Both the position numbers and the translations under genes were made by a program. From Oncomelania hupensis (taxonomy: Eukaryota > Mollusca > Gastropoda > Littorinimorpha > Pomatiopsidae), in NCBI GenBank assembly GCA_036898135.1, contig CM072513.1, positions 89,411,066 to 89,475,065 of the forward strand: a DNA stretch of 64,000 nt. Reading direction: 5' to 3'. The notes beneath the pieces were generated by a model. It did not search any database, was not told the DNA's origin, and worked only from the letters and a program-made list of their open reading frames with translations. Position 1 is the stretch's first letter. Each line of letters opens with the position of its first letter. Shown one piece after another: positions 1 through 64,000 of the stretch.

Positions 1-372
1 CTAAAAAGTCGTTTTTGGGGGATTAGGGCAGTATTAAGGTGAAGGTGCTGGAAGAGGCTTGCGGACAGAACAGGAAAATATGGCTGCATTTACTAATTTA
101 GGCTTAGGGGGTTGGGTTACTTGGTCGTTTCAACGGGAAAACGCTTTGGACGTTTCAACGGATCCCTTGAAATGGATTTCCGTTGAATTGTCTATAAATA
201 ACTATTTGTACCTTGGACCAAAAGTGAATAAAAACTGCAATGTTTTAAAAACAATTAAAAAAAATAAACCTCTTTGCATAAAACAAAATTAATTTTTATT
301 TTTTTTTTAGTTTGGAGGGGGGGTTCCGGAACCCAGGTAACTCCCCCCCCCCCCCCCCTGGATCCGGCCCTG
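1..372 (-). mobile_element. hAT-type DNA transposon, terminal fragment (cut by window start)
   Basis: This stretch is the reverse complement, with a few differences, of 37079-37452, the left end of the nested hAT element described below. It ends at base 372 with the terminal motif CCGGCCCTG, the inverse of the CAGGGCCGG start seen at 37079. A poly-C run near 343-358 matches the poly-G run of the other copy. No transposase coding is visible here. The copy probably continues beyond the window start. Family assignment rests on the other copy, which retains a hAT C-terminal domain. Confidence 0.7.
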
Positions 373-374
373 TG

Positions 375-1000
375 TGTTACACGGTATTTAGCAATAGTCG
401 ATTCAGCCCCGATGCTTGAATCTTGATAATTTATGTGTAACTCGAATTTGTTTATCCACGCAGCCTGTTCACTCAGCAATAAGGCAGGAGTCGTCGTATA
501 AAGTTTTCCAGCTTTATTCAGCAAACATCAACAACTGCATACAAGATCGCTTTCCGAAAATCACTACAACAATCATCCCTACAGTTCAGTTTATAAATTT
601 ATAGTCCCCCAACTGAACTAGTTCAGTAAATAGTAGATAGATTAACGTCCCCGGACACAATGCGTATAAGGGCTCAACTAGTTCCGACAGTGCATTGCTT
701 ATATATAGCCTCTCTGCAATCGAGAAAAAGTTCGAACATTACACCATGACGCAATAACACCCAATCCAAATAAAACTCCCCACCGGAACTATGCACTGCC
801 TTACGTCATCTAACGTTTAAATTCGATCAGCTTTTACCCGTAAGGTCTAGAAGCTTCGATCGATTAATAAACTAGTAATTCCAGAAAATTCTCAACAATA
901 TCGACCGAATAAAATGATCAATGTTATACAAAAGTTCTTCTAGCAACAACGCAAAATCAAATCAAAGGTAAAATACAGGTTAATATTGCATGGTTTGCAA
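375..1000 (-). mobile_element. LTR fragment, family C (related to the LTR at 60874)
   Basis: Read on the minus strand this ends in GTGTAACA and carries the same landmarks as the LTRs at 57508-59960 and 60874-61507: the TGCTGAATAAA(G/A) TGGAAAACTT region (polyadenylation signal AATAAA), the GCATCGGGGCTGAATC block and the AAATTCGAGTTACAC block. It lacks the first part of the LTR and stops at the (AAAT)n tract. No internal coding region adjoins it, so it is a truncated or solo LTR. It abuts the hAT end at 372 with only two bases between. Confidence 0.65.
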
Positions 1001-1004
1001 AAAA

Positions 1005-1059
<55 letters not shown>

Positions 1060-1067
1060 AATAAAAA
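1000..1067. repeat. (AAAT)n microsatellite
   Basis: About 17 uninterrupted AAAT units directly read. It marks the breakpoint of the LTR fragment to its left. Confidence 0.95.
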
Positions 1068-1163
1068 GATCGGATCTATCGTGTGCGTCTGAATCGTAAT
1101 ATTCTGATTGATTGTTTGACTTATTGATACATGTAGATAGAAGAATTCATTGACTGATTGCAG

Positions 1164-1435
1164 CTACCATCCTGTGGAGCGGAATCCTGATGATCCTGGC
1201 AGGGTTCCTGCAGATAGCGGCAGGAGTGTGTATCTTCATTCCTGTGAGGCGCAGGCAGCTGGTCTATGAAGTGCGCCACGACGTCTACGGTGCCGGAACC
1301 AACGTTAACAGTGTTGGAGCCAACGTCTACTATCCTGGAAACGTTAACTATGCTGCAACCAATGTTAACTACCCCGGAGCCAATGTTAACTATCTCGGAG
1401 CCAATGTTAATGGCGCCGGAACCAATGTTAACTGA
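1164..1435 (+). CDS. candidate 3'-terminal exon of a multi-pass membrane protein
   Basis: A pyrimidine-poor but plausible splice acceptor (TGATTGCAG, ending 1163) precedes an open frame whose first two bases complete a split codon. The translation begins with a strongly hydrophobic stretch (ILWSGILMILAGFLQIAAGV, then CIFIPV) that fits the last transmembrane helix of a tetraspan protein. RRR follows at the membrane edge, then a tail of five or six degenerate repeats of the form G-A/T-N-V-N-Y-x. The frame closes with TGA at 1435. The in-frame ATG at 1190 lies inside the helix and is unlikely to be a true start. No upstream exon lies in the window, because 1-1070 is mobile DNA. The family is not recognised with certainty: claudin-like or MARVEL-like are possible. 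The repeated tail could also be a minisatellite read by chance. Confidence 0.5.
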
Positions 1436-1489
1436 TTGTTTTGACTATCATCATCGCTATCATCAATGTTAACTGATGACGTCGTCATC

Positions 1490-1600
1490 GCCATCATCAT
1501 CATCAGCAGCAGGAGCAGCATGTTCATCATAATCATCATCATCGTCATCATCATCATCATCATTATCATCATCATCGTCATCATCATCATCATCATTATG
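1490..1600. repeat. (ATC)n microsatellite
   Basis: ATC/CATCAT units with GTC interruptions lie just downstream of the stop of the candidate exon. The minus strand reads as poly-Asp/Met, which is an artefact. Confidence 0.9.
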
Positions 1601-1935
1601 CATCATTTCCATAACAATAATACAATTAGATGCAAAGTTCTTTGAGTACAATTTCAGTCCAAATTTATGATGCGTTAAAATATGTTTTGTATTGACATCC
1701 TGCTTACATGCGAAATAGGTCGAATGTTCTGCTTAGCACCGTGTGCTTAAATTCGCTTGGATAACCCGCTTACTAGATGATAATAATAATTAAAATTTTA
1801 TTATCGTGAAAAAATATTTCGATGGCGTCTTTGCTGAACGGGGATGTCTATGAGTAGACCAACCCCTACTGGAAAATTTATATTTTTTTGTTGTGGTGTT
1901 TGTGTTTGTGTGTGTGTTTATTTATGTGTGTGAGA

Positions 1936-1943
1936 GTGTGTGG

Positions 1944-2004
<61 letters not shown>
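1936..2004. repeat. compound (GT)n(GA)n microsatellite
   Basis: GT units (about 1936-1963) switch directly into about 20 GA units ending near 2004. No gene is visible between 1600 and 2100. Confidence 0.95.
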
Positions 2005-2009
<5 letters not shown>

Positions 2010-2224
2010 AGCGATAATTTTATTATTTTGTACTTTGTATTTTGTACTTTTATTTTGATTTGTGAATATAGTATAAATATGGTATCTTGAATGTAAAGGT
2101 ACCAGATACACTTTGAAAAGCTCACGATCTTTCTAATAACAAACTAATCATTATTTCCCTCTGATTTTGTGCATAAATACTTAAAATGTCCGAAACTAAA
2201 CTTGTTGCACTGAAGTACTTTGAC

Positions 2225-2600
2225 TTGCTGTGTGGAATTTGACTTTGTGCACTGTCTGAAATTGGACCTTGTGTACTGTCTGAAATTTGACTTTGTGCAC
2301 TGTCTGAAATTGGACCTTGTGTACTGTCTGAAACTTGACATTGTGTACTGTCTAAAATTTGACTGTGTGTACTGTCTGAAACTAGACTTTGTGTACTATC
2401 TGAAACTTTACAATGTGTACTGTCTGAAATTTGACTTTTTGTACTGTCTGAAATTTGACTTTGTGTACTGTCTGAAATTTGACTTTGTGTATTGTCTGAA
2501 ATTTGACTTTGTGTACTGTCTGAAACTTGACATTGTGTACTAGCTGAAATTTCACTTAGGCACTCTCTAAAATTTGACTTTGTGTACTGGCTAAAAGTAA
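2225..2600. repeat. 24-bp minisatellite
   Basis: About 15 copies of a 24-bp unit containing CTGAAATTTGACTTTGTGTA, with point differences between copies. The unit is a multiple of three, so the minus strand stays open as an 8-residue repeat (DSTQSQIS-like) from 2619 to 2122. That frame has no start context, domain or flanking gene and is probably a by-product of the repeat. Confidence 0.85.
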
Positions 2601-2619
2601 ATAATATTGAAACTTTCAA

Positions 2620-3470
2620 CGTTACTGAGATTGAAATTTGACTTGCATAGTAACTGAGACTTCTTGAAAGTCCCTTAGTCGGTCAGTCTGAAATGTTCTT
2701 TGCACCTGACCGAATTGCAAGCTGAAATTTGTTTTCTTTGATCCATCGAGACTACTCTATTGGTTGGTCGGTTGAGTTAATCAGTCTGTCAGTCAATACT
2801 GTTTGTTGATTAGTTTATCGAAGTCAAAAATACATTATGCAAGATTGTAAATTATGCAGCTTTGGAAGGGAGAGAATCTCATTGTATGTCAAGCAACTAA
2901 CTAAAAATGCTTCCCCCGCCCCCACCCCCATCTCCCCCCTCACCTTTTTCACAATGCAACTCTGCAACATTGGCAGAAATAATTATTGTGTAAATAATGT
3001 CCCGACACGTAAACTGTAACAGTGGGCAATGGAATAAATAAATAAATGGTAGTTCTTTGGATTGGACGTGCGACGTGCATTATACCTTCCAAAATAAAAG
3101 CTTACCAAGAAACCAATAATAATGTCATGTGTTTTTCTATGGCCCTGAACACATCACGTCGTGTCTTAGGACGTAAAGCACGCTTTTACTACAAATTTTC
3201 TTGTCGTTCTGTTCATCTCAACAGCAAACTGAAAATCACAACTTTATCAAAACGAATCCTATAATAAGCAAAGAAATATATTACTAAATATGGCATGTAA
3301 CCGCTAAGTCGGCTGATTCACATGTTGGTTCAGATACCGTGATACTATTATTCCAAACTTGTCTCCTTTTTCTTCACCTATTTTGTTATTATTACAACAC
3401 ACACCCACCCCAGGGCACGATGTAAAATCGCACACCCAGTGCTTACTCTTTTACCCGTGTTAAATACAAT
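2620..3470. other. unassigned stretch, no gene recognised
   Basis: AT-rich sequence with short frames at 2837-3019 and 3046-3264. Neither shows a domain, a splice context or a codon pattern I would trust. A short (AAAT)n lies near 3032. Confidence 0.5.
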
Positions 3471-3549
3471 TATCTTATCTTATCTTATCTTATCTTATCT
3501 TATCTTATCTTATCTTATCTTATTTTATCTTATCTTATCTTATCTTATC
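3471..3549. repeat. (TTATC)n microsatellite
   Basis: About 15 TTATC pentamers with one TTATT variant near 3520. It is followed by a CT-rich lead-in to the long CTT tract. Confidence 0.95.
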
Positions 3550-3599
3550 ACATTCCTTGTCCCTGTCTCTCTGTCTCTCTCTCCTCTTCTCTCTTTCGT

Positions 3600-4303
3600 T
3601 CATTCTTCTTCTTCTTCTTCTTCTTCTTCTCCCTTCTTTTTTTTCTTCTTCTTCTTCTTCTTCCACCCTCTCTTCTTCTTGTTCTTCTTCTTGTTCTTCT
3701 TCTTGTTCTTCTTCACCTTCTTCTTCTTCTTCTTCTTCTTCTTCTTCTTCTTCTTCTTCTTCTTCTTCTTCTTCTTCTTCTTCTTCTTCTTCTTTTTCTC
3801 CCCTCTTCTTCTTCTTGTTCTTCTTGTTCTTCTTGTCCTTGTTGTTGTTGTTGTTGTTGTTGTTCTTCTTCTTCTTCTTCTTCTTCTTCTTCTTCTTCTT
3901 CTTCTTCTTCTTCTTCTTCTTCTTCTTCTCCCCTCTTCTTCTTCTTCTTCTTCTTCTTCTTCTTCTTCTTCTTCTTCTTCTTCTTCTTCTTCTTCTTCTT
4001 CTTTTTTTTCTTTTTCTTCTTCTTCTCCCCTCTTCTTCTTCTTCTTCTTCTTCTTCTTCTTCTTCTTCTTCTTCTTCTTCTTCTTCTTCTTCTCCTTCTT
4101 CTTCTTCTTCTTCTTCTTCTCCCATCTTCTTCTTCTTCTTCTTCTTCTTCTTCTTCTTCTTCTTCTTCTTCTTCTTCTTCTTCTTCTTCTTCTTCTTCTT
4201 CTTCTTCTCCCTTCTTCTTCTTCTCCTTCTTCTTCTTCTTCTTCTTCTTCTCCCATCTTCTTCTTCTTCTTGTTCTTCTTCTTCTTCTTCTTCTTCTTCT
4301 TCC
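3600..4303. repeat. very long (CTT)n polypyrimidine tract
   Basis: About 700 bp of nearly pure CTT triplets broken by TCTCCC punctuations (for example 3798, 3929, 4027, 4119, 4207), a (GTT)8 island at 3841-3861 and GTTCTT variants. One strand is almost purely pyrimidine. The frames through it (poly-Leu/Ser/Phe and poly-Lys/Glu/Arg) are artefacts. Confidence 0.97.
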
Positions 4304-4691
4304 TCTGTCAGAGAAATGTGCGCACATTAAATAACTATTTAATGAAAAAGAGAAAAAAAATGTCACCAAGATGACGTCACTTAATATACGTAAGTTTGAA
4401 TGAAGCTCGAGCATCTGTACCCTCTCATTACATACAAAGCTTGCAGAAAAATGGGAGGGGGGGGGGGGAAGTGACGTCATCATGATTACATCACTCCATT
4501 TGCATAATTTTGGATTTACGTAAAGTCTAAATTATATACCAAATTTGAACCAAACTCCTCTAGTAAGTATTTTGGGAGAAAATAGGATTAGAAAAAAAAA
4601 CAAAAATAATTTATCACATCACCATGATGCCGTCACACGATGACGTCACTGAATATACTATAGTTTCATTGAAGACTCGAGGCATTTGAAC
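4304..4691. other. unassigned stretch before the P element
   Basis: No gene seen. A short G run lies at 4455-4468. TGACGTCA-like motifs recur (GATGACGTCAC at 4370 and 4640, GTGACGTCATCATG at 4471), which suggests a degenerate short repeat of about 270 bp. Confidence 0.4.
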
Positions 4692-4754
4692 CATGGCGTA
4701 CTCTACTACAGGCCTTCTCAGCGTGCGACTGGGGTCTCAGACTGGGAGCCTATG
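4692..4754. repeat. left terminal inverted repeat of the P element
   Basis: Pairs with 10094-10156 with about four mismatches over 63 bp. The outermost bases are CATGGCGTAC. Confidence 0.85.
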
Positions 4755-5248
4755 GTTTCTTTGTTACTATATACATTTATGTGTGCTTTTCTCATGCTCA
4801 ATTCACACACAAGGAAGTTATATTGATTATTCTTCTAAAAAGAAGTATAGATATCAAACAAGACGTTGTATTTTGGTTTTGAAAGAGTGTTTTATACGCT
4901 ATATTGTATTTATAATAGTGTTAAATATGAACAGCATAAGTATAGTTGTCAGTGTTTTTCTTTGTCACTGTTGAAAAACTAATAGATAAGAAGTTTTACT
5001 AATGAATCAGTTTTGGACCTTTTAGTTTTCTTATACATTCTAAATAATTTATATTAACAACCTCCTTCAAACACCCATCACACCTCCCCCCCCCTCCTCT
5101 TTTGCAGCTAACTCACAATCAACGATTTTTTTTTCAACCTCACTTGAGGATGTAGGTGTAAATGGTTACTAAACATGAAAAACATGTTTAAATGATACAT
5201 CATTTTAATTGGCAAGTGGTCATTTGAGTAGCATCACACACTGAGATT

Positions 5249-6807
5249 TGTGACAGCAGAAATACTGACGACAAACATGGAGGAAATTAGCTTAGCGAAT
5301 CAGAGATACCATCGAACGAAACTGGACATTAATACGACAGTTAGCTAACAAGCAGCACACACATGGCAAATTAACTTCCTTGAAACAGTCACCCCGCCGC
5401 CAGCTATTGATACCATCAACAGGCTTGGCGACCAAGAATTCTAAATAGCATACTTTAGTCAAAAACTAACCATAGCGTTGTCTTCGCCATGAGACACTAA
5501 GTAGCTCACTCCAGCCAAAAGTTACCAAGATGAAGTCACCCGTACTGGACAGGCACCGCTTATCGTTGTTGCATCTGTTCTTCACTCTATCCCTGATACT
5601 CCACTTGAAAAGTGATTATGCGTGTCCAGTGACGAGAGAGAAGGGGAGGAACTATTCAAATTAGAACCATAATTCTGTAGAGGCGAGATTATCGAAAACA
5701 AGAGCTAAAAACGATTGGTCAGAAGACTATGGGGAACTTTTGCATACCTTTGGGGACCAAATCTCAACTGATCAGTCGCAAAAGAACTGTTAAGCTGTGA
5801 GGGTCGACCAAAGGAACAAACTGCAGTGTTCGTCTATCTCCATCTCATCAAGAGGGTGCTAGAGACGTAAAAGACGATTTCACGAGTCCCAGAGTCTACA
5901 AGTAAGATAACACTAATAGTTTTGATATGTGTATGGTTATTGTATATTGATTGCCATGTATAAATAATATGTTCTTGATATATAGTTACAGAAACAGATT
6001 ATTGTTTCTGAGACAGTATGCATGTGGTTTGATGTACCTTAGCCTTAAGATTCGAATTGAATTGTGCATATGGGAACCCTGCAGGTGTCTGATGCTATAG
6101 ACACTTTGCAGAGGGGACCGCACACTTATAGCTAACGAGAATACTGTAGCCAGAGCTCCGACTTTTCCAGGTCGGACCTGGGATCACGTTTGTGGAGACG
6201 AACGCCTGACCGTCGCTCCCGTGGAACCAAGGAGAACTACAGCGATTCTACCTGACCACGTCCAAACCCCACAGCTTCAAGAGCGGCCCGACTTACCTTA
6301 GCTAAGTCCCCCCCAAGAACTGAGTCATACCCTCGAGAAACTAGAACCTTTGAAACTTACGAAGAATGAAAATCGTAACCGCAGGTAGCAAATGACGAAA
6401 GAAACCTGTTAAAACATTTTCCCAGCACTTGGAACTATATTACTTATTAATTTACCGATTAATGCAGAAATGTTAAAGTTTGTGTTGAATATATAAAAAG
6501 TGAAATTACATACATACGACTGGTGTCATTCTATTTGTATTGTTGTGTAGTTATTAGTTTTCTTCTCTTGAGACATAATAATCTAGTCTTTTGATTAGTC
6601 ATCACCGGTTCTCAAGTTGAGCCAAATGATACTAAAATTCCCGAGAACAAATATAAATTTTATGTGACCAAAGTACCGTGATCTGTCTCTCACACCACTT
6701 TAGGACTTCTGGTAAAAGAACGATCGATAGTGGTAGCGCATCGCCCATCTATCAATAAGTCTTACCCCCTAGTAAGATAAACGTATCTTTCCCAGAATAT
6801 CATCACA
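5249..6807 (+). repeat. 5' LTR of the 5249-8249 element
   Basis: 1559 bp, bounded by TGTGA at the left and TCACA at the right. Its last 174 bp (6634-6807) recur at 8076-8249 without differences that I can see. Confidence 0.85.
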
Positions 6808-6809
6808 TA

Positions 6810-6827
6810 TGGGGGCTCGTCCGGGAT
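6810..6827 (+). promoter_or_regulatory. tRNA-Pro-type primer binding site
   Basis: The 18 bases TGGGGGCTCGTCCGGGAT begin two bases after the 5' LTR. This is the primer site known from murine-leukaemia-type retroviruses, complementary to the 3' end of tRNA-Pro. Confidence 0.85.
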
Positions 6828-7177
6828 AATAAATTTTTGTATCTATATCTTGAGTAACTTAAGATAATATCGAATAGAAAACATTATCTCACTTAGGATT
6901 CGGAACAGTGGTCTAGTACAAAATCCGAGAGTTGACTCAGTTACATGGGGAAAAACATTTTCTTGATTTTTGAATTGCATGAATTGAATTGATTGTTGTA
7001 TGCACATGTATGTATTGATTGATGTAAGATAATTGTTTCTTATGCATTGATTGAAAATTGTTGTGGATCGCTGGTAACATCTCACATAGGGATATTGAGT
7101 GTACTTGTGTTAATCTAGATTGACTAATAGTATTCAGGTTATCTTACTTTTGGACTCTGGAAATCTAGAAATCTATC

Positions 7178-8098
7178 ATGGCCGACTTCATAAAAGTACG
7201 CCGTGAATTAAGGGAGGAGGGAATAGCACTAGGTCTAGCAGGGCAAGATTTAATCACGTATGTAACCTCAGAATGGGATAAATTGGAAAAATCCAGAACA
7301 GAAGAACGAATCCATGCCGAAAAAGCTAGAGCTGAAGAACGAATCTGTGCAGAAAAAGCTAGAGCTGAAGAACGAATCTGTGCAGAAAAAGCTAGAGCTG
7401 AAGAAAGAATCTGTGCCGAGAAGGCGGCAGAAAAAGCCCGTGCTGAGGAAAGAGACCATGCAGAAAAGTTAAAAAACATGGAACTAGAGATGACGGAACG
7501 TCTAAAAAAGTTGGAAATTGAAGCCAGGGAAAAAGAAAGGGACCAGTTGATAGCAGCTCGGGCAACTGACCCGAATATTAGCCTACTGTCAAACTCATCT
7601 GACAACCCTCCCCAACCTCCGTCCATCACCCCAGGCATGAATTTTTTTCTAAGTCCATTTGACGAGAAAGTTGATAGGATAGATGCATATCTTGATCGGT
7701 TTGAGCGCTTAGCACAGGAATTCGAACTTGACTATAACAAATGGAACATAAAATTAGCTCAAGGATTGAGAGGTACAGCCTATGACGTGTATGCGAAATT
7801 GCCCACAGGACAAAGTAACGATTACCCAGCGCTAAAGAAAGCACTTTTGATATGGTTCGAGTTGACCGCCGAAACCTACCGTAAGAAATTGCGCAACTCG
7901 CGGAAAGAGAAAGGTGAAAGCCACAGTCAGTTTGTAGACAGATTGGAAACCTACTTGCGTAAATGGTTAGCCTTATCCAACCTAGAAGAATCATTCGCAG
8001 ATCTTGCTGAACTAATCCTTAGCGAACAGTTACGCGATGCAATGACGCCAGAAACTAGGATGTTCACCGCGGAACAAAATTCCCGAGAACAAATATAA
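7178..8098 (+). pseudogene. gag: truncated Gag of the 5249-8249 element
   Basis: 306 codons from an ATG in the context ATCATGGCC. The order is a short N-terminal helix region (about 1-35); a charged coiled coil with four or so copies of an 11-residue unit (KARAEERICAE, coded by 33-bp tandem repeats at about 7322-7430); and a SCAN-like capsid from about residue 155 (DAYLDRFERLA, LKKALLIWFELT, YRKKLRNSRKEKGES). The frame enters the truncated LTR around 8076 and stops after about six foreign residues. The zinc knuckle and everything downstream are missing. Gag would normally assemble the retrotransposon particle around its RNA. Confidence 0.8.
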
Positions 8099-8249
8099 AT
8101 TTTATGTGACCAAAGTACCGTGATCTGTCTCTCACACCACTTTAGGACTTCTGGTAAAAGAACGATCGATAGTGGTAGCGCATCGCCCATCTATCAATAA
8201 GTCTTACCCCCTAGTAAGATAAACGTATCTTTCCCAGAATATCATCACA
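8076..8249 (+). repeat. truncated 3' LTR (last 174 bp)
   Basis: Matches 6634-6807. The junction shares AAAATTCC with the gag side (GGAACAAAATTCC against ACTAAAATTCC in the full LTR), consistent with a deletion at a short homology. Confidence 0.85.
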
Positions 8250-8331
8250 AGATTTAGAATCCAGACATTGACAGAAAATCAAATGGCAAGACTGACCTCA
8301 GCGGTGCAACCTCAGACCTCAGCTGTGCAAC

Positions 8332-9756
8332 CTATGATGATTCAGACAGTTTTAGTCGCTTCAGAGCAGGCTCTTTGGTTGACCGAGGGGTTGATGCACG
8401 GCAGTGATTTTTCAGAAAAATGTTGGACAAAATCCTTGCATGCCGATCCTCCATTCCAAGCTGGAAGATGTCTGACACTGTCATCGCCATCTCACAGAAA
8501 GATTTCCTACACACAAAGTCCTTCACAACACTGAAGAGAATGAAACAAAATATGGTCCACTGGCACGCTCGATCAGATGGTATTTTGAGGCCACCTCTGT
8601 CTAAAGAGTCTGTGTATGCACCAAATTTCTCATGATAAAATGTTGTTTGCTCAAGCTGACTTTCATCCACCTCTGGGTCATTCAGAGTCACAGAGCCAGC
8701 AATGTACACCAGGATAGACTTGGTCTCACAAGAAACTGAATCTTCCAGCAGCTCCAAATTGTCCACAGTTTCACATGTCTTCTCATCTGACTCAATCTTG
8801 AAGCTGCAGTCAGTGCAAAAATGGCCAGAATTTTCAACGTTGAAGAGACTCTTGTCTGTCCTAAGGGCAAGAAGCAGCTTTGCTCTGTCCACATTTGACT
8901 TCTCAACAACTTGCTGAACATTGATGAAGTAGGTTCCTCCTGATCCCTGTCGCAGCTTGCTGAACGCCTTCTCCAGTGGATCTGAGAAAAACTGGCCAAG
9001 CAGTACATACTGATGGGAAGAAGCTGACGGCAGAGAGCCACAAGGCCGTTGCAGGTGTGGTAGATCGCTTGAGCTGTGTCTCGCGTCAGCTGCTTCTGCC
9101 TCTTGCCTTGCTTTCCAGCCATCTGAAGGGCCATGTCTCCAAACTGCAAAAGTGTTGATAGCCTGCTGTCGCACGAGTCACTGATAGCAGCTTGAAGGAT
9201 GTCGTTGTGTCGAACGTCCATGTACTTTGACTTGACGTTGACAATCTTCCACCAAGTTAGCACTTTGTGAATGAAATTGCAGTGTCTGCTGCACCATCAA
9301 CATTCTCCATGCATATAGTGTGTCACATACACATTGCGTGTCCTTCATTTCACAAAAAGAAACTGCGTCCTGCTCCAAGAAGGCTGCAAGTTGGTCTTCC
9401 TCTATGTTTCTCTGAGAGCACAATGCACGCTTTGTTGTGCGAAGAGGAAGGGCAGGGGTGGGGATTTGGCTTAATGGAACATTTGTCCAAACAGATGGAT
9501 GATCTAAAGGGCGGAGTTTCCCATATTTGCTGATAGTTTCAAATTCTGAAGGCCACTGCAGTTCACATATCACAGTGTCTTTGGAAACAGTCATGTTGGC
9601 GTTTGGAATCGCAGAAATCCATGCCTGTTTCGCATTCTCTTCCTTTGGAAATCTGAACACAGACACTTTTTTACTCGCTTCGCGTTCTTTTTCAGAGTTT
9701 GCATAGTTTGTTTTGCAGCCGTACACACAACATATCTTGCCCATGATGAAACACAA
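8332..9756 (-). pseudogene. P-element/THAP9-like transposase remnant
   Basis: The minus-strand frame from 9756 has MGKICCVYGC about four residues in. It continues with the THAP-type zinc finger features FRFP, AW and VICELQWP, then the GKLRP-LDHPSVW segment typical of P transposases. The catalytic RNase-H-like core is absent. After a frame change near 9250 comes a C-terminal block (TWWKIVNVKSKYMDVRH, LTRDTAQAIYHT). After another near 9000 comes LLGQFFSDPLEKAFSKLRQ and GGTYFINVQQV, again P/THAP9-like, ending LKRLKLSESS and a stop. The histidine expected in the last THAP metal ligand pair (C-x2-H) reads Q. With two frame changes, a missing core and a lost ligand, this cannot code for an active transposase. 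Confidence 0.8.
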
Positions 9757-10093
9757 CTGCTGGAAACTATTGAAGATTGAAGATTATTTTATTAAGAACA
9801 GAGTGCAGTAGCATGCCACTTTGTAAAAGCGGATGTTGACACGAACTAACAACTTACCGAAAATAAGACAAAACTCAGACACAACAACATACGTAATCGA
9901 TATAATTTTGCGGCTTAAATAACAGTTTTATCTCACACTAATCAAATACAGTGGTTTGGGAAGGAAAATGGGTTATATAAAAATAAAAAAATGTCGAATT
10001 TGAAATCCTAAGCGACTTCATTTTGTGCTGCGGTAATAAGTTTGATCGCTAGCGTTTTAGGTTTTTCACGAGTTGCTTCCCTTCATTTCTTCG

Positions 10094-10156
10094 CATAGGT
10101 CCCCAGTCTGAGACCCCAGTCGCGCGCTGAGAAGGCCTGTAGTAGAGTACGCTATG
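10094..10156. repeat. right terminal inverted repeat of the P element
   Basis: Inverse partner of 4692-4754. It lies about 340 bp upstream of the transposase start, where the 5' end of a P element is expected. Confidence 0.85.
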
Positions 10157-10207
10157 ATTTGAAAACTCTAATTACACACGGAGTTTAAAAACTCTTCATT
10201 ACATTAC

Positions 10208-10780
10208 ATTACATTACATGATTATTGCTTTAGGTCCAGCGGGCTCTTCCGAGCCAAATCAGGACCGGACAACCCTTGATCCGCATAAAAGATCTGCCGA
10301 AACAACCCTAGTGGTAAAACTGAAAGCTCTCCATCAGCCAGTCACTTTACAATAAAGACATCCCACGCAGGGGACGCTGAGGCTGTACTCTAATTTATCG
10401 AACCCCCGTTTACAAAAACAAAATAGAATACAAACATCATTATAAATTATGAACAAAACACATACATATAAAATGCCTACATTGCTCAATAATAACATCA
10501 TAGGAAGCCCTAGTGACCACCTGGCAGAAAGCGTCCAATATTCCCAAGCTGATCCAACAGACCTCATACACAAACAAGGAGTCTTGTCACGGAAGAGTTT
10601 TCAAGAAAAAAGGTAGGTGACTGGTCTAGCGAAGAAGAAGATAGCATAGCAGATTGATAGAACAGAGCAGGAATGAGAAAGAGCAAATGAGAAAGACAGC
10701 GACAGTGGGAATTTAAAGCACTAAATTTCCAGAAAGTGGGGATACTATTTATACTGAAACCCCCGGCACCCCAACGGGGG
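10208..10780 (-). mobile_element. retroposon family A, copy 1
   Basis: About 575 bp, shared with 11143-11683 (inverted), 31441-32019, 36966-37078 joined to 53364-53872, and 55068-55532. On the minus strand it begins CCGTTGGGGTGCCGGGGG, has a TATA-like GTATAAATAG a few bases on, and ends GGACCTAAAGCAATAAT followed by a simple-repeat tail (here ATTAC/GTAAT units at 10198-10216). I found no reading frame kept in all copies, so it is non-coding. The tail and the 5'-truncated copy with target duplication at 55068 point to retroposition. Confidence 0.75.
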
Positions 10781-10861
10781 TAAAAACTCTTCAACAGGCG
10801 GACTAACACAATAGAGCACTAAAGAGCAAAAATTAAAGAAATGAGTCTCGGAAAGAAGGTA

Positions 10862-10929
10862 AGACATTACATTACATGATTATTGCTTTAGGTCCAGCGG
10901 ACTCTTCCTAGCCAAATCAGGACCAAGAA
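10862..10929 (-). mobile_element. retroposon family A, 3'-end fragment
   Basis: Only the tail-proximal 65 bp remain (ACATTAC units, then GCTTTAGGTCCAGCGGACTC to AGGACC). Confidence 0.7.
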
Positions 10930-11142
10930 GGTGAGGAGTATCAATAATATTCAGTGAGTGACTCCGTGTAATTTCATACTGCCGATATTTTAAATATTTT
11001 GAATTTTATTACTCACGGGGTAAAATTGCTGCTTCTTCTTATTGCACGACTCCTTTCTAAGTCTTATGTAAGTCTCATTTTGAATGCAGGCACTTCTCTG
11101 TTTTATTTCATTTATCTAGAACTAACAGACCGTAAACACCCT

Positions 11143-11683
11143 GTGGGAGTGCCGGGGGTTTCTGTATAATAGTATCCCCACTTTCTGGAAATGTAGTGCT
11201 GTAAATTCTAACTGTCGCTGTCATTCTCATGTGTTCTTTCTAATACCTATTCTGTTCTAACAATCTATTATCTTCTTCGCTAGCTAGATCAACCGCCTAC
11301 CTTTTTTCCCCTTCAAAACTCTCCCAAATCTCCTCATTTTGTGTATTGGGGTCAGTTGGGTCAGATTTGGAATACTGGACGCTTTCTGCCAAACGGTCAC
11401 TAGGGTTTCCTATGGTATTAGTATTTAGCAATGTAGGCATTTTATATGTACATGTATGTGTTTTGTTAATATTTTATCATGATGTTTATATTTTATTTTG
11501 CTTTTGTAAAAGGGGGTTCGATAAATTAGAGTACAGCCTCATCGTCCCTTGCATGGGATGCCTTTATTGTAAAGTGACCGGCTGGTGGAGTGCCATTGGA
11601 TTGTTTCAGCAGATCCTCTTTCAACCAAGTTGTGGTCCTGATTCGGCTCTTTACAGTCCGCCGGACCCTATAAACAATGACTA
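11143..11683 (+). mobile_element. retroposon family A, copy 2 (diverged)
   Basis: Opposite orientation to copy 1 and clearly diverged. It carries GCCGGGGGTTTCTGTATAATAG at the start and GATTCGGCTC...CCGCCGGACCCTATAA at the end. The 112-residue frame through it is not conserved in other copies. Confidence 0.7.
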
Positions 11684-12070
11684 ACGAACTAACTAAATAG
11701 ATTGTAACGCAAAACTAAGCAGAGTGGAGTCTTCTAGAATAACGAGTTACAACATACAAACTTTTGAAAAGAGGAATTAACTTTATGTGGTGCATTCGTC
11801 GTTGATCTAAAACCACGCGTACTCCTCTGCCATGGTTTTGCTCAGTATAACGGCTCATTAAAGGGGGGGGGGGGGGGGGGACACTTGGTGAAACGGATCC
11901 CGTGTAGCCTTTTCATGTTTGGCACTTCAGGGTCGCTCTCCAGTATATTGGCACTGTACGGTAGATCGCTATTGGGAGTGGGAGTAGTTGTCGGAGATTT
12001 CTTTCTTGCCTGGGAATTCAGGTCCCGTTCAGTTCTTGTATTTAAAGACATCCACTTTGACTACGCCTTC
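11684..12070. other. unassigned stretch with poly-G run
   Basis: No gene seen. A G run of about 18 lies at 11863-11880. Short frames on both strands lack recognisable domains. Confidence 0.5.
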
Positions 12071-12071
12071 A

Positions 12072-12600
12072 TGGGGCCGGGTAGCTCAGTTGGTAAGAGC
12101 GTCTTGCTAGTAACCGAAAGGTCGCTGGTTCGAATCCCAGATTGGTCAACGTGTGATCATATTATTTTCCCCTTTACCAACAACTGGCCCGCTGGTGTCA
12201 GTATAAATCGGTCCAGTAGTCACCTATATGTGAAAGTGTCGTGTGACTATAATCTACAAACAACAACAACCACGCCTGATGGTCTCCAAACACCTCCCCC
12301 CCCCCCCCCCACCGCCTTACCCTCCGGTCTATATACTGCAATTGTAGGTCTGTGTGTTCCCTTTAGGTCTATGTCCTTCCGGGCAGGTCTATTGTCCTTC
12401 AAAGCTTTTGAAGTCTGTGTTCCTAAAGGTCTGTGTTCCGCCAGATCCATGTTTCCGAAGGCCTGTCACAAACATAATTATGTGGAAAGCATACATTTTC
12501 AGGACACCGAGGATTTTCTCCGGATGCTCCTGTTTCCTCCCTCCCTTCAATACTGGTTTGAATTGCAGTCATGCTATTGGATGCAGTCAATCTAATTGTC
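12072..12600 (+). mobile_element. tRNA-derived SINE, family T, copy 1
   Basis: The head has an A box (GGGTAGCTCAGTTGGTAAGAGC region) and a B box (GGTTCGAATCCC at about 12129), the internal RNA polymerase III promoter of a tRNA. It then diverges from any tRNA. The 3' part (TTTCCTCCCTCCCTTCAATA, then CTATTGGATGCAGTCAATCTA) recurs at 13655-13745. A C run lies in the middle (12296-12310). Confidence 0.7.
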
Positions 12601-12705
12601 AAAAATGAAAATTGATTTCTCTTTTTGAAATTCTGTAATAGTGATGTTTTGAGATCTTCGCCCTTTTTATTTTCATTGAAGAAAAAGCGCGCGAGGCCAG
12701 CATGT

Positions 12706-12961
<256 letters not shown>

Positions 12962-12963
12962 AC

Positions 12964-13004
12964 TTAGGTTCTCATGTCGGTTGGATACCGACATGAGAAC
13001 CTAA
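12964..13004. repeat. perfect 18-bp hairpin
   Basis: TTAGGTTCTCATGTCGGT, a five-base loop (TGGAT), then its exact complement. It directly adjoins the AAT/ATT palindrome. It is not followed by a T run and there is no gene to terminate. Confidence 0.95.
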
Positions 13005-13152
13005 ATGGAATAAATAGTCTGTGGGCTTGGAGAATATAAACCAAGGTTTTGGGGGAACATGTAGACCTGAGGACACATAGACCTAGAATTGGAGGAAACA
13101 TTACCTGGGGGGAACACAGAAATGCTACCTCTTCCATGCTAGAGGGTTTTCG

Positions 13153-13245
13153 TGTGTGTGTGTGTGTGTGTGGGTGTGTGGGGGTGCGTGTGTGTGTGTA
13201 TGTGTGGGGTGTGTGGGTGTGTGTGTGTGGGTGTGTGTGGGTTCA
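13153..13245. repeat. GT-rich imperfect microsatellite
   Basis: GTGTGT with GGG interruptions. Confidence 0.9.
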
Positions 13246-13509
13246 TAACATGAACAGTTAAATTTCTATTAGTGACAGCTATAACGAGTAGAGACATAAC
13301 GATGTGTGGTGTATCTTTTTAAAAGTAAACATACTGTACTTAGGCCAATTCTGTTTATGTATACCCTTAGTAGGATAGTGACGAGACTGTTTTGTGGTCG
13401 TATAGAATCAAACAATATTTTGGCGTTAAAACAGTTACCTTTTGTAACCTAAAACATAACTCGTTTTCACGTGCAACCCTGGCAGACCCTCATCATTATT
13501 AAATATGTG

Positions 13510-13795
13510 GGTTGGTCTGAGGGCTCAGTGTGTCAGTCGCCGGTTTTCTATGCTGAGGGTCGCGGGTTTGATTCCCGCTAGGGGCGAACTTAGGCACGAG
13601 ATTGTCCAGGTCAAGAGTTTGTTCGGTGGCTTTTTTTCCATGGTACTCCGGTTTCCTGCCTCCCCTCCCTCTCTTTCCTTCCTCCTCCTCCCACTCCCCC
13701 CCCCCCCCCTTCTTCAATAATGCTATTTGATGCAGTCAATCTAAAAGCAGTTCTTGAGATGAAAAGCGCACTATAATGCACTATAATGACAATAC
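13510..13795 (+). mobile_element. tRNA-derived SINE, family T, copy 2
   Basis: A-box-like GAGGGCTCAGTGTGTCAGTC and B box GGGTTTGATTCCCGC (about 13564). The body contains CCGGTTTCCTGCCTCCC and the end has CTATTTGATGCAGTCAATCT and GCGCACTATAA, as in copy 1. A 63- to 72-residue frame through it is not a gene. Confidence 0.75.
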
Positions 13796-13912
13796 AAAGC
13801 AAATAGGTTTCCGTTTGTAGGCCAACTTTGCTAAATATAGTTTATTATAATAATAGACTGGAGAACTCCGGAAAACACGAGACGGGGTTCGTGGACACAA
13901 TAGAATGCTTCC

Positions 13913-13949
<37 letters not shown>

Positions 13950-14362
13950 GAGGATTTTTATTTCGCACTTATCTCGCGCTGGCCGATACAGGATCTAACT
14001 CAAACCGCCCGAGACGCCCACCCGCAGCCTTTGGGCGCATTGTCTGACGCCCGGACAACTGAGCACTATCCTGGCCAGCCAGGGATGGGGAAGAAGGACC
14101 AAGTGCATGCTGGGTGTGTTCTTGTTACTGGCACTCACCCGTCTAGGGCATGAGCGTCAGGATCTTTAAATTATAAAGTCCGTTATGATGGAATGTATGC
14201 GACACACAGACTAGACCTCGATTTATACTCTCACTTGAAGGAGTAGGAAACGGGAGTAAAGTGTCTTTCCCAGGGACACAACACAATGGCCCGGACAGGG
14301 CTCGAACCCGGGACCTTCAGATCCGCAAGCCAAAGCACTACCATTAGACCACCGTGCCTGAC
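13950..14362 (-). mobile_element. tRNA-derived SINE, family S, copy 1
   Basis: Read on the minus strand from 14362, the A box is TGGTCTAATGGTAGTGC and the B box GGGTTCGAGCCC. A body of about 300 bp follows (GACACTTTACTCCCGT, CTAGACGGGTGAGTGCC, CAGCATGC), and the end is at GCCAGCGCGAGATAAGTGCG with an (AAT)n tail at 13917-13949. The same order recurs in copies 14455, 15184, 15800 and 33436. Confidence 0.8.
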
Positions 14363-14454
14363 GATACGTCTTCTTCGTACGGAAAGAAATGAGGAAGATT
14401 TGTCACTTTCATACTGCACATTCTAGGACCGTTGTGCTAATAATCTTTCAATCC

Positions 14455-14765
14455 TTCGGATGGGAGTATAAACCGAGGTCTAGTCTGTTCACGCGCGCCT
14501 TCCATCCCACGGACTTTAAAGATCCTGAGGCTCATGTCCTAGACGGATGAGTGTCGGTTACACAAATACACCCAGCACACTGCTAGGTTGCTTCTCCCCT
14601 TTACTCGGTCGCCCAAGATTGTGCTCAGTCGTATGGGCGTCACGCGCTCGGCCCAAAGGCAGCAAATGGGCGCATCGGGGAGTTTAAAGTTACAAACTAT
14701 ATCGGCCAATGCCTTGAGCAGCTCTTGAGCTGGAAAAACGCGCTACATAAAGACAACGAACTAAA
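14455..14765 (+). mobile_element. SINE family S, copy 2, lacking the tRNA head
   Basis: Begins inside the body (TATAAACCGAGGTCTAGTCTG) and ends CTTGAGCAGCTCTTGAGCTG...CGCGCTACATAAAGAC, then an A-rich tail. It is 5'-truncated, as retroposition often leaves. Confidence 0.75.
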
Positions 14766-15183
14766 TAAAAAAAATTTAAAATAATTAAATAATTGCATTA
14801 TACTGGAAACAGACAGTGCTAATGATGTTTTTTAATATACAGTCATACTATGTCTTCTGCAAACAGTCTAGAATATTATTAATACTATTATGACGGTATC
14901 AGTAATGGGGGCTCGCTTTACCAAGAATATTGGTCCTTTTATTTCTGCGCTGTTGGCGTGCAGACAGATCAGGACAGATGGCACGTTCTCGCTGAACCGT
15001 GTACTCCTCTGAGAAAAAAAAAGACAGTGGATGATTTATTTCCACAGTTCTATTGTTCATGTGTCTCCATGAAGGTGCTGTTCCGTTTCATTCGGGTGAG
15101 AGAGTATAAGATATTGAACAATGTACGGTGACTACCTCAGCACTGGATAGTGATCTATATAGCCTATTCTGAATAGTATCCTG
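14766..15183. other. unassigned stretch
   Basis: No gene or repeat that I recognise, apart from the 33-bp segment TATAAGATATTGAACAATGTACGGTGACTACCTCAG at about 15107, which recurs at about 15651. Confidence 0.5.
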
Positions 15184-15633
15184 TATTTTATTTATTTATT
15201 TAATCGTTCTTATATAGTGCTTTTCAGTTCAAGAGCTGCTCAAGGCGCTGGCCCGAGACAGGATCTATCTCAAGCCGCCCGAGGCGCCACTTTGCAGCCT
15301 TTTTGGCGCATCGTAATAACGCTCCAAACAACTGAGTACAATCCTGGGCAGCCAGGGATGGGGGAGAAGGACCTAGATGCATGCTGGGTGTGTTCTTGTC
15401 ACCGGCACGCACCCGTCTAGGACATGAGCGTCAGGATCTTTAAAGTCCGTTATGATGGAATGTATGCGACACAGACTAGACCTCGGTTTATACTAACATC
15501 CGAAGGAGTAGAAAACGGGAGTAAAGTGTCTTTCCCAAGGACACAACACAATGCCCGGCCAGGCCTGGGCTCGAACCCGGGACCTTCAGATCCGCAAGCC
15601 AAAGGTCTACCATTAGGACACCGTGCCTTCGGA
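15184..15633 (-). mobile_element. SINE family S, copy 3 (full length)
   Basis: Best full copy. From 15633 on the minus strand: head with B box GGGTTCGAGCCC at about 15573, then the family body, then GCCAGCGCCTTGAGCAGCTC and GCACTATATAAGAACG, with an (AAAT)n tail at 15186-15204. Confidence 0.8.
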
Positions 15634-15799
15634 TGAAAGGGTGAGGCTACTATAAGATATTGAACAATGTACGGTGACTACCTCAGCACTTTTATCTGGA
15701 TAGTGATCCATATAACCCATTTTGAATCGCATCCTATAATAACCAAATAGAACAAAACATGATTGTGCCTTGTGTTTGTTGGATTGTACAAATACATTT

Positions 15800-16095
15800 C
15801 TTTTTAATCGTTCGTATAATAGCGGTTTTTTTTCTGGTTCATAGCTGTTGAAGGCACTGATCGCTGCAGAATCAAAACTCAAACCGCCCGAGGCGCACAC
15901 TTGAAGCCTTTTGGAGCATCGTCTGACGCCAAGGCAACTGAGCACAATCCTGGGCGCGACCGGGAATGGGGAGAAGGACCCGTGGGGCGGGCTGCGTGTA
16001 TTTGTCTAGCCGGAACTCACACGGTCTAGGTCTCTAGGACATAAGCGTCAGGATCTTTAAAGTCCGGGTGATGGAATGCGCATGTAGTCCAATTT
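15800..16095 (-). mobile_element. SINE family S, copy 4 (partial), plus tail fragment
   Basis: Body and tail of family S without the head. A plus-strand tail fragment (GGCCTTGAGCAGCTCTTTGA and GCTATATTAAA) follows at 16115-16160 and lies immediately next to the insertion point of the 16170-24300 element. Confidence 0.65.
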
Positions 16096-16169
16096 ATTGT
16101 TTTGAACACTAGCTAGGGCCTTGAGCAGCTCTTTGATGTAATAAGAACGCTATATTAAATTATAGTATT

Positions 16170-17707
16170 TGTCACGTGGGGTTTATGGGCTCTGCACAAT
16201 GGAATTATGGACCCTCACGTTTATTCGGTGGGAACTGCTAGTAAGTCACCCTATGAATTACTTTAATAAATTTATTTGTTTAGCTCGTTCTGTGTTAAGG
16301 TTGGGGTACAGAAATAGATAGAAAAATGGTAAAAGAATACTGTCACACTAGCTTTCACACGGCTATGAATCATATGTAGTCCAGCCACTTGATAACAGTT
16401 AAAATCACACATTTATTTCTTCTACTCTATACAAGATTCTCTAAGTACTAATCTAACTTAAAAAGTCTCAGTTACTGCTAATAGTTCGATCGCTGATAGT
16501 CTAGGCAGCTGTTTTTCTTCCTCGGGCACTTGATATAATATCTCATGTAGATTTGGACTACTGTGGTCCGTTTTACAGTTTCTGAAGAGTTGGACTACTG
16601 TGGTCCTGTTATGATCAGTTTAAGTGCACCTTGGCGTGTTCACTTAACTGCTAGATGGAGCGTGCGAAGTCCTTCTGTGAGGTAGCTTCTGGTCCACCTG
16701 GGTAGTTGTGTAGTTGGGTTCCCTTGCCACGCTGTGGGGTCTTGTAGGGGGTTTTTCAAGGTAGCTCTTTCCGGCTTGTGCGGCAGAGTCTCCTCAACCA
16801 ACTAGTCGTTTCTGTGGAGTGGGGTGCACAGGATAGCTCGGGATAGCTCGGGATAGCTCGCCTGCTCGTCTGTAATATAAGAGACGAAATTCTGCACAAC
16901 CCTGAATAATCGGTTTGTGCAGAGCGTCTCACTGAAAGCCAAGTAGCCCTCAGTGATAGCTCCACATCTCTATACATAAGCGACGAACATTCTGCTACTT
17001 CCGGGGTCCGCTGTAATCTCACTCTAAATTCCTATACATACATAAATATCAATCGTGTCTAACTATACACATACAGAATTAATAATATTATAAACATTCA
17101 GTGGTACAGCCACTGGTCTGCAAACATACATATAAGTTAAACAACAGTGGTTCCGTACGGGATACAACATGGCGGCGCAACCGGTCGTGTTTCGCCTCGT
17201 GGTAGGCTCTTCCACGTGGTACGGCAAATTTGGATTAATAATTCACATTTATGCATAGCAAATTCTTCAAACATAATTTCAACAATAATATAAATATATC
17301 ACGATGAAACAGAAGGGTGTTCATTTACCTGTTTGACAAGTTCAGGCCCGTGATGACTTGAGAGAATTCTAAGATTCCTAAGTCCTGCTTCCTGGTCTAT
17401 GAGTGTAGAGATTTCTCTAGCTGTGGAGATGTTGCCTCTACCTCGTCTCACACACGACTGATTCAAACTGTCTTAGGTTTTGACACATTCAAAACTGCTC
17501 TACCCACTGAGCCTGCTCTGATTGGTTAAAACGGTCCGATTCAAAGCTCAAGTGCTGAGTCACTGCGATGTGGGTGGCTCGCTCGCCGTGTGTGGTCTGC
17601 TGTGTAATTTAATTGCTGCTGTGTAATAGTCTAACTTCTCTACTGTTACAAAGACTACACATGCTAAATAGTCAATGTGCAGAGTTAAAGCTAGCCAGTT
17701 CGTGACA
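16170..17707 (-). repeat. 3' LTR of the 16170-24300 element
   Basis: 1538 bp. It is immediately preceded (on the minus strand) by the purine-rich CAGTTGAGGGAGCC at 17708-17721, the likely plus-strand primer (polypurine tract). Confidence 0.92.
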
Positions 17708-17874
17708 GGCTCCCTCAACTGAGAAAAGGCGATGACTACTGGATTCGACCTTTTTCTACTACAGAGCCTAGTTTAACACTGCACTATCCTAGGGTCCTAT
17801 TTACAAACTAAGTAAGTTGCTCTACCTGAGCTGCAATGCTGTGCCAGGTAGCTATGGACACTAGTGACAGGGTT

Positions 17875-20469
17875 TTACTGGACGGGGACGAATTCTGGTG
17901 CTGTGGCCCTTAGTTGTGTTGGGTGGGCGACAGCTGCTGTGTCCTCCACGAGATGGCGACTGAGGTAGTCGGCTCCGTGGTTCTCTTTGCCGGGGATGTA
18001 CTCGATCTGGAATGAGTACGCCTGAAGGGTGAGTGCCCATCTCATCAGGCGAGAGTTCAAGGATTTGGAGGCTGCCAGGAACGATAGTGGTTGGTGGTCC
18101 ACCTGAACTGTGAAGTGGGTCCCATACAGGTAGAGTTGAAACTTCTGTATGGCCCAGACTAGTCCAAGGCATTCTTTCTCCGACGTGGCGTAGTGGGTCT
18201 CGGCGGGTCTCAATTTTCTGCTGGCGTAGGCGACAGGGAATAGCGTCTCTGCATTCTTGGGGTCGCGCTGTAGCAGTACTGCTCCGAGGCCTAAGTCGCT
18301 TGCGTCGGTGCGAAGAACGAATGGCTGAGTCAAATCGGGTAGGTGGAGTACTGGCGCCGATGTCATTCTGTCCTTGAGTGTTTGGAATGCTGTCTCGCAT
18401 TCCGCTGTCCAAACTACTTTGTCCGGGGCGATTTTCCGGGTTCCATTTGTCAGTGGTACGGCGATGCTGTTGTAGTTGTGGCTGAACTTCTGGTAGAAGC
18501 CGCAGAGTCCTAGAAACGACTGCACTTCCTTCTTGGTCTTGGGCCTAGGAGCGTCGAGTAGGCGTTTCACTGTCTTTTCTACCGGTCGCAGGCTTCCTTG
18601 ACTGATGGTGTGTCCCAGAAATTCTAGTTCTGTGAATCCAATCTGACATTTGGTGGGTCTTGCCGTCAATCCTGTGTCTCTGAGGCGTGCGAGTAGTTGT
18701 TGTAGGAGCGTGACATGTTCCTCCCACGTAGGTGTTGCGATGAGGATGTCGTCCATAAACGAATGTAGGTGCTCGCTGCTCAGGGGTGCCAGGAGTTTTC
18801 GCATCATGGCACTGAAGATGCTGGGTTCGTTGTGGAGTCCGAATGGAAGCACGTTGAATTCGAAGTGTCCTTCCATAGTGCTGAAAGCTAGGTACTTTCG
18901 GACTTGTGGTTGTACTGGTATCTGGTAGTATCCTTTGCTGGGGTCGATGCGTGAGAAGTACTTCGCTCGCTGTAGCTTGGCAAATAGGTAGGTCTGGTCC
19001 GGGAGTGGCTCTGGCTGGAACTGCGTTACCGCATTCAGGAGTCTGAAGTCGATGCACAGTCGATGCTCTCCGTTGGGTTTTCGCAACAATACCGTGCCTG
19101 CGCTGTAGGGTGAAGTAGACTCTGAGATGATTCCGGCTGCCAGTAAGGTGTCTATCTCTTCCTTGATGGCTCGCTGCTGAGACAGTGGCATCGGGTAGAG
19201 CTTCTGGCGGACGGGTGTTGGGTCGGTCACCGTTAAGGTTACTTCGACGAGGTCTGTCCTCCCTGGTCGGTCTGTGAGCACAGTCTGATGTTGGCGAATG
19301 ACCTGTCGTACTTGCTGTTGCTGTTTAGCGGCTAGGTCTCCGTTGAGTATCACGTCTTTGTAGGTTTCTTTGGAGTGCAGGGGATACTCTACTGCATTGG
19401 TCTCCATGCTTTCTCCTTCTTCCGCGATGGCGATGGCTAACAAGTTGTGAGTGCTGGGGGTCGCTGGTCGGTCCGTATACTTCTTGAGGAGATTGATGTG
19501 GTGGTATCGGGCTCTCCCGTTCACCTCTACTTGGTAGACTGTCTTGGATTTCTTGGCAGTCACCCGGTACGGTCCTCTCCAAGCGATGTCCAGCTTGTTG
19601 GTTCCACTTGGAAGTAAGAGTAGCACTTGATCGCCGACTTGCAGTTCTCTGTCCTTCGCGTGGCGGTTGTAGTACTTCGCCTGACGGGCTCTTGCCTTCT
19701 TCAGTGCTTCACCAGCCTTCTTCCACGTTGCTTTGAGGGTTTCCTGCAGGTCTGCGACGTACTTGGTGGCACCTCTTGGTGTGTCGTCTATCTTGGCTTC
19801 CGTCCAACTTCTGCGTAGGGCTTCTAGCGGTCCTGCTAGAGGTCTGCCGAATAGCAATGTTGACGGGGTGTAGCCTGTGGCTGCATGGGGCGTTTCTCGG
19901 TATGCGAACAGTGCCGCATTCACGTAGGTGTCCCACGCTTCTGGATTGTCGTCGGCGACTTTCCTGAGTATGGTGAGAAGGGTTCCATTCAGTCTTTCTA
20001 CTTGTCCGTTGCTGGCTGGGTGGTATGGTGGTGTGCGAATGTGATGAACTTGTATCAACTCGAACACGTCTTGCATCAGGCGGCCGGTGAACTGAGATCC
20101 GTTGTCCGTTCTAATGCTGTCCGGGAATCCGACTCTGGTAAAGATGGCGATGAGTGCATCTGCAATCTTCTTGGTGTCGATCGCTGGCAACGTGACTGCT
20201 TCGCACCACATCGTACATGCGTCGACGAGTGTGAGTAGAAATCTGTTCCGCTTCTTGGTCATGGGCAGTGGTCCTACTATGTCTACTGAGACTTGCTGGA
20301 ATGGCACGCCGACTACTACTGATGGTCCTAAGGTAACTGGTACGGTGTGATGTCGCGGGGAATATCGTTGACATTGGTGGCAAGATTTCACGTAGCGCTT
20401 GACATCCTCCGTGATTCCTGGCCAATAGTAGTGTGCGCTGATTCTCTGCACTGTGGCTCCAATTCCCAT
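17875..20469 (-). pseudogene. pol: Pol part: integrase, reverse transcriptase, RNase H
   Basis: 864 codons. Integrase first: the end of the H2C2 zinc domain (CHQC near residue 30), a catalytic core with D in VDIVGPL (about 62), D in TDNGSQF and E in NGQVERLNG with exactly 35 residues between the last two, and then a GPY/F-type module (WRGPYRV). Reverse transcriptase follows: LCIDFRLLN, RIDPSKGYYQI, PFGLHNEP and the catalytic FMDD (YxDD-type, with F for Y). RNase H closes it (RTDASDLGLG, TSEKECLGLVWAI, VQVDHQPLS, IPGKENHGADYLSRH), ending EFVPVQ and TAA. All catalytic acidic residues are present. The first methionine of this frame is not a natural start: the frame belongs to the same polyprotein as Gag and is separated only by the one-base insertion. 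Confidence 0.9.
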
Positions 20470-20473
20470 GTGG

Positions 20474-22402
20474 TCCGCTGAGTGGCATGCTGTGGCCTAG
20501 TTCTAGTACTTGGGCTCGAAGGGTGGCTGGTAGTACTAGTTGGGTGTGATCTCCATCTCCTTGTCGATGTAGAACTCCCTGTTCCATGTAGAAGTCTCCC
20601 TTGTGCGGGGGTGTGTGCGCCTTGGGTAGCTTCTGGAAGCACTTCGCTATCGAGGTGTCTTCTTTCTGTGCTGTTTTGATCTCTTCGAGTCCTGGATTCG
20701 GAGCGAACTCGGGCTGGGGTGGTTGGGTTTTAGCTTGGGCCCTGGTTTGCACTGCAGCTATCTCTACAGTTTTCGGGGGCGTGCCTAAGAACACATACCT
20801 ACAACCTAGCACTAGATCATACAGGGGTTTCTGTAAAACAGCTGCTTGGATTCGTCCTGTGACGTACCTACTCTCTACTTCGATCCAAGCTATTGGGCAA
20901 GTAGTCGTCGGTTTCGTCAAGTCTGCTCCTTGTAAGTCGACTGTCTTGTCCGTCAAGTCCGCGCGCGATACAAGAGATTCGCTAACTATCGCGTCGTATG
21001 ATAGACCTGTGTCATACAGACAGTTCGCTTCTTTACCGTTGACCTTGACCGTGTCTGTCACCGATGGGTGATCTCCGATAGTGTGTGGCTTGTTACCGCT
21101 GCTTTGAGTTAGAACTCTGTGCGCTGGCCGGCTTTCGCGCTCCTCCCTACGTTTTGCGGCCAACTTGAAACATTCTGCGGTGGAGTGATTGTTTCTGTTG
21201 CAGAACGAACAATACCGTCTCTGTTCTGCGGGACCTCTTTTCCCGAATTCCGTGTTGGGTCCTTTATTCTGCCCAGGTCTGGGGTTATTCGGCTTATTCG
21301 CGGTGCGCTCTTCCCGGTTAGGGCTTCGTTTCTGTGCCTCTTTCCCGTTAGGCTTTAGGTCTCGCCTGAAGCTCTTGGCTTCTCCGTGTGCGGCCACGTA
21401 CCTATCTGCGACCTTGACCAGATCTTCCAGTCTTTCCGCGCCCTGCTCTACTGAGAATGTTCTCAGCTCGGGGGTCATGGTTTCCCGTAGCTGTTCCCAT
21501 ACTAACAGTTCTGTCAGTCCATCATACGTTTTAGCCGTGGCTGACTGGCTAATCCACTTATCCAGCATTGTGGACAACCGATCCGCGAACTGCGCATAGC
21601 TCTCTCCTTTCACTCTCCGATTGGTGCGGAACTTTTGCCGATAGCATTCTCCTGTTAGTTCGAATCCCGTTAGGAGTGCCTCTTTTACCTTGTGATAGTC
21701 AGTCACTCTGTCAGTCGGTAGCTTACTGTAGATGTCATAAGCCTTTCCTCTAAGCCCTTGACTAAGCTTAAAAGACCAATGAGTGGGATCTAGTTTGTAC
21801 TCTGTTGCTAGACGCTCAAACCTAGTCAGATAGAGATCTAGACCTTCCTCTCTCTCATTGAATGTTCCCAGTGGAAATGACATTCCTTGTACAGGGTTGG
21901 ATGCTACCTCTAGCTGATCTGAATGGGAAGGGGTTGAGGAAGAACTTGAAGCTCCTGATCCCAATCTTCTTAGCTCTAACTCATGCTGTCTTTCTTTTTC
22001 CTTTTCTTCCCTCTCTTTTTCTTTTTCTGCCCTCTCATACTCCCATTTCCTAACTTCTGCATCTCTCTCTGCTGCTAATGCTGCCTTCTTCTGTTCTCCT
22101 TCTAATTCTAATTTCTTCTGTTCTCTTGCTGCTTCTAACTCTGCTTTCTTTTGCTCTGCTTCTAATGCTAGTTTCTTCTGCTCTGCTTCTAATGCTAGTT
22201 TCTTTTGCTCTGCTTCTAGTTCTGCTTTTCTCTGTTCTGCTTCGAGTTTCTTCTGTTCTCTCTCGGCTGCTCTCTCTGCCTTAGCCTCCTGTTTCTCTAC
22301 CTCTGCATTGATATACGCAATTAGGTCTGCCCCTGCTAAGTGTAAAGCTTCTCCTAGTTCCTTGAAACGCAATCTCAAGGCCACTGGGTCCGACATTGCC
22401 AA
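20474..22402 (-). pseudogene. gag-pol: Gag-protease part with start of integrase zinc domain
   Basis: Starts MAMSDPVALRL at 22402, 362 bases inside the 5' LTR. The order is a short N-terminal region (LGEALHLAGADLIAYI), a long K/E/Q coiled coil of near-repeats (about residues 45-150), a SCAN-like capsid (LDLYLTRFERLA, VKEALLTGFELTGECYRQKF, GESYAQFADRL; about 175-285), a CCHC zinc knuckle (CSFCNRNNHSTAEC, about 395) and an aspartic protease with active site LYDTGLS and YDLVLG. It then enters the integrase H2C2 region. After the extra base at 20472-20473 the frame continues as unrelated residues to 20111. The sister copy at 37481-52242 lacks that extra base, so it arose in this copy or a close relative. 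Confidence 0.9.
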
Positions 22403-22747
22403 ACGTGTCTATGAACAACCTCTGAATCACGTGGAATACCAAAACACTAGCAATATTGCAATTCAATAACAACAATGCAAAGACCATAAACTTCTCAATC
22501 AATAATAGAATAAAACAAGAGTCAAATGGCACACAACAGTTATTTAAGCAAAACCTGCAAAAGAACAATGCAACATACAGGCACAAAAATATTTGAAGCA
22601 AAAAAGTTTTTAACTAAAGAATAGTGCACCCAACTGATCAGTCCTTGTTACCACTATTCTAAGTTATTCTACTACTCCTACTGTTATCTAATTTTATTGT
22701 ACTTAGGTCCGGTTATACCCAATTCCTATTATACACAGATCCTAGCT

Positions 22748-22757
22748 AGGCTCGCCA
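22748..22757 (-). promoter_or_regulatory. candidate primer binding site
   Basis: On the minus strand, seven bases after the 5' LTR, TGGCGAGCC could pair with a tRNA ending GGCTCGCCA. The same sequence lies after the LTR at 39008. I do not name the tRNA. Confidence 0.5.
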
Positions 22758-22764
22758 ATTAAAG

Positions 22765-24300
22765 TGTCACGTGGGGTTTATGGGCTCTGCACAATAGAAT
22801 TATGGACCCTCACGTTTATTCGGTGGGAACTGATAGTAAGTCACCCTATGAATTACTTTAATAAATTTATTTGTTTAGCTCGTTCTGTGTTAAGGTTGGG
22901 GTACAGAAATAGATAGAAAAATGGTAAAAGAATACTGTCACACTAGCTTTCACACGGCTATGAATCATATGTAGTCCAGCCACTTGATAACAGTTAAAAT
23001 CACACATTTATTTCTTCTACTCTATACAAGATTCTCTAAGTACTAATCTAACTTAAAAAGTCTCAGTTACTGCTAATAGTTCGATCGCTGATAGTCTAGG
23101 CAGCTGTTTTTCTTCCTCGGGCACTTGCTATAATATCTCATGTAGATTTGGACTACTGTGGTCCGTTTTACAGTTTCTGAAGAGTTGGACTACTGTGGTC
23201 CTGTTATGATCAGTTTAAGTGCACCTTGGCGTGTTCACTTAACTGCTAGATGGAGCGTGCGAAGTCCTTCTGTGAGGTAGCTTCTGGTCCACCTGGGTAG
23301 TTGTGTAGTTGGGTTCCCTTGCCACGCTGTGGGGTCTTGTAGGGGGTTTTTCAAGGTAGCTCTTTCCGGCTTGTGCGGCAGAGTCTCCTCAACCAACTAG
23401 TCGTTTCTGTGGAGTGGGGTGCACAGGATTGCTCGGGATAGCTCGGGATAGCTCGCCTGCTCGTCTGTAATATAAGAGACGAAATTCTGCACAACCCTGA
23501 ATAATCGGTTTGTGCAGAGCGTCTCACTGAAAGCCAAGTAGCCCTCAGTGATAGCTCCACATCTCTATACATAAGCGACGAACATTCTGCTACTTCCGGG
23601 GTCCGCTGTAATCTCACTCTAAATTCCTATACATACATAAATATCAATCGTGTCTAACTATACACATACAGAATTAATAATATTATAAACATTCAGTGGT
23701 ACAGCCACTGGTCTGCAAACATACATATAAGTTAAACAACAGTGGTTCCGTACGGGATACAACATGGCGGCGCAACCGGTCGTGTTTCGCCTCGTGGTAG
23801 GCTCTTCCACGTGGTACGGCAAATTCGGATTAATAATTCACATTTATGCATAGCAAATTCTTCAAACATAATTTCAACAATAATATAAATATATCACGAT
23901 GAAACAGAAGGGTGTTCATTTACCTGTTTGACAAGTTCAGGCCCGTGATGACTTGAGAGAATTCTAAGATTCCTAAGTCCTGCTTCCTGGTCTATGAGTG
24001 TAGAGATTTCTCTAGCTGTGGAGATGTTGCCTCTACCTCGTCTCACACGACTGATTCAAACTGTCTTAGGTTTTGACACATTCAAAACTGCTCTACCCAC
24101 TGAGCCTGCTCTGATTGGTTAAAACGGTCCGATTCAAAGCTCAAGTGCTGAGTCACTGCGATGTGGGTGGCTCGCTCGCCGTGTGTGGTCTGCTGTGTAA
24201 TTTAATTGCTGCTGTGTAATAGTCTAACTTCTCTACTGTTACAAAGACTACACATGCTAAATAGTCAATGTGCAGAGTTAAAGCTAGCCAGTTCGTGACA
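22765..24300 (-). repeat. 5' LTR of the 16170-24300 element
   Basis: 1536 bp, nearly identical to 16170-17707. Differences seen include CACACACGACTG against CACACGACTG. Confidence 0.92.
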
Positions 24301-24411
24301 GTATTACTCTAGAACAATCTAAGAAAATAAAACAGGCACTGCTTGATTTTCAAAGAAATATGATTGGTTTCGCTAGATAAAAGTTGGCCGTTTTTCACTG
24401 TCTACCTAACA

Positions 24412-24545
24412 GTATGATTGCTCTGGTAGTTCAGTGTTGCTTCAGGTCACTGCATCCTCTTCCCGGGGACTGGTTGTCTCCGCCGGCCGTGTAGCCAATT
24501 GTTAGCGTAGACGTCAATGTTTATTCATTCAAACTGATGTATAAT
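24412..24545 (+). mobile_element. SINE family U fragment
   Basis: AGTATGATTGCTCTGGTAGTTCAGTGTTGCTTCAGGTC and the following GTAGACGTCAATGTTTATTCA run parallel to the minus strand of 27885-28092 with many differences. Confidence 0.5.
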
Positions 24546-25186
24546 TCATAAGGGCCTGCATCGCAGTCACCTTTAACTGTGGACGCTAAGCAATCCTTTG
24601 ACTTGCAAGAGAGATACTCTATCGTAAAACACTTCTCTATAGGAGTAAAATGAAATAAAACATGCTTTGCCTCTTTTCCAACCTGGAAAGCAATGCACTG
24701 TACTTAAGAGTGTAATATCGTCGGCATGGGACAGCACTCTGAAGTGGACTTGCCTGGAAACAGGCACTCGAACTTCTCTAGGTAAATAGGTGGTGTTCTG
24801 TTTGTAAAAAGATCCCACTATGTATGTGTTTAGAGATCTGGAAAGTAGTAGGTTTACTTGCGATTACATTAGGCCTTCGTTTCAAATGACGTGTCTTTGC
24901 ATACAGGTTTCTGCAGTTAATGTGTTCTGTACAAAAATATTATTTGTTTGCTTGCTTGCTTTTTTTTCCCCATGTACAAAGATTTGATGTTTCATGCGCA
25001 CATGTATAAATAGCTGTTTAACGAGGTGGTTTTTGTTTTCGATTTTAATATATATCTGCCTAAAAATATATATAATTATATATATTCATCTTCTTACACC
25101 AATTTTGTTTCCATAAACAGTTTCCAAGCATTGTGTTCTGGAGGAGCACTGAGGTTTTGTTTGCAAGAACTATTCCCTAAAAAATA
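24546..25186. other. unassigned stretch
   Basis: AT-rich, with no gene recognised. A minus-strand frame of 81 codons at 24573-24818 has no domain that I can name. Confidence 0.5.
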
Positions 25187-25231
25187 AACAATCTGTATTT
25201 GCAAGCAAACCCAGAACACAACAATATCACA

Positions 25232-25275
<44 letters not shown>

Positions 25276-25540
25276 ATAAGAAGAAGAAGAAAAAGAAGAA
25301 AAAGAAAAAGAAGGAATGAGAAGAAAGAAGTAGAAGAACAAGGAGAAGAAGAAGAAGAAGAAGAAGAAGAAGAAGAAGAAGAAGAAGAAGAAGAAGAAGA
25401 AGAAGAAGAAGAAGAAGAAGAAGAAGAAGAAAACAGCAACAACAAGAAGTATTGCCTATTGACAATCTGTATTTGCAAGCAAACCAAAAATCCAACAATA
25501 TTACAAAGATAGATAGAAAGAGAGGAGAAGAAGAAGAAGA

Positions 25541-25636
<96 letters not shown>

Positions 25637-25740
25637 AGAAGGAGGAGGAGGAGGAGGAGAAGGAAGAAGTAGAAGAAGAACAAAAACAAAACAACAACAA
25701 CAACAACAACAGGTATTGCCTATTGACAATCTGCAATATG
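25187..25740. repeat. duplicated unit with two different microsatellite cores
   Basis: The 45-bp segment ACAATCTGTATTTGCAAGCAAACC...CAACAATATxACAAAG occurs at 25188 and 25462, and its beginning again at about 25722. After the first copy stand (GAAA)n then (AAG)n. After the second stand (AAG)n, (GTA)n, (GTT)n and (GGA)n. Confidence 0.85.
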
Positions 25741-26469
25741 CAAAATCATTCTACAAGTAGAAGTTATCATTGACCAATCATAGCTGTGCTGACCTCGGGT
25801 TTTATCTCACAGTGACGAAAGCAGCGCAATATGGCCCGTGGCATGACGTGAGCCTATCGAGCACTGGGATGAAACGTAAAGAAGATAATAATGACCCTAA
25901 GCCAAAGCATTCTTTATTCCCGAAAAAAAGAGAATATCCATGGGTTTCCGGTAAATAGAAACAACCAACATCAAGTCTCGATCTCACGAATAAGCTGTAG
26001 CTCTCGTCACGTCGCTGCGAGATTACATTAGAGACCATCTATTAAATTGTTTCACCGTGTAAATGATCACTATACACGTTGTTTCATTCAGATGCAGTAC
26101 TATTTATCGACGTCATAATCACTTACATGTTGTTTCACGCAGATGCAGTAGGCTACTATTTATCAACGTTATAACCACTTTTCAAACGGGCGTTCGTCAC
26201 TTGTCAACCATCCTGTAGTCTTGACTGTAGTCCGAACATTAATCTAAATGTAGAAAAAGGAAATATTACTCAGTTTTCCCAATAAAGATTTTCTGAGTTA
26301 TCGGTGGGGGGATGGAGGGGGATGTATGATTTTTTTAAAATAATAATAATTATAGATATAATCAGTAAATGTTCGGTAATAATTTCAAGGGTATTTAACA
26401 TTAAAAGGAGCTAAATCCAAGGCTTTGTTCACTTTTGGCAAAAACGGGTTTACCCCAAAATTCTCATTT
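25741..26469. other. unassigned stretch
   Basis: No gene recognised. The segment ACATGTTGTTTCACGCAGATGCAGTA near 26125 repeats GTTGTTTCATTCAGATGCAGTA near 26078, a local tandem duplication of about 47 bp. From about 26395 the sequence resembles the start of repeat D (30355). Confidence 0.5.
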
Positions 26470-27182
26470 TAAAAAATTATTATCACACTAAACAAGGATA
26501 CAATTATTATCACATTAAACAATGATAAAATTATTATCACATTAAACAATGCTGAACTTACTATCACAGTAAACAATGATAAAATTATTATCACATTAAA
26601 CAATGATAAAATTATTATCACATTAAACAATATTAAAATTATTATTAAATTGAACAATGATAAAATTATTATCACATTAAACAATGATAAAACTATTATC
26701 ACATTAAACAATGATAAAATTATTATCACATTAAACAATGATACAACTATTATCACATTAAATAACTATAAAATTATTATCACATGAAACAATGATAAAA
26801 TTATTATGACATTAAACAATGATAACATTATTATGACAGTAAACAATGATAAAATTATTATCACATTAAACAATGATACAAATTATTATCACATTACACA
26901 ATGATACAATTATTATCACATTAAACAAGGATAAAATTATTATCACAATAAACAATGATAAAATTGTTATCATATTAAACAACTGTAAAATTATTATCAC
27001 ATTAAAGAACTGTAAAATTATTATCACATTAAACAATGATACAATTATTATCACATTAAACAATGATACAATTATTATCACATTAAACAATGATACAATT
27101 ATTATCACATTAAACAATGATACAATTATTATCACATTAAACAATGATACAATTATTATCACATTAAACAATGATACAATGG
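26470..27182. repeat. 27-bp minisatellite, about 26 copies
   Basis: Unit close to ATTATTATCACATTAAACAATGATA(A/C)A(A). The period is a multiple of three, which keeps long poly-(NVIIIVSLF) frames open on the minus strand; these are artefacts. The last eight or so copies are almost identical. Confidence 0.95.
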
Positions 27183-27660
27183 GCTTTCGTTGCTCAAACC
27201 CAACTGCTACAGTTTGATTTTTTTTAATCCATTTCTGTTCTGACCCCGATTTAACGGTACACCAATATCATAACCTTTGATCCTATTTGTGAATGAACCA
27301 CGCGTCTTCAAGAGTGCGTCTTTGGTGTGTGGAGAAGGGGAGAGTCTAATTGTATCAACCTAAATGTGAAAAACCTTACCTTTACACTTACCGAACAACT
27401 TTTTAAAAAAAATGGATTCTGCTAGATTTTGCTAGATTCTATTTTTAGTGCAAGAGTGTTGACTAGCGGAGGCATTTTAATAGACACAAAATATTCGGAA
27501 TTTATTGATTTTTAAAAAATGATTACTATACTTTCGAAAGAGTGTTTTTTAAATAGTTTTTTTGTCAGAGGGGCAACCCTCGCTGTGAAGGTTAAAGGGA
27601 TCTGTCAAGAAGGCGTAGTCAAAATGGCCCCTTCAATCTGCATGACATCAACGACTTATA
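27183..27660 (+). mobile_element. dispersed repeat family D, copy 1
   Basis: Shares ordered blocks with 30390-31130 (TTTAACGGTACA, CCTATTTxTGA, GCGTCxTTGGTGT, GGGGCAACxCTCxCTGTGAAxGTTAAA, GGATCTGTC). A short third copy lies near 56985. No coding. Class unknown. Confidence 0.6.
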
Positions 27661-27884
27661 CTGCTCCAAAATCGATTATTCTAGGTGCATGGTAATAAGC
27701 TAAATTACAAATGCATTGATCAACGTCTACAGATCTTCGATTTGGCGTTTTGATGGCCTGAAAAGGCAGGGGTTTCGGATCGATAATAAATCGATGTGGT
27801 TCTTATAGTTTCTAGGGACTTGTTAGGAGATTAGAACTTTAGCTACGCGTGCTCTTTCTTTTTTTTAATTTTTATTCTCCTCTT

Positions 27885-28092
27885 CTTCCAATCAACATTG
27901 AACATTGAGGTTTAACGTCTACAACCACCATTGGCGATATGGCAGACGGGGATAACCATCCCAGGGAAAGAGGGGTAGGGACCTGAATCAACACTGAACC
28001 ACCAAAGCAATCATACTGCTAAAATGGACAGTGAAAATGGCCACATTTTATATCGCCCACCACGGGATTCGAACCTGGCAATCAACATTTGC
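27885..28092 (-). mobile_element. SINE family U with B box
   Basis: On the minus strand CCAGGTTCGAATCCCGTGG (about 28060-28078) fits a polymerase III B box. The body contains GTAGACGTTAAACCTCAATGTTCAATGTTGATTGG at the far end. The A box is less clear. Confidence 0.55.
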
Positions 28093-28162
28093 ATTAACCA
28101 ATCTTTTTATTTCCCCGTCCTGCGCACAGAACGCGCTTGTAAGGCATGGTGTCAACGATCAG

Positions 28163-28182
28163 CTTCATCATCATCATCATCG

Positions 28183-28254
<72 letters not shown>

Positions 28255-28290
28255 ACAACAACAACAACAACAACAATAGCAGCAGCAGCA
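28163..28290. repeat. (CAT)n(CAA)n(AGC)n compound microsatellite
   Basis: About 28 CAT units, then about 8 CAA and 5 AGC units, ending in CT and CA runs. The frames coding poly-His/Ser/Ile are artefacts. Confidence 0.95.
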
Positions 28291-28327
28291 GCTTCTCTCT
28301 CTCTCACAAACACACACAATTTTTGTA

Positions 28328-28616
28328 CAAACGACGTTCTGATGACTGTTGTGAAAAAAAAAGGGATTATTTTGACACACTTTCCATTTCATTGACATTA
28401 TTTTGACAATTTTCAAATTGTTGAAGCTATACCCTTTCCCTAATCCTAACCCTAACCCCTAACCCAAACCCTAACCCTAACCCGTAACCTAACCCTAATG
28501 CTAAAACAGCTCTAACTCAACGGAGCACTATTTTGACGTCAAAATAGTACGGCCTTCCAAAAAAGTCAGAAAAATCCATGTGGCGTTTCACGTGTGTGTC
28601 ATCAGAACGTCGTTTC
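28328..28616. mobile_element. MITE with TA duplication and telomere-like core
   Basis: The terminal inverted repeats (C/G)AAACGACGTTCTGATGAC pair 28328-28346 with 28598-28616, with only the outermost base mismatched. Both ends are flanked by TA (28326-28327 and 28617-28618), as for Tc1/mariner-type elements. The core at 28438-28504 is a degenerate CCCTAA array. There is no coding capacity in 289 bp. Confidence 0.8.
28438..28504 (-). repeat. interstitial telomere-like array (CCCTAA)n
   Basis: About ten CCCTAA-like units with variants (CCCCTAA, CCCAAA, CCCGTAA). It is enclosed by the MITE ends, so it is not a chromosome end. Confidence 0.9.
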
Positions 28617-28627
28617 TACATGCCACC

Positions 28628-28697
28628 CCCCCCCCACACACACACCCACACCCACACACACCCACCCACATACCCACACACACACACACACACACAC
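28628..28697. repeat. CA-rich microsatellite
   Basis: CACACA with CCC interruptions, after a C run. Confidence 0.9.
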
Positions 28698-29018
28698 TTT
28701 CTCTAGTCGAAATCCTTTGGAAAAAAAAACAGAAGTAGCAAGAAATCACGGTTGATTAAGTGTTAGGTATCTCCCTGTTTCTTCTTCTTCATCTGCTCCT
28801 TCATCATTAGCCTCCTTCTTCTTCTTATTTTTCTTTTTCTCAGCACTGATGGACTAAATATTGGTGGTAATTGTTGAGCAAATGTTCAACGTAGACAATA
28901 CATTATTTGAAATGATGTTGTCTTTCTTCTTAGCTCTGCTTGAGTGATTACTTGAAGGAGATAATGTGTTTTGGTGTAAGTTAAATATGATTTATTTCCT
29001 TGTTTTCTTTATAATTTT

Positions 29019-29077
29019 CTTCTTCTTCTTCTTCTTCTTCTTCTTCTTCTTCTTCTTCTTCTTCTTCTTCTTCTTCT
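29019..29077. repeat. (TTC)n microsatellite
   Basis: About 19 TTC units. CTT-rich sequence continues loosely from 28770 to 29400. Confidence 0.95.
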
Positions 29078-30339
29078 ACATTATACGTCTACAGCACATT
29101 CTAAACTGTGCATGAATGTTTGAATATCTTTTGAAAGTAGAATTGTATACAAATGTATTCATACTAACGTGAATGTCAGAGTGAATGACGCAAGGACAGA
29201 TTGTAAGATTAGGTTTATAGTCTATAAAAATCTCCACCGTTGTTATACATAAAAAGGTCTGAATGGTTTTGTATTCTTGTTCCTCTTCTCCTACTCCTTG
29301 TCCTCCTCCTGTAACTTCTTATGTTCTTTCTCCTTCTTTCTCCTCCTCCTCCTTCTCATTGTTCTTCTTCTCCCTCTTCCTCTTCTGCTTCCTCTTTGCT
29401 CTTCTCCGATTTCCTTGACTAACGTTATCGCAGGTGGTAGGTCTACGGGTAGCCGAGCGGAGTATTTGACTCCCGCCCCTCGGCCACGCCCTTGAGAACA
29501 CGGCCCGACCCGAGCTGCTAATTTGTCATGCATCCCTCGTAAGAGGTACATTAAAACTATGTGCCCTAAAAGGTAGTGAAACGTGTTGATAGTAAACCGG
29601 GTTGCCGGTTAAGCCTACTAGTGCCACGACACTCTCTGCAGGAAACTGCCATTAACCTGCATACAATGCCTGCCGACTATGTAGTCCTCCTCACCACCAA
29701 AAGCATAAGACGAATGGTCATCGGGGAGACCATATGTCATTTCGCCTTGTCCAGCATAACATAATGGCCACACCAAAGGATTCTGCCCAGCAGGAACCAC
29801 CCAAGGCTAGACTAACCCCAAAAAATGGAAGGTAGACAACTCTCCCAAGCATGAAGTAGTGGTCTCCCAATCCGCCACAGACACTTCATTGAACACTTCA
29901 GAGACAAAAGCAGAGAACTAGAAATAAATGAACTGGTATTTATTTCTTGAGCTGTGCATGAGTGGCTACTTTGCCTGAAGTGTTGGTTATTCAAATTCGG
30001 CTTATCTAATCTCTTCTTTCTTTTCTTCTGTTCTTCTCCTCAGCTCTGCTTCGTCCCTTTTTTTCTCCCCCCGCGAGTAGTAGTTTTGGGCAAAGCGAGG
30101 ACAAAGCGTATACCCTCTTTGGTATAAACTAGAAGGTATTTTCATTCTTCAAATACAAAGCAGACGATACTTAATCTGATTTTTTTTGTTTTTTTCCAGC
30201 TGTGCATGATTGACTACCTAGCAAGTATACACTCGTCTAAAAACCTGCATTTTAAACATATTGTTATTGTTCTTTTTTTGTAATGCATGAACTCTTTCTT
30301 TGCAGGTGGTAGGTTTGTCTACTACGCGACTTATCAATT
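29078..30339. other. unassigned 1.2 kb, no gene recognised
   Basis: No frame above about 90 codons and no domain. AGGTGGTAGGTxTACx recurs at 29431 and 30304, each after a CTTTGCAG/ATCGCAG-like segment, which hints at a diverged local repeat. Confidence 0.45.
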
Positions 30340-30599
30340 AAAGGGTCCCAATTGGAAGGTTTAGTTTATTTTGGTGAAAACGTATTTACCTTAAACTTCG
30401 CATTATTTTTGCTCAAACCAACCACTAATGTTTGAATTCTCAATTTCGGTTCTGACAGGGAGAGATTCCCCTTGTTTTAACGGTACAACTGTGTGATCTA
30501 AGACCCTATTTCTGAGCGAACCACGGGGCTTGAAATGCGCGTCCTTGGTGTCTGGGGTAGTATAAGCAGTTGTTTTTTTTACGGGTTCTGCCTCTCCCT

Positions 30600-30775
30600 G
30601 GCGGCCGGGATAGTTCAGTGGTCAGAGCGCACGACTTTGTGTGATAGCGTCTTGGGCGACGTGGGTTCGAATCCTGACTTCAGCAAACTATTGTGTGATT
30701 GCTGGATATGACGGGCCAGCGCCTTGAGAAGCTCTCTGAGCTTGTAAGTGCGCTATATAAGAGAAATCTTTCTTT
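30600..30775 (+). mobile_element. tRNA-derived SINE, family V
   Basis: The A box GGGATAGTTCAGTGGTCAGAGC and B box GGTTCGAATCC (about 30664) form a tRNA-like head of about 80 bp. The 3' end GCGCCTTGAGAAGCTCTCTGAGC and GCGCTATATAAGAGAAATC resembles the tail of family S although the heads differ. It sits inside repeat D. Confidence 0.8.
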
Positions 30776-30872
30776 CTTCTCTCACCAGTTTAGGTAATGC
30801 CATTTTTACCTGCAGAATGTTGGCTAGCCTTTGTTATTAATAGCCACACAGACCACGGCATTTGTTCATTTA

Positions 30873-30873
<1 letters not shown>

Positions 30874-30923
<50 letters not shown>

Positions 30924-30993
30924 TAAATAATAAATAATAATAATAAATAATAATAATAATAATAATAATAATATAATAATAATAATAATAATA
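30874..30993. repeat. (AAT)n microsatellite with AAAT variants
   Basis: About 35 AAT/AAAT units. Confidence 0.95.
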
Positions 30994-31130
30994 ACATTTT
31001 GGAAAGAGTTATTGTTCGTTGTAAACTTCTATTTTTCAGTGGGGCAACACTCACTGTGAATGTTAAAAGGATCTGTCGAGGGGGCGTGGTCAATGTGGGT
31101 CCCTTTAAGCAAGTGTGCAGTCGAGACTTA

Positions 31131-31440
31131 CAACCACAGTCCCAGCTACGCAGTGGGTGTGGTTGGAAGAGTGGCATTGGGACATAAGAAGGAAACCCTT
31201 TACACAGCGTAGCCGAAGCTCGCCGAGTAGATTCTCACTACTGGCTTGTGAAAGCTACTCGAAGGAGGTGGGGAGTGGGGGGAAGAGGAGAATGGGGGGA
31301 GGGAAGGGTCTCCTGCAGCTACTGCTGTATGATTATAAAGTCAACAACCACACCTGGGTAGTAGGCGCTACAATTTTCGGTTTATTAGACTAAAACCGTC
31401 ATCAGTAAGACCCAAGGACTGTACAAAACAGAACAGCCTG
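31131..31440. other. unassigned stretch
   Basis: No gene recognised. A 92-codon frame (31115-31393) shows no domain. Confidence 0.5.
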
Positions 31441-32019
31441 ATTGATTGATTGATTTATTGTTGCTTTAGGTCCAGCGGACTCTTCCGAGCCAAATCAGGA
31501 CCGGACAACCCCCGATCCGCATAAAAGATCTGCTGAAACAACCCTAGTGGGAAAATTGAATGCCCTCCACTGGCCAGTCACTTTACAATAAAGACATCCC
31601 ACACGGGGGACGGCTGAGGGTTGACCTCAACTACGCGAACACCCCGGTTACAAAAACAAAATAGAATACAACCATCATTATAAATCATCAACAAAACACA
31701 TACATATAAAATGCCTATAGTGCGAAATAATACAATCATAGGAAGCCCTAGTGACCACCCGGCAGAAAGCGTCCAACACTCCCAAGCTGATCCAACAGAC
31801 CTCATACACAAACAAGGAGTCTTGTCCAGGAAGAGTTTTCAAGAAAAAAGGTAGGTCATTGATCTAGCGAAGAAGAAGAAAGTATAGCAGAGTGATAGGA
31901 CAGATCAGGAATGGGAAAGAGCAAATGATGAAGACAGCGACAGTGGGAATTTAAAGCACTAAATTTCCAGAAAGTGGGGATACTATTTATACTGAAATCT
32001 CCGGCACTCCAACGGGGGG
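31441..32019 (-). mobile_element. retroposon family A, copy 3
   Basis: Full length, with an (ATTG)n tail at 31440-31459 and the TATA-like GTATAAATAG near the other end. Frames in it differ from those of other copies. Confidence 0.78.
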
Positions 32020-32527
32020 AACTGTTGCCGCAGTGAATTAGTCATGCCTACAAAGGCAAGACAGGTTTTCAACTGGGGCTTTCACTGTTCCCTTTATAGG
32101 TTAGAACAATCTACAGTGACAAGATTGCTCATGACCCCAAGGGGTTACAGAACAGCCTAAGCATAATGATATATATAGTCAAGAAAGTGCAGCTACTGTT
32201 GTGTGGTGAAGACTGTCTTTGCTTGTTACAACCAGAACACGGAACAACTGCCGAATAAAACGCGGTCGTTATCTCGACATGGCGGTCTAGTATATTGTGT
32301 TCATGTGAGAAGCAAGTTCGATAATAGACGCGCATTTTCACCGCCTGACTGAACGTCAAAGATCAGTTTTCAGGGGACCTAATGCGTTTCGCAAGGGGAC
32401 GTAATACATCTCTACAGGAGGCTTAATGCTCCTCGCAGAGAAGATAAAACGAAAACCTTTCAAAGGCCATTAACGCTTAATCCGTGAGGTAATCCCCCCT
32501 CTGTTGTATTAACATAATGCTGAGTAT

Positions 32528-32530
<3 letters not shown>
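32020..32530. other. unassigned stretch
   Basis: No gene recognised. No frame longer than 76 codons. Confidence 0.5.

Positions 32531-32602
<72 letters not shown>
32531..32602. repeat. (GA)n microsatellite
   Basis: About 35 uninterrupted AG units. Confidence 0.97.
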
Positions 32603-32605
<3 letters not shown>

Positions 32606-33435
32606 AGAGGGGAGTACTTTTATCAAACCGAAGTGGTACTGCGGGATGTAAATGGACAAATTATTGATTGATTGATTGATTGATTGGATTATTTATAACC
32701 TTTTATTTAATATTTTATACTGTTTATTTATTAATATAGTTAGTATTATGATTCACGCAGTTAAACTGTCTAACAACTAAAGACCAGTTGATTTTTTTTT
32801 AGTTTGATTTGTGACACTTTATTGTCCCTTTTTATCGGGAAATTCTGGACCGCCTCCCCCGGGGAAGGCGTAGTCGCAGCCTGTGGCGCGCCCAAACCCA
32901 ACCAGACAACTAAAGGTCTAAACCGGCAACCTCCCTAGCACTGGACTCAGCTTGATCAGTGTGTTACCAATCACAGGCGCTCGTGTTTGAATGTGACAAC
33001 CTGTGACAGCCTGAATTCGGTGCGTTCATATGGAGCGATTGAGTCGAAAGGACACTCACCAACGCTCCCAGACCAACGCATTGCCAACTGCAGTTAAGCG
33101 AGCCCCGAAGCCTGTGCGTTATGAATATGGAGCTATCGAGGCGAAGATGAGAGGTGACAGAGGAGGAGTGCTGGAGGGGGAACCTACTAATGCCTCCCGC
33201 TTAGTCTTGTGAAACGGCTGCATGGAGTAAAGAGAGTTAAGTTCGGCGCTGTTCTTTTTTAGTTGTGGCTATGGCGGTGCGTTATGACAGTTAAGTAGAT
33301 GTGACAAGTAAGTGTATAGTTTACTTTTTATTCTGTGTTTAGACGCAGGACTTTGAATTCATGTGCGTCGCTATTGCAGCTGTCGACGCTACCGGGTGGT
33401 TGAAAAGTAGCTCCTCATTGAACAGTGGTTAGAAC
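32603..33435. other. unassigned stretch with possible degraded SINE
   Basis: An (ATTG)n run at 32664-32684. Between 32820 and 33010 the minus strand has GAGGTTGCCGGTTTAGACC, a weak B-box-like match, so a degraded SINE is possible. No coding sequence recognised; the 60-codon frame at 33030 has no domain. Confidence 0.4.
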
Positions 33436-34665
33436 TTATTTATTTATTTATTCGTTTTTATATAGCGCTTTTCCACTGGCCGATACCGAATCTAACTCCA
33501 GCCGCCCGAGGCGCTCACTTGCAGCCTTTAGGCGCCTAGTCTGACGCCCAGACGACTGAGCACATATCAGGACAACTTCCCCCTCCAACCCTCCCCAACT
33601 ACCCCCCGGACAATTACCCCCGGACAGTCACCCCCTGTACAAATACCCCCAACTCCCCCCCCTAAGACATCTACCCACCGGACAAGTACCCCCTGAAATC
33701 ATATTTATTACATTTTTTTAAAGGGTTTTAAAAAATGCCCGATTTTTTTTCTGTTGTTATTTTTTTATATTTTATTTTAAATGTCATGGATTAATGTTTA
33801 TATACAAAGCAAAATGTTCTTCTAAAAAATGACCTTGACCTTAAAGATCAAGGAAGAAACACAACATCTAACCGTTTAGGTAAAATCAGTAACTGGAACA
33901 AACTCTATACATAACATCTACATCTGTATGTTGTGTGCAAAAGTTCGTAGAGATGCCAAGATGTGGCAGTGGCCATAGTCTGGAACTTTGTTCTTTTATT
34001 ACACAAAACAAACATAATTTCAAGACCATATTAGGCTCATAGCCTCGTGGACTTTTTAGCCGAATGGGGGGGGGGGGGGGGGCTATGGATTGAGGAGAGG
34101 TGGTTAAAAAAACAACAACATAATTATAGAAAAACAATGAACGCACATAGAAAAACTACACTGATCAAATATGTCGCACACAAAAATCACAAAAGTCATG
34201 AAAGTCAAGTTAAGAAAATCATATATTTATTTAACCTTAGTTGGCAAACTAAATCGACTTACTATTTTTTTTCCTCTTTTTTCCATTTGATCACTACGCG
34301 CTACTCATACGTGACTTATTTTTTATATTATATTTTATTTGATCACTTTATTTATGTGGCTCACGAATGAGGAGGGGGGGGGGGGGGCAACATTTAGTGT
34401 GTGGATGGGGGGTACTTGTCCGATGGGTAGATATCCTAGGGGGTACTTGTCTAGGGGGTGTGTCCGAGAGAGGAGGGGGGGTACTTGTCCCGGGGGGTGG
34501 GGTGGGGTGGGGCGGTAGTGGTCCTAGAACCGACTGAGCACAACCCTGGCTGACCGGGAATGGGGAAGAAAAAGGCATGCTGGGTATATTTGTGTAGCCG
34601 GCACTCACCCGTCTAGGACATGAGCGTCAGGATCTTTAAAGTCCGTGCGATGGAATCGCTTTTTT
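33436..34665 (-). mobile_element. SINE family S, copy 5, split by a fold-back element
   Basis: The tail half (33436-33564: TTTATATAGCGCTTTTCC, GCCGCCCGAGGCGC, GACGACTGAGCACA) and the body half (34531-34665: CCGACTGAGCACAACCCTGGC, CCGTCTAGGACATGAGCGTC, TTTAAAGTCCGTG) are adjacent in the uninterrupted copies at 13950 and 15184. The tRNA head is missing. Confidence 0.8.
33565..34530. mobile_element. fold-back/MULE-like non-autonomous DNA element
   Basis: 966 bp inserted in the SINE, bounded by the direct repeat CGACTGAGCACA (33553-33564 and 34531-34542), present once in other SINE copies. The left end carries several GGACAAxTACCCCC units (33600-33700). The right end carries the inverse GGGGGTACTTGTCC units (34410-34495). 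The extreme ends (ATCAGGACAACTTCC and GTAGTGGTCCTAG) are also roughly inverse. The middle is AT-rich and non-coding. Subterminal inverted subrepeats with an 11-12-bp duplication best fit Mutator-like fold-back elements. A poly-G run lies at 34067-34082. Confidence 0.6.
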
Positions 34666-34736
34666 GTAAATAATACTACATTTGCAGGAAACACAATGAG
34701 TTATTTCTTCATTCATATTAATTAATAAGGTAAATA

Positions 34737-34753
34737 TATATATATATATATAT
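34737..34753. repeat. short (TA)n at left edge of the ribozyme array
   Basis: Eight TA units. A much longer (TA)n bounds the array on the other side. Confidence 0.9.
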
Positions 34754-34875
34754 GGGGTATTTTCATAGTGAGACTGGCTTCTTCCTAATGTGAACTTCTT
34801 AACGGGTGTCTTTGTGACTACCCAGGCAGTACATTTGGACTGCACTTAGTGTAGTCTATGCATTCAGGGCCAAAC

Positions 34876-34919
34876 CTCCTCTGATGAGATCTTTGGTAAA
34901 GATCGAAACGCGTCAGGAG
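34876..34919 (+). ncRNA. hammerhead ribozyme, unit 1
   Basis: In order: stem I strand CTCCT, core CTGATGA, stem II GATCTTT-GGT-AAAGATC (7 perfect pairs), core GAAA, a minimal stem III region CGCG, the cleavage triplet GTC (34912-34914) and stem I strand AGGAG pairing with CTCCT. All conserved core bases of a type I hammerhead are present. Stem III is only two pairs in one molecule, but ACGCGT is a palindrome and could form a longer stem between two copies, as known for newt satellite and Penelope-associated ribozymes. Predicted cleavage follows C34914. Confidence 0.85.
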
Positions 34920-35321
34920 AACCAGGCTTAATGAATGCAATTCTACTGCTTATTGAGCTCTTGTAGCTCATTAAGAAGCACATGGAATTGAAAGTCACTA
35001 TGTCTCACTTTTGTCCACCTTTGAGAGCAGGATAATTATTTTTCTGGTTTAAATTAACTTGCCTCCCTTGGCTTGTTTTTATTCCTTGTTCCTTAATGGT
35101 TGCTGTATGGTGCTAGCCATTTGGAGAGAATTTATATTACATTTTACAATTATTTGAAAACCATTTTCAAAGTAATTCTCTCGGTCGGCCCTGGTAACTG
35201 GGGTATTTTCATAGTGAGACTGGCTTCTTCCTAATGTGAACTTCTTAACGGGTGTCTTTGTGACTACCCAGGCAGTACATTTGGACTGCACTTAGTGTAG
35301 TCTATGCATTCAAGGCCAAAC

Positions 35322-35365
35322 CTCCTCTGATGAGATCTTTGGTAAAGATCGAAACGCGTCAGGAG
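35322..35365 (+). ncRNA. hammerhead ribozyme, unit 2
   Basis: Identical to the unit 1 motif and exactly 446 bp downstream. Cleavage predicted after C35360 would release a 446-nt monomer. Confidence 0.85.
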
Positions 35366-35767
35366 AACCAGGCTTAATGAATGCAATTCTACTGCTTATT
35401 GAGCTCTTGTAGCTCATTAAGAAGCACATGGAATTGAAAGTCACTATGTCTCACTTTTGTCCACCTTTGAGAGCAGGATAATTATTTTTCTGGTTTAAAT
35501 TAACTTGCCTCCCTTGGCTTGTTTTTATTCCTTGTTCCTTAATGGTTGCTGTATGGTGCTAGCCATTTGGAGAGAATTTATATTACATTTTACAATTATT
35601 TGAAAACCATTTTCAAAGTAATTCTCTCGGTCGGCCCTGGTAACTGGGGTATTTTCATAGTGAGACTGGCTTCTTCCTAATGTGAACTTCTTAACGGGTG
35701 TCTTTGTGACTACCCAGGCAGTACATTTGGACTGCACTTAGTGTAGTCTATGCATTCAGGGCCAAAC

Positions 35768-35811
35768 CTCCTCTGATGAGATCTTTGGTAAAGATCGAAA
35801 CGCGTCAGGAG
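35768..35811 (+). ncRNA. hammerhead ribozyme, unit 3
   Basis: Identical motif, 446 bp after unit 2, predicted cleavage after C35806. It lies in the incomplete last unit. Confidence 0.85.
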
Positions 35812-35937
35812 AACCAGGCTTAATGAATGCAATTCTACTGCTTATTGAGCTCTTGTAGCTCATTAAGAAGCACATGGAATTGAAAGTCACTATGTCTCAC
35901 TTGTGTCCACCTTTGAGAGCAGGATAATTATTTTTCT

Positions 35938-35942
<5 letters not shown>

Positions 35943-36030
<88 letters not shown>
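35943..36030. repeat. (TA)n microsatellite
   Basis: About 44 TA units directly joined to the truncated third ribozyme unit. Confidence 0.97.
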
Positions 36031-36033
<3 letters not shown>

Positions 36034-36062
36034 CGCTTGTGTGTGTGGGGTGGGGAGGGCAC

Positions 36063-36306
36063 ACTTACACAGTGTTTTCTGGACAAATCAGTGAACATCT
36101 ACATAAATTGTTTTGACAGACCTACTTTTTTGACGTCAGAACAATGATCCGTTAGGGTTAGGGCTGGGTTAGGGTTAGGGTTAGGGTATGGGTTAGAGTT
36201 CGAACACTTAAAAAGTACTTAAAAAGGGGGACGAAATATGACCCATTGTCAGCACAACGTATGTGGCGTTTCAGGAACGTCATAATAACACTGTGTGTGT
36301 GTAAGT
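36063..36306. mobile_element. degenerate MITE-like element with telomere-like core
   Basis: CACTTACACAGTGTT near 36063 faces an inverse AACACTGTGTGTGTGTAAGTG at 36287-36307. The core 36153-36190 is a TTAGGG array. TGTGGCGTTTCA (36260) also occurs in the 28328-28616 MITE (28579), which links the two. Confidence 0.5.
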
Positions 36307-36368
36307 GCGCGTGTGTGTGACATGTGAGATCGTATGTTTTTAAAAAAAAATGTACGCGATGCAAGAAT

Positions 36369-36469
<101 letters not shown>

Positions 36470-36551
36470 CTGACATGTGAGAGTGTATGTTTTAACAAAA
36501 AATTGTTTACGTGACGCAAATATATTATCTTATCTGATCTTATCTGATCTT

Positions 36552-36965
36552 TCTTTTCGAATCCTTTTTATAATGTAGATAGGAAAAGGCCAGAAGAATT
36601 CTGTGAGCAAACTCTGCTGACAAACTACATAATACGACGTCAGAGACAGGTCTCATGCGGCAGGTTATTATGAGGCCATTCTCGTCACTGTACGATGAAA
36701 TCAGATGTCAACAATGACATTCACTGAACGGATCACATTACTTTTTGTTCATGCCAAAGCAGCCTTATTGACAAAAGTGATCAGCCATTTACGATAGGGA
36801 GTTACCATTCAACTACCCCATAGTTCCCCAAACAATCGTAGCCGTAACCTCTCGCTCCGACTCCTGCGCAGCCGAGACTTGTTTGAGGTTTACGTTGGTC
36901 TCTCACTGTGAGGTACTGGGAGAATGGGGGAGAATCTCGGCTACGCTGTTGTGTCGCAACCTCTC
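36552..36965. other. unassigned stretch
   Basis: No gene recognised. AACCTCTCGC occurs twice (36846 and 36958) around a GTCTCTCACTGTGAGG imperfect palindrome. Confidence 0.45.
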
Positions 36966-37480
36966 GCATTACATTACATTACATAATTATTGCTTTAAGT
37001 CCAGCGGACTCTTCCGAGCCAAATCAGGACCGGACAACCCCCGATCTGCATAAAAGATCTGATGAAACAACCCTAGTGCAGGGCCGGATCCAGTGGAGGG
37101 GGGGGGGAGGGGTGTTACCTGGGTTCCGGAACCCCCCCTGCAAAGTAAAAAAAAAAAAAAAGATTTTATTTAATGCAAAGAGTTTCAATTAAAAAAAAAG
37201 TTTTATAAACATTGCAGTTTTTAGTCACTTTTGGTCCAAGGTGCAAAGAGTTATTTATAGACAATTCAACGGAAATCCATTTCAAGGGATCCGTTGAAAC
37301 GTCCAAAGCGTTTTCCCTTTGAAACGACCAAATAACCCAACCCCTAAGCCTAAATTAGTAAATGCAGCCATATTTTCCTGTTCTGGCCGCAAACCTCTTC
37401 CAGCACCTTCACCTTGATACTGCCCTAATCCCCCAAAAACGACTTTTTAGAAATATTAATTAAGATGCTAAGTTGATAAT

Positions 37481-39008
37481 TGTCATAAATTGGCTAGTTT
37501 TAACTCTGCCCAGTGACTATTTAGCCATGTGTAGTCTTTGTAACAGTAGAGAAGTTAGACTATTACACAGCAGCATTTAAATTACACAGTAGACCACAGA
37601 CAGCGAGCGAGCCACCCACATCGCAGTGACTCAGCACTTGAGTTTTGAATCGGACCGTTTAAACCAATCAGAGGCAGCTAAGCGGGTAGAGCAGTTTGAA
37701 TGTGTCAGAGCCTAACACAGTTTGAGTCAGTCGTGTGTGAGACGAGGAAGAAGTAACATCTCCTTAGCTAGCAGAGAACTATCTTCACTCATAGACCAGG
37801 AAGCAGGACTTAGAATCTCAGAATTCTATTTAGTCAACACGGGCCTGAACTTGTCAAACAGGTAAATGAACACCCTTCTGTTTCATCGTGATATATTTAT
37901 ATTATTGTTGAAATTATGTTTGTGGAATTTGCTATGCATAAATGTGAATTGTTAATCCGAATTTGCCTTGCCGTACCACGTGGAAGAGCCGAGCACGAGG
38001 CGAAACACGACCGGTTGCGCCGCCATGTTGTATCCCGTACGGAACCACTGTTGTTTAACTTATATGTATGTTTGCAGACCAGTGGCTGTACCACTGAATG
38101 TTTATATTATTATTAATTCTGTATGTGTATAGTTAGACACGATTTATATTTATGTATGTATAGGAATTTAGAGTTGAGATTCCAGTGGAACCCGGAAGTA
38201 GCAGAATGTTCGTCGCTTATGTATAGAGATGTGGAGCTATCACTGAGGGCTACTTTGGCTTTCAGTGAGACGCTCTGCACAAGCCGATTATTCAGGGTTG
38301 TGCAGAATTTCGTCTCTTATATTACAGACGAGCAGGCGAGCTATCCTGTGTGCCCCACTCCACAGAAACGACTAGTTGGTTGAAGAGACTCTACCGCACA
38401 AGTCGGAAGGAGCTACCTTGAAAAAACCCCTACAAGACCCCACAGCGTGGCAAGGGAACCCAACTACACAACTACCCAGGTGGACCAGAAGCTACCTCAC
38501 AGAAGGACTTCGCACGCTCCATCTAGCAGTTAAGTGAACACGCCAAGGTGCACTTAAACTGATCATAACAGGACCACAGTAGTCCAACTCTTCAGAAACT
38601 GTAAAACGGACCACAGTAGTCCAAATCTACATGAAATATTATAGCAAGTGCCCGAGGAAGATATAACAGCTGCCTAGACTATCAGCGATCGAACTATTAG
38701 CAGTGACTGAGACTTTTTAAGTTAGATTAGTACTTAGAGAATCGTGTATAGAGTAGAAGAAATAAATGTGTGATTTTAACGGTTATCAAGTGGCTGGACT
38801 ACATATGATTCATAGCCGTGTGAAAGCTAGTGTGACAGTAATCTTTTACCATTTTTCTATCTATTTCTGTACCCCAACCTTAACACAGAACGAGCTAAAC
38901 AAATAAATTTATTAAAGTAATTCATAGGGTGACTTACTAGCAGTTCCCACCGAATAAACGTGAGGGTCCATAATTCCATTGTGCAGAGCCCATAAACCCC
39001 ACGTGACA
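37481..39008 (+). repeat. 5' LTR of the 37481-52242 element
   Basis: 1528 bp. It has an extra CTTGC-type 5-bp unit near 37967 compared with the 3' LTR. The likely primer site TGGCGAGCC lies at 39016. Confidence 0.92.
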
Positions 39009-39370
39009 CTTTAATTGGCGAGCCTGCCAGGATCTGTGTATAATAGGAATTGGGTATAACCGGACCTAAGTACAATAAAATTAGATAACAGTAGGAGTAG
39101 TAGAATAACTTAGAATAGGGGTAACAAGGACTGATCAGTTGTGGTGCACTATTCTTTAGTTAAAAACTTTTTTGCTTCAATTATTTTTGTGCCTGTATGT
39201 TGCATTGTTTTTTTGCAGGTTTTGCTTAAGTAACTGTTGTATGCCATTTGACCCTTGTTTTATTCTATTATTGATTACGAATTTGATTGTCTTTGCATTG
39301 TTGTTATTGACTTGCAATATTGCTAGTGTTTTGGTATTCCACGTGATTCAGAGGTTGTTCATAGACACGT

Positions 39371-42300
39371 TTGGCAATGTCGGACCCAGTGGCCTTGAGA
39401 TTGCGCTTCAAGGAATTAGGGGAAGCTTTACACTTAGCAGGGGCAGACCTAATTGCGTATATCAATGCCGAGGTAGAGAAGCAGGAGGCTAAGGCAGAGA
39501 GAGCAGCCGAGAGAGAGGCAAAGAAATTAGAAGCAGAGCAGAAGAAACTAGAGTTAGAAGCAGCAAGAGAGCAAAAGAAACTGGAACTAGAAGCAGAGCA
39601 GAAGAAATTAGAAGCAGAGCAGAAGAAGCTAGAATTAGAAGGAGAACAGAAGAAGGCAGCATTAGCAGCAGAGAGAGAAGCAGAAGTTAGGAAATGGGAG
39701 TATGAGAGGGCAGAAAAGGAAAAAGACAGACAGCATGAGTTAGAGCTAAGAAGATTGGGATCAGGAGCTTCAAGTTCTTCCTCAACCCCTCCCCACTCAG
39801 ATCAGCTAGAGGTAGCATCCAACCCTGTACAAGGAATGTCATTTCCACTGGGAACATTCAATGAGAGAGAAGAAGGTCTAGATCTCTATCTGACTAGGTT
39901 TGAGCGTCTAGCAACAGAGTATAAACTAGATCCCACTCATTGGTCTTTAAGCTTAGTCAAGGGCTTAGAGGAAAGGCTTATGACATCTACAGTAAGCTAC
40001 CGACTGACAGAGTGACTGACTATCACAAGGTAAAAGAGGCACTCCTAACGGGATTCGAACTGACAGGAGAATGCTACCGGCAAAAGTTCCGCACCAATCG
40101 GAGAGTGAAAGGAGAGAGCTATGCGCAGTTCGCGGATCGGTTGTCCACAACGCTGGATAAGTGGATTAGCCAGTCAGCCACGGCTAAGACGTATGATGGA
40201 CTGACAGAACTGTTAGTATGGGAACAGCTACGGGAAACCATGACCCCCGAGCTGAGGACATTCTCAGTAGAGCAGGGCGCGGAAAGACTGGAGGATCTGG
40301 TCAAGGTCGCAGATAGGTACGTGGCCGCACACGGAGAAGCCAAGAGCTTCAGGCGAGACCTAAAGCCTAACGGGAAAGAGGCACAGAAACGAAGCCCTAA
40401 CCGGGAAGAGCGCACCGCGAATAAGCCGAATAACCCCAGACCTGGGCAAAATAAAGGACCCAACGCGGAATTCGGGAAAAGAGGACCCGCAGAACAGAGA
40501 CGGTATTGTTCGTTCTGCAACAGAAACAATCACTCCACCGCAGAATGTTTCAAGTTGGCCGCACAACGTAGGGAAGAGCGCGAAAGCCGGCCAGCGCACA
40601 GAGTTCTAACTCAAAGCAGCGGTAACAAGCCACACATCATCGGAGATCACCCATCGGTGACAGACACGGTCAAGGTCAACGGAAAAGAAGCGAACTGTCT
40701 GTATGACACAGGTCTATCATACGACGCGATAGTTAGCGAATCTCTTGTATCGCGCGCGGACTTGACAGACAAGACAGTCGACTTACAAGGAGCAGACTTG
40801 ACGAAACCGACGACTACTTGCCCAATAGCTTGGATCGAAGTAGAGAGTAGGTACGTCACAGGACGAATCCAAGCAGCTGTTTTACAGAAACCCCTGTATG
40901 ATCTAGTGCTAGGTTGTAGGTATGTGTTCTTAGGCACGCCCCCTAAAACTGTAGAGATAGCTGCAGTGCAAACCAGGGCCCAAGCTAAAACCCAACCACC
41001 CCAGCCCGAGTTCGCTCCGAACCCAGGACTCGAAGAGATCAAAACAGCACAGAAAGAAGACACCTCGATAGCGAAGTGCTTCCAGAAGCTACCCAAGGCG
41101 CACACACCCCCGCACAAGGGAGACTTCTACATGGAAGAGGGAGTTCTACATCGACAAGGAGATGGAGATCACACCCAACTAGTACTACCAGCCACCCTTC
41201 GAGCCCAAGTACTAGAACTAGGCCACAGCATGCCACTCAGCGGACACATGGGAATTGGAGCCACAGTGCAGAGAATCAGCGCACACTACTATTGGCCAGG
41301 AATCACGGAGGATGTCAAGCGCTACGTGAAATCTTGCCACCAATGTCAACGATATTCCCCGCGACATCACACCGTACCAGTTACATTAGGACCATCAGTA
41401 GTAGTCGGCGTGCCATTCCAGCAAGTCTCAGTAGACATAGTGGGACCACTGCCCATGACCAAGAAGCGGAACAGATTTCTACTCACACTCGTCGACGCAT
41501 GTACGATGTGGTGCGAAGCAGTCCCGTTGCCAGCGATCGACACCAAGAAGATCGCAGATGCACTCATCGCCATCTTTACCAGAGTCGGATTCCCGGACAG
41601 CATTAGAACAGACAACGGATCTCAGTTCACCGGCCGCCTGATGCAAGACGTGTTCGAGTTGATACAAGTTCATCACATTCGCACACCACCATATCACCCC
41701 GCCAGCAACGGACAAGTAGAAAGACTGAATGGAACCCTTCTCACCATACTCAGGAAAGTCGCCGACGACAATCCAGAAGCGTGGGACACCTACGTGAATG
41801 CGGCACTGTTCGCATACAGAGAAACGCCCCATGCAGCCACAGGCTACACCCCGTCAACTTTGCTTTTCGGCAGACCTCTCGCAGGACCGCTAGAAGCCCT
41901 ACGCAGAAGTTGGACGGAAGCCAAGATAGACGACACACCAAGATGCCACCAAGTACGTCGCAGACCTGCAGGAAACCCTCAAAGCAACGTGGAAGAAAGC
42001 TGGTGAAGCACTGAAGAAGGCAAGAGCCCGTCAGGCGAAGTACTACAACCGCCACGCGAAGGACAGAGAACTGCAAGTCGGCGATCAAGTGCTACTCTTA
42101 CTTCCAAGTGGAACCAACAAGCTGGACATCGCTTGGAGAGGACCGTACCGGGTGACTGCCAAGAAATCCAAGACAGTCTACCAAGTAGAGGTGAACGGGA
42201 GAGCCCGATACCACCACATCAATCGCCTCAAGAAATACACGGATCGACCAGCGACCCCCACCGCACACACATGGATGGCCATCGCCATCGCGGAAGAAGC

Positions 42301-42601
42301 TCATCCACAACTACAACAGCATCGCCGTACCACTGACGAATGGAACCCGGAAAATCGCCCCGGACAAAGTCGTATGGACAGCCGAATGCGAGACAGCATT
42401 CCAAACACTCAAGGACAGAATGACATCGGCGCCAGTACTCCACCTACCCGATTTGACTCAGCCATTCGTTCTTCGCACCGACGCAAGCGACTTAGGCCTC
42501 GGAGCAGTACTGCTACAGCGCGACCCCAAGAATGCAGAGACGCTATTCCCCGTCGCCTACGCCAGCAGGAAATTGAGACCCGCCGAGACCCACTACGCCA
42601 C
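39371..42601 (+). pseudogene. gag-pol: Gag-protease-integrase-(RT deleted)-RNase H remnant
   Basis: Gag starts MAMSDPVALRL at 39371, 362 bases after the LTR as in the sister copy. Its coiled coil is shorter. A one-T deletion in the T run near 39946 shifts frame inside the capsid; the downstream frame is open from 39940 to 42006 through the zinc knuckle, protease and integrase (VDIVGPL, TDNGSQF, NGQVERLNG). A two-base deletion near 41943 shifts frame again, and the GPY module continues from 42089. Near 42297 about 0.9 kb present in the sister is missing, from just after the GPY module to near the end of the RT/connection region. The join is at AGAAG, present at both sister breakpoints. RNase H resumes (RTDASDLGLG) and is cut at HYA by the nested insertion. 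Confidence 0.88.
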
Positions 42602-44620
42602 TGTCATGGCTAAACTGTGGGAGAGGCGGAAGGGGTACCATTTCTTACAGTCGGACAGTGCAATGGTCAAGCCAAGCTGCGAAGTACAGAAAGGGCAGCG
42701 TTGTTTTGAACTAAACGGTACAATAACAAGATATTATTGTAGAGTCTAGGTCAAAGAATTGGCTAATAGATTATACAACTTAGCACGTGCTGAGGCCAAG
42801 GGCATGTTTGTGCCGAGTCTACCAACCAATCATTGGGCTCAAATTGGTTGCACAAATGCAGTACAGTGCTAGAACTAGGCATTCGTTGTTGAACTTGGGC
42901 GGCAAGCGGATCGTTAGAGGAGAGCAAGGAACAGAAGCCAAGAGGAGACATTAGAACTGGTAACCGGATTGTGGTCAAAGTGAAGACACCCGGGAGGTTA
43001 ATGAGTTATCGATAGCTAGGTAGCTGTCACTCATTTATGGAGCGTCATCGGGCGTGATCCATGTGATGTCGTCAAAGAGAAATCTCTTATCATAAGTCGG
43101 TAAGTGAGATTCGACCTCTGGAACCTTGTCTCTAGCGATCGTCAAAGAGAGAAAGGGGGAAAGAAATTATTTAGGGAGGGCTAGTAGCAAAAATGTGTGA
43201 ATGAGAATGTAACGTGGAAGTGTATGTTCTTAAACGTTTATAAAAATATGTTAATTGTTAAAATGTTATATTTAGAAATGTTTTCATGTTAAAACGTATA
43301 TTTTGTTGTAAATAATAAAATGATGAACGGAGGCAGTCAGCCAGAGTCAACAGAGAGAGGTGAAGAGAAAATTGTATATACCTGATAAAAACGGAACGAA
43401 TGTATGTTGAATATGTGAAATTTTTATAATGGTTGTATGCTGGATAAATCATATGAATATAACGGAATGGAAAATAAATTTGTGAATATATGTATTAGAG
43501 AAGTTATGACCATGACATTCTTCTTCAGGAGGAGGCGAGCAGACCAGGGTTAATTAGAGAAATAAATAGAGAAGTAAAATTATGCCAAAATAGTAGCCTG
43601 TACCTTTATTGATTTCAGGTTGGACTTCTTCTTCTTATTGTTATTATTATCATCATTGTTGGACGCGTCGTCAACGGGGCTTGTTGGTGATACCTGACTA
43701 GTAGTAGTCGTCTCTACGGCGGTTGGCTGTAGTGGTCATTCCTCGGGTCATCCGTGGAAGTGGGGGTTACGAGGTGAGGGTGCAGTGCCTGCCAGAGAAG
43801 TCATCTGGGGTCGGCGGAGAGAAGCAGAGAAGGAAGAGAGGGGAGAAATCAACGGAATTGAGGGGCCGTCTGGAAAGTGGATCATCAGTATTAGAAAGAG
43901 CAGAGACGTTCATCGGTAGTTATAGAAAGAAAGAATGGCACCACATTAGTTTTAGAAAGAAATTCGCAGTTTTGGACACAGGGACAAATAAAGACTTATC
44001 ATCCAGTGACTTTAGTTAAGATTGTGCGAAAATTCTACAGGGACAACGCCTACATCCATATTGGATTGTTGAACTGTGTGTGTGTGAACTTTGAACTGTG
44101 TGGGTGTGAACTTTAATTAGGGAAACAAAAGGGAAGTGCACAGCTGGACCTTATCATCAACGGCCGTGCACCTAGTGTGGATACGTATATATGTAACTGA
44201 ACTGGGGCATCAGGGGGGATTTTGTATTGTTATTTAATTATCATGGTGTATATAATATTTTGTGTGTGTGCGTGTTTAAATTAGAAACGACCAGGTGAGA
44301 GAGTGATTTTATTTTGATTCATGATTATGCCAATGTGTTGATTGTGTATGGTTTTGAACTATTTTATGCTTTAATTTTGTTTTTCCTTTTTTCTTTGGTT
44401 TCATTCTTTTGTTTCTTAATTGGGTTTTTTGATTACATGTTTTATTAAATAAATGTTATATTGTATTTTTACACTTTATTCCGCTAGTTGTGTTCTTAGT
44501 TTAGTTTAGTGGGAGAAAGGACGCTCGCACACGCATCACCCACCCCATCTACCCTATCACTCCTTGCATGAAGGACAAGTCACCTACTTTAAACACCAGA
44601 GGGAGGAAGTAGGCCTGACA
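42602..44620 (+). repeat. 5' LTR of the nested element
   Basis: 2019 bp. AATAAA-type signals occur (TTAAATAAATG near 44446). TGGTGGACCTGCGGGG at 44625, four bases after the LTR, is a candidate primer site for a tRNA ending CAGGTCCACCA. Confidence 0.9.
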
Positions 44621-45075
44621 AAAGTGGTGGACCTGCGGGGTACACAGGGGTACGTAAAAGAATCCGGGGGACAAACAAAAACACCGGGTACATACAGGGA
44701 AACATCAGCGTGTGGCGTGAGCGTTCAGGGGAAAGAGGGTAGTAGTTTAGGGACATAGAACGTAGTATTTTCTTTGTGTATGTGTTAGGTATAGATTTTA
44801 TATGTTGTTATTATGTTTGTAGCGGGGGCGTGTCTGTGAAGGGGTTTGTAGTGCGGGAGGGGTGTGTCAATCCTTTGTGGGGGGTCTCATTGTGGGATCG
44901 CAGGGGACAGGGTGCAGTGGTCGAATCTCGGTTCACGGCTAGTCGCGATAGCCAACCATTCGCATCGACAGCTCTAAACGTACAAAACAGCTCCAGGGGA
45001 TAAGAGGGAGGAACAAGTCCAAGCACGAAGGAGAATACTTGAGTAAATTGAAAGTGCGAGGAGTAGAGAGCCAAG

Positions 45076-48000
45076 ATGGCTCAACCGCACAATTTGCGAT
45101 CAGGTATGGGGAAGACAACCACTGGTCCTACAAGCGTGACAGCGTCGTCACCAGTTGCGACAAGTGTGCTCAGTCCGAGTACAGGCGCAGTAGGAGGAGG
45201 GTCAGTCACTGGCATAGGAGGTAGTAGGGTGACCGTAACACCGTCAGGAATAACGTCGAGGGCTTTAACAGCACCAACACCAACTAGAGGAGCAGGGAGG
45301 GGTGTGAGTAAGAAGGATTCAAAAGTTGTTCCAGGAAATCCAGATCCAATAACAGCCAAGTGGCAAAGATTAGCATTAGACTATGGATTAACGGGATCCG
45401 CAGCAGCAATATTCGTAGCACAGGGTGTGCAGACAGATGAAGATAAAGAAGCGAGAGAATTAGAGAGGCAGGACCGAATTAGGAAAGAAGAACTGGAACT
45501 GAAAGAACGAGTTCGAAAAGAAGAAGCAGATAGGAAGGAAAGGGAATTAGAAAGAAAAGAAAGGGAGCGTAGGGAGGAGGCAGAGCGGAAAGAAAAAGAG
45601 GCAGAGCGGAAAGAAAAGGAGGTAGAAAGACAAGAAAGAATTCGCAAAGAGGAGGAGGAAAGGAAAGAGAGAATTAGAAAAGATGACTTAGAGCTTCAAA
45701 AACTAAAACTGCAAGTAGACGCAGAGAGGGAACGTAGGGCACAGGAAAAGGAAGAACGGACTCGGAAGGAAGAACAAGAAGCCAAGGATAGGGAGGCTAA
45801 AGAAGAAAGGAACAGAGAAAAAGAAGAAGCCAGGGAAACTAGGGCTAGAGAAGAGAGAGATTTGAGAAGAGAAGAAGTTAGAATACTGAAAGAAAATAGT
45901 TCTTCTAACATTAGAATGGCACCTTTTGAAGGCAAAGAAAACATAGATACCTATCTTACACACTTCGAACGGGTAGCTACTCTGAATGAGTGGAGAAATG
46001 AATCATGGAGCAAGAAATTGGCACCATTACTGTTAGGTCCAGCTAGAGACGTGTACGTTCAAATGACACCTGAGGAAACCCAAGACTATCAAACACTGAA
46101 ACAGGCTTTACTGGATAGGTTCCGACGAAATGAGGAATATTACAGGAAGCAGTTCAGGACGGTAAAGAAAGAGGGCCCAGAATCATTTACAGAGTATCTC
46201 AAGAAACTCAGACACTTGTTGAGTAGGTGGTTTTGTATGGCCAAGGTCAATCCAGAAGATCCAAATGCAGTGATAGACTTATTCTTGAAAGAACAATTAG
46301 TGGAAAATCTAAACCCCGACTTAGAACTCTTTGTCCGAGACCATGCTCCGAAAACGGCAAACGAGGTGGCAGAATTAGCCGAGAAGCATTCCGTGGCGAA
46401 ATGGGAGACAAAAAGGTCAAGGTTCAGGTCACATAGGCAAGAAGAAAGAGGTGAATCAAACGAACGACCGGAGGAAAGAAACAGGAGTGCAAACAGACGT
46501 GAACAAAACGAAAGACCGGCAGAAAAGATTTGTTTTCATTGTGGCCAAAAGGGGCACGTCAAACGTGACTGTCAAAAACTGAAAAGGGCTAGTTTCGCTC
46601 GAGTGCAGTCGGGTCAAGTACACGTAACCTCACCAGGGGTCGAGGCCGACCGGGCGAGCATCAATGAAAAAGAAAGGGTAGAAGTGAATGGGGAAATAGT
46701 CACAGCGTTACGCGATACGGGGGCAGATGACGTTTTCGTAGCGGAACGGCTAGTAAATTCCGATGACATCATGCCGGAACGGATTAGCGTGTCGTTAGCA
46801 GACGGAACCGTGAGAAAAGCCAGACAAGCGATTGTCGACTTGCAATCGTCATACGTATCGGGAAAGATCAAGGTCATCGTATTCGAGAAGCCGGCGCAAG
46901 ACGTACTGATCGGAAACACAGTACAGTTCGCGAACGGAGACATTAAAACCATTCCCATCTTTCCAACAAGAAAAGCAGAGGCCGTGCGAACATGCGCGCA
47001 AGCCAAGAGGGAAAGCGCAGCAAAGATACATGCACCTGTCGAACCAATTCCAGGTCTAGCGATCAGTCCTTCTGAGCTAATTGCCATGCAGAAGGTGGAC
47101 AAAACTTTAGCACACGCGCTATCTAGTGTGGGAAATCCCGTAACCAACGGGCGAGGAAACGGCAAGGTACGGTACGAAGTACGTCAAGGTATATTGTATC
47201 GCGTTTATCAAGGTCACCGTAGGGAGTCCAAACAGATCTGTGTGCCGGAACCATTGAGGCAAGGTGTTATGCGCCTGGCGCACGATTCACCTATGGCAGG
47301 ACACAAAAATGCCAAGAAGACACTTGATCGCGCATGGTCAAAATTTTACTGGCCAGGAACAGAGTCAGACGTGCGTCGCTATGTTCAGTCGTGCGACCAG
47401 TGCAAGAAGGCCAAATCTAAGGATCAAATTCCACAAACGCCTACGGTAGATGCGCGACCTGTGAATGAAACATTCCAGAGGGTTGCCGCTGAGCTGGAAG
47501 CGTTGATAAAAACAGCGTCGGCATGCGTCGCAGCTCTGAAGGGCAAAATTGCAGAAGCTTGCGGATTAGCGAACCAGCAGACAGGGAAGGAAGGCACGAG
47601 ACACGAGGCGCGAACCATAAACGCCGCGACGGTAACTGTGGTGCGAGAACGGGAAGGAAACACACCCGAAATCTCTGCTGACGAGCAAAACTCAGCAAGG
47701 AATTTTTCAAGCAGTTCGACCGACTCGCCAACAAAGCAAAAAGAAGGGCAGTGTTGGTCAGCGTCACGCTTACGGCTGAAAGAGACGAAATTGTCTGCGA
47801 GGCCAGCCGAGGGCACGTTAGGTCACCGACAACGTAAATATCAGGGCCACACAGTCGGTAACGGTCGGATGACAGAAAGGCCAGACGAGGTTATAAAGAT
47901 CGGGGCCAGTACAAAGCCACGGACGGTGACGCAAGCGAGGTCAGTTCGGGGCATGGTCAAGGAGCACGAGCGTTTTGTACCACCATTAGCAGAAAGAGGG

Positions 48001-48129
48001 TTGCCTCTGATAGACTTATCGGAAGGGGGGCGGTTGAAACGAAATTTAGTTGCGACTTACAACTGCAGAACAGAAATCATCCCAGGGAAGTTGAATGTGG
48101 ACGCTGATTTTCTCAGCAGGAATCCATAG
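45076..48129 (+). CDS. gag: Gag-protease polyprotein with rearranged pol remainder, 1017 residues
   Basis: One uninterrupted frame. The start is in the context AAGATGGCT. In order: a Ser/Thr/Gly-rich N-terminus (1-90); a very long K/E/R coiled coil (about 125-275); a SCAN-like capsid (IDTYLTHFERVA, LKQALLDRFRRNEEYYRKQFR, about 285-400); a CCHC knuckle CFHCGQKGHVKRDC (about 485); an aspartic protease with LRDTGADDVFV (about 545) and QDVLIGN; the TCAQAK motif shared with the other elements; and an integrase H2C2 zinc domain (HDSPMAGH, FYWPG, CDQCKKAK). After FQRVA, where the integrase core should start, come about 180 residues without recognisable domain. The end is YNCRTEIIPGKLNVDADFLSRNP, the tail of RNase H. 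It could make particles and process them, but cannot copy itself. Confidence 0.85.
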   Translation: MAQPHNLRSGMGKTTTGPTSVTASSPVATSVLSPSTGAVGGGSVTGIGGSRVTVTPSGITSRALTAPTPTRGAGRGVSKKDSKVVPGNPDPITAKWQRLALDYGLTGSAAAIFVAQGVQTDEDKEARELERQDRIRKEELELKERVRKEEADRKERELERKERERREEAERKEKEAERKEKEVERQERIRKEEEERKERIRKDDLELQKLKLQVDAERERRAQEKEERTRKEEQEAKDREAKEERNREKEEARETRAREERDLRREEVRILKENSSSNIRMAPFEGKENIDTYLTHFERVATLNEWRNESWSKKLAPLLLGPARDVYVQMTPEETQDYQTLKQALLDRFRRNEEYYRKQFRTVKKEGPESFTEYLKKLRHLLSRWFCMAKVNPEDPNAVIDLFLKEQLVENLNPDLELFVRDHAPKTANEVAELAEKHSVAKWETKRSRFRSHRQEERGESNERPEERNRSANRREQNERPAEKICFHCGQKGHVKRDCQKLKRASFARVQSGQVHVTSPGVEADRASINEKERVEVNGEIVTALRDTGADDVFVAERLVNSDDIMPERISVSLADGTVRKARQAIVDLQSSYVSGKIKVIVFEKPAQDVLIGNTVQFANGDIKTIPIFPTRKAEAVRTCAQAKRESAAKIHAPVEPIPGLAISPSELIAMQKVDKTLAHALSSVGNPVTNGRGNGKVRYEVRQGILYRVYQGHRRESKQICVPEPLRQGVMRLAHDSPMAGHKNAKKTLDRAWSKFYWPGTESDVRRYVQSCDQCKKAKSKDQIPQTPTVDARPVNETFQRVAAELEALIKTASACVAALKGKIAEACGLANQQTGKEGTRHEARTINAATVTVVREREGNTPEISADEQNSARNFSSSSTDSPTKQKEGQCWSASRLRLKETKLSARPAEGTLGHRQRKYQGHTVGNGRMTERPDEVIKIGASTKPRTVTQARSVRGMVKEHERFVPPLAERGLPLIDLSEGGRLKRNLVATYNCRTEIIPGKLNVDADFLSRNP

Positions 48130-48204
48130 AATGCCAGAGTCCACAGTTTCGCATGATTATAGGTGTAAATTGGAAAAAAAAAAAAACTATGTTTTTTTTT
48201 TACC

Positions 48205-48218
48205 TATGGGGGAAGGTT
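48205..48218 (+). promoter_or_regulatory. polypurine tract of the nested element
   Basis: GGGGGAAGG directly before the 3' LTR at 48219, the usual place for the plus-strand primer. Confidence 0.6.
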
Positions 48219-50237
48219 TGTCATGGCTAAACTGTGGGAGAGGCGGAAGGGGTACCATTTCTTACAGTCGGACAGTGCAATGGTCAAGCCAAGCTGCGAA
48301 GTACAGAAAGGGCAGCGTTGTTTTGAACTAAACGGTACAATAACAAGATATTATTGTAGAGTCTAGGTCAAAGAATTGGCTAATAGATTATACAACTTAG
48401 CACGTGCTGAGGCCAAGGGCATGTTTGTGCCGAGTCTACCAACCAATCATTGGGCTCAAATTGGTTGCACAAATGCAGTACAGTGCTAGAACTAGGCATT
48501 CGTTGTTGAACTTGGGCGGCAAGCGGATCGTTAGAGGAGAGCAAGGAACAGAAGCCAAGAGGAGACATTAGAACTGGTAACCGGATTGTGGTCAAAGTGA
48601 AGACACCCGGGAGGTTAATGAGTTATCGATAGCTAGGTAGCTGTCACTCATTTATGGAGCGTCATCGGGCGTGATCCATGTGATGTCGTCAAAGAGAAAT
48701 CTCTTATCATAAGTCGGTAAGTGAGATTCGACCTCTGGAACCTTGTCTCTAGCGATCGTCAAAGAGAGAAAGGGGGAAAGAAATTATTTAGGGAGGGCTA
48801 GTAGCAAAAATGTGTGAATGAGAATGTAACGTGGAAGTGTATGTTCTTAAACGTTTATAAAAATATGTTAATTGTTAGGATGTTATATTTAGAAATGTTT
48901 TCATGTTAAAACGTATATTTTGTTGTAAATAATAAAATGATGAACGGAGGCAGTCAGCCAGAGTCAACAGAGAGAGGTGAAGAGAAAATTGTATATACCT
49001 GATAAAAACGGAACGAATGTATGTTGAATATGTGAAATTTTTATAATGGTTGTATGCTGGATAAATCATATGAATATAACGGAATGGAAAATAAATTTGT
49101 GAATATATGTATTAGAGAAGTTATGACCATGACATTCTTCTTCAGGAGGAGGCGAGCAGACCAGGGTTAATTAGAGAAATAAATAGAGAAGTAAAATTAT
49201 GCCAAAATAGTAGCCTGTACCTTTATTGATTTCAGGTTGGACTTCTTCTTCTTATTGTTATTATTATCATCATTGTTGGACGCGTCGTCAACGGGGCTTG
49301 TTGGTGATACCTGACTAGTAGTAGTCGTCTCTACGGCGGTTGGCTGTAGTGGTCATTCCTCGGGTCATCCGTGGAAGTGGGGGTTACGAGGTGAGGGTGC
49401 AGTGCCTGCCAGAGAAGTCATCTGGGGTCGGCGGAGAGAAGCAGAGAAGGAAGAGAGGGGAGAAATCAACGGAATTGAGGGGCCGTCTGGAAAGTGGATC
49501 ATCAGTATTAGAAAGAGCAGAGACGTTCATCGGTAGTTATAGAAAGAAAGAATGGCACCACATTAGTTTTAGAAAGAAATTCGCAGTTTTGGACACAGGG
49601 ACAAATAAAGACTTATCATCCAGTGACTTTAGTTAAGATTGTGCGAAAATTCTACAGGGACAACGCCTACATCCATATTGGATTGTTGAACTGTGTGTGT
49701 GTGAACTTTGAACTGTGTGGGTGTGAACTTTAATTAGGGAAACAAAAGGGAAGTGCACAGCTGGACCTTATCATCAACGGCCGTGCACCTAGTGTGGATA
49801 CGTATATATGTAACTGAACTGGGGCATCAGGGGGGATTTTGTATTGTTATTTAATTATCATGGTGTATATAATATTTTGTGTGTGTGCGTGTTTAAATTA
49901 GAAACGACCAGGTGAGAGAGTGATTTTATTTTGATTCATGATTATGCCAATGTGTTGATTGTGTATGGTTTTGAACTATTTTATGCTTTAATTTTGTTTT
50001 TCCTTTTTTCTTTGGTTTCATTCTTTTGTTTCTTAATTGGGTTTTTTGATTACATGTTTTATTAAATAAATGTTATATTGTATTTTTACACTTTATTCCG
50101 CTAGTTGTGTTCTTAGTTTAGTTTAGTGGGAGAAAGGACGCTCGCACACGCATCACCCACCCCATCTACCCTATCACTCCTTGCATGAAGGACAAGTCAC
50201 CTACTTTAAACACCAGAGGGAGGAAGTAGGCCTGACA
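48219..50237 (+). repeat. 3' LTR of the nested element
   Basis: 2019 bp, practically identical to 42602-44620. Confidence 0.93.
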
Positions 50238-50552
50238 GCCACGTCGGAGAAGGAATGCCTTGGACTAGTCTGGGCCATACAGAAGTTTCAACTCTACCTG
50301 TATGGGACCCACTTCACAGTTCAGGTGGACCACCAACCACTATCGTTCCTGGCAGCCTCCAAGTCTTTGAACTCTCGCCTGATGAGATGGGCACTCACCC
50401 TTCAGGCATACTCATTCCAGATCGAGTACATCCCCGGCAAAGAGAACCACGGAGCCGACTACCTCAGTCGCCATCTCGTGGAGGACACAGCAGCTGTCGC
50501 CCACCCAACACAACTAAGGGCCACAGCACCAGAATTCGTCCCCGTCCAGTAA
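50238..50552 (+). pseudogene. pol: RNase H end of the interrupted 37481-52242 element
   Basis: Continues the frame broken at 42601 (TSEKECLGLVWAI, VQVDHQPLS, IPGKENHGADYLSRH) and ends EFVPVQ with TAA, nearly identical to the sister's end at 17875. The polypurine tract CAGTTGAGGGAGCC lies at 50706-50719. Confidence 0.92.
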
Positions 50553-50719
50553 TACCCTGTCACTAGTGTCCATAGCTACCTGGCACAGCATTGCAGCTCA
50601 GGTAGAGCAACTTAATTAGTTTGTAAATAGAACCCTAGGATAGTGCAGTGTTAAACTAGGCTCTGTAGTAGAAAAAGGTCGAATACAGGAGTCATCGCCT
50701 TTTTTCAGTTGAGGGAGCC

Positions 50720-52242
50720 TGTCATAAATTGGCTAGTTTTAACTCTGCCCAGTGACTATTTAGCCATGTGTAGTCTTTGTAACAGTAGAGAAGTTAGACT
50801 ATTACACAGCAGCAATTAAATTACACAGTAGACCACAGACAGCGAGCGAGCCACCCACATCGCAGTGACTCAGCACTTGAGTTTTGAATCGGACCGTTTA
50901 AACCAATCAGAGGCAGCTAAGCGGGTAGAGCAGTTTGAATGTGTCAGAGCCTAACACAGTTTGAGTCAGTCGTGTGTGAGACGAGGAAGAAGTAACATCT
51001 CCTTAGCTAGCAGAGAACTATCTTCACTCATAGACCAGGAAGCAGGACTTAGAATCTCAGAATTCTATTTAGTCAACACGGGCCTGAACTTGTCAAACAG
51101 GTAAATGAACACCCTTCTGTTTCATCGTGATATATTTATATTATTGTTGAAATTATGTTTGTGGAATTTGCTATGCATAAATGTGAATTGTTAATCCGAA
51201 TTTGCCGTACCACGTGGAAGAGCCGAGCACGAGGCGAAACACGACCGGTTGCGCCGCCATGTTGTATCCCGTACGGAACCACTGTTGTTTAACTTATATG
51301 TATGTTTGCAGACCAGTGGCTGTACCACTGAATGTTTATATTATTATTAATTCTGTATGTGTATAGTTAGACACGATTTATATTTATGTATGTATAGGAA
51401 TTTAGAGTTGAGATTCCAGTGGAACCCGGAAGTAGCAGAATGTTCGTCGCTTATGTATAGAGATGTGGAGCTATCACTGAGGGCTACTTTGGCTTTCAGT
51501 GAGACGCTCTGCACAAGCCGATTATTCAGGGTTGTGCAGAATTTCGTCTCTTATATTACAGACGAGCAGGCGAGCTATCCTGTGTGCCCCACTCCACAGA
51601 AACGACTAGTTGGTTGAAGAGACTCTACCGCACAAGTCGGAAGGAGCTACCTTGAAAAACCCCCTACAAGACCCCACAGCGTGGCAAGGGAACCCAACTA
51701 CACAACTACCCAGGTGGACCAGAAGCTACCTCACAGAAGGACTTCGCACGCTCCATCTAGCAGTTAAGTGAACACGCCAAGGTGCACTTAAACTGATCAT
51801 AACAGGACCACAGTAGTCCAACTCTTCAGAAACTGTAAAACGGACCACAGTAGTCCAAATCTACATGAAATATTATAGCAAGTGCCCGAGGAAGATATAA
51901 CAGCTGCCTAGACTATCAGCGATCGAACTATTAGCAGTGACTGAGACTTTTTAAGTTAGATTAGTACTTAGAGAATCGTGTATAGAGTAGAAGAAATAAA
52001 TGTGTGATTTTAACGGTTATCAAGTGGCTGGACTACATATGATTCATAGCCGTGTGAAAGCTAGTGTGACAGTAATCTTTTACCATTTTTCTATCTATTT
52101 CTGTACCCCAACCTTAACACAGAACGAGCTAAACAAATAAATTTATTAAAGTAATTCATAGGGTGACTTACTAGCAGTTCCCACCGAATAAACGTGAGGG
52201 TCCATAATTCCATTGTGCAGAGCCCATAAACCCCATGTGACA
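50720..52242 (+). repeat. 3' LTR of the 37481-52242 element
   Basis: 1523 bp, matching 37481-39008 apart from a 5-bp indel and a few substitutions. Confidence 0.92.
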
Positions 52243-52247
52243 ATAAT

Positions 52248-52966
52248 TATGAACACAGCGTTCGTTGCCTGGTTTGGTGAAGTTAGCAAAATGGCAAATG
52301 CTTTGACAGCTGATGTTATTTTTCCTCGTCAAGCATCCCGACAGACTCTCCGTGACAACCAACCTGCGGCCACTCCAGAAGAATATTTCAAGATTAGCAT
52401 TGCCATTCCTTTCTTGGAACAACTGTCAACCGAATTGGACTCGAGGTTCAAAAATGCTGGGCTAGCATTTGATGGTCTCTGTCTGGTGCCAAGCACTTTA
52501 ATAGACAATCAGGATGGTTTCATGCAGGTTCCAGAAGGGGTGAAGACACTGGCAATGTTGTGGGAGTCTAACCTACCACACAACGCTACCCTTGATGCAG
52601 AATACCAACGGTGGGTTTGCAAATGGCGAAGTGCTGCAGAGAATGCGACAGCTATCATCCCATCCACGGCATCAGAAGCACTGAAACATTGTGACAGGGA
52701 TTTTTTATCCCAACCTGTTCATCATGCTAAAATACCTTTGCACCCTGCCTGTCACTACTGTCGAGTGTGAGCGTTCAAACAGTCAGTTGCGCAACCTGGA
52801 AAACTACCTGCGCTCCACAATGGGGCAACAGAGGCTCAATGGACTTGCTTTACTGAAAGTGCACAGGGATGTTGATATTGACTTCAAAGAGGCAGTGAAC
52901 TGTTTTGCAGGAAGATACAATTCACAAATGGTACTAATGCCGAGGAACCTAGTGCAGCAAGACTGA
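52248..52966 (+). pseudogene. hAT transposase C-terminal part (P52rIPK/ZMYM-like)
   Basis: The frame reads VIFPRQASRQTLRDNQPAATPEEYFKISIAIPFL in short motifs (PRxxxRQ, TPEEYFK, IPFLEQL), then LCLVPSTL. After a run of six T at 52701-52706 the frame changes and continues with YLCTLPVTTVECERSNS, LRSTMGQQRLNGLALL and a C-terminus at 52966. These are the features of the hAT dimerisation domain as found in 52-kDa-repressor-like transposase relatives. One T too many breaks it. The N-terminal half and catalytic core are not in the window. Confidence 0.8.
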
Positions 52967-53872
52967 AAATGAAAGCAGGGCTGTGATGTTCATAAACTAC
53001 AAGGTTAAGCTTTATACCGTTACCGATCGACAAAAAGTAGTGAATAATAATAGTATACAAAACATCTCTGCTGATAAATAAATGTTTGTGTGTGTGTTGT
53101 TGTTTTTTTTAAGGGAGGGGCAGAGGATTATTTTTGTACCCTAGAGTTTTGTCAGTTTCAATTGTTAAAAAAGCTCAAAGTCCCAGACCATCACAAATGG
53201 CTTTTTCAAGGTTCAGATTGCACCAGATTGCACCATTTTGCATCCTTGAAAAAAAAAATTTCCGGGGGGGGGGCATGCCCCCGGACCCCCCTAGAAGGCT
53301 CGGCGCTTCGCGCCTTCGCTGAATCTGTAACCCCCCCTTCGACTTTTCCCAGGTCCGGCCCTGCTAGTGGTAAAACTGAATGCTCTCTACCAGCCAGTCA
53401 CTTTACAATAAAGATATCCCACACAGGGGACGCTGAGGCTATACTCTAATTTATCGAACCCCCGTTTACAAAAATAAAATAGAATACAAACGTCATTATA
53501 AATTATCAACAAAACACATACATATAACATGCCCACATTGCTAAATAATAGCATCATAGGAAGCCCTAGTGACCACGTGGCAGAAAACTTCCAATATTCC
53601 CAAGCTGATCCAACAGACCTCACACACAAATAAGGAGTCTTGTCCCGGAAGAGTTTTCAAGAAAAAAGGTAGGTGACTGGTCTAGCGAAGAAGAAGATAG
53701 TCAAGACAAGACTGGTCTAGCGAAGAAGAAGATAGTATAGCAGATGGATAGAACAGAGCATGAATGAGAAAGAACAAATGAGAAAGACAGCGACAGTGGG
53801 AATTTAAAGCACTAAATTTCCAGAAAGTGGGGATACTATTTATACTGAAACCCCCGGCACCCCAACGGGGGA

Positions 53873-54466
53873 ATCCCTCCTCACCCATCATTTACAAACG
53901 GGCGATCTTCCCGCTCCCCTCCTTTCCTCTCCCCACACACATCTGGGGTCTAAAAGAGACGTGCAGTTGGTGTTGCTGTTCTTTGTTTTTAGTCACCAGT
54001 CGGTGTATGATAGAATTTCATCACCCTTAATCCTAAGCAAACATTTTCGTTTGCGCGCAGAGATCACATTCCTAGGAACGCGGGTCAACAACACATTCGA
54101 TCATTACAGGACTAGACTTACATATAGTCCGTTGCGTGTACTTTTAACTTTTAACCCAGTACTGCAGTTAAGCTTAGCAAATTCATTAGATTAAAACTAC
54201 AGTATTGTATACAACTTAACTGGCAAGTGCAAAGTGCGAGGCGCCTTGAATCGCCACGTACCGCGAGATATGTGCGCTAAATATAAATCGTTGCTTCGAA
54301 GACAAAGAAGAATACCTTAAGATAAATGAAAACAAAATTGCCAAAAAAAAACAACATAGAAACTTGAAAGTCTTGCCTTGGGTAACAAAACATTCTACCT
54401 TGCACGAATGGTTATATTACATGATAATCCAAACAAAAAACGTAAAAGGTAAATGTAAAAGGTAAA
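53873..54466. other. unassigned stretch
   Basis: No gene recognised. Frames at 53827 and 53961 run partly into retroposon A and have no domain. Confidence 0.5.
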
Positions 54467-54736
54467 GGTAGTCCCATAGCCTTGTGGCCGTAGGGGAGCG
54501 TGCTGTTGGAGATCACACTTATCGGGCCAGTTTAATGAGGGTGATGTCCATCTCTCTCCCTCGCTGCTTTACCTTCCCCACCCTTAAGAGAGTAGGTACT
54601 CAACTGGGGGCGTTGTTATTTGTCGCTTCACGTTTTGCGGTCACCCATCCAAGTGCTAACCGCACTGGACGGTGCTTAACTTGCGACACAGTAGCGAGTG
54701 CTCCAACCACTGCGCTATCCGACACCCCAGTAAAAC
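54467..54736 (-). mobile_element. chimeric tRNA/5S-rRNA SINE
   Basis: On the minus strand a tRNA-like segment (GGATAGCGCAGTGGTTGGAGC, 54726 downward) is followed directly by a 5S-like segment (AGTTAAGCACCGTC, then GGTTAGCACTTGGATGGGTGACCGC at 54681-54639). The latter matches the internal part of animal 5S rRNA, which contains the 5S polymerase III promoter. A body of about 170 bp follows, ending GGCCACAAGGCTATGGGAC. Head positions are visible by eye; the body is of unknown origin. Confidence 0.65.
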
Positions 54737-55053
54737 ACTAAAGCATTGAAAATATTATCCACAGTTACAGGATCGAGGTGGAAGAGAGTGTGTGGAGGGG
54801 GTGGGCTGGGGGAGAGGGTATATATAAGCTACACCCTATACTGTTCTTGCATTAGGGGAAATAGACATGTTTATACACTTCACATGCTTGGAGTAGAGAC
54901 GATTGCAGAATGGATGTTTTGGCCAGTAAGATTTTGCTACGCCTTGCTATAGAAGGCATGGGACAATTATTGCTGGCGTCAGTGTGTGACTCACTGGAGT
55001 ACAGCGCAATTTGCCTAGGTTCTGAAAGCATCAGGTTGGTTCGCATCTTTGTC
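54737..55053. other. unassigned stretch
   Basis: No gene recognised. GGTATATATAAGC near 54820 is TATA-like but no downstream gene is visible. Confidence 0.4.
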
Positions 55054-55067
55054 GGTGGTGTGACTGA

Positions 55068-55532
55068 TTTATTGATTGATTTATTGTTGCTTTAGGTCCA
55101 GCGGACTCCTCCGAGCCAAATCAGGACCGGACAATCCCCGATCCGCATAAAAGATCTGCTGAAACAACCCTAGTGGGAAAATTGAACGCCCTCCACCGGC
55201 CAGTCACTTTACAATAAAGACATCCCACGCGGGGGACGGCTGAGGGTTTACCTCAACTACGCGAACCCCCGGTTACAAAAACAAAATAGAATACAACCAT
55301 CATTACAAATCATCAACGAAACATATATACATATAAAATGCCTATATTGCTAAATACTAACATCATAGGAAGCCCTAGTGACCACCCAGCAGAAAGCGTC
55401 CAACACTCCCAAGCTGATCCAACAGACCTCATACACAAACAAGGAGTCTTGTCCAGGAAGAGTTTTCAAGAAAAAAGGTAGGTCATTGATCTAGCGAAGA
55501 AGAAGATAGTATAGCAGAGTGATAGGACAGAG
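55068..55532 (-). mobile_element. retroposon family A, copy 5, 5'-truncated, with target duplication
   Basis: Flanked by the 11-bp direct repeat GGTGGTGTGAC (55054-55064 and 55533-55543). The tail is (ATTG/ATTT)n at 55065-55087. The 5' end of the family (TATA-like part) is missing. Variable-length duplication, simple-repeat tail and 5' truncation together indicate insertion by target-primed reverse transcription. Confidence 0.85.
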
Positions 55533-55543
55533 GGTGGTGTGAC

Positions 55544-55869
55544 GGGAAATTTTTTAAAATTTTAATCCCAACAGCTGACTTTCTGTAATGGCTTTTTATA
55601 CTGTTTATATCTCTGTAGCCGAACTTTAAAATACGTACTTATTACACATTAATTAATTAATTAATGTAGTAGTAGTAAGCTTAGTAGTTATAGTAGTAGC
55701 AGTAGTAGTAGTAGTAATAGTAGTAGTAGTAGTGGTATTTATTTTTTAGTATTTTTGTTAGTCAAGAGGGCGTTATTTCCTATCCTATCCTATCCTATCC
55801 CGTAACTCGGAGGTCGTAGGGGCACCACAGATGATCGTTTAACCAGCGTACTCGCTCTTTTTCTTTCCT
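55544..55869. repeat. AT-rich stretch with (GTA)n and (TATCC)n
   Basis: (AGT)n at 55662-55735 with variants; TATCC units at 55776-55800. No gene recognised. Confidence 0.8.
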
Positions 55870-56330
55870 CAGCAACCCTGATGGCTTCGCTCAGTGTCAA
55901 ACCAGTCTATTCTCGAATGTTGTCCTCCCACCTCTTTTTCGGTCTCCCTCTTCTTCTACCTCCTTGCACTGTGCCTTGCAGGATGGTCTTTGCAAGGTCT
56001 GGTGATGTGGCCATACCATCGGAGTTTCTGTTTCTTCACCACTGTGAGCAGGTCATCGTGTTGCCCAATGGCTTGCATGATGGTCTGTCGGACTTCGTCG
56101 TTGGTGATTTGCTGGGTATAATAAATGCCCAGAAGTCTTCTGTAGCACCTCATCTCCATGCTTTGTATTCTTCGTTGTAGATCTGCTGTGAGGGTCCATG
56201 TTTCGCAAGCGTATAGGAAGATGGAGATGACAAGGGAACACAGCAGTCTTACCTTGGAATGTAGACTGATGGTCCTGTCTTTCCAAATGGGCTTCAACCT
56301 TGCTTCGTCACAGGCTCAAATTCTTTTTAA
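55870..56330 (-). pseudogene. LINE ORF2 C-terminal fragment
   Basis: The minus-strand frame 56297-55956 reads KPIWKDRTISLHSKVRLL, SLVISIFLYACETWTL, MRCYRRLLGI and KKQKLRWYGHI, motifs that follow the reverse transcriptase domain in many animal non-LTR retrotransposons. It continues past a frame change into a GRRRGRPKKRWEDNIRE-like segment (near 55950-55890). No reverse transcriptase core and no 5' end are present: a short 5'-truncated relic. Confidence 0.8.
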
Positions 56331-56648
56331 TGCGCATACATTCTATATTCATTTCGTTCAGAATCGCTCAGCTGTCGAAGGCCTTATAACAGTGCGCTTG
56401 TTGCTAGCAATCTGGCGTTCTGGGCGGCTTATATTTGGCCAAGGATATGTGTGTTTCTTTGTAACAATGAGTTCACCTGAAAAACTGCCTGGTTGTCACA
56501 TTGACAAATATCATGGGAAATCGTTGCTCATCCCGACCGCTTGCCTTTGAATTGTTGGCGTAACCGTGCCCACCATACCAAATTTTCGCAGCGGTTATAT
56601 TTTTAGAAACAAACTGAATGTATTGATTTTTTTTTTAATGTACTTTTG
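56331..56648. other. unassigned stretch
   Basis: A plus-strand frame spans 56158-56550 but overlaps the LINE fragment on the other strand and shows no domain. Confidence 0.5.
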
Positions 56649-56767
56649 AAGGGTGTCGCGGTAGCGCAGTGTTAGGGCATACGCTAGCCATGTTTCATGT
56701 TAAAGCAACGTCACTATAAGGCACAGGAAAAGACTGAGACAAGCGCACGACACAACCCCCTCAGTTC

Positions 56768-56799
<32 letters not shown>

Positions 56800-56965
56800 A
56801 TCCGTGAATGGGTACCTGGATCTGTGTAGAACCGTATAAGGCAAAGGGGAGAGGAGATAGGAGCCGCATTCATTAAGCTGGCCTAGAGAAAATTGAGGTC
56901 CCAATCGCTTCCCTCCCCAACGACCAAAATCTAGGTTGCGAGGCCAACTTTACCTTTTTCTGTTG
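56649..56965 (+). mobile_element. SINE-like element with tRNA-like head and poly-C run
   Basis: GGTGTCGCGGTAGCGCAGTGTTAGGGC resembles the tRNA part of the 54467-54736 SINE, and AAAGCAACGTC follows. A pure C run of about 32 bp lies at 56768-56799. The end has GGTTGCGAGGCCAACTTTACC. Confidence 0.5.
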
Positions 56966-56984
56966 AGGGTATTTTGGGACTTAA

Positions 56985-57100
56985 CCTTATTTGTTTCCGG
57001 TGGGACAACGCTCGCTGTGTATTTTGGAAAAAAAAATCTCTGTGACTGAAATGTGTACCCTTGGGCTCCTTTAAGCTAAAGCCTGAGTGCGAATATTTCA
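56985..57100 (+). mobile_element. repeat family D, fragment
   Basis: GGTGGGACAACGCTCGCTGTG and the following GGGCTCCTTTAAGC match blocks in 27560 and 31042. Confidence 0.45.
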
Positions 57101-57189
57101 AATGCTAACTGAGGATATGAAATAAGCAAATAATTGGGCACTGTAGGTTATTTGATATAGTTTTGTATGGTTTTCACTGTCACAAGGTT

Positions 57190-57500
57190 ATCATGTTTGT
57201 AAATGTAGCAATCAAAACTGAGCATGTTAATAAAGGCAAGTCATCAAAAATAGTCGCGCTTACAACGTTTAGCACTCAAATAGTCGTGTTTATATAATTA
57301 TGTAGTCATAAAAATAGTAGTGTTTATAAATGTAATCGTCAAAAATGGGCATGTTTATAAATGTAGCAATCAGAAATTGTCTCGCGTTTAAAAGTCGAGT
57401 TTATAAATATTGTCATCAAAGATAGGCATGCTCATACATGTAGCAATAAAATATTTTTAAAAAATAGGCGAGTTTATAAATGCAGCAATCAAAGGATGGG
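57190..57500. repeat. diverged minisatellite of about 35 bp
   Basis: Loose repeats of GCATGTTTATAAATGTAGCAATCAAAA with strong divergence, about nine units. Confidence 0.7.
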
Positions 57501-57507
57501 CCTCTTT

Positions 57508-57891
57508 TGATACGATTGAGACGCGCACGATAGATCTGATCATTTTGTTTTGCAAAGCATGCAATGATAGCGTGTATTTATCTTTTGATTTGATTTTGCT
57601 TTGTTGCTTTGGAAATGTGTCCTTTTATTAAACAAACAAACAAATGATCAAACAGCAAATATAAGTTAGGCTCCTAGCCCAGGGGGGCCGTATAGCCAGA
57701 CAATGGAGGGAAGATGGTGGGGATAGGGATACACAATATATACATAGTGATTACAAGAACGGCGCTATATTACAAGACACCGCAGCCTCTAACTACAAAC
57801 AATAACATATGCACTAAATGAAAAAGCAACAACAATGTTAAAACATTTGTGACACCTCCTAAAAGAAAAATAATGAAATAAAATAAAATAA

Positions 57892-57930
<39 letters not shown>

Positions 57931-59960
57931 ATTTATGCACTCAAAAGAACAATCGCATAAAGATGCAAGATAAAACAAAAACAACAATCATCAGAGAAGT
58001 GAAAGAACAAGGGAAAGAATGCCAGAACAGTGAAGCACACATGCATGACCACCAAACAGTATTCAAATATTGGAGGAAAAAAAAAAACAATGCTGTACTA
58101 CTTAAAAAGTTAAAGTATTATTCCAATAAGACGATTTAAATTTATCAGTGTGCTTTTCGATTTCGAGTTCATTAGCTGATTTAATTTGAAGACATTTGGG
58201 TGATTCCTAAAATACCGTGGCAATAGGGAAAATCTATTGTCTTTTAGAAGGGGATTAGTACAATTAAACAAATAATGGAATTCATCACCTATTTCATTTA
58301 AATCACACAAAGAACACAATCTCTTTTCTCTGGGAATATTTATATATCTTTGAGTTTGAATCGGAAGTTTGTGGCAACCGAGTCTAAATTTTAACAGATT
58401 TATTCTAAAAAATTGTGACAAATTAACTAAATAATCCTCAAAACAAAACTTTTCCTTAAAAATTCTGTAAGTAATACAACTGTTATGCTCATTTATATTC
58501 TGATGCCAGATTTGCAAAAATTGGTCTTTAAGGCGTTGTTTGACTAGATCCTTAAAATAATTCGAAAATAACTACAACCACGCAACCATATGAAAGACAA
58601 ACCGAGATCGTCCAAAAGAGAACGAACAGTATTTAACCAAGATAATTTATACTCACTATTAAAAAAACAAATAAGAGCACAGACGAAACATAAGCACCGA
58701 CATTTTTGTGGAATCGTTACAACAATCGATACACAATTTATACCAAAAACAAAGTAACCTGCACTTTACATCCTCACCCAAAACCGTGCAAGTTTTTACG
58801 TTAAGGATCATTTTCAAACATTTTAGTTGCAACCTATCATATATTTCCATTTTTTCGTGAGCCCACACCTCGCAGTTATACAATAGAATCGGTTTGATAC
58901 ATTTATCAAAGAGACCTAGCTGGACATCAAGCGGCAAATCTTACTTTCTACACTTCCTTAAAAGTGCATACATCGCACGTTCAGCTGACTCGCTATGGGC
59001 TTTCAAGTTCTTTTGAAATTTATTGTTATAATGAAAGAGGGTGCCTAAATATTTATATTCCCAAGCTATTTGAAGGATTACAACATTAAACTTGAAGACA
59101 GGCAACTTACATTAGGGCTTTTAACATAAGATTTAGCTTTTTGATACATATCTTTGATCACTATCAAAACTCTTCCAGAAATACCATTGTTGAATAATTT
59201 TCCCCAAAGCAAATTACGCTGTACATTATTAAGTGCCTTTTTATAATCTACAAATGTAGTAAACAATCTTTTCTTTTGTTGTAAGTAAATATCAATTAGA
59301 CAGTACAGTGCAAAAACATGATCAGTGGTTGAGTTACCTTTTCTAAAACCTGCTTGTTCATTACCTAATAAATTACTGGACTCTATAAATAAATTTATCC
59401 TAATATTAATAATGCTAGTAAAAAGTTTACCCAAATAGCTAAGAAGAGTTATACTCCGTAATTGTCTACATTCAACGTGTCTCTAGAAGAAGATTTTGTA
59501 TAATGTTCATAATTTTCGTCGCTCAATATTGTTAAGAATTCTCTGGAATTACTTGATCGACCGAAGCTTCGAGATAGATCTGGTATTAGCTAAGCGATTC
59601 TTCTAACCTGAAGTACGTTCTATGACGTAAGATAGTGCATAGTTCCGGTGACGAGTTTTATTTTGATTGGATCTTATTGCGTCATGCTGGAATGCTCGAA
59701 CTTTTTCTCGATTGCAGGAAGGCTATACAAGTAATACCATGTCTGCTTGTATGAATGATTTATGATGATTTTTGATGATGATCTTTGAAGTGATTCTTGT
59801 ATGCAGTTGACGTTTGCTGAATAAAGTTGGAAAACTTTATTCGACGACTCCTGCCTTTTTGCTTAGTGAACAGGCTGCGTGGATAAACGAATTCGAGTTA
59901 CACTTATCAAGATTCAAACATCGGGGCTGAATCGGCTATTGATAAATCACACGTGTAACA
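57508..59960 (+). mobile_element. old solo LTR, family C, split by a LINE
   Basis: The first about 100 bp (57508-57606: CGCGCACGATAGATCTGATC, TTTTGCAAAGCATGCAATG) and the rest (about 59478-59960) align consecutively with the LTR at 60874-61507. It ends GTGTAACA. The flanks TCTTT (57503-57507) and CCTTT (59961-59965) match at four of five bases. No primer site or coding region follows. Confidence 0.7.
57607..59478 (-). mobile_element. non-LTR retrotransposon (LINE) fragment
   Basis: Three minus-strand frames in order. 59434-59078: reverse transcriptase fingers/palm start, with GNEQAGFRKGNSTTDHVFAL and TFVDYKKALNNV (the DYxKAFD motif with N for D). 58937-58659: CIKPILLYNCEVW, RLQLKCLKMILN. 58517-58110: RLGCHKLPIQTQR and a C-x2-C-x8-H-x4-C motif (CSLCDLNEIGDEFHYLFNC) typical of LINE C-termini. 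The YxDD region between the first two is missing. The 3' side is (AAAC)n at 57631-57643. An (AAAT)n tract lies inside at 57884-57931. Confidence 0.8.
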
Positions 59961-59965
59961 CCTTT

Positions 59966-60150
59966 ATAACTGTAGTAATCCCAAGAATTTCCCGTGTGGA
60001 ATAATTAGAATATCAAATTCCGTTACCTGTGGTTAATAAATACTGTAGATCATAACAATCTGACAGCGTACCTGATATCTAGACTACTATGTCTCTCTAC
60101 TCTAGTTTATGTTTGGTCGTCAGATTTACATTATGTCTGTATCTCTTTGT
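59966..60150. other. short unassigned stretch
   Basis: No gene or repeat recognised. Confidence 0.5.
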
Positions 60151-60159
60151 CTGACTTTC

Positions 60160-60376
60160 GGTGTATGTCTGCCTGTCTGTCTCTGTCCGTCTATCTGTCT
60201 GTCTGTCTCTCTCTCCCTCTCTCTCTCTCTGTTGTTTTACATGGGGATTATTTGCGTTGCCCTGTCTGTCTGTCTCTCTGTCTCTCTCTCTCTCTGTTGT
60301 TTTACATAGAGATTATTTGCGTTGCCCTGTCTCTCTGTCTGTCTGTCTGTCTCTCTCTGTTGTTTTGCATTGAGAT
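60160..60376. repeat. TGTC/TCTC microsatellite with 70-75-bp minisatellite
   Basis: CTGTCTGTCTCTC runs alternate with three copies of TGTTGTTTTACATxGxGATTATTTGCGTTGCC (the third copy diverged). The frames through it are artefacts. Confidence 0.9.
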
Positions 60377-60789
60377 AATCTACATTACAATTTTAAATGG
60401 ACTTGTTTATGTATGATTCTTGAGCTTGAGTACCTTTTGAACTGTTGAGTGGTATAGTTACTAATTACAATAAACACGTAATCAGTTTGTTTTTTAAAAG
60501 AAATATTATCTATATAGCAATAGTTAATATTCCAATTCTTCCTTTATATGTTCCCCTCCACTGAAGTGGCAATATCTGACCCACTATAGTTTACTTAATT
60601 AGTTATAGAAAATTCTCACCAACACTGCAACACTGATTTCATATTCCCAAATATTATAAATGTGATTTTGAACAAGGTATGTGTGTGGCGGTATATATAT
60701 ATTCTGCTATTACCGAAGTTGTTTCTCGTTCCTGACGAAGAGAAATCACAAATCACGAAGGCTCAAACAAGGTGTTGAATCGGCAAATT
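60377..60789. other. unassigned stretch
   Basis: AT-rich. No gene or repeat recognised. Confidence 0.5.
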
Positions 60790-60791
60790 CC

Positions 60792-60873
<82 letters not shown>
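60790..60873. repeat. (AAT)n(GAT)n microsatellite
   Basis: About 13 AAT units then about 14 GAT units. The LTR at 60874 starts directly at its end, so this element inserted in, or at the edge of, a microsatellite. Confidence 0.95.
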
Positions 60874-60874
<1 letters not shown>

Positions 60875-61507
60875 GTTACGTTGAAACGTGAACGAAAATA
60901 TGTCGGAAGCGCGCACAATAGATCTAATCGTTTCGTTTTGCAAAGTATTCAATAATGGTGTTTATTTACCTTTGATTTGAGTTTGCATTGTTGTTAGGAG
61001 AGGCTTTGTATAACGTTGATAATTTGCGTTAGTCGATATTATTTGAGAATCTTCTGGATATGCGTGTTTACTCTTGATAGAAATTTCCGGATGGATATCG
61101 AAGGTCGTGAATGTTCCCGGAAGTAGAGAAAATGTGAATGACGTAAGTCAGTGATGACGATCTTTAGTTCGATTGGTGGCAGTGCGTCATTTCTACCACG
61201 TACCAAATCGTTCCAGAAAAGAGAGAGGTTATTTAATCGTGAGCCGAGTCGCTGTTGAGATAGTAAAGTTGTTGATAGTGATTTGGAAAGTTGCTGTGAA
61301 AGTTGTTGAGTTGAATTGAGAATTGTATGCAGTTGTTGATGTGTGCTGAATAAAAGTGGAAAACTTCATACGTCGACTTTGTGACTTGTATGCTGTTTGG
61401 ACGGGCTGTGTGAATAAACGAATCTGAGTTACACCCTATCAGGAATTCAAGCATCGGGGCTGAATCAGATACTGATAGAAAACACCAACATCAAACAGAG
61501 TGTAACA
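60874..61507 (+). repeat. 5' LTR, family C
   Basis: 634 bp with ends TGTTAC and GTAACA. It contains GCTGAATAAAAGTGGAAAAC (polyadenylation signal) and TTATTTAATCG. The candidate primer site TGGGGGTCAAGCC starts at 61511, three bases after the LTR. Confidence 0.85.
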
Positions 61508-62079
61508 TTTTGGGGGTCAAGCCGCGATTCACGCCATAGCCAAGGGTTCAACTGCTACAACAAGCGAGTCAACGTTACGAGAGGCAGTCATCGAGGGTAG
61601 CCGCCAACGAGTTGCGTCGAGAGGGGCCAACATACTGGGACTACATCCGATAGATTCGGGTTGACTGCAAGGGCGTGTAGTCGCCGAAGAGTTGCTTCGT
61701 GAGCGAACAACAGAGCGGGACTACGTAGCTGCCGTAAGACTACGTCGAGGGACAGTCTCGGAGCTACATCGCCAGTGAGAGCGACGAGCGAACGTCGCGT
61801 CTACTTCAGCACAGGAGCGTGTACATCAACACTAGCGTGGTGCAGCGTCGCATACGACGAGGACAGCGGGGCCTGCGTCAGCGAAAGCGACTAGTGACAA
61901 GCATCAGCGCTACTGCAGAAAGCGTGCTGTTCTAGAACAGTCTAGAAAGGTACAGCACAGTCAAGAACTTTCCAGAAAAAAAGAACTCTACAGTCAAGAA
62001 CTTTCTAGAAGAAGAACCTTCCAGAAAAGAACTTTCTAGAAAAGAACTTTCTTGAAAAGAACTTTCCAAAAGCATCAAG

Positions 62080-62994
62080 ATGGCTGACTTCTGGCAGAAA
62101 GGGGTTGAACTGAATCTAAAAGGCAAGCAGCTGACGGAGTATGTCAAATCCCAGGAGAGAATACGAGAAAGAGAATTGGAAGAGAAGCGTCTAGAAAAAG
62201 AAATAGAACTAGAACAGAAGCGTCTAGAAATTGAACAGCAGCGGCAAGAAAAAGAAGAGCAACGACGTCGTGAAGAAAGAGAAATAGAGGAGCAGCGACG
62301 TCGTGAAGACAGAGAATTTGAACTGAAGCGTCTGGAAATTGAACAGCAGCAGCAAGAAAGAGATCGTCAGTACCAGCTAGAGTTGGCGCGTATCCAGAAC
62401 AATCAGCATGCGCCACAAGTCACCAACGACCATACGGCTCCAAAATTGCCAGCTTTCGTCGACGGGAAGGACCAGATCGACAGCTATCTGGCGAGATTCG
62501 AAAGGTTCGCCGAAAGCTCCAATTGGCAACCTCGAGACTGGGCGATTCGACTAAGTGCACTTCTGACGGGGCAAGCTCTCGAAGTTTACACCAGACTGTC
62601 GAACGATGACGCCAAAAACTACGACGTCTTGAAAGAGGCCCTGTTGCAGTGCTACAACTTTACAGAGAAGGGCTACCGTAAACGCTTCCGTGAATGCCGG
62701 CCTAAGTCAGACGAGACGCCAAAGCAGTTTGTGGAGCGCCTGTCGTCATATCTACACAAGTGGGTGGAGTTATCAGGCGAAATGAAGTCTTACGACAGTC
62801 TCCATGACCTGATTGTGAAAGAACAATTTCTCAATGCCTGTCACAAGGACCTAGCGACCCACTTAGAAGAACAAAAGCTGCAGACGCTTAAAGATGTGAC
62901 TGAGGCTGCTGAAAGATATCTCATCGCTCTCATGGGAAAACCCTGGGGCCACCCAGCGCGACGAAACATTTTCAGAAGACTGGAAACCATGTGA
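62080..62994 (+). CDS. gag: Gag (capsid) of the 60874 element
   Basis: 304 codons starting MADFWQKGVELNLKGKQL (context AAGATGGCT, like the 7178 gag). Coiled coil of K/E/R/Q with heptad character at about 25-105. SCAN-like capsid at about 125-270 (IDSYLARFERFAESSNW, LKEALLQCYNFTEKGYRKRFR, ETPKQFVERLSSYLHKW). The frame ends shortly after the capsid and has no zinc knuckle; the knuckle lies in the -1 frame. The heptamer GGGAAAA at 62934-62940 lies in the overlap in the correct phase for -1 slippage. Either Gag is made without nucleocapsid and the rest by frameshifting, or this copy has a small indel. Confidence 0.8.
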   Translation: MADFWQKGVELNLKGKQLTEYVKSQERIRERELEEKRLEKEIELEQKRLEIEQQRQEKEEQRRREEREIEEQRRREDREFELKRLEIEQQQQERDRQYQLELARIQNNQHAPQVTNDHTAPKLPAFVDGKDQIDSYLARFERFAESSNWQPRDWAIRLSALLTGQALEVYTRLSNDDAKNYDVLKEALLQCYNFTEKGYRKRFRECRPKSDETPKQFVERLSSYLHKWVELSGEMKSYDSLHDLIVKEQFLNACHKDLATHLEEQKLQTLKDVTEAAERYLIALMGKPWGHPARRNIFRRLETM

Positions 62995-64000
62995 ACCAGA
63001 TCCAGGGGAGCCAGACGAACCAGAGACAGACGGACTCCACGCCTCCTCCCAGGGAAGGGCATTCAAGAGGCTGTTTCACTTGCAACGCTACAGACCACAG
63101 AGCGGCTAACTGTCCTCAAAACAAAAGTAGCGGACAGCGGAGCAGTACGGACAATGCAGCGGCGGGCAACCGACAGAGACGTTTCTCCAATCTACGGCAA
63201 ACCAGTAGATCTGACCATCAAGTGTGCGGCGGGAGCGTCATTCTTCCGAATGAGACCGAGCGCGCAGCTACTCCCGCGGACGTGCAAGAGTGCATAACCG
63301 ATGGCCAACTTCTCCTTGCCAACGGGAAATCCATCCCCGTCGTCGCCAGCGCAGCTGTGACCGTACAGAACATGCCTGTTTCCAAGGGACGCGTCGGAAA
63401 TCATGAAGTGACTGTTTTAAGAGACTCTGGCTGTAGTGGGGTCATCGTCAGAGAAGACCTAATCGATAAAGAACAGTTCACTGGCGATTCAAAATGGACA
63501 CTTATGGCCGACAGCAAATGTGTGAGAGCGCCAGTTGCGAAAATTCATGTCAACACCCCTTTCTACATAGGCGAAGTCGAAGCGGTTTGCCTGAAGAAGC
63601 CGCTGTATGATTTGATGATCGGGAATATCGACGGCGCGAGACGACCCGACGACCCCGATCCAGAGTGGAGTCCTGCCTCAATCCAACGCGTCGAAGTTGT
63701 GGAGGAGGATCCATTGCCGTTTCCCGATGGAGACCTCACAGAGCTGCTACGGGACAATGTGGTTACTCCGGCTCAGCCCTGCCGACCAGAGATCGTCGGT
63801 GCCGTTACTACCAGGGCCCAGGCCAAGAGAGACAAGATGTCTACGCCACTGAAGGTCGCCGACAACTCCAAAGCTGCCATCGTGGACAGAGATAAGCTGA
63901 TCCAGCTCCAGGAAGCTGATAGCACTTTAAACAAGTACAGGAACCGCCAAGACCACGTGACCAAAGGCAGTGGTACGGTCTATTTTGAGGTGAAGGCCAA
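62940..64000 (+). CDS. pol: nucleocapsid-protease part of pol, partial, in -1 frame
   Basis: Open without a stop from 62913 to the window end. Zinc knuckle CFTCNATDHRAANC (CX2CX4HX4C) at 63072-63113. Aspartic protease around LRDSGCSGVIV (active site D-S-G, about 63420) and YDLMIGN near 63607-63627. Then VTTRAQAKRD near 63800, the motif seen at the same place in the sister elements. An integrase zinc domain would be expected next. There is no in-frame start suitable for separate translation upstream of the knuckle, so it depends on Gag translation. Confidence 0.75.

Follow-up and report, generated by a model that had tools for sequence, protein, structure and literature searches.

A hammerhead-bearing 446-bp repeat of Oncomelania hupensis and the two-ended anatomy of its insertions into TA microsatellites

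The window analyzed here, a stretch of 64,000 nucleotides from the genome of Oncomelania hupensis, contains a tandem array with a period of 446 bp, which Tandem Repeats Finder places at 34753-35943 with 2.7 copies and 99% matches. The array (~34754-35943) comprises 2.68 units between two TA tracts, its laps run head-to-tail without an LTR arrangement and show three differences in lap-to-lap comparisons, and the GC content is 0.395. Its features are compiled in Table 1, in which units are numbered from A34915, the base after the predicted cut. An earlier note on this DNA described three hammerhead copies exactly 446 bp apart and no encoded protein; both statements are borne out by identical 44-nt strings at all three positions and by the longest frame wholly within the array, which has only 70 codons.

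Table 1. Features of the window array and insertions within units at other loci (positions are those of the window or, where a locus is named, of that locus)
Feature	Positions	Strand	Remark
Left (TA)n tract, target-side flank	~34734-34753		Abuts array 5' end at unit position ~285
First lap, 5'-truncated	34754-34914	+	Unit positions ~285-446
Hammerhead copy 1	34876-34919	+	Predicted cleavage between C34914 and A34915
Hammerhead copy 1, parts	Stem I 34876-34880/34915-34919; core 34881-34887; stem II 34888-34904; GAAA 34905-34908	+
First complete 446-nt unit	34915-35360	+	Predicted cut to predicted cut
Site A in first full unit	35047-35054	+	Unit positions 133-140; outer end recurring among insertions across the genome; putative reverse-transcription start
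Site B in first full unit	35145-35146	+	Unit positions 231-232; second recurrent outer end; putative reverse-transcription start
Hammerhead copy 2	35322-35365	+	Predicted cleavage after C35360
Second complete unit	35361-35806	+
Hammerhead copy 3	35768-35811	+	Predicted cleavage after C35806
Last lap	35807-35943	+	Terminates at site A against right TA tract
Right (TA)n tract	35942-36030		Putative primer side of target
Insertions at unit positions ~385-399	L042 2294-2495; L043 2558-2606, 3064-3259; L047 2647-2766; L057 2297-2409; L016 1366-1474; L033 653-1144

Other features of the window include retroelement frames with SCAN, aspartyl protease and integrase domains at 17875-22408 (-), 39925-42006 (+) and 45067-48129 (+), the first of which additionally has reverse transcriptase/RNase H domains; we take these frames to be gypsy-like. 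At 44069 and 49686 lie identical 22-bp tandem pieces, possibly belonging to LTRs ~5.6 kb apart, and a frame with a THAP domain at 9178-9783 (-) possibly derives from a DNA transposon. Minisatellites are located at 26473-27180 (27 bp x 26) and 2228-2596 (24 bp x 15).

Each copy of the 44-nt motif (CTCCT-CTGATGA-GATCTTT/GGT/AAAGATC-GAAA-CGCG-TC-AGGAG) contains a stem I of 5 bp (CTCCT/AGGAG), a stem II of 7 bp with a GGT loop, and a complete core (CTGATGA...GAAA) with the GTC cleavage triplet. The initial description of a complete hammerhead therefore holds for the core and for stems I and II, but not for stem III, which is not stable and consists of a single A-U pair closing a palindromic CGCG tetraloop. 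Because of this weak helix III, the ribozyme is predicted to act best as a dimer; for axolotl repeats of the single-pair type, poor cutting alone and good cutting as dimers are described (PMC7229834). Within the window, the pattern CTGATGA-17 nt-GAAA has exactly three matches, all inside the array and in one array polarity only. With up to one mismatch allowed there are five, compared with a shuffle mean of 1.97, and five of 100 shuffles reach this number.

The earlier note had listed the lack of a significant covariance-model score as a refutation of its reading, and this applies in part: scores were returned, but all of them below the gathering threshold. No Rfam hammerhead model reached its gathering score over the window, and HH9 gave 21.8, 21.8 and 21.3 bits for the three motif copies against a gathering score of 52 (E 0.016-0.023 for 1301 bases), its alignment adding a further outer part of stem I (GCC/GGC) in each copy. 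A genome search with RF00163 yielded one match, at C9:39.59 Mb, and says little, since only 73 of 157,261 candidates were scored. The predicted fold of the 56-nt motif, in which GAUG of the core is paired with CGUC, is not better than those of shuffles (z -0.98), and the predicted fold of the whole unit also pairs part of the hammerhead core. Folded as a circle, the 446-nt unit reaches -135.2 kcal/mol compared with -103.3 +/- 6.3 kcal/mol for 60 shuffles, and its RNA, if circular, is predicted to be highly self-paired.

Conservation of the motif was assessed in 21 loci chosen independently of the core, namely 20 loci from the unit search and the window locus, with loci picked by the exact core excluded. 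The core is intact in 89 of their 92 laps; the possibility that it might be mutated in most genomic copies, on which the earlier reading would have foundered, is thus not what was found. Variants fixed within a locus occur at none of 924 hammerhead sites and at 48 of 7730 other sites (Fisher 0.008, the sites being not fully independent as subfamily variants recur); most simply, variants present in all laps of a locus are those of the copied RNA. Variants confined to single laps are likewise rarer in the hammerhead (6 at the 924 sites, four of them hitting the core, compared with 109 at the 7730 sites elsewhere), all of these within-locus counts omitting unit columns 126-141 and 226-241. Among 18 distinct sequences, three have C-G in place of U-A at one pair of stem II, and covariation in this stem does not exceed that of shuffles.

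With one unit as query, at least 193 matches were obtained in the host genome (1.45 Gb, 428 contigs), and the core pattern CTGATGAGN{6,20}CGAAACGCGTC returned 379 matches, whereas the reversed control pattern returned none. Short dispersed arrays or array ends are present on each of the scaffolds C1-C17, and the copies are near-identical and range from dimers to multimers. Interpretation of the 446-bp repeat as a retrozyme-like element, as first proposed in the earlier note, is supported by these dispersed, near-identical copies, by the intact cores, by the unit fold beyond that of shuffles and by the TA-tract targets described below.

The anatomy of the insertions was analyzed at 49 places, comprising 20 loci from the unit search, 12 loci from the core pattern, the window locus and 16 core-pattern places on C1; these represent at most 48 insertions, because L033 and L034 represent the same duplicated stretch (96.6% identity over 2.1 kb). 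At 30 of the 49 places the left arm is on the minus strand and the right arm on the plus strand, so that the arms lie head-to-head with their 3' ends outward, while the reverse order is found at two. Arms range from ~0.1 to 6.4 laps in length, and some insertions, including that of the window, have one arm only. The outer ends recur at two sites of the unit, site A (~133-140) and site B (~231-232), which are ~98 nt apart, and lie mostly against TA tracts. Wherever both ends of a place fall on A or B, one is an A end and the other a B end (18/18, binomial P 4e-6); since an end was scored only if the leftmost arm was minus and the rightmost plus, the outwardness of these 18 is given by definition, and direction is tested by the arm order (30 vs. 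2) and by the pairs of end patterns. No poly-A tail was seen at the A and B ends inspected, with one copy, L059, being A-rich there.

Searches with end patterns extended this rule beyond the 49 places. In C1-C5, 69 A and 46 B ends form 24 neighboring pairs within 8 kb, all 24 of them outward, 23 mixed and one A/A; 44 A and 23 B ends in these scaffolds are partnerless by the strict patterns. Across C1-C17, to which end pairing was restricted with exclusion of other scaffolds, 40 neighboring pairs were obtained, with 37 outward, 38 mixed and 36 both (binomial 6e-10 vs. 0.496), A ends being derived from a broad pattern through C1-C5 and into C6 and from a stricter pattern only beyond. The four exceptions are one A/A pair, two same-direction pairs and one inward-facing B/B pair. 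At C13:32174526-32174687, two inward-facing retrozyme B ends, each abutting TA, are separated by ~107 bp and probably represent two insertions in one tract. Short insertions into the unit itself recur at positions ~385-399 (TCTATGCATT) in several loci (Table 1), which suggests a hotspot of insertion; in both L042 and L043 one and the same tRNA-like SINE is flanked there by copies of GTCTATGCAT and is missing from other laps.

The flanking TA repeats had been suggested as a possible target in the earlier note, and the comparison of the 49 places agrees with this suggestion. A (TA)5 tract is found at both ends of 24 places, at one end of 17 and at neither end of eight, compared with 29 of 6269 background windows, and the eight places that lack it hold diverged copies throughout, none above 93% identity. 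As insertion ends lie within TA tracts, target-site duplications cannot be delimited. In pairing with a TA primer, positions near A and B match five of eight bases; only 43 of the 446 unit positions attain this value, although five exceed it. With respect to TA pairing, both sites thus rank within the top tenth without being the best, so that AT-richness may help in their choice. Start sites in Penelope-type integration are not chosen by homology with the cut DNA; here, simple annealing of a TA primer does not single out A and B, nor does it speak against them.

By anatomy, the element would group with the metazoan retrozymes, for which a non-coding tandem unit of 150-450 bp with one type I hammerhead each, a GC content below 50%, a strongly self-paired unit, the presence of Penelope-like elements in the same genome and, in axolotl, a weak palindromic helix III are described (PMC7229834). 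It differs from them in that the arrays are mostly head-to-head doubles with two fixed alternative ends in TA tracts; the words "inverted" and "microsatellite" are absent from the main text of that article. Target-site duplications of metazoan retrozymes, when present, exceed 4 bp; any duplications of the 446-bp repeat would be hidden in the TA tracts. Metazoan retrozymes are further characterized by self-cleaving hammerheads, by linear and circular RNAs in tissues and by the lack of a primer-binding site and a polypurine tract. The newt and salamander repeats share the single-pair helix III, the palindromic tetraloop, a unit of a few hundred bp and dimeric action, which is predicted for the 446-bp unit, but their unit measures 330-350 bp and a two-end rule is not part of their description (PMC7229834). 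Plant LTR retrozymes are likewise hammerhead-processed, non-autonomous retroelements with a proposed circular RNA; according to PMC7229834, they carry type III hammerheads, LTRs, a primer-binding site and 4-bp target duplications, in contrast to the type I hammerhead and the lack of an LTR arrangement found here.

Closer parallels for the arms and ends are provided by the Penelope-like elements. Penelope insertions show pseudo-LTRs accompanied by an inverted pseudo-LTR next to them, in a mostly head-to-head arrangement; one of the inverted repeats may carry a tail, and the joint is formed by microhomology (PMC3846280). The activity of a Penelope protein in vitro comprises cleavage and extension of both strands of AT-rich targets, with copying starting at two internal sites which bound the tail (PMC11167929). 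No difference in start sites between the strands was seen in that work, which speaks against a complete correspondence. The 446-bp repeat thus shares with these elements an inverted partner arm, a tail at one end, short-homology joints, AT-rich targets, two putative internal start sites, tandem organization and a hammerhead motif (PMC3846280; PMC11167929), and sites A and B may be read as the start sites of copying. The repeat lacks a reverse transcriptase/GIY-YIG ORF and is hence not a Penelope-like element; in addition, its two ends are ~98 nt apart compared with reported tails of ~30-40 bp, and its 7-bp stem II and extended stem I stand in contrast to the minimal Penelope form. The retrozyme copies reproduce the anatomy of Penelope insertions on a protein-less unit.

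Metazoan retrozyme repeats are described as carrying no conserved motif that reveals their partner (PMC7761336). The partner reverse transcriptase that the earlier note had envisaged was sought in the genome by a GIY-YIG search, which found long frames. One of them, the L072 piece, codes for 317 aa with GIY-YIG and has 129 genome matches, 12 of which (including L072) are full length (317 aa) with 96-100% identity and no stops, so that the family is evidently recent. Relatives carry PF01541 and some PF26215. Reverse-transcriptase-like motifs, including CDVISLYP, MGP and FRDD, were read by eye, in the order typical of such an enzyme, just upstream in three relatives (P0005, P0020, P0022), but Pfam detected no reverse transcriptase in seven relatives; a search of solved structures with one relative recovered the GIY-YIG part only. 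The designation "Penelope-like" is therefore a reading of the architecture.

In its outward geometry, its ends at TA tracts and its hammerhead-like motif, this family resembles the 446-bp repeat. The motif, by our own reading of L072 and L073, lies downstream of the frame and occurs 187 times in the genome; no Rfam hammerhead match was obtained in the motif region of L072 and L073. Among 100 listed motifs, 20 close pairs are present, 18 outward and two tandem, the latter with spacings of 4445 and 4521 bp. Copies end against TA tracts, and in 14 outward pairs the TA-tract end was found on one side in seven, on neither in seven and on both in none, a distribution not significant alone. A short second end of this family was not found (nine raw matches at three places). 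Frames of the family also occur as outward pairs at C12:31771093 (-)/31776900 (+), C4:47738070 (-)/47739786 (+) and C16:16892165 (-)/16898043 (+), and copies whose arms are tandem or inverted lie, among other places, near C1:94.911-94.917 Mb and C4:47.737-47.742 Mb.

Overall homology between the Penelope-like tail and the retrozyme unit is not significant, with 273 of 1000 shuffles scoring as high. For the last 40 nt of the Penelope-like sequence before the TA tract, the best local matches to the unit lie in windows ending at 232-234, which corresponds to site B; this match ranks tied first of 892 (both strands) with L072 and with L033, ranks 2 and 6 globally, and reaches 2.3% in a shuffle test that is one of three comparisons. 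A resemblance of the Penelope-like tail to the unit at site B is thereby hinted at. At C1:70.66 Mb and C5:25.55 Mb, no more than 0.4 kb separates Penelope-like motifs from retrozyme ends, and in L033/L034 they lie across a TA tract. A retrozyme insertion in L042 (3646-4618) adjoins or lies inside a Penelope-like ORF (86% to L072 424-1380), and in L030, just right of 1571, CTGAAGAAG, which resembles the start of the Penelope-like hammerhead motif, adjoins a retrozyme copy.

We consider it probable that the array in the window is a retrozyme-like insertion, for which a predicted self-cut, circular RNA would have been copied into a TA microsatellite by a Penelope-like enzyme. In this model, transcripts would cut themselves at the hammerhead into 446-nt units, which would be closed into circles. 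A Penelope-like reverse transcriptase/endonuclease would open both strands of a TA tract, and from the two strand ends copying would be primed inside the RNA, at A for one end and at B for the other. Each copy would cover ~0.1 to 6.4 laps of the template, and short homologies would serve to join the two cDNAs. At the window locus only one arm (2.68 laps), putatively primed at A, is present, and its far end directly abuts the remaining half of the TA tract.

The relationship between the arms was examined by comparison of 189 laps from 40 of the 49 places, with exclusion of arms below 90% identity or shorter than ~60 nt. Laps differ by 0.41% within one strand of a locus, by 0.71% between its arms and by 1.99% between loci. 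Arm-fixed non-consensus bases were scored at 36 distinct sites in 14 loci, with unit columns 126-141 and 226-241 omitted; at 34 of these sites the opposite arm has the same base in all of its laps, compared with 6.8 expected (48 of 50 when counted by comparisons, in which some sites are counted from both arms); for rare arm-fixed variants, 13 of 15 are shared where 0.15 are expected. As far as can be judged from the sequences, both arms of an insertion are copies of the same RNA sequence, because their fixed variants are common to both at 34 of the 36 sites. One template per insertion is not certain everywhere, since the two variants missing from some laps of the opposite arm both lie in L051, and in L053 the difference between the arms reaches 0.81% although one of them consists of identical laps; at these loci, two closely related templates are possible.

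The inner joints, at which the two arms meet, lie at changing unit positions, and the arms stop at an equal position in only one of 30 cases (L054); eight of the 29 unequal joints have stops within 28 nt of each other. Overlaps of at least 2 nt are present at 19 of the 30 joints, against a chance of 0.17 each, these being upper values, as BLAST ends may run on by chance. Self-priming by fold-back was set aside as an origin of the second arm because inner stops are unequal at 29 of the 30 joints and the outer ends differ.

The lap comparisons also bear on the nature of the template. The arms may instead derive from Penelope-type integration in which an existing array was transcribed into a long linear tandem RNA that served as template, with the hammerhead trimming 5' ends or being dispensable; we regard this as the strongest competitor, although as a rather less likely one. 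For Penelope itself, unprocessed RNA is reported as the main template in vitro, and insertion proceeds without an active hammerhead (PMC11167929). Homogeneous laps would be equally expected from the transcript of a homogeneous donor array. However, near-identical long arms such as that of L048, with 4 differences in 5990 compared bases over 5.69 units, or one arm of L053, with none in 2550, would demand donors of the same homogeneity, and of the non-consensus sites in the arrays, 78 vary among the laps of an arm and 82 are common to all of them. Moreover, the absence of fixed variants from the hammerhead is expected if cleavage matters.

A mobilization by LINEs with twin priming, in which a regular and an internal start generate an inverted 5' part, appears unlikely. 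Twin priming yields the same outward geometry, and its second start is variable. The retrozyme ends, by contrast, fall on A or B with one of each in all 18 informative places, and the ends inspected are free of poly-A apart from the A-rich copy mentioned above. Still less probable is a viroid-like RNA that replicates from RNA to RNA and is copied into DNA only occasionally: the stable fold and the circle-sized unit with its ribozyme would suit such an agent, and RNA-RNA replication has been named as a possible source of sequence heterogeneity (PMC7229834), but the hammerhead resides in one array polarity only and integration is site-specific and repeated hundreds of times. A conventional satellite origin, with a passive hammerhead and spread through unequal crossing-over or the reinsertion of DNA circles, would account for tandem copies of fixed length, but we find it hardly credible in view of the dispersed short arrays, the fixed ends A and B, the outward arms and the arm-shared variants, which are unexpected from DNA recombination.

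Within the preferred model of a circular RNA copied by a Penelope-like enzyme, the one-of-each rule may have a simple mechanistic basis. We hold it about as probable as its opposite that in animal retrozymes at large a Penelope protein complex holds one RNA circle and that A and B are obligatory starts, one for each opened TA strand. If true, every insertion would be an outward pair of rolling-circle cDNAs, one with and one without the 98-nt tail, and the optional tail of Penelope elements would be a trace of the same rule. Retrozymes as such are already known. The two-site integration signature, consisting of paired outward arms with one A and one B end in TA tracts, was not found in a literature search and appears to be new as far as this search goes. 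The ends, arms and shared variants constitute a genomic footprint of the integration step, which points to a Penelope-type enzyme and to the derivation of both copies of an insertion from the same RNA sequence, and the one-A-one-B rule lends itself to tests in further genomes and with purified protein.
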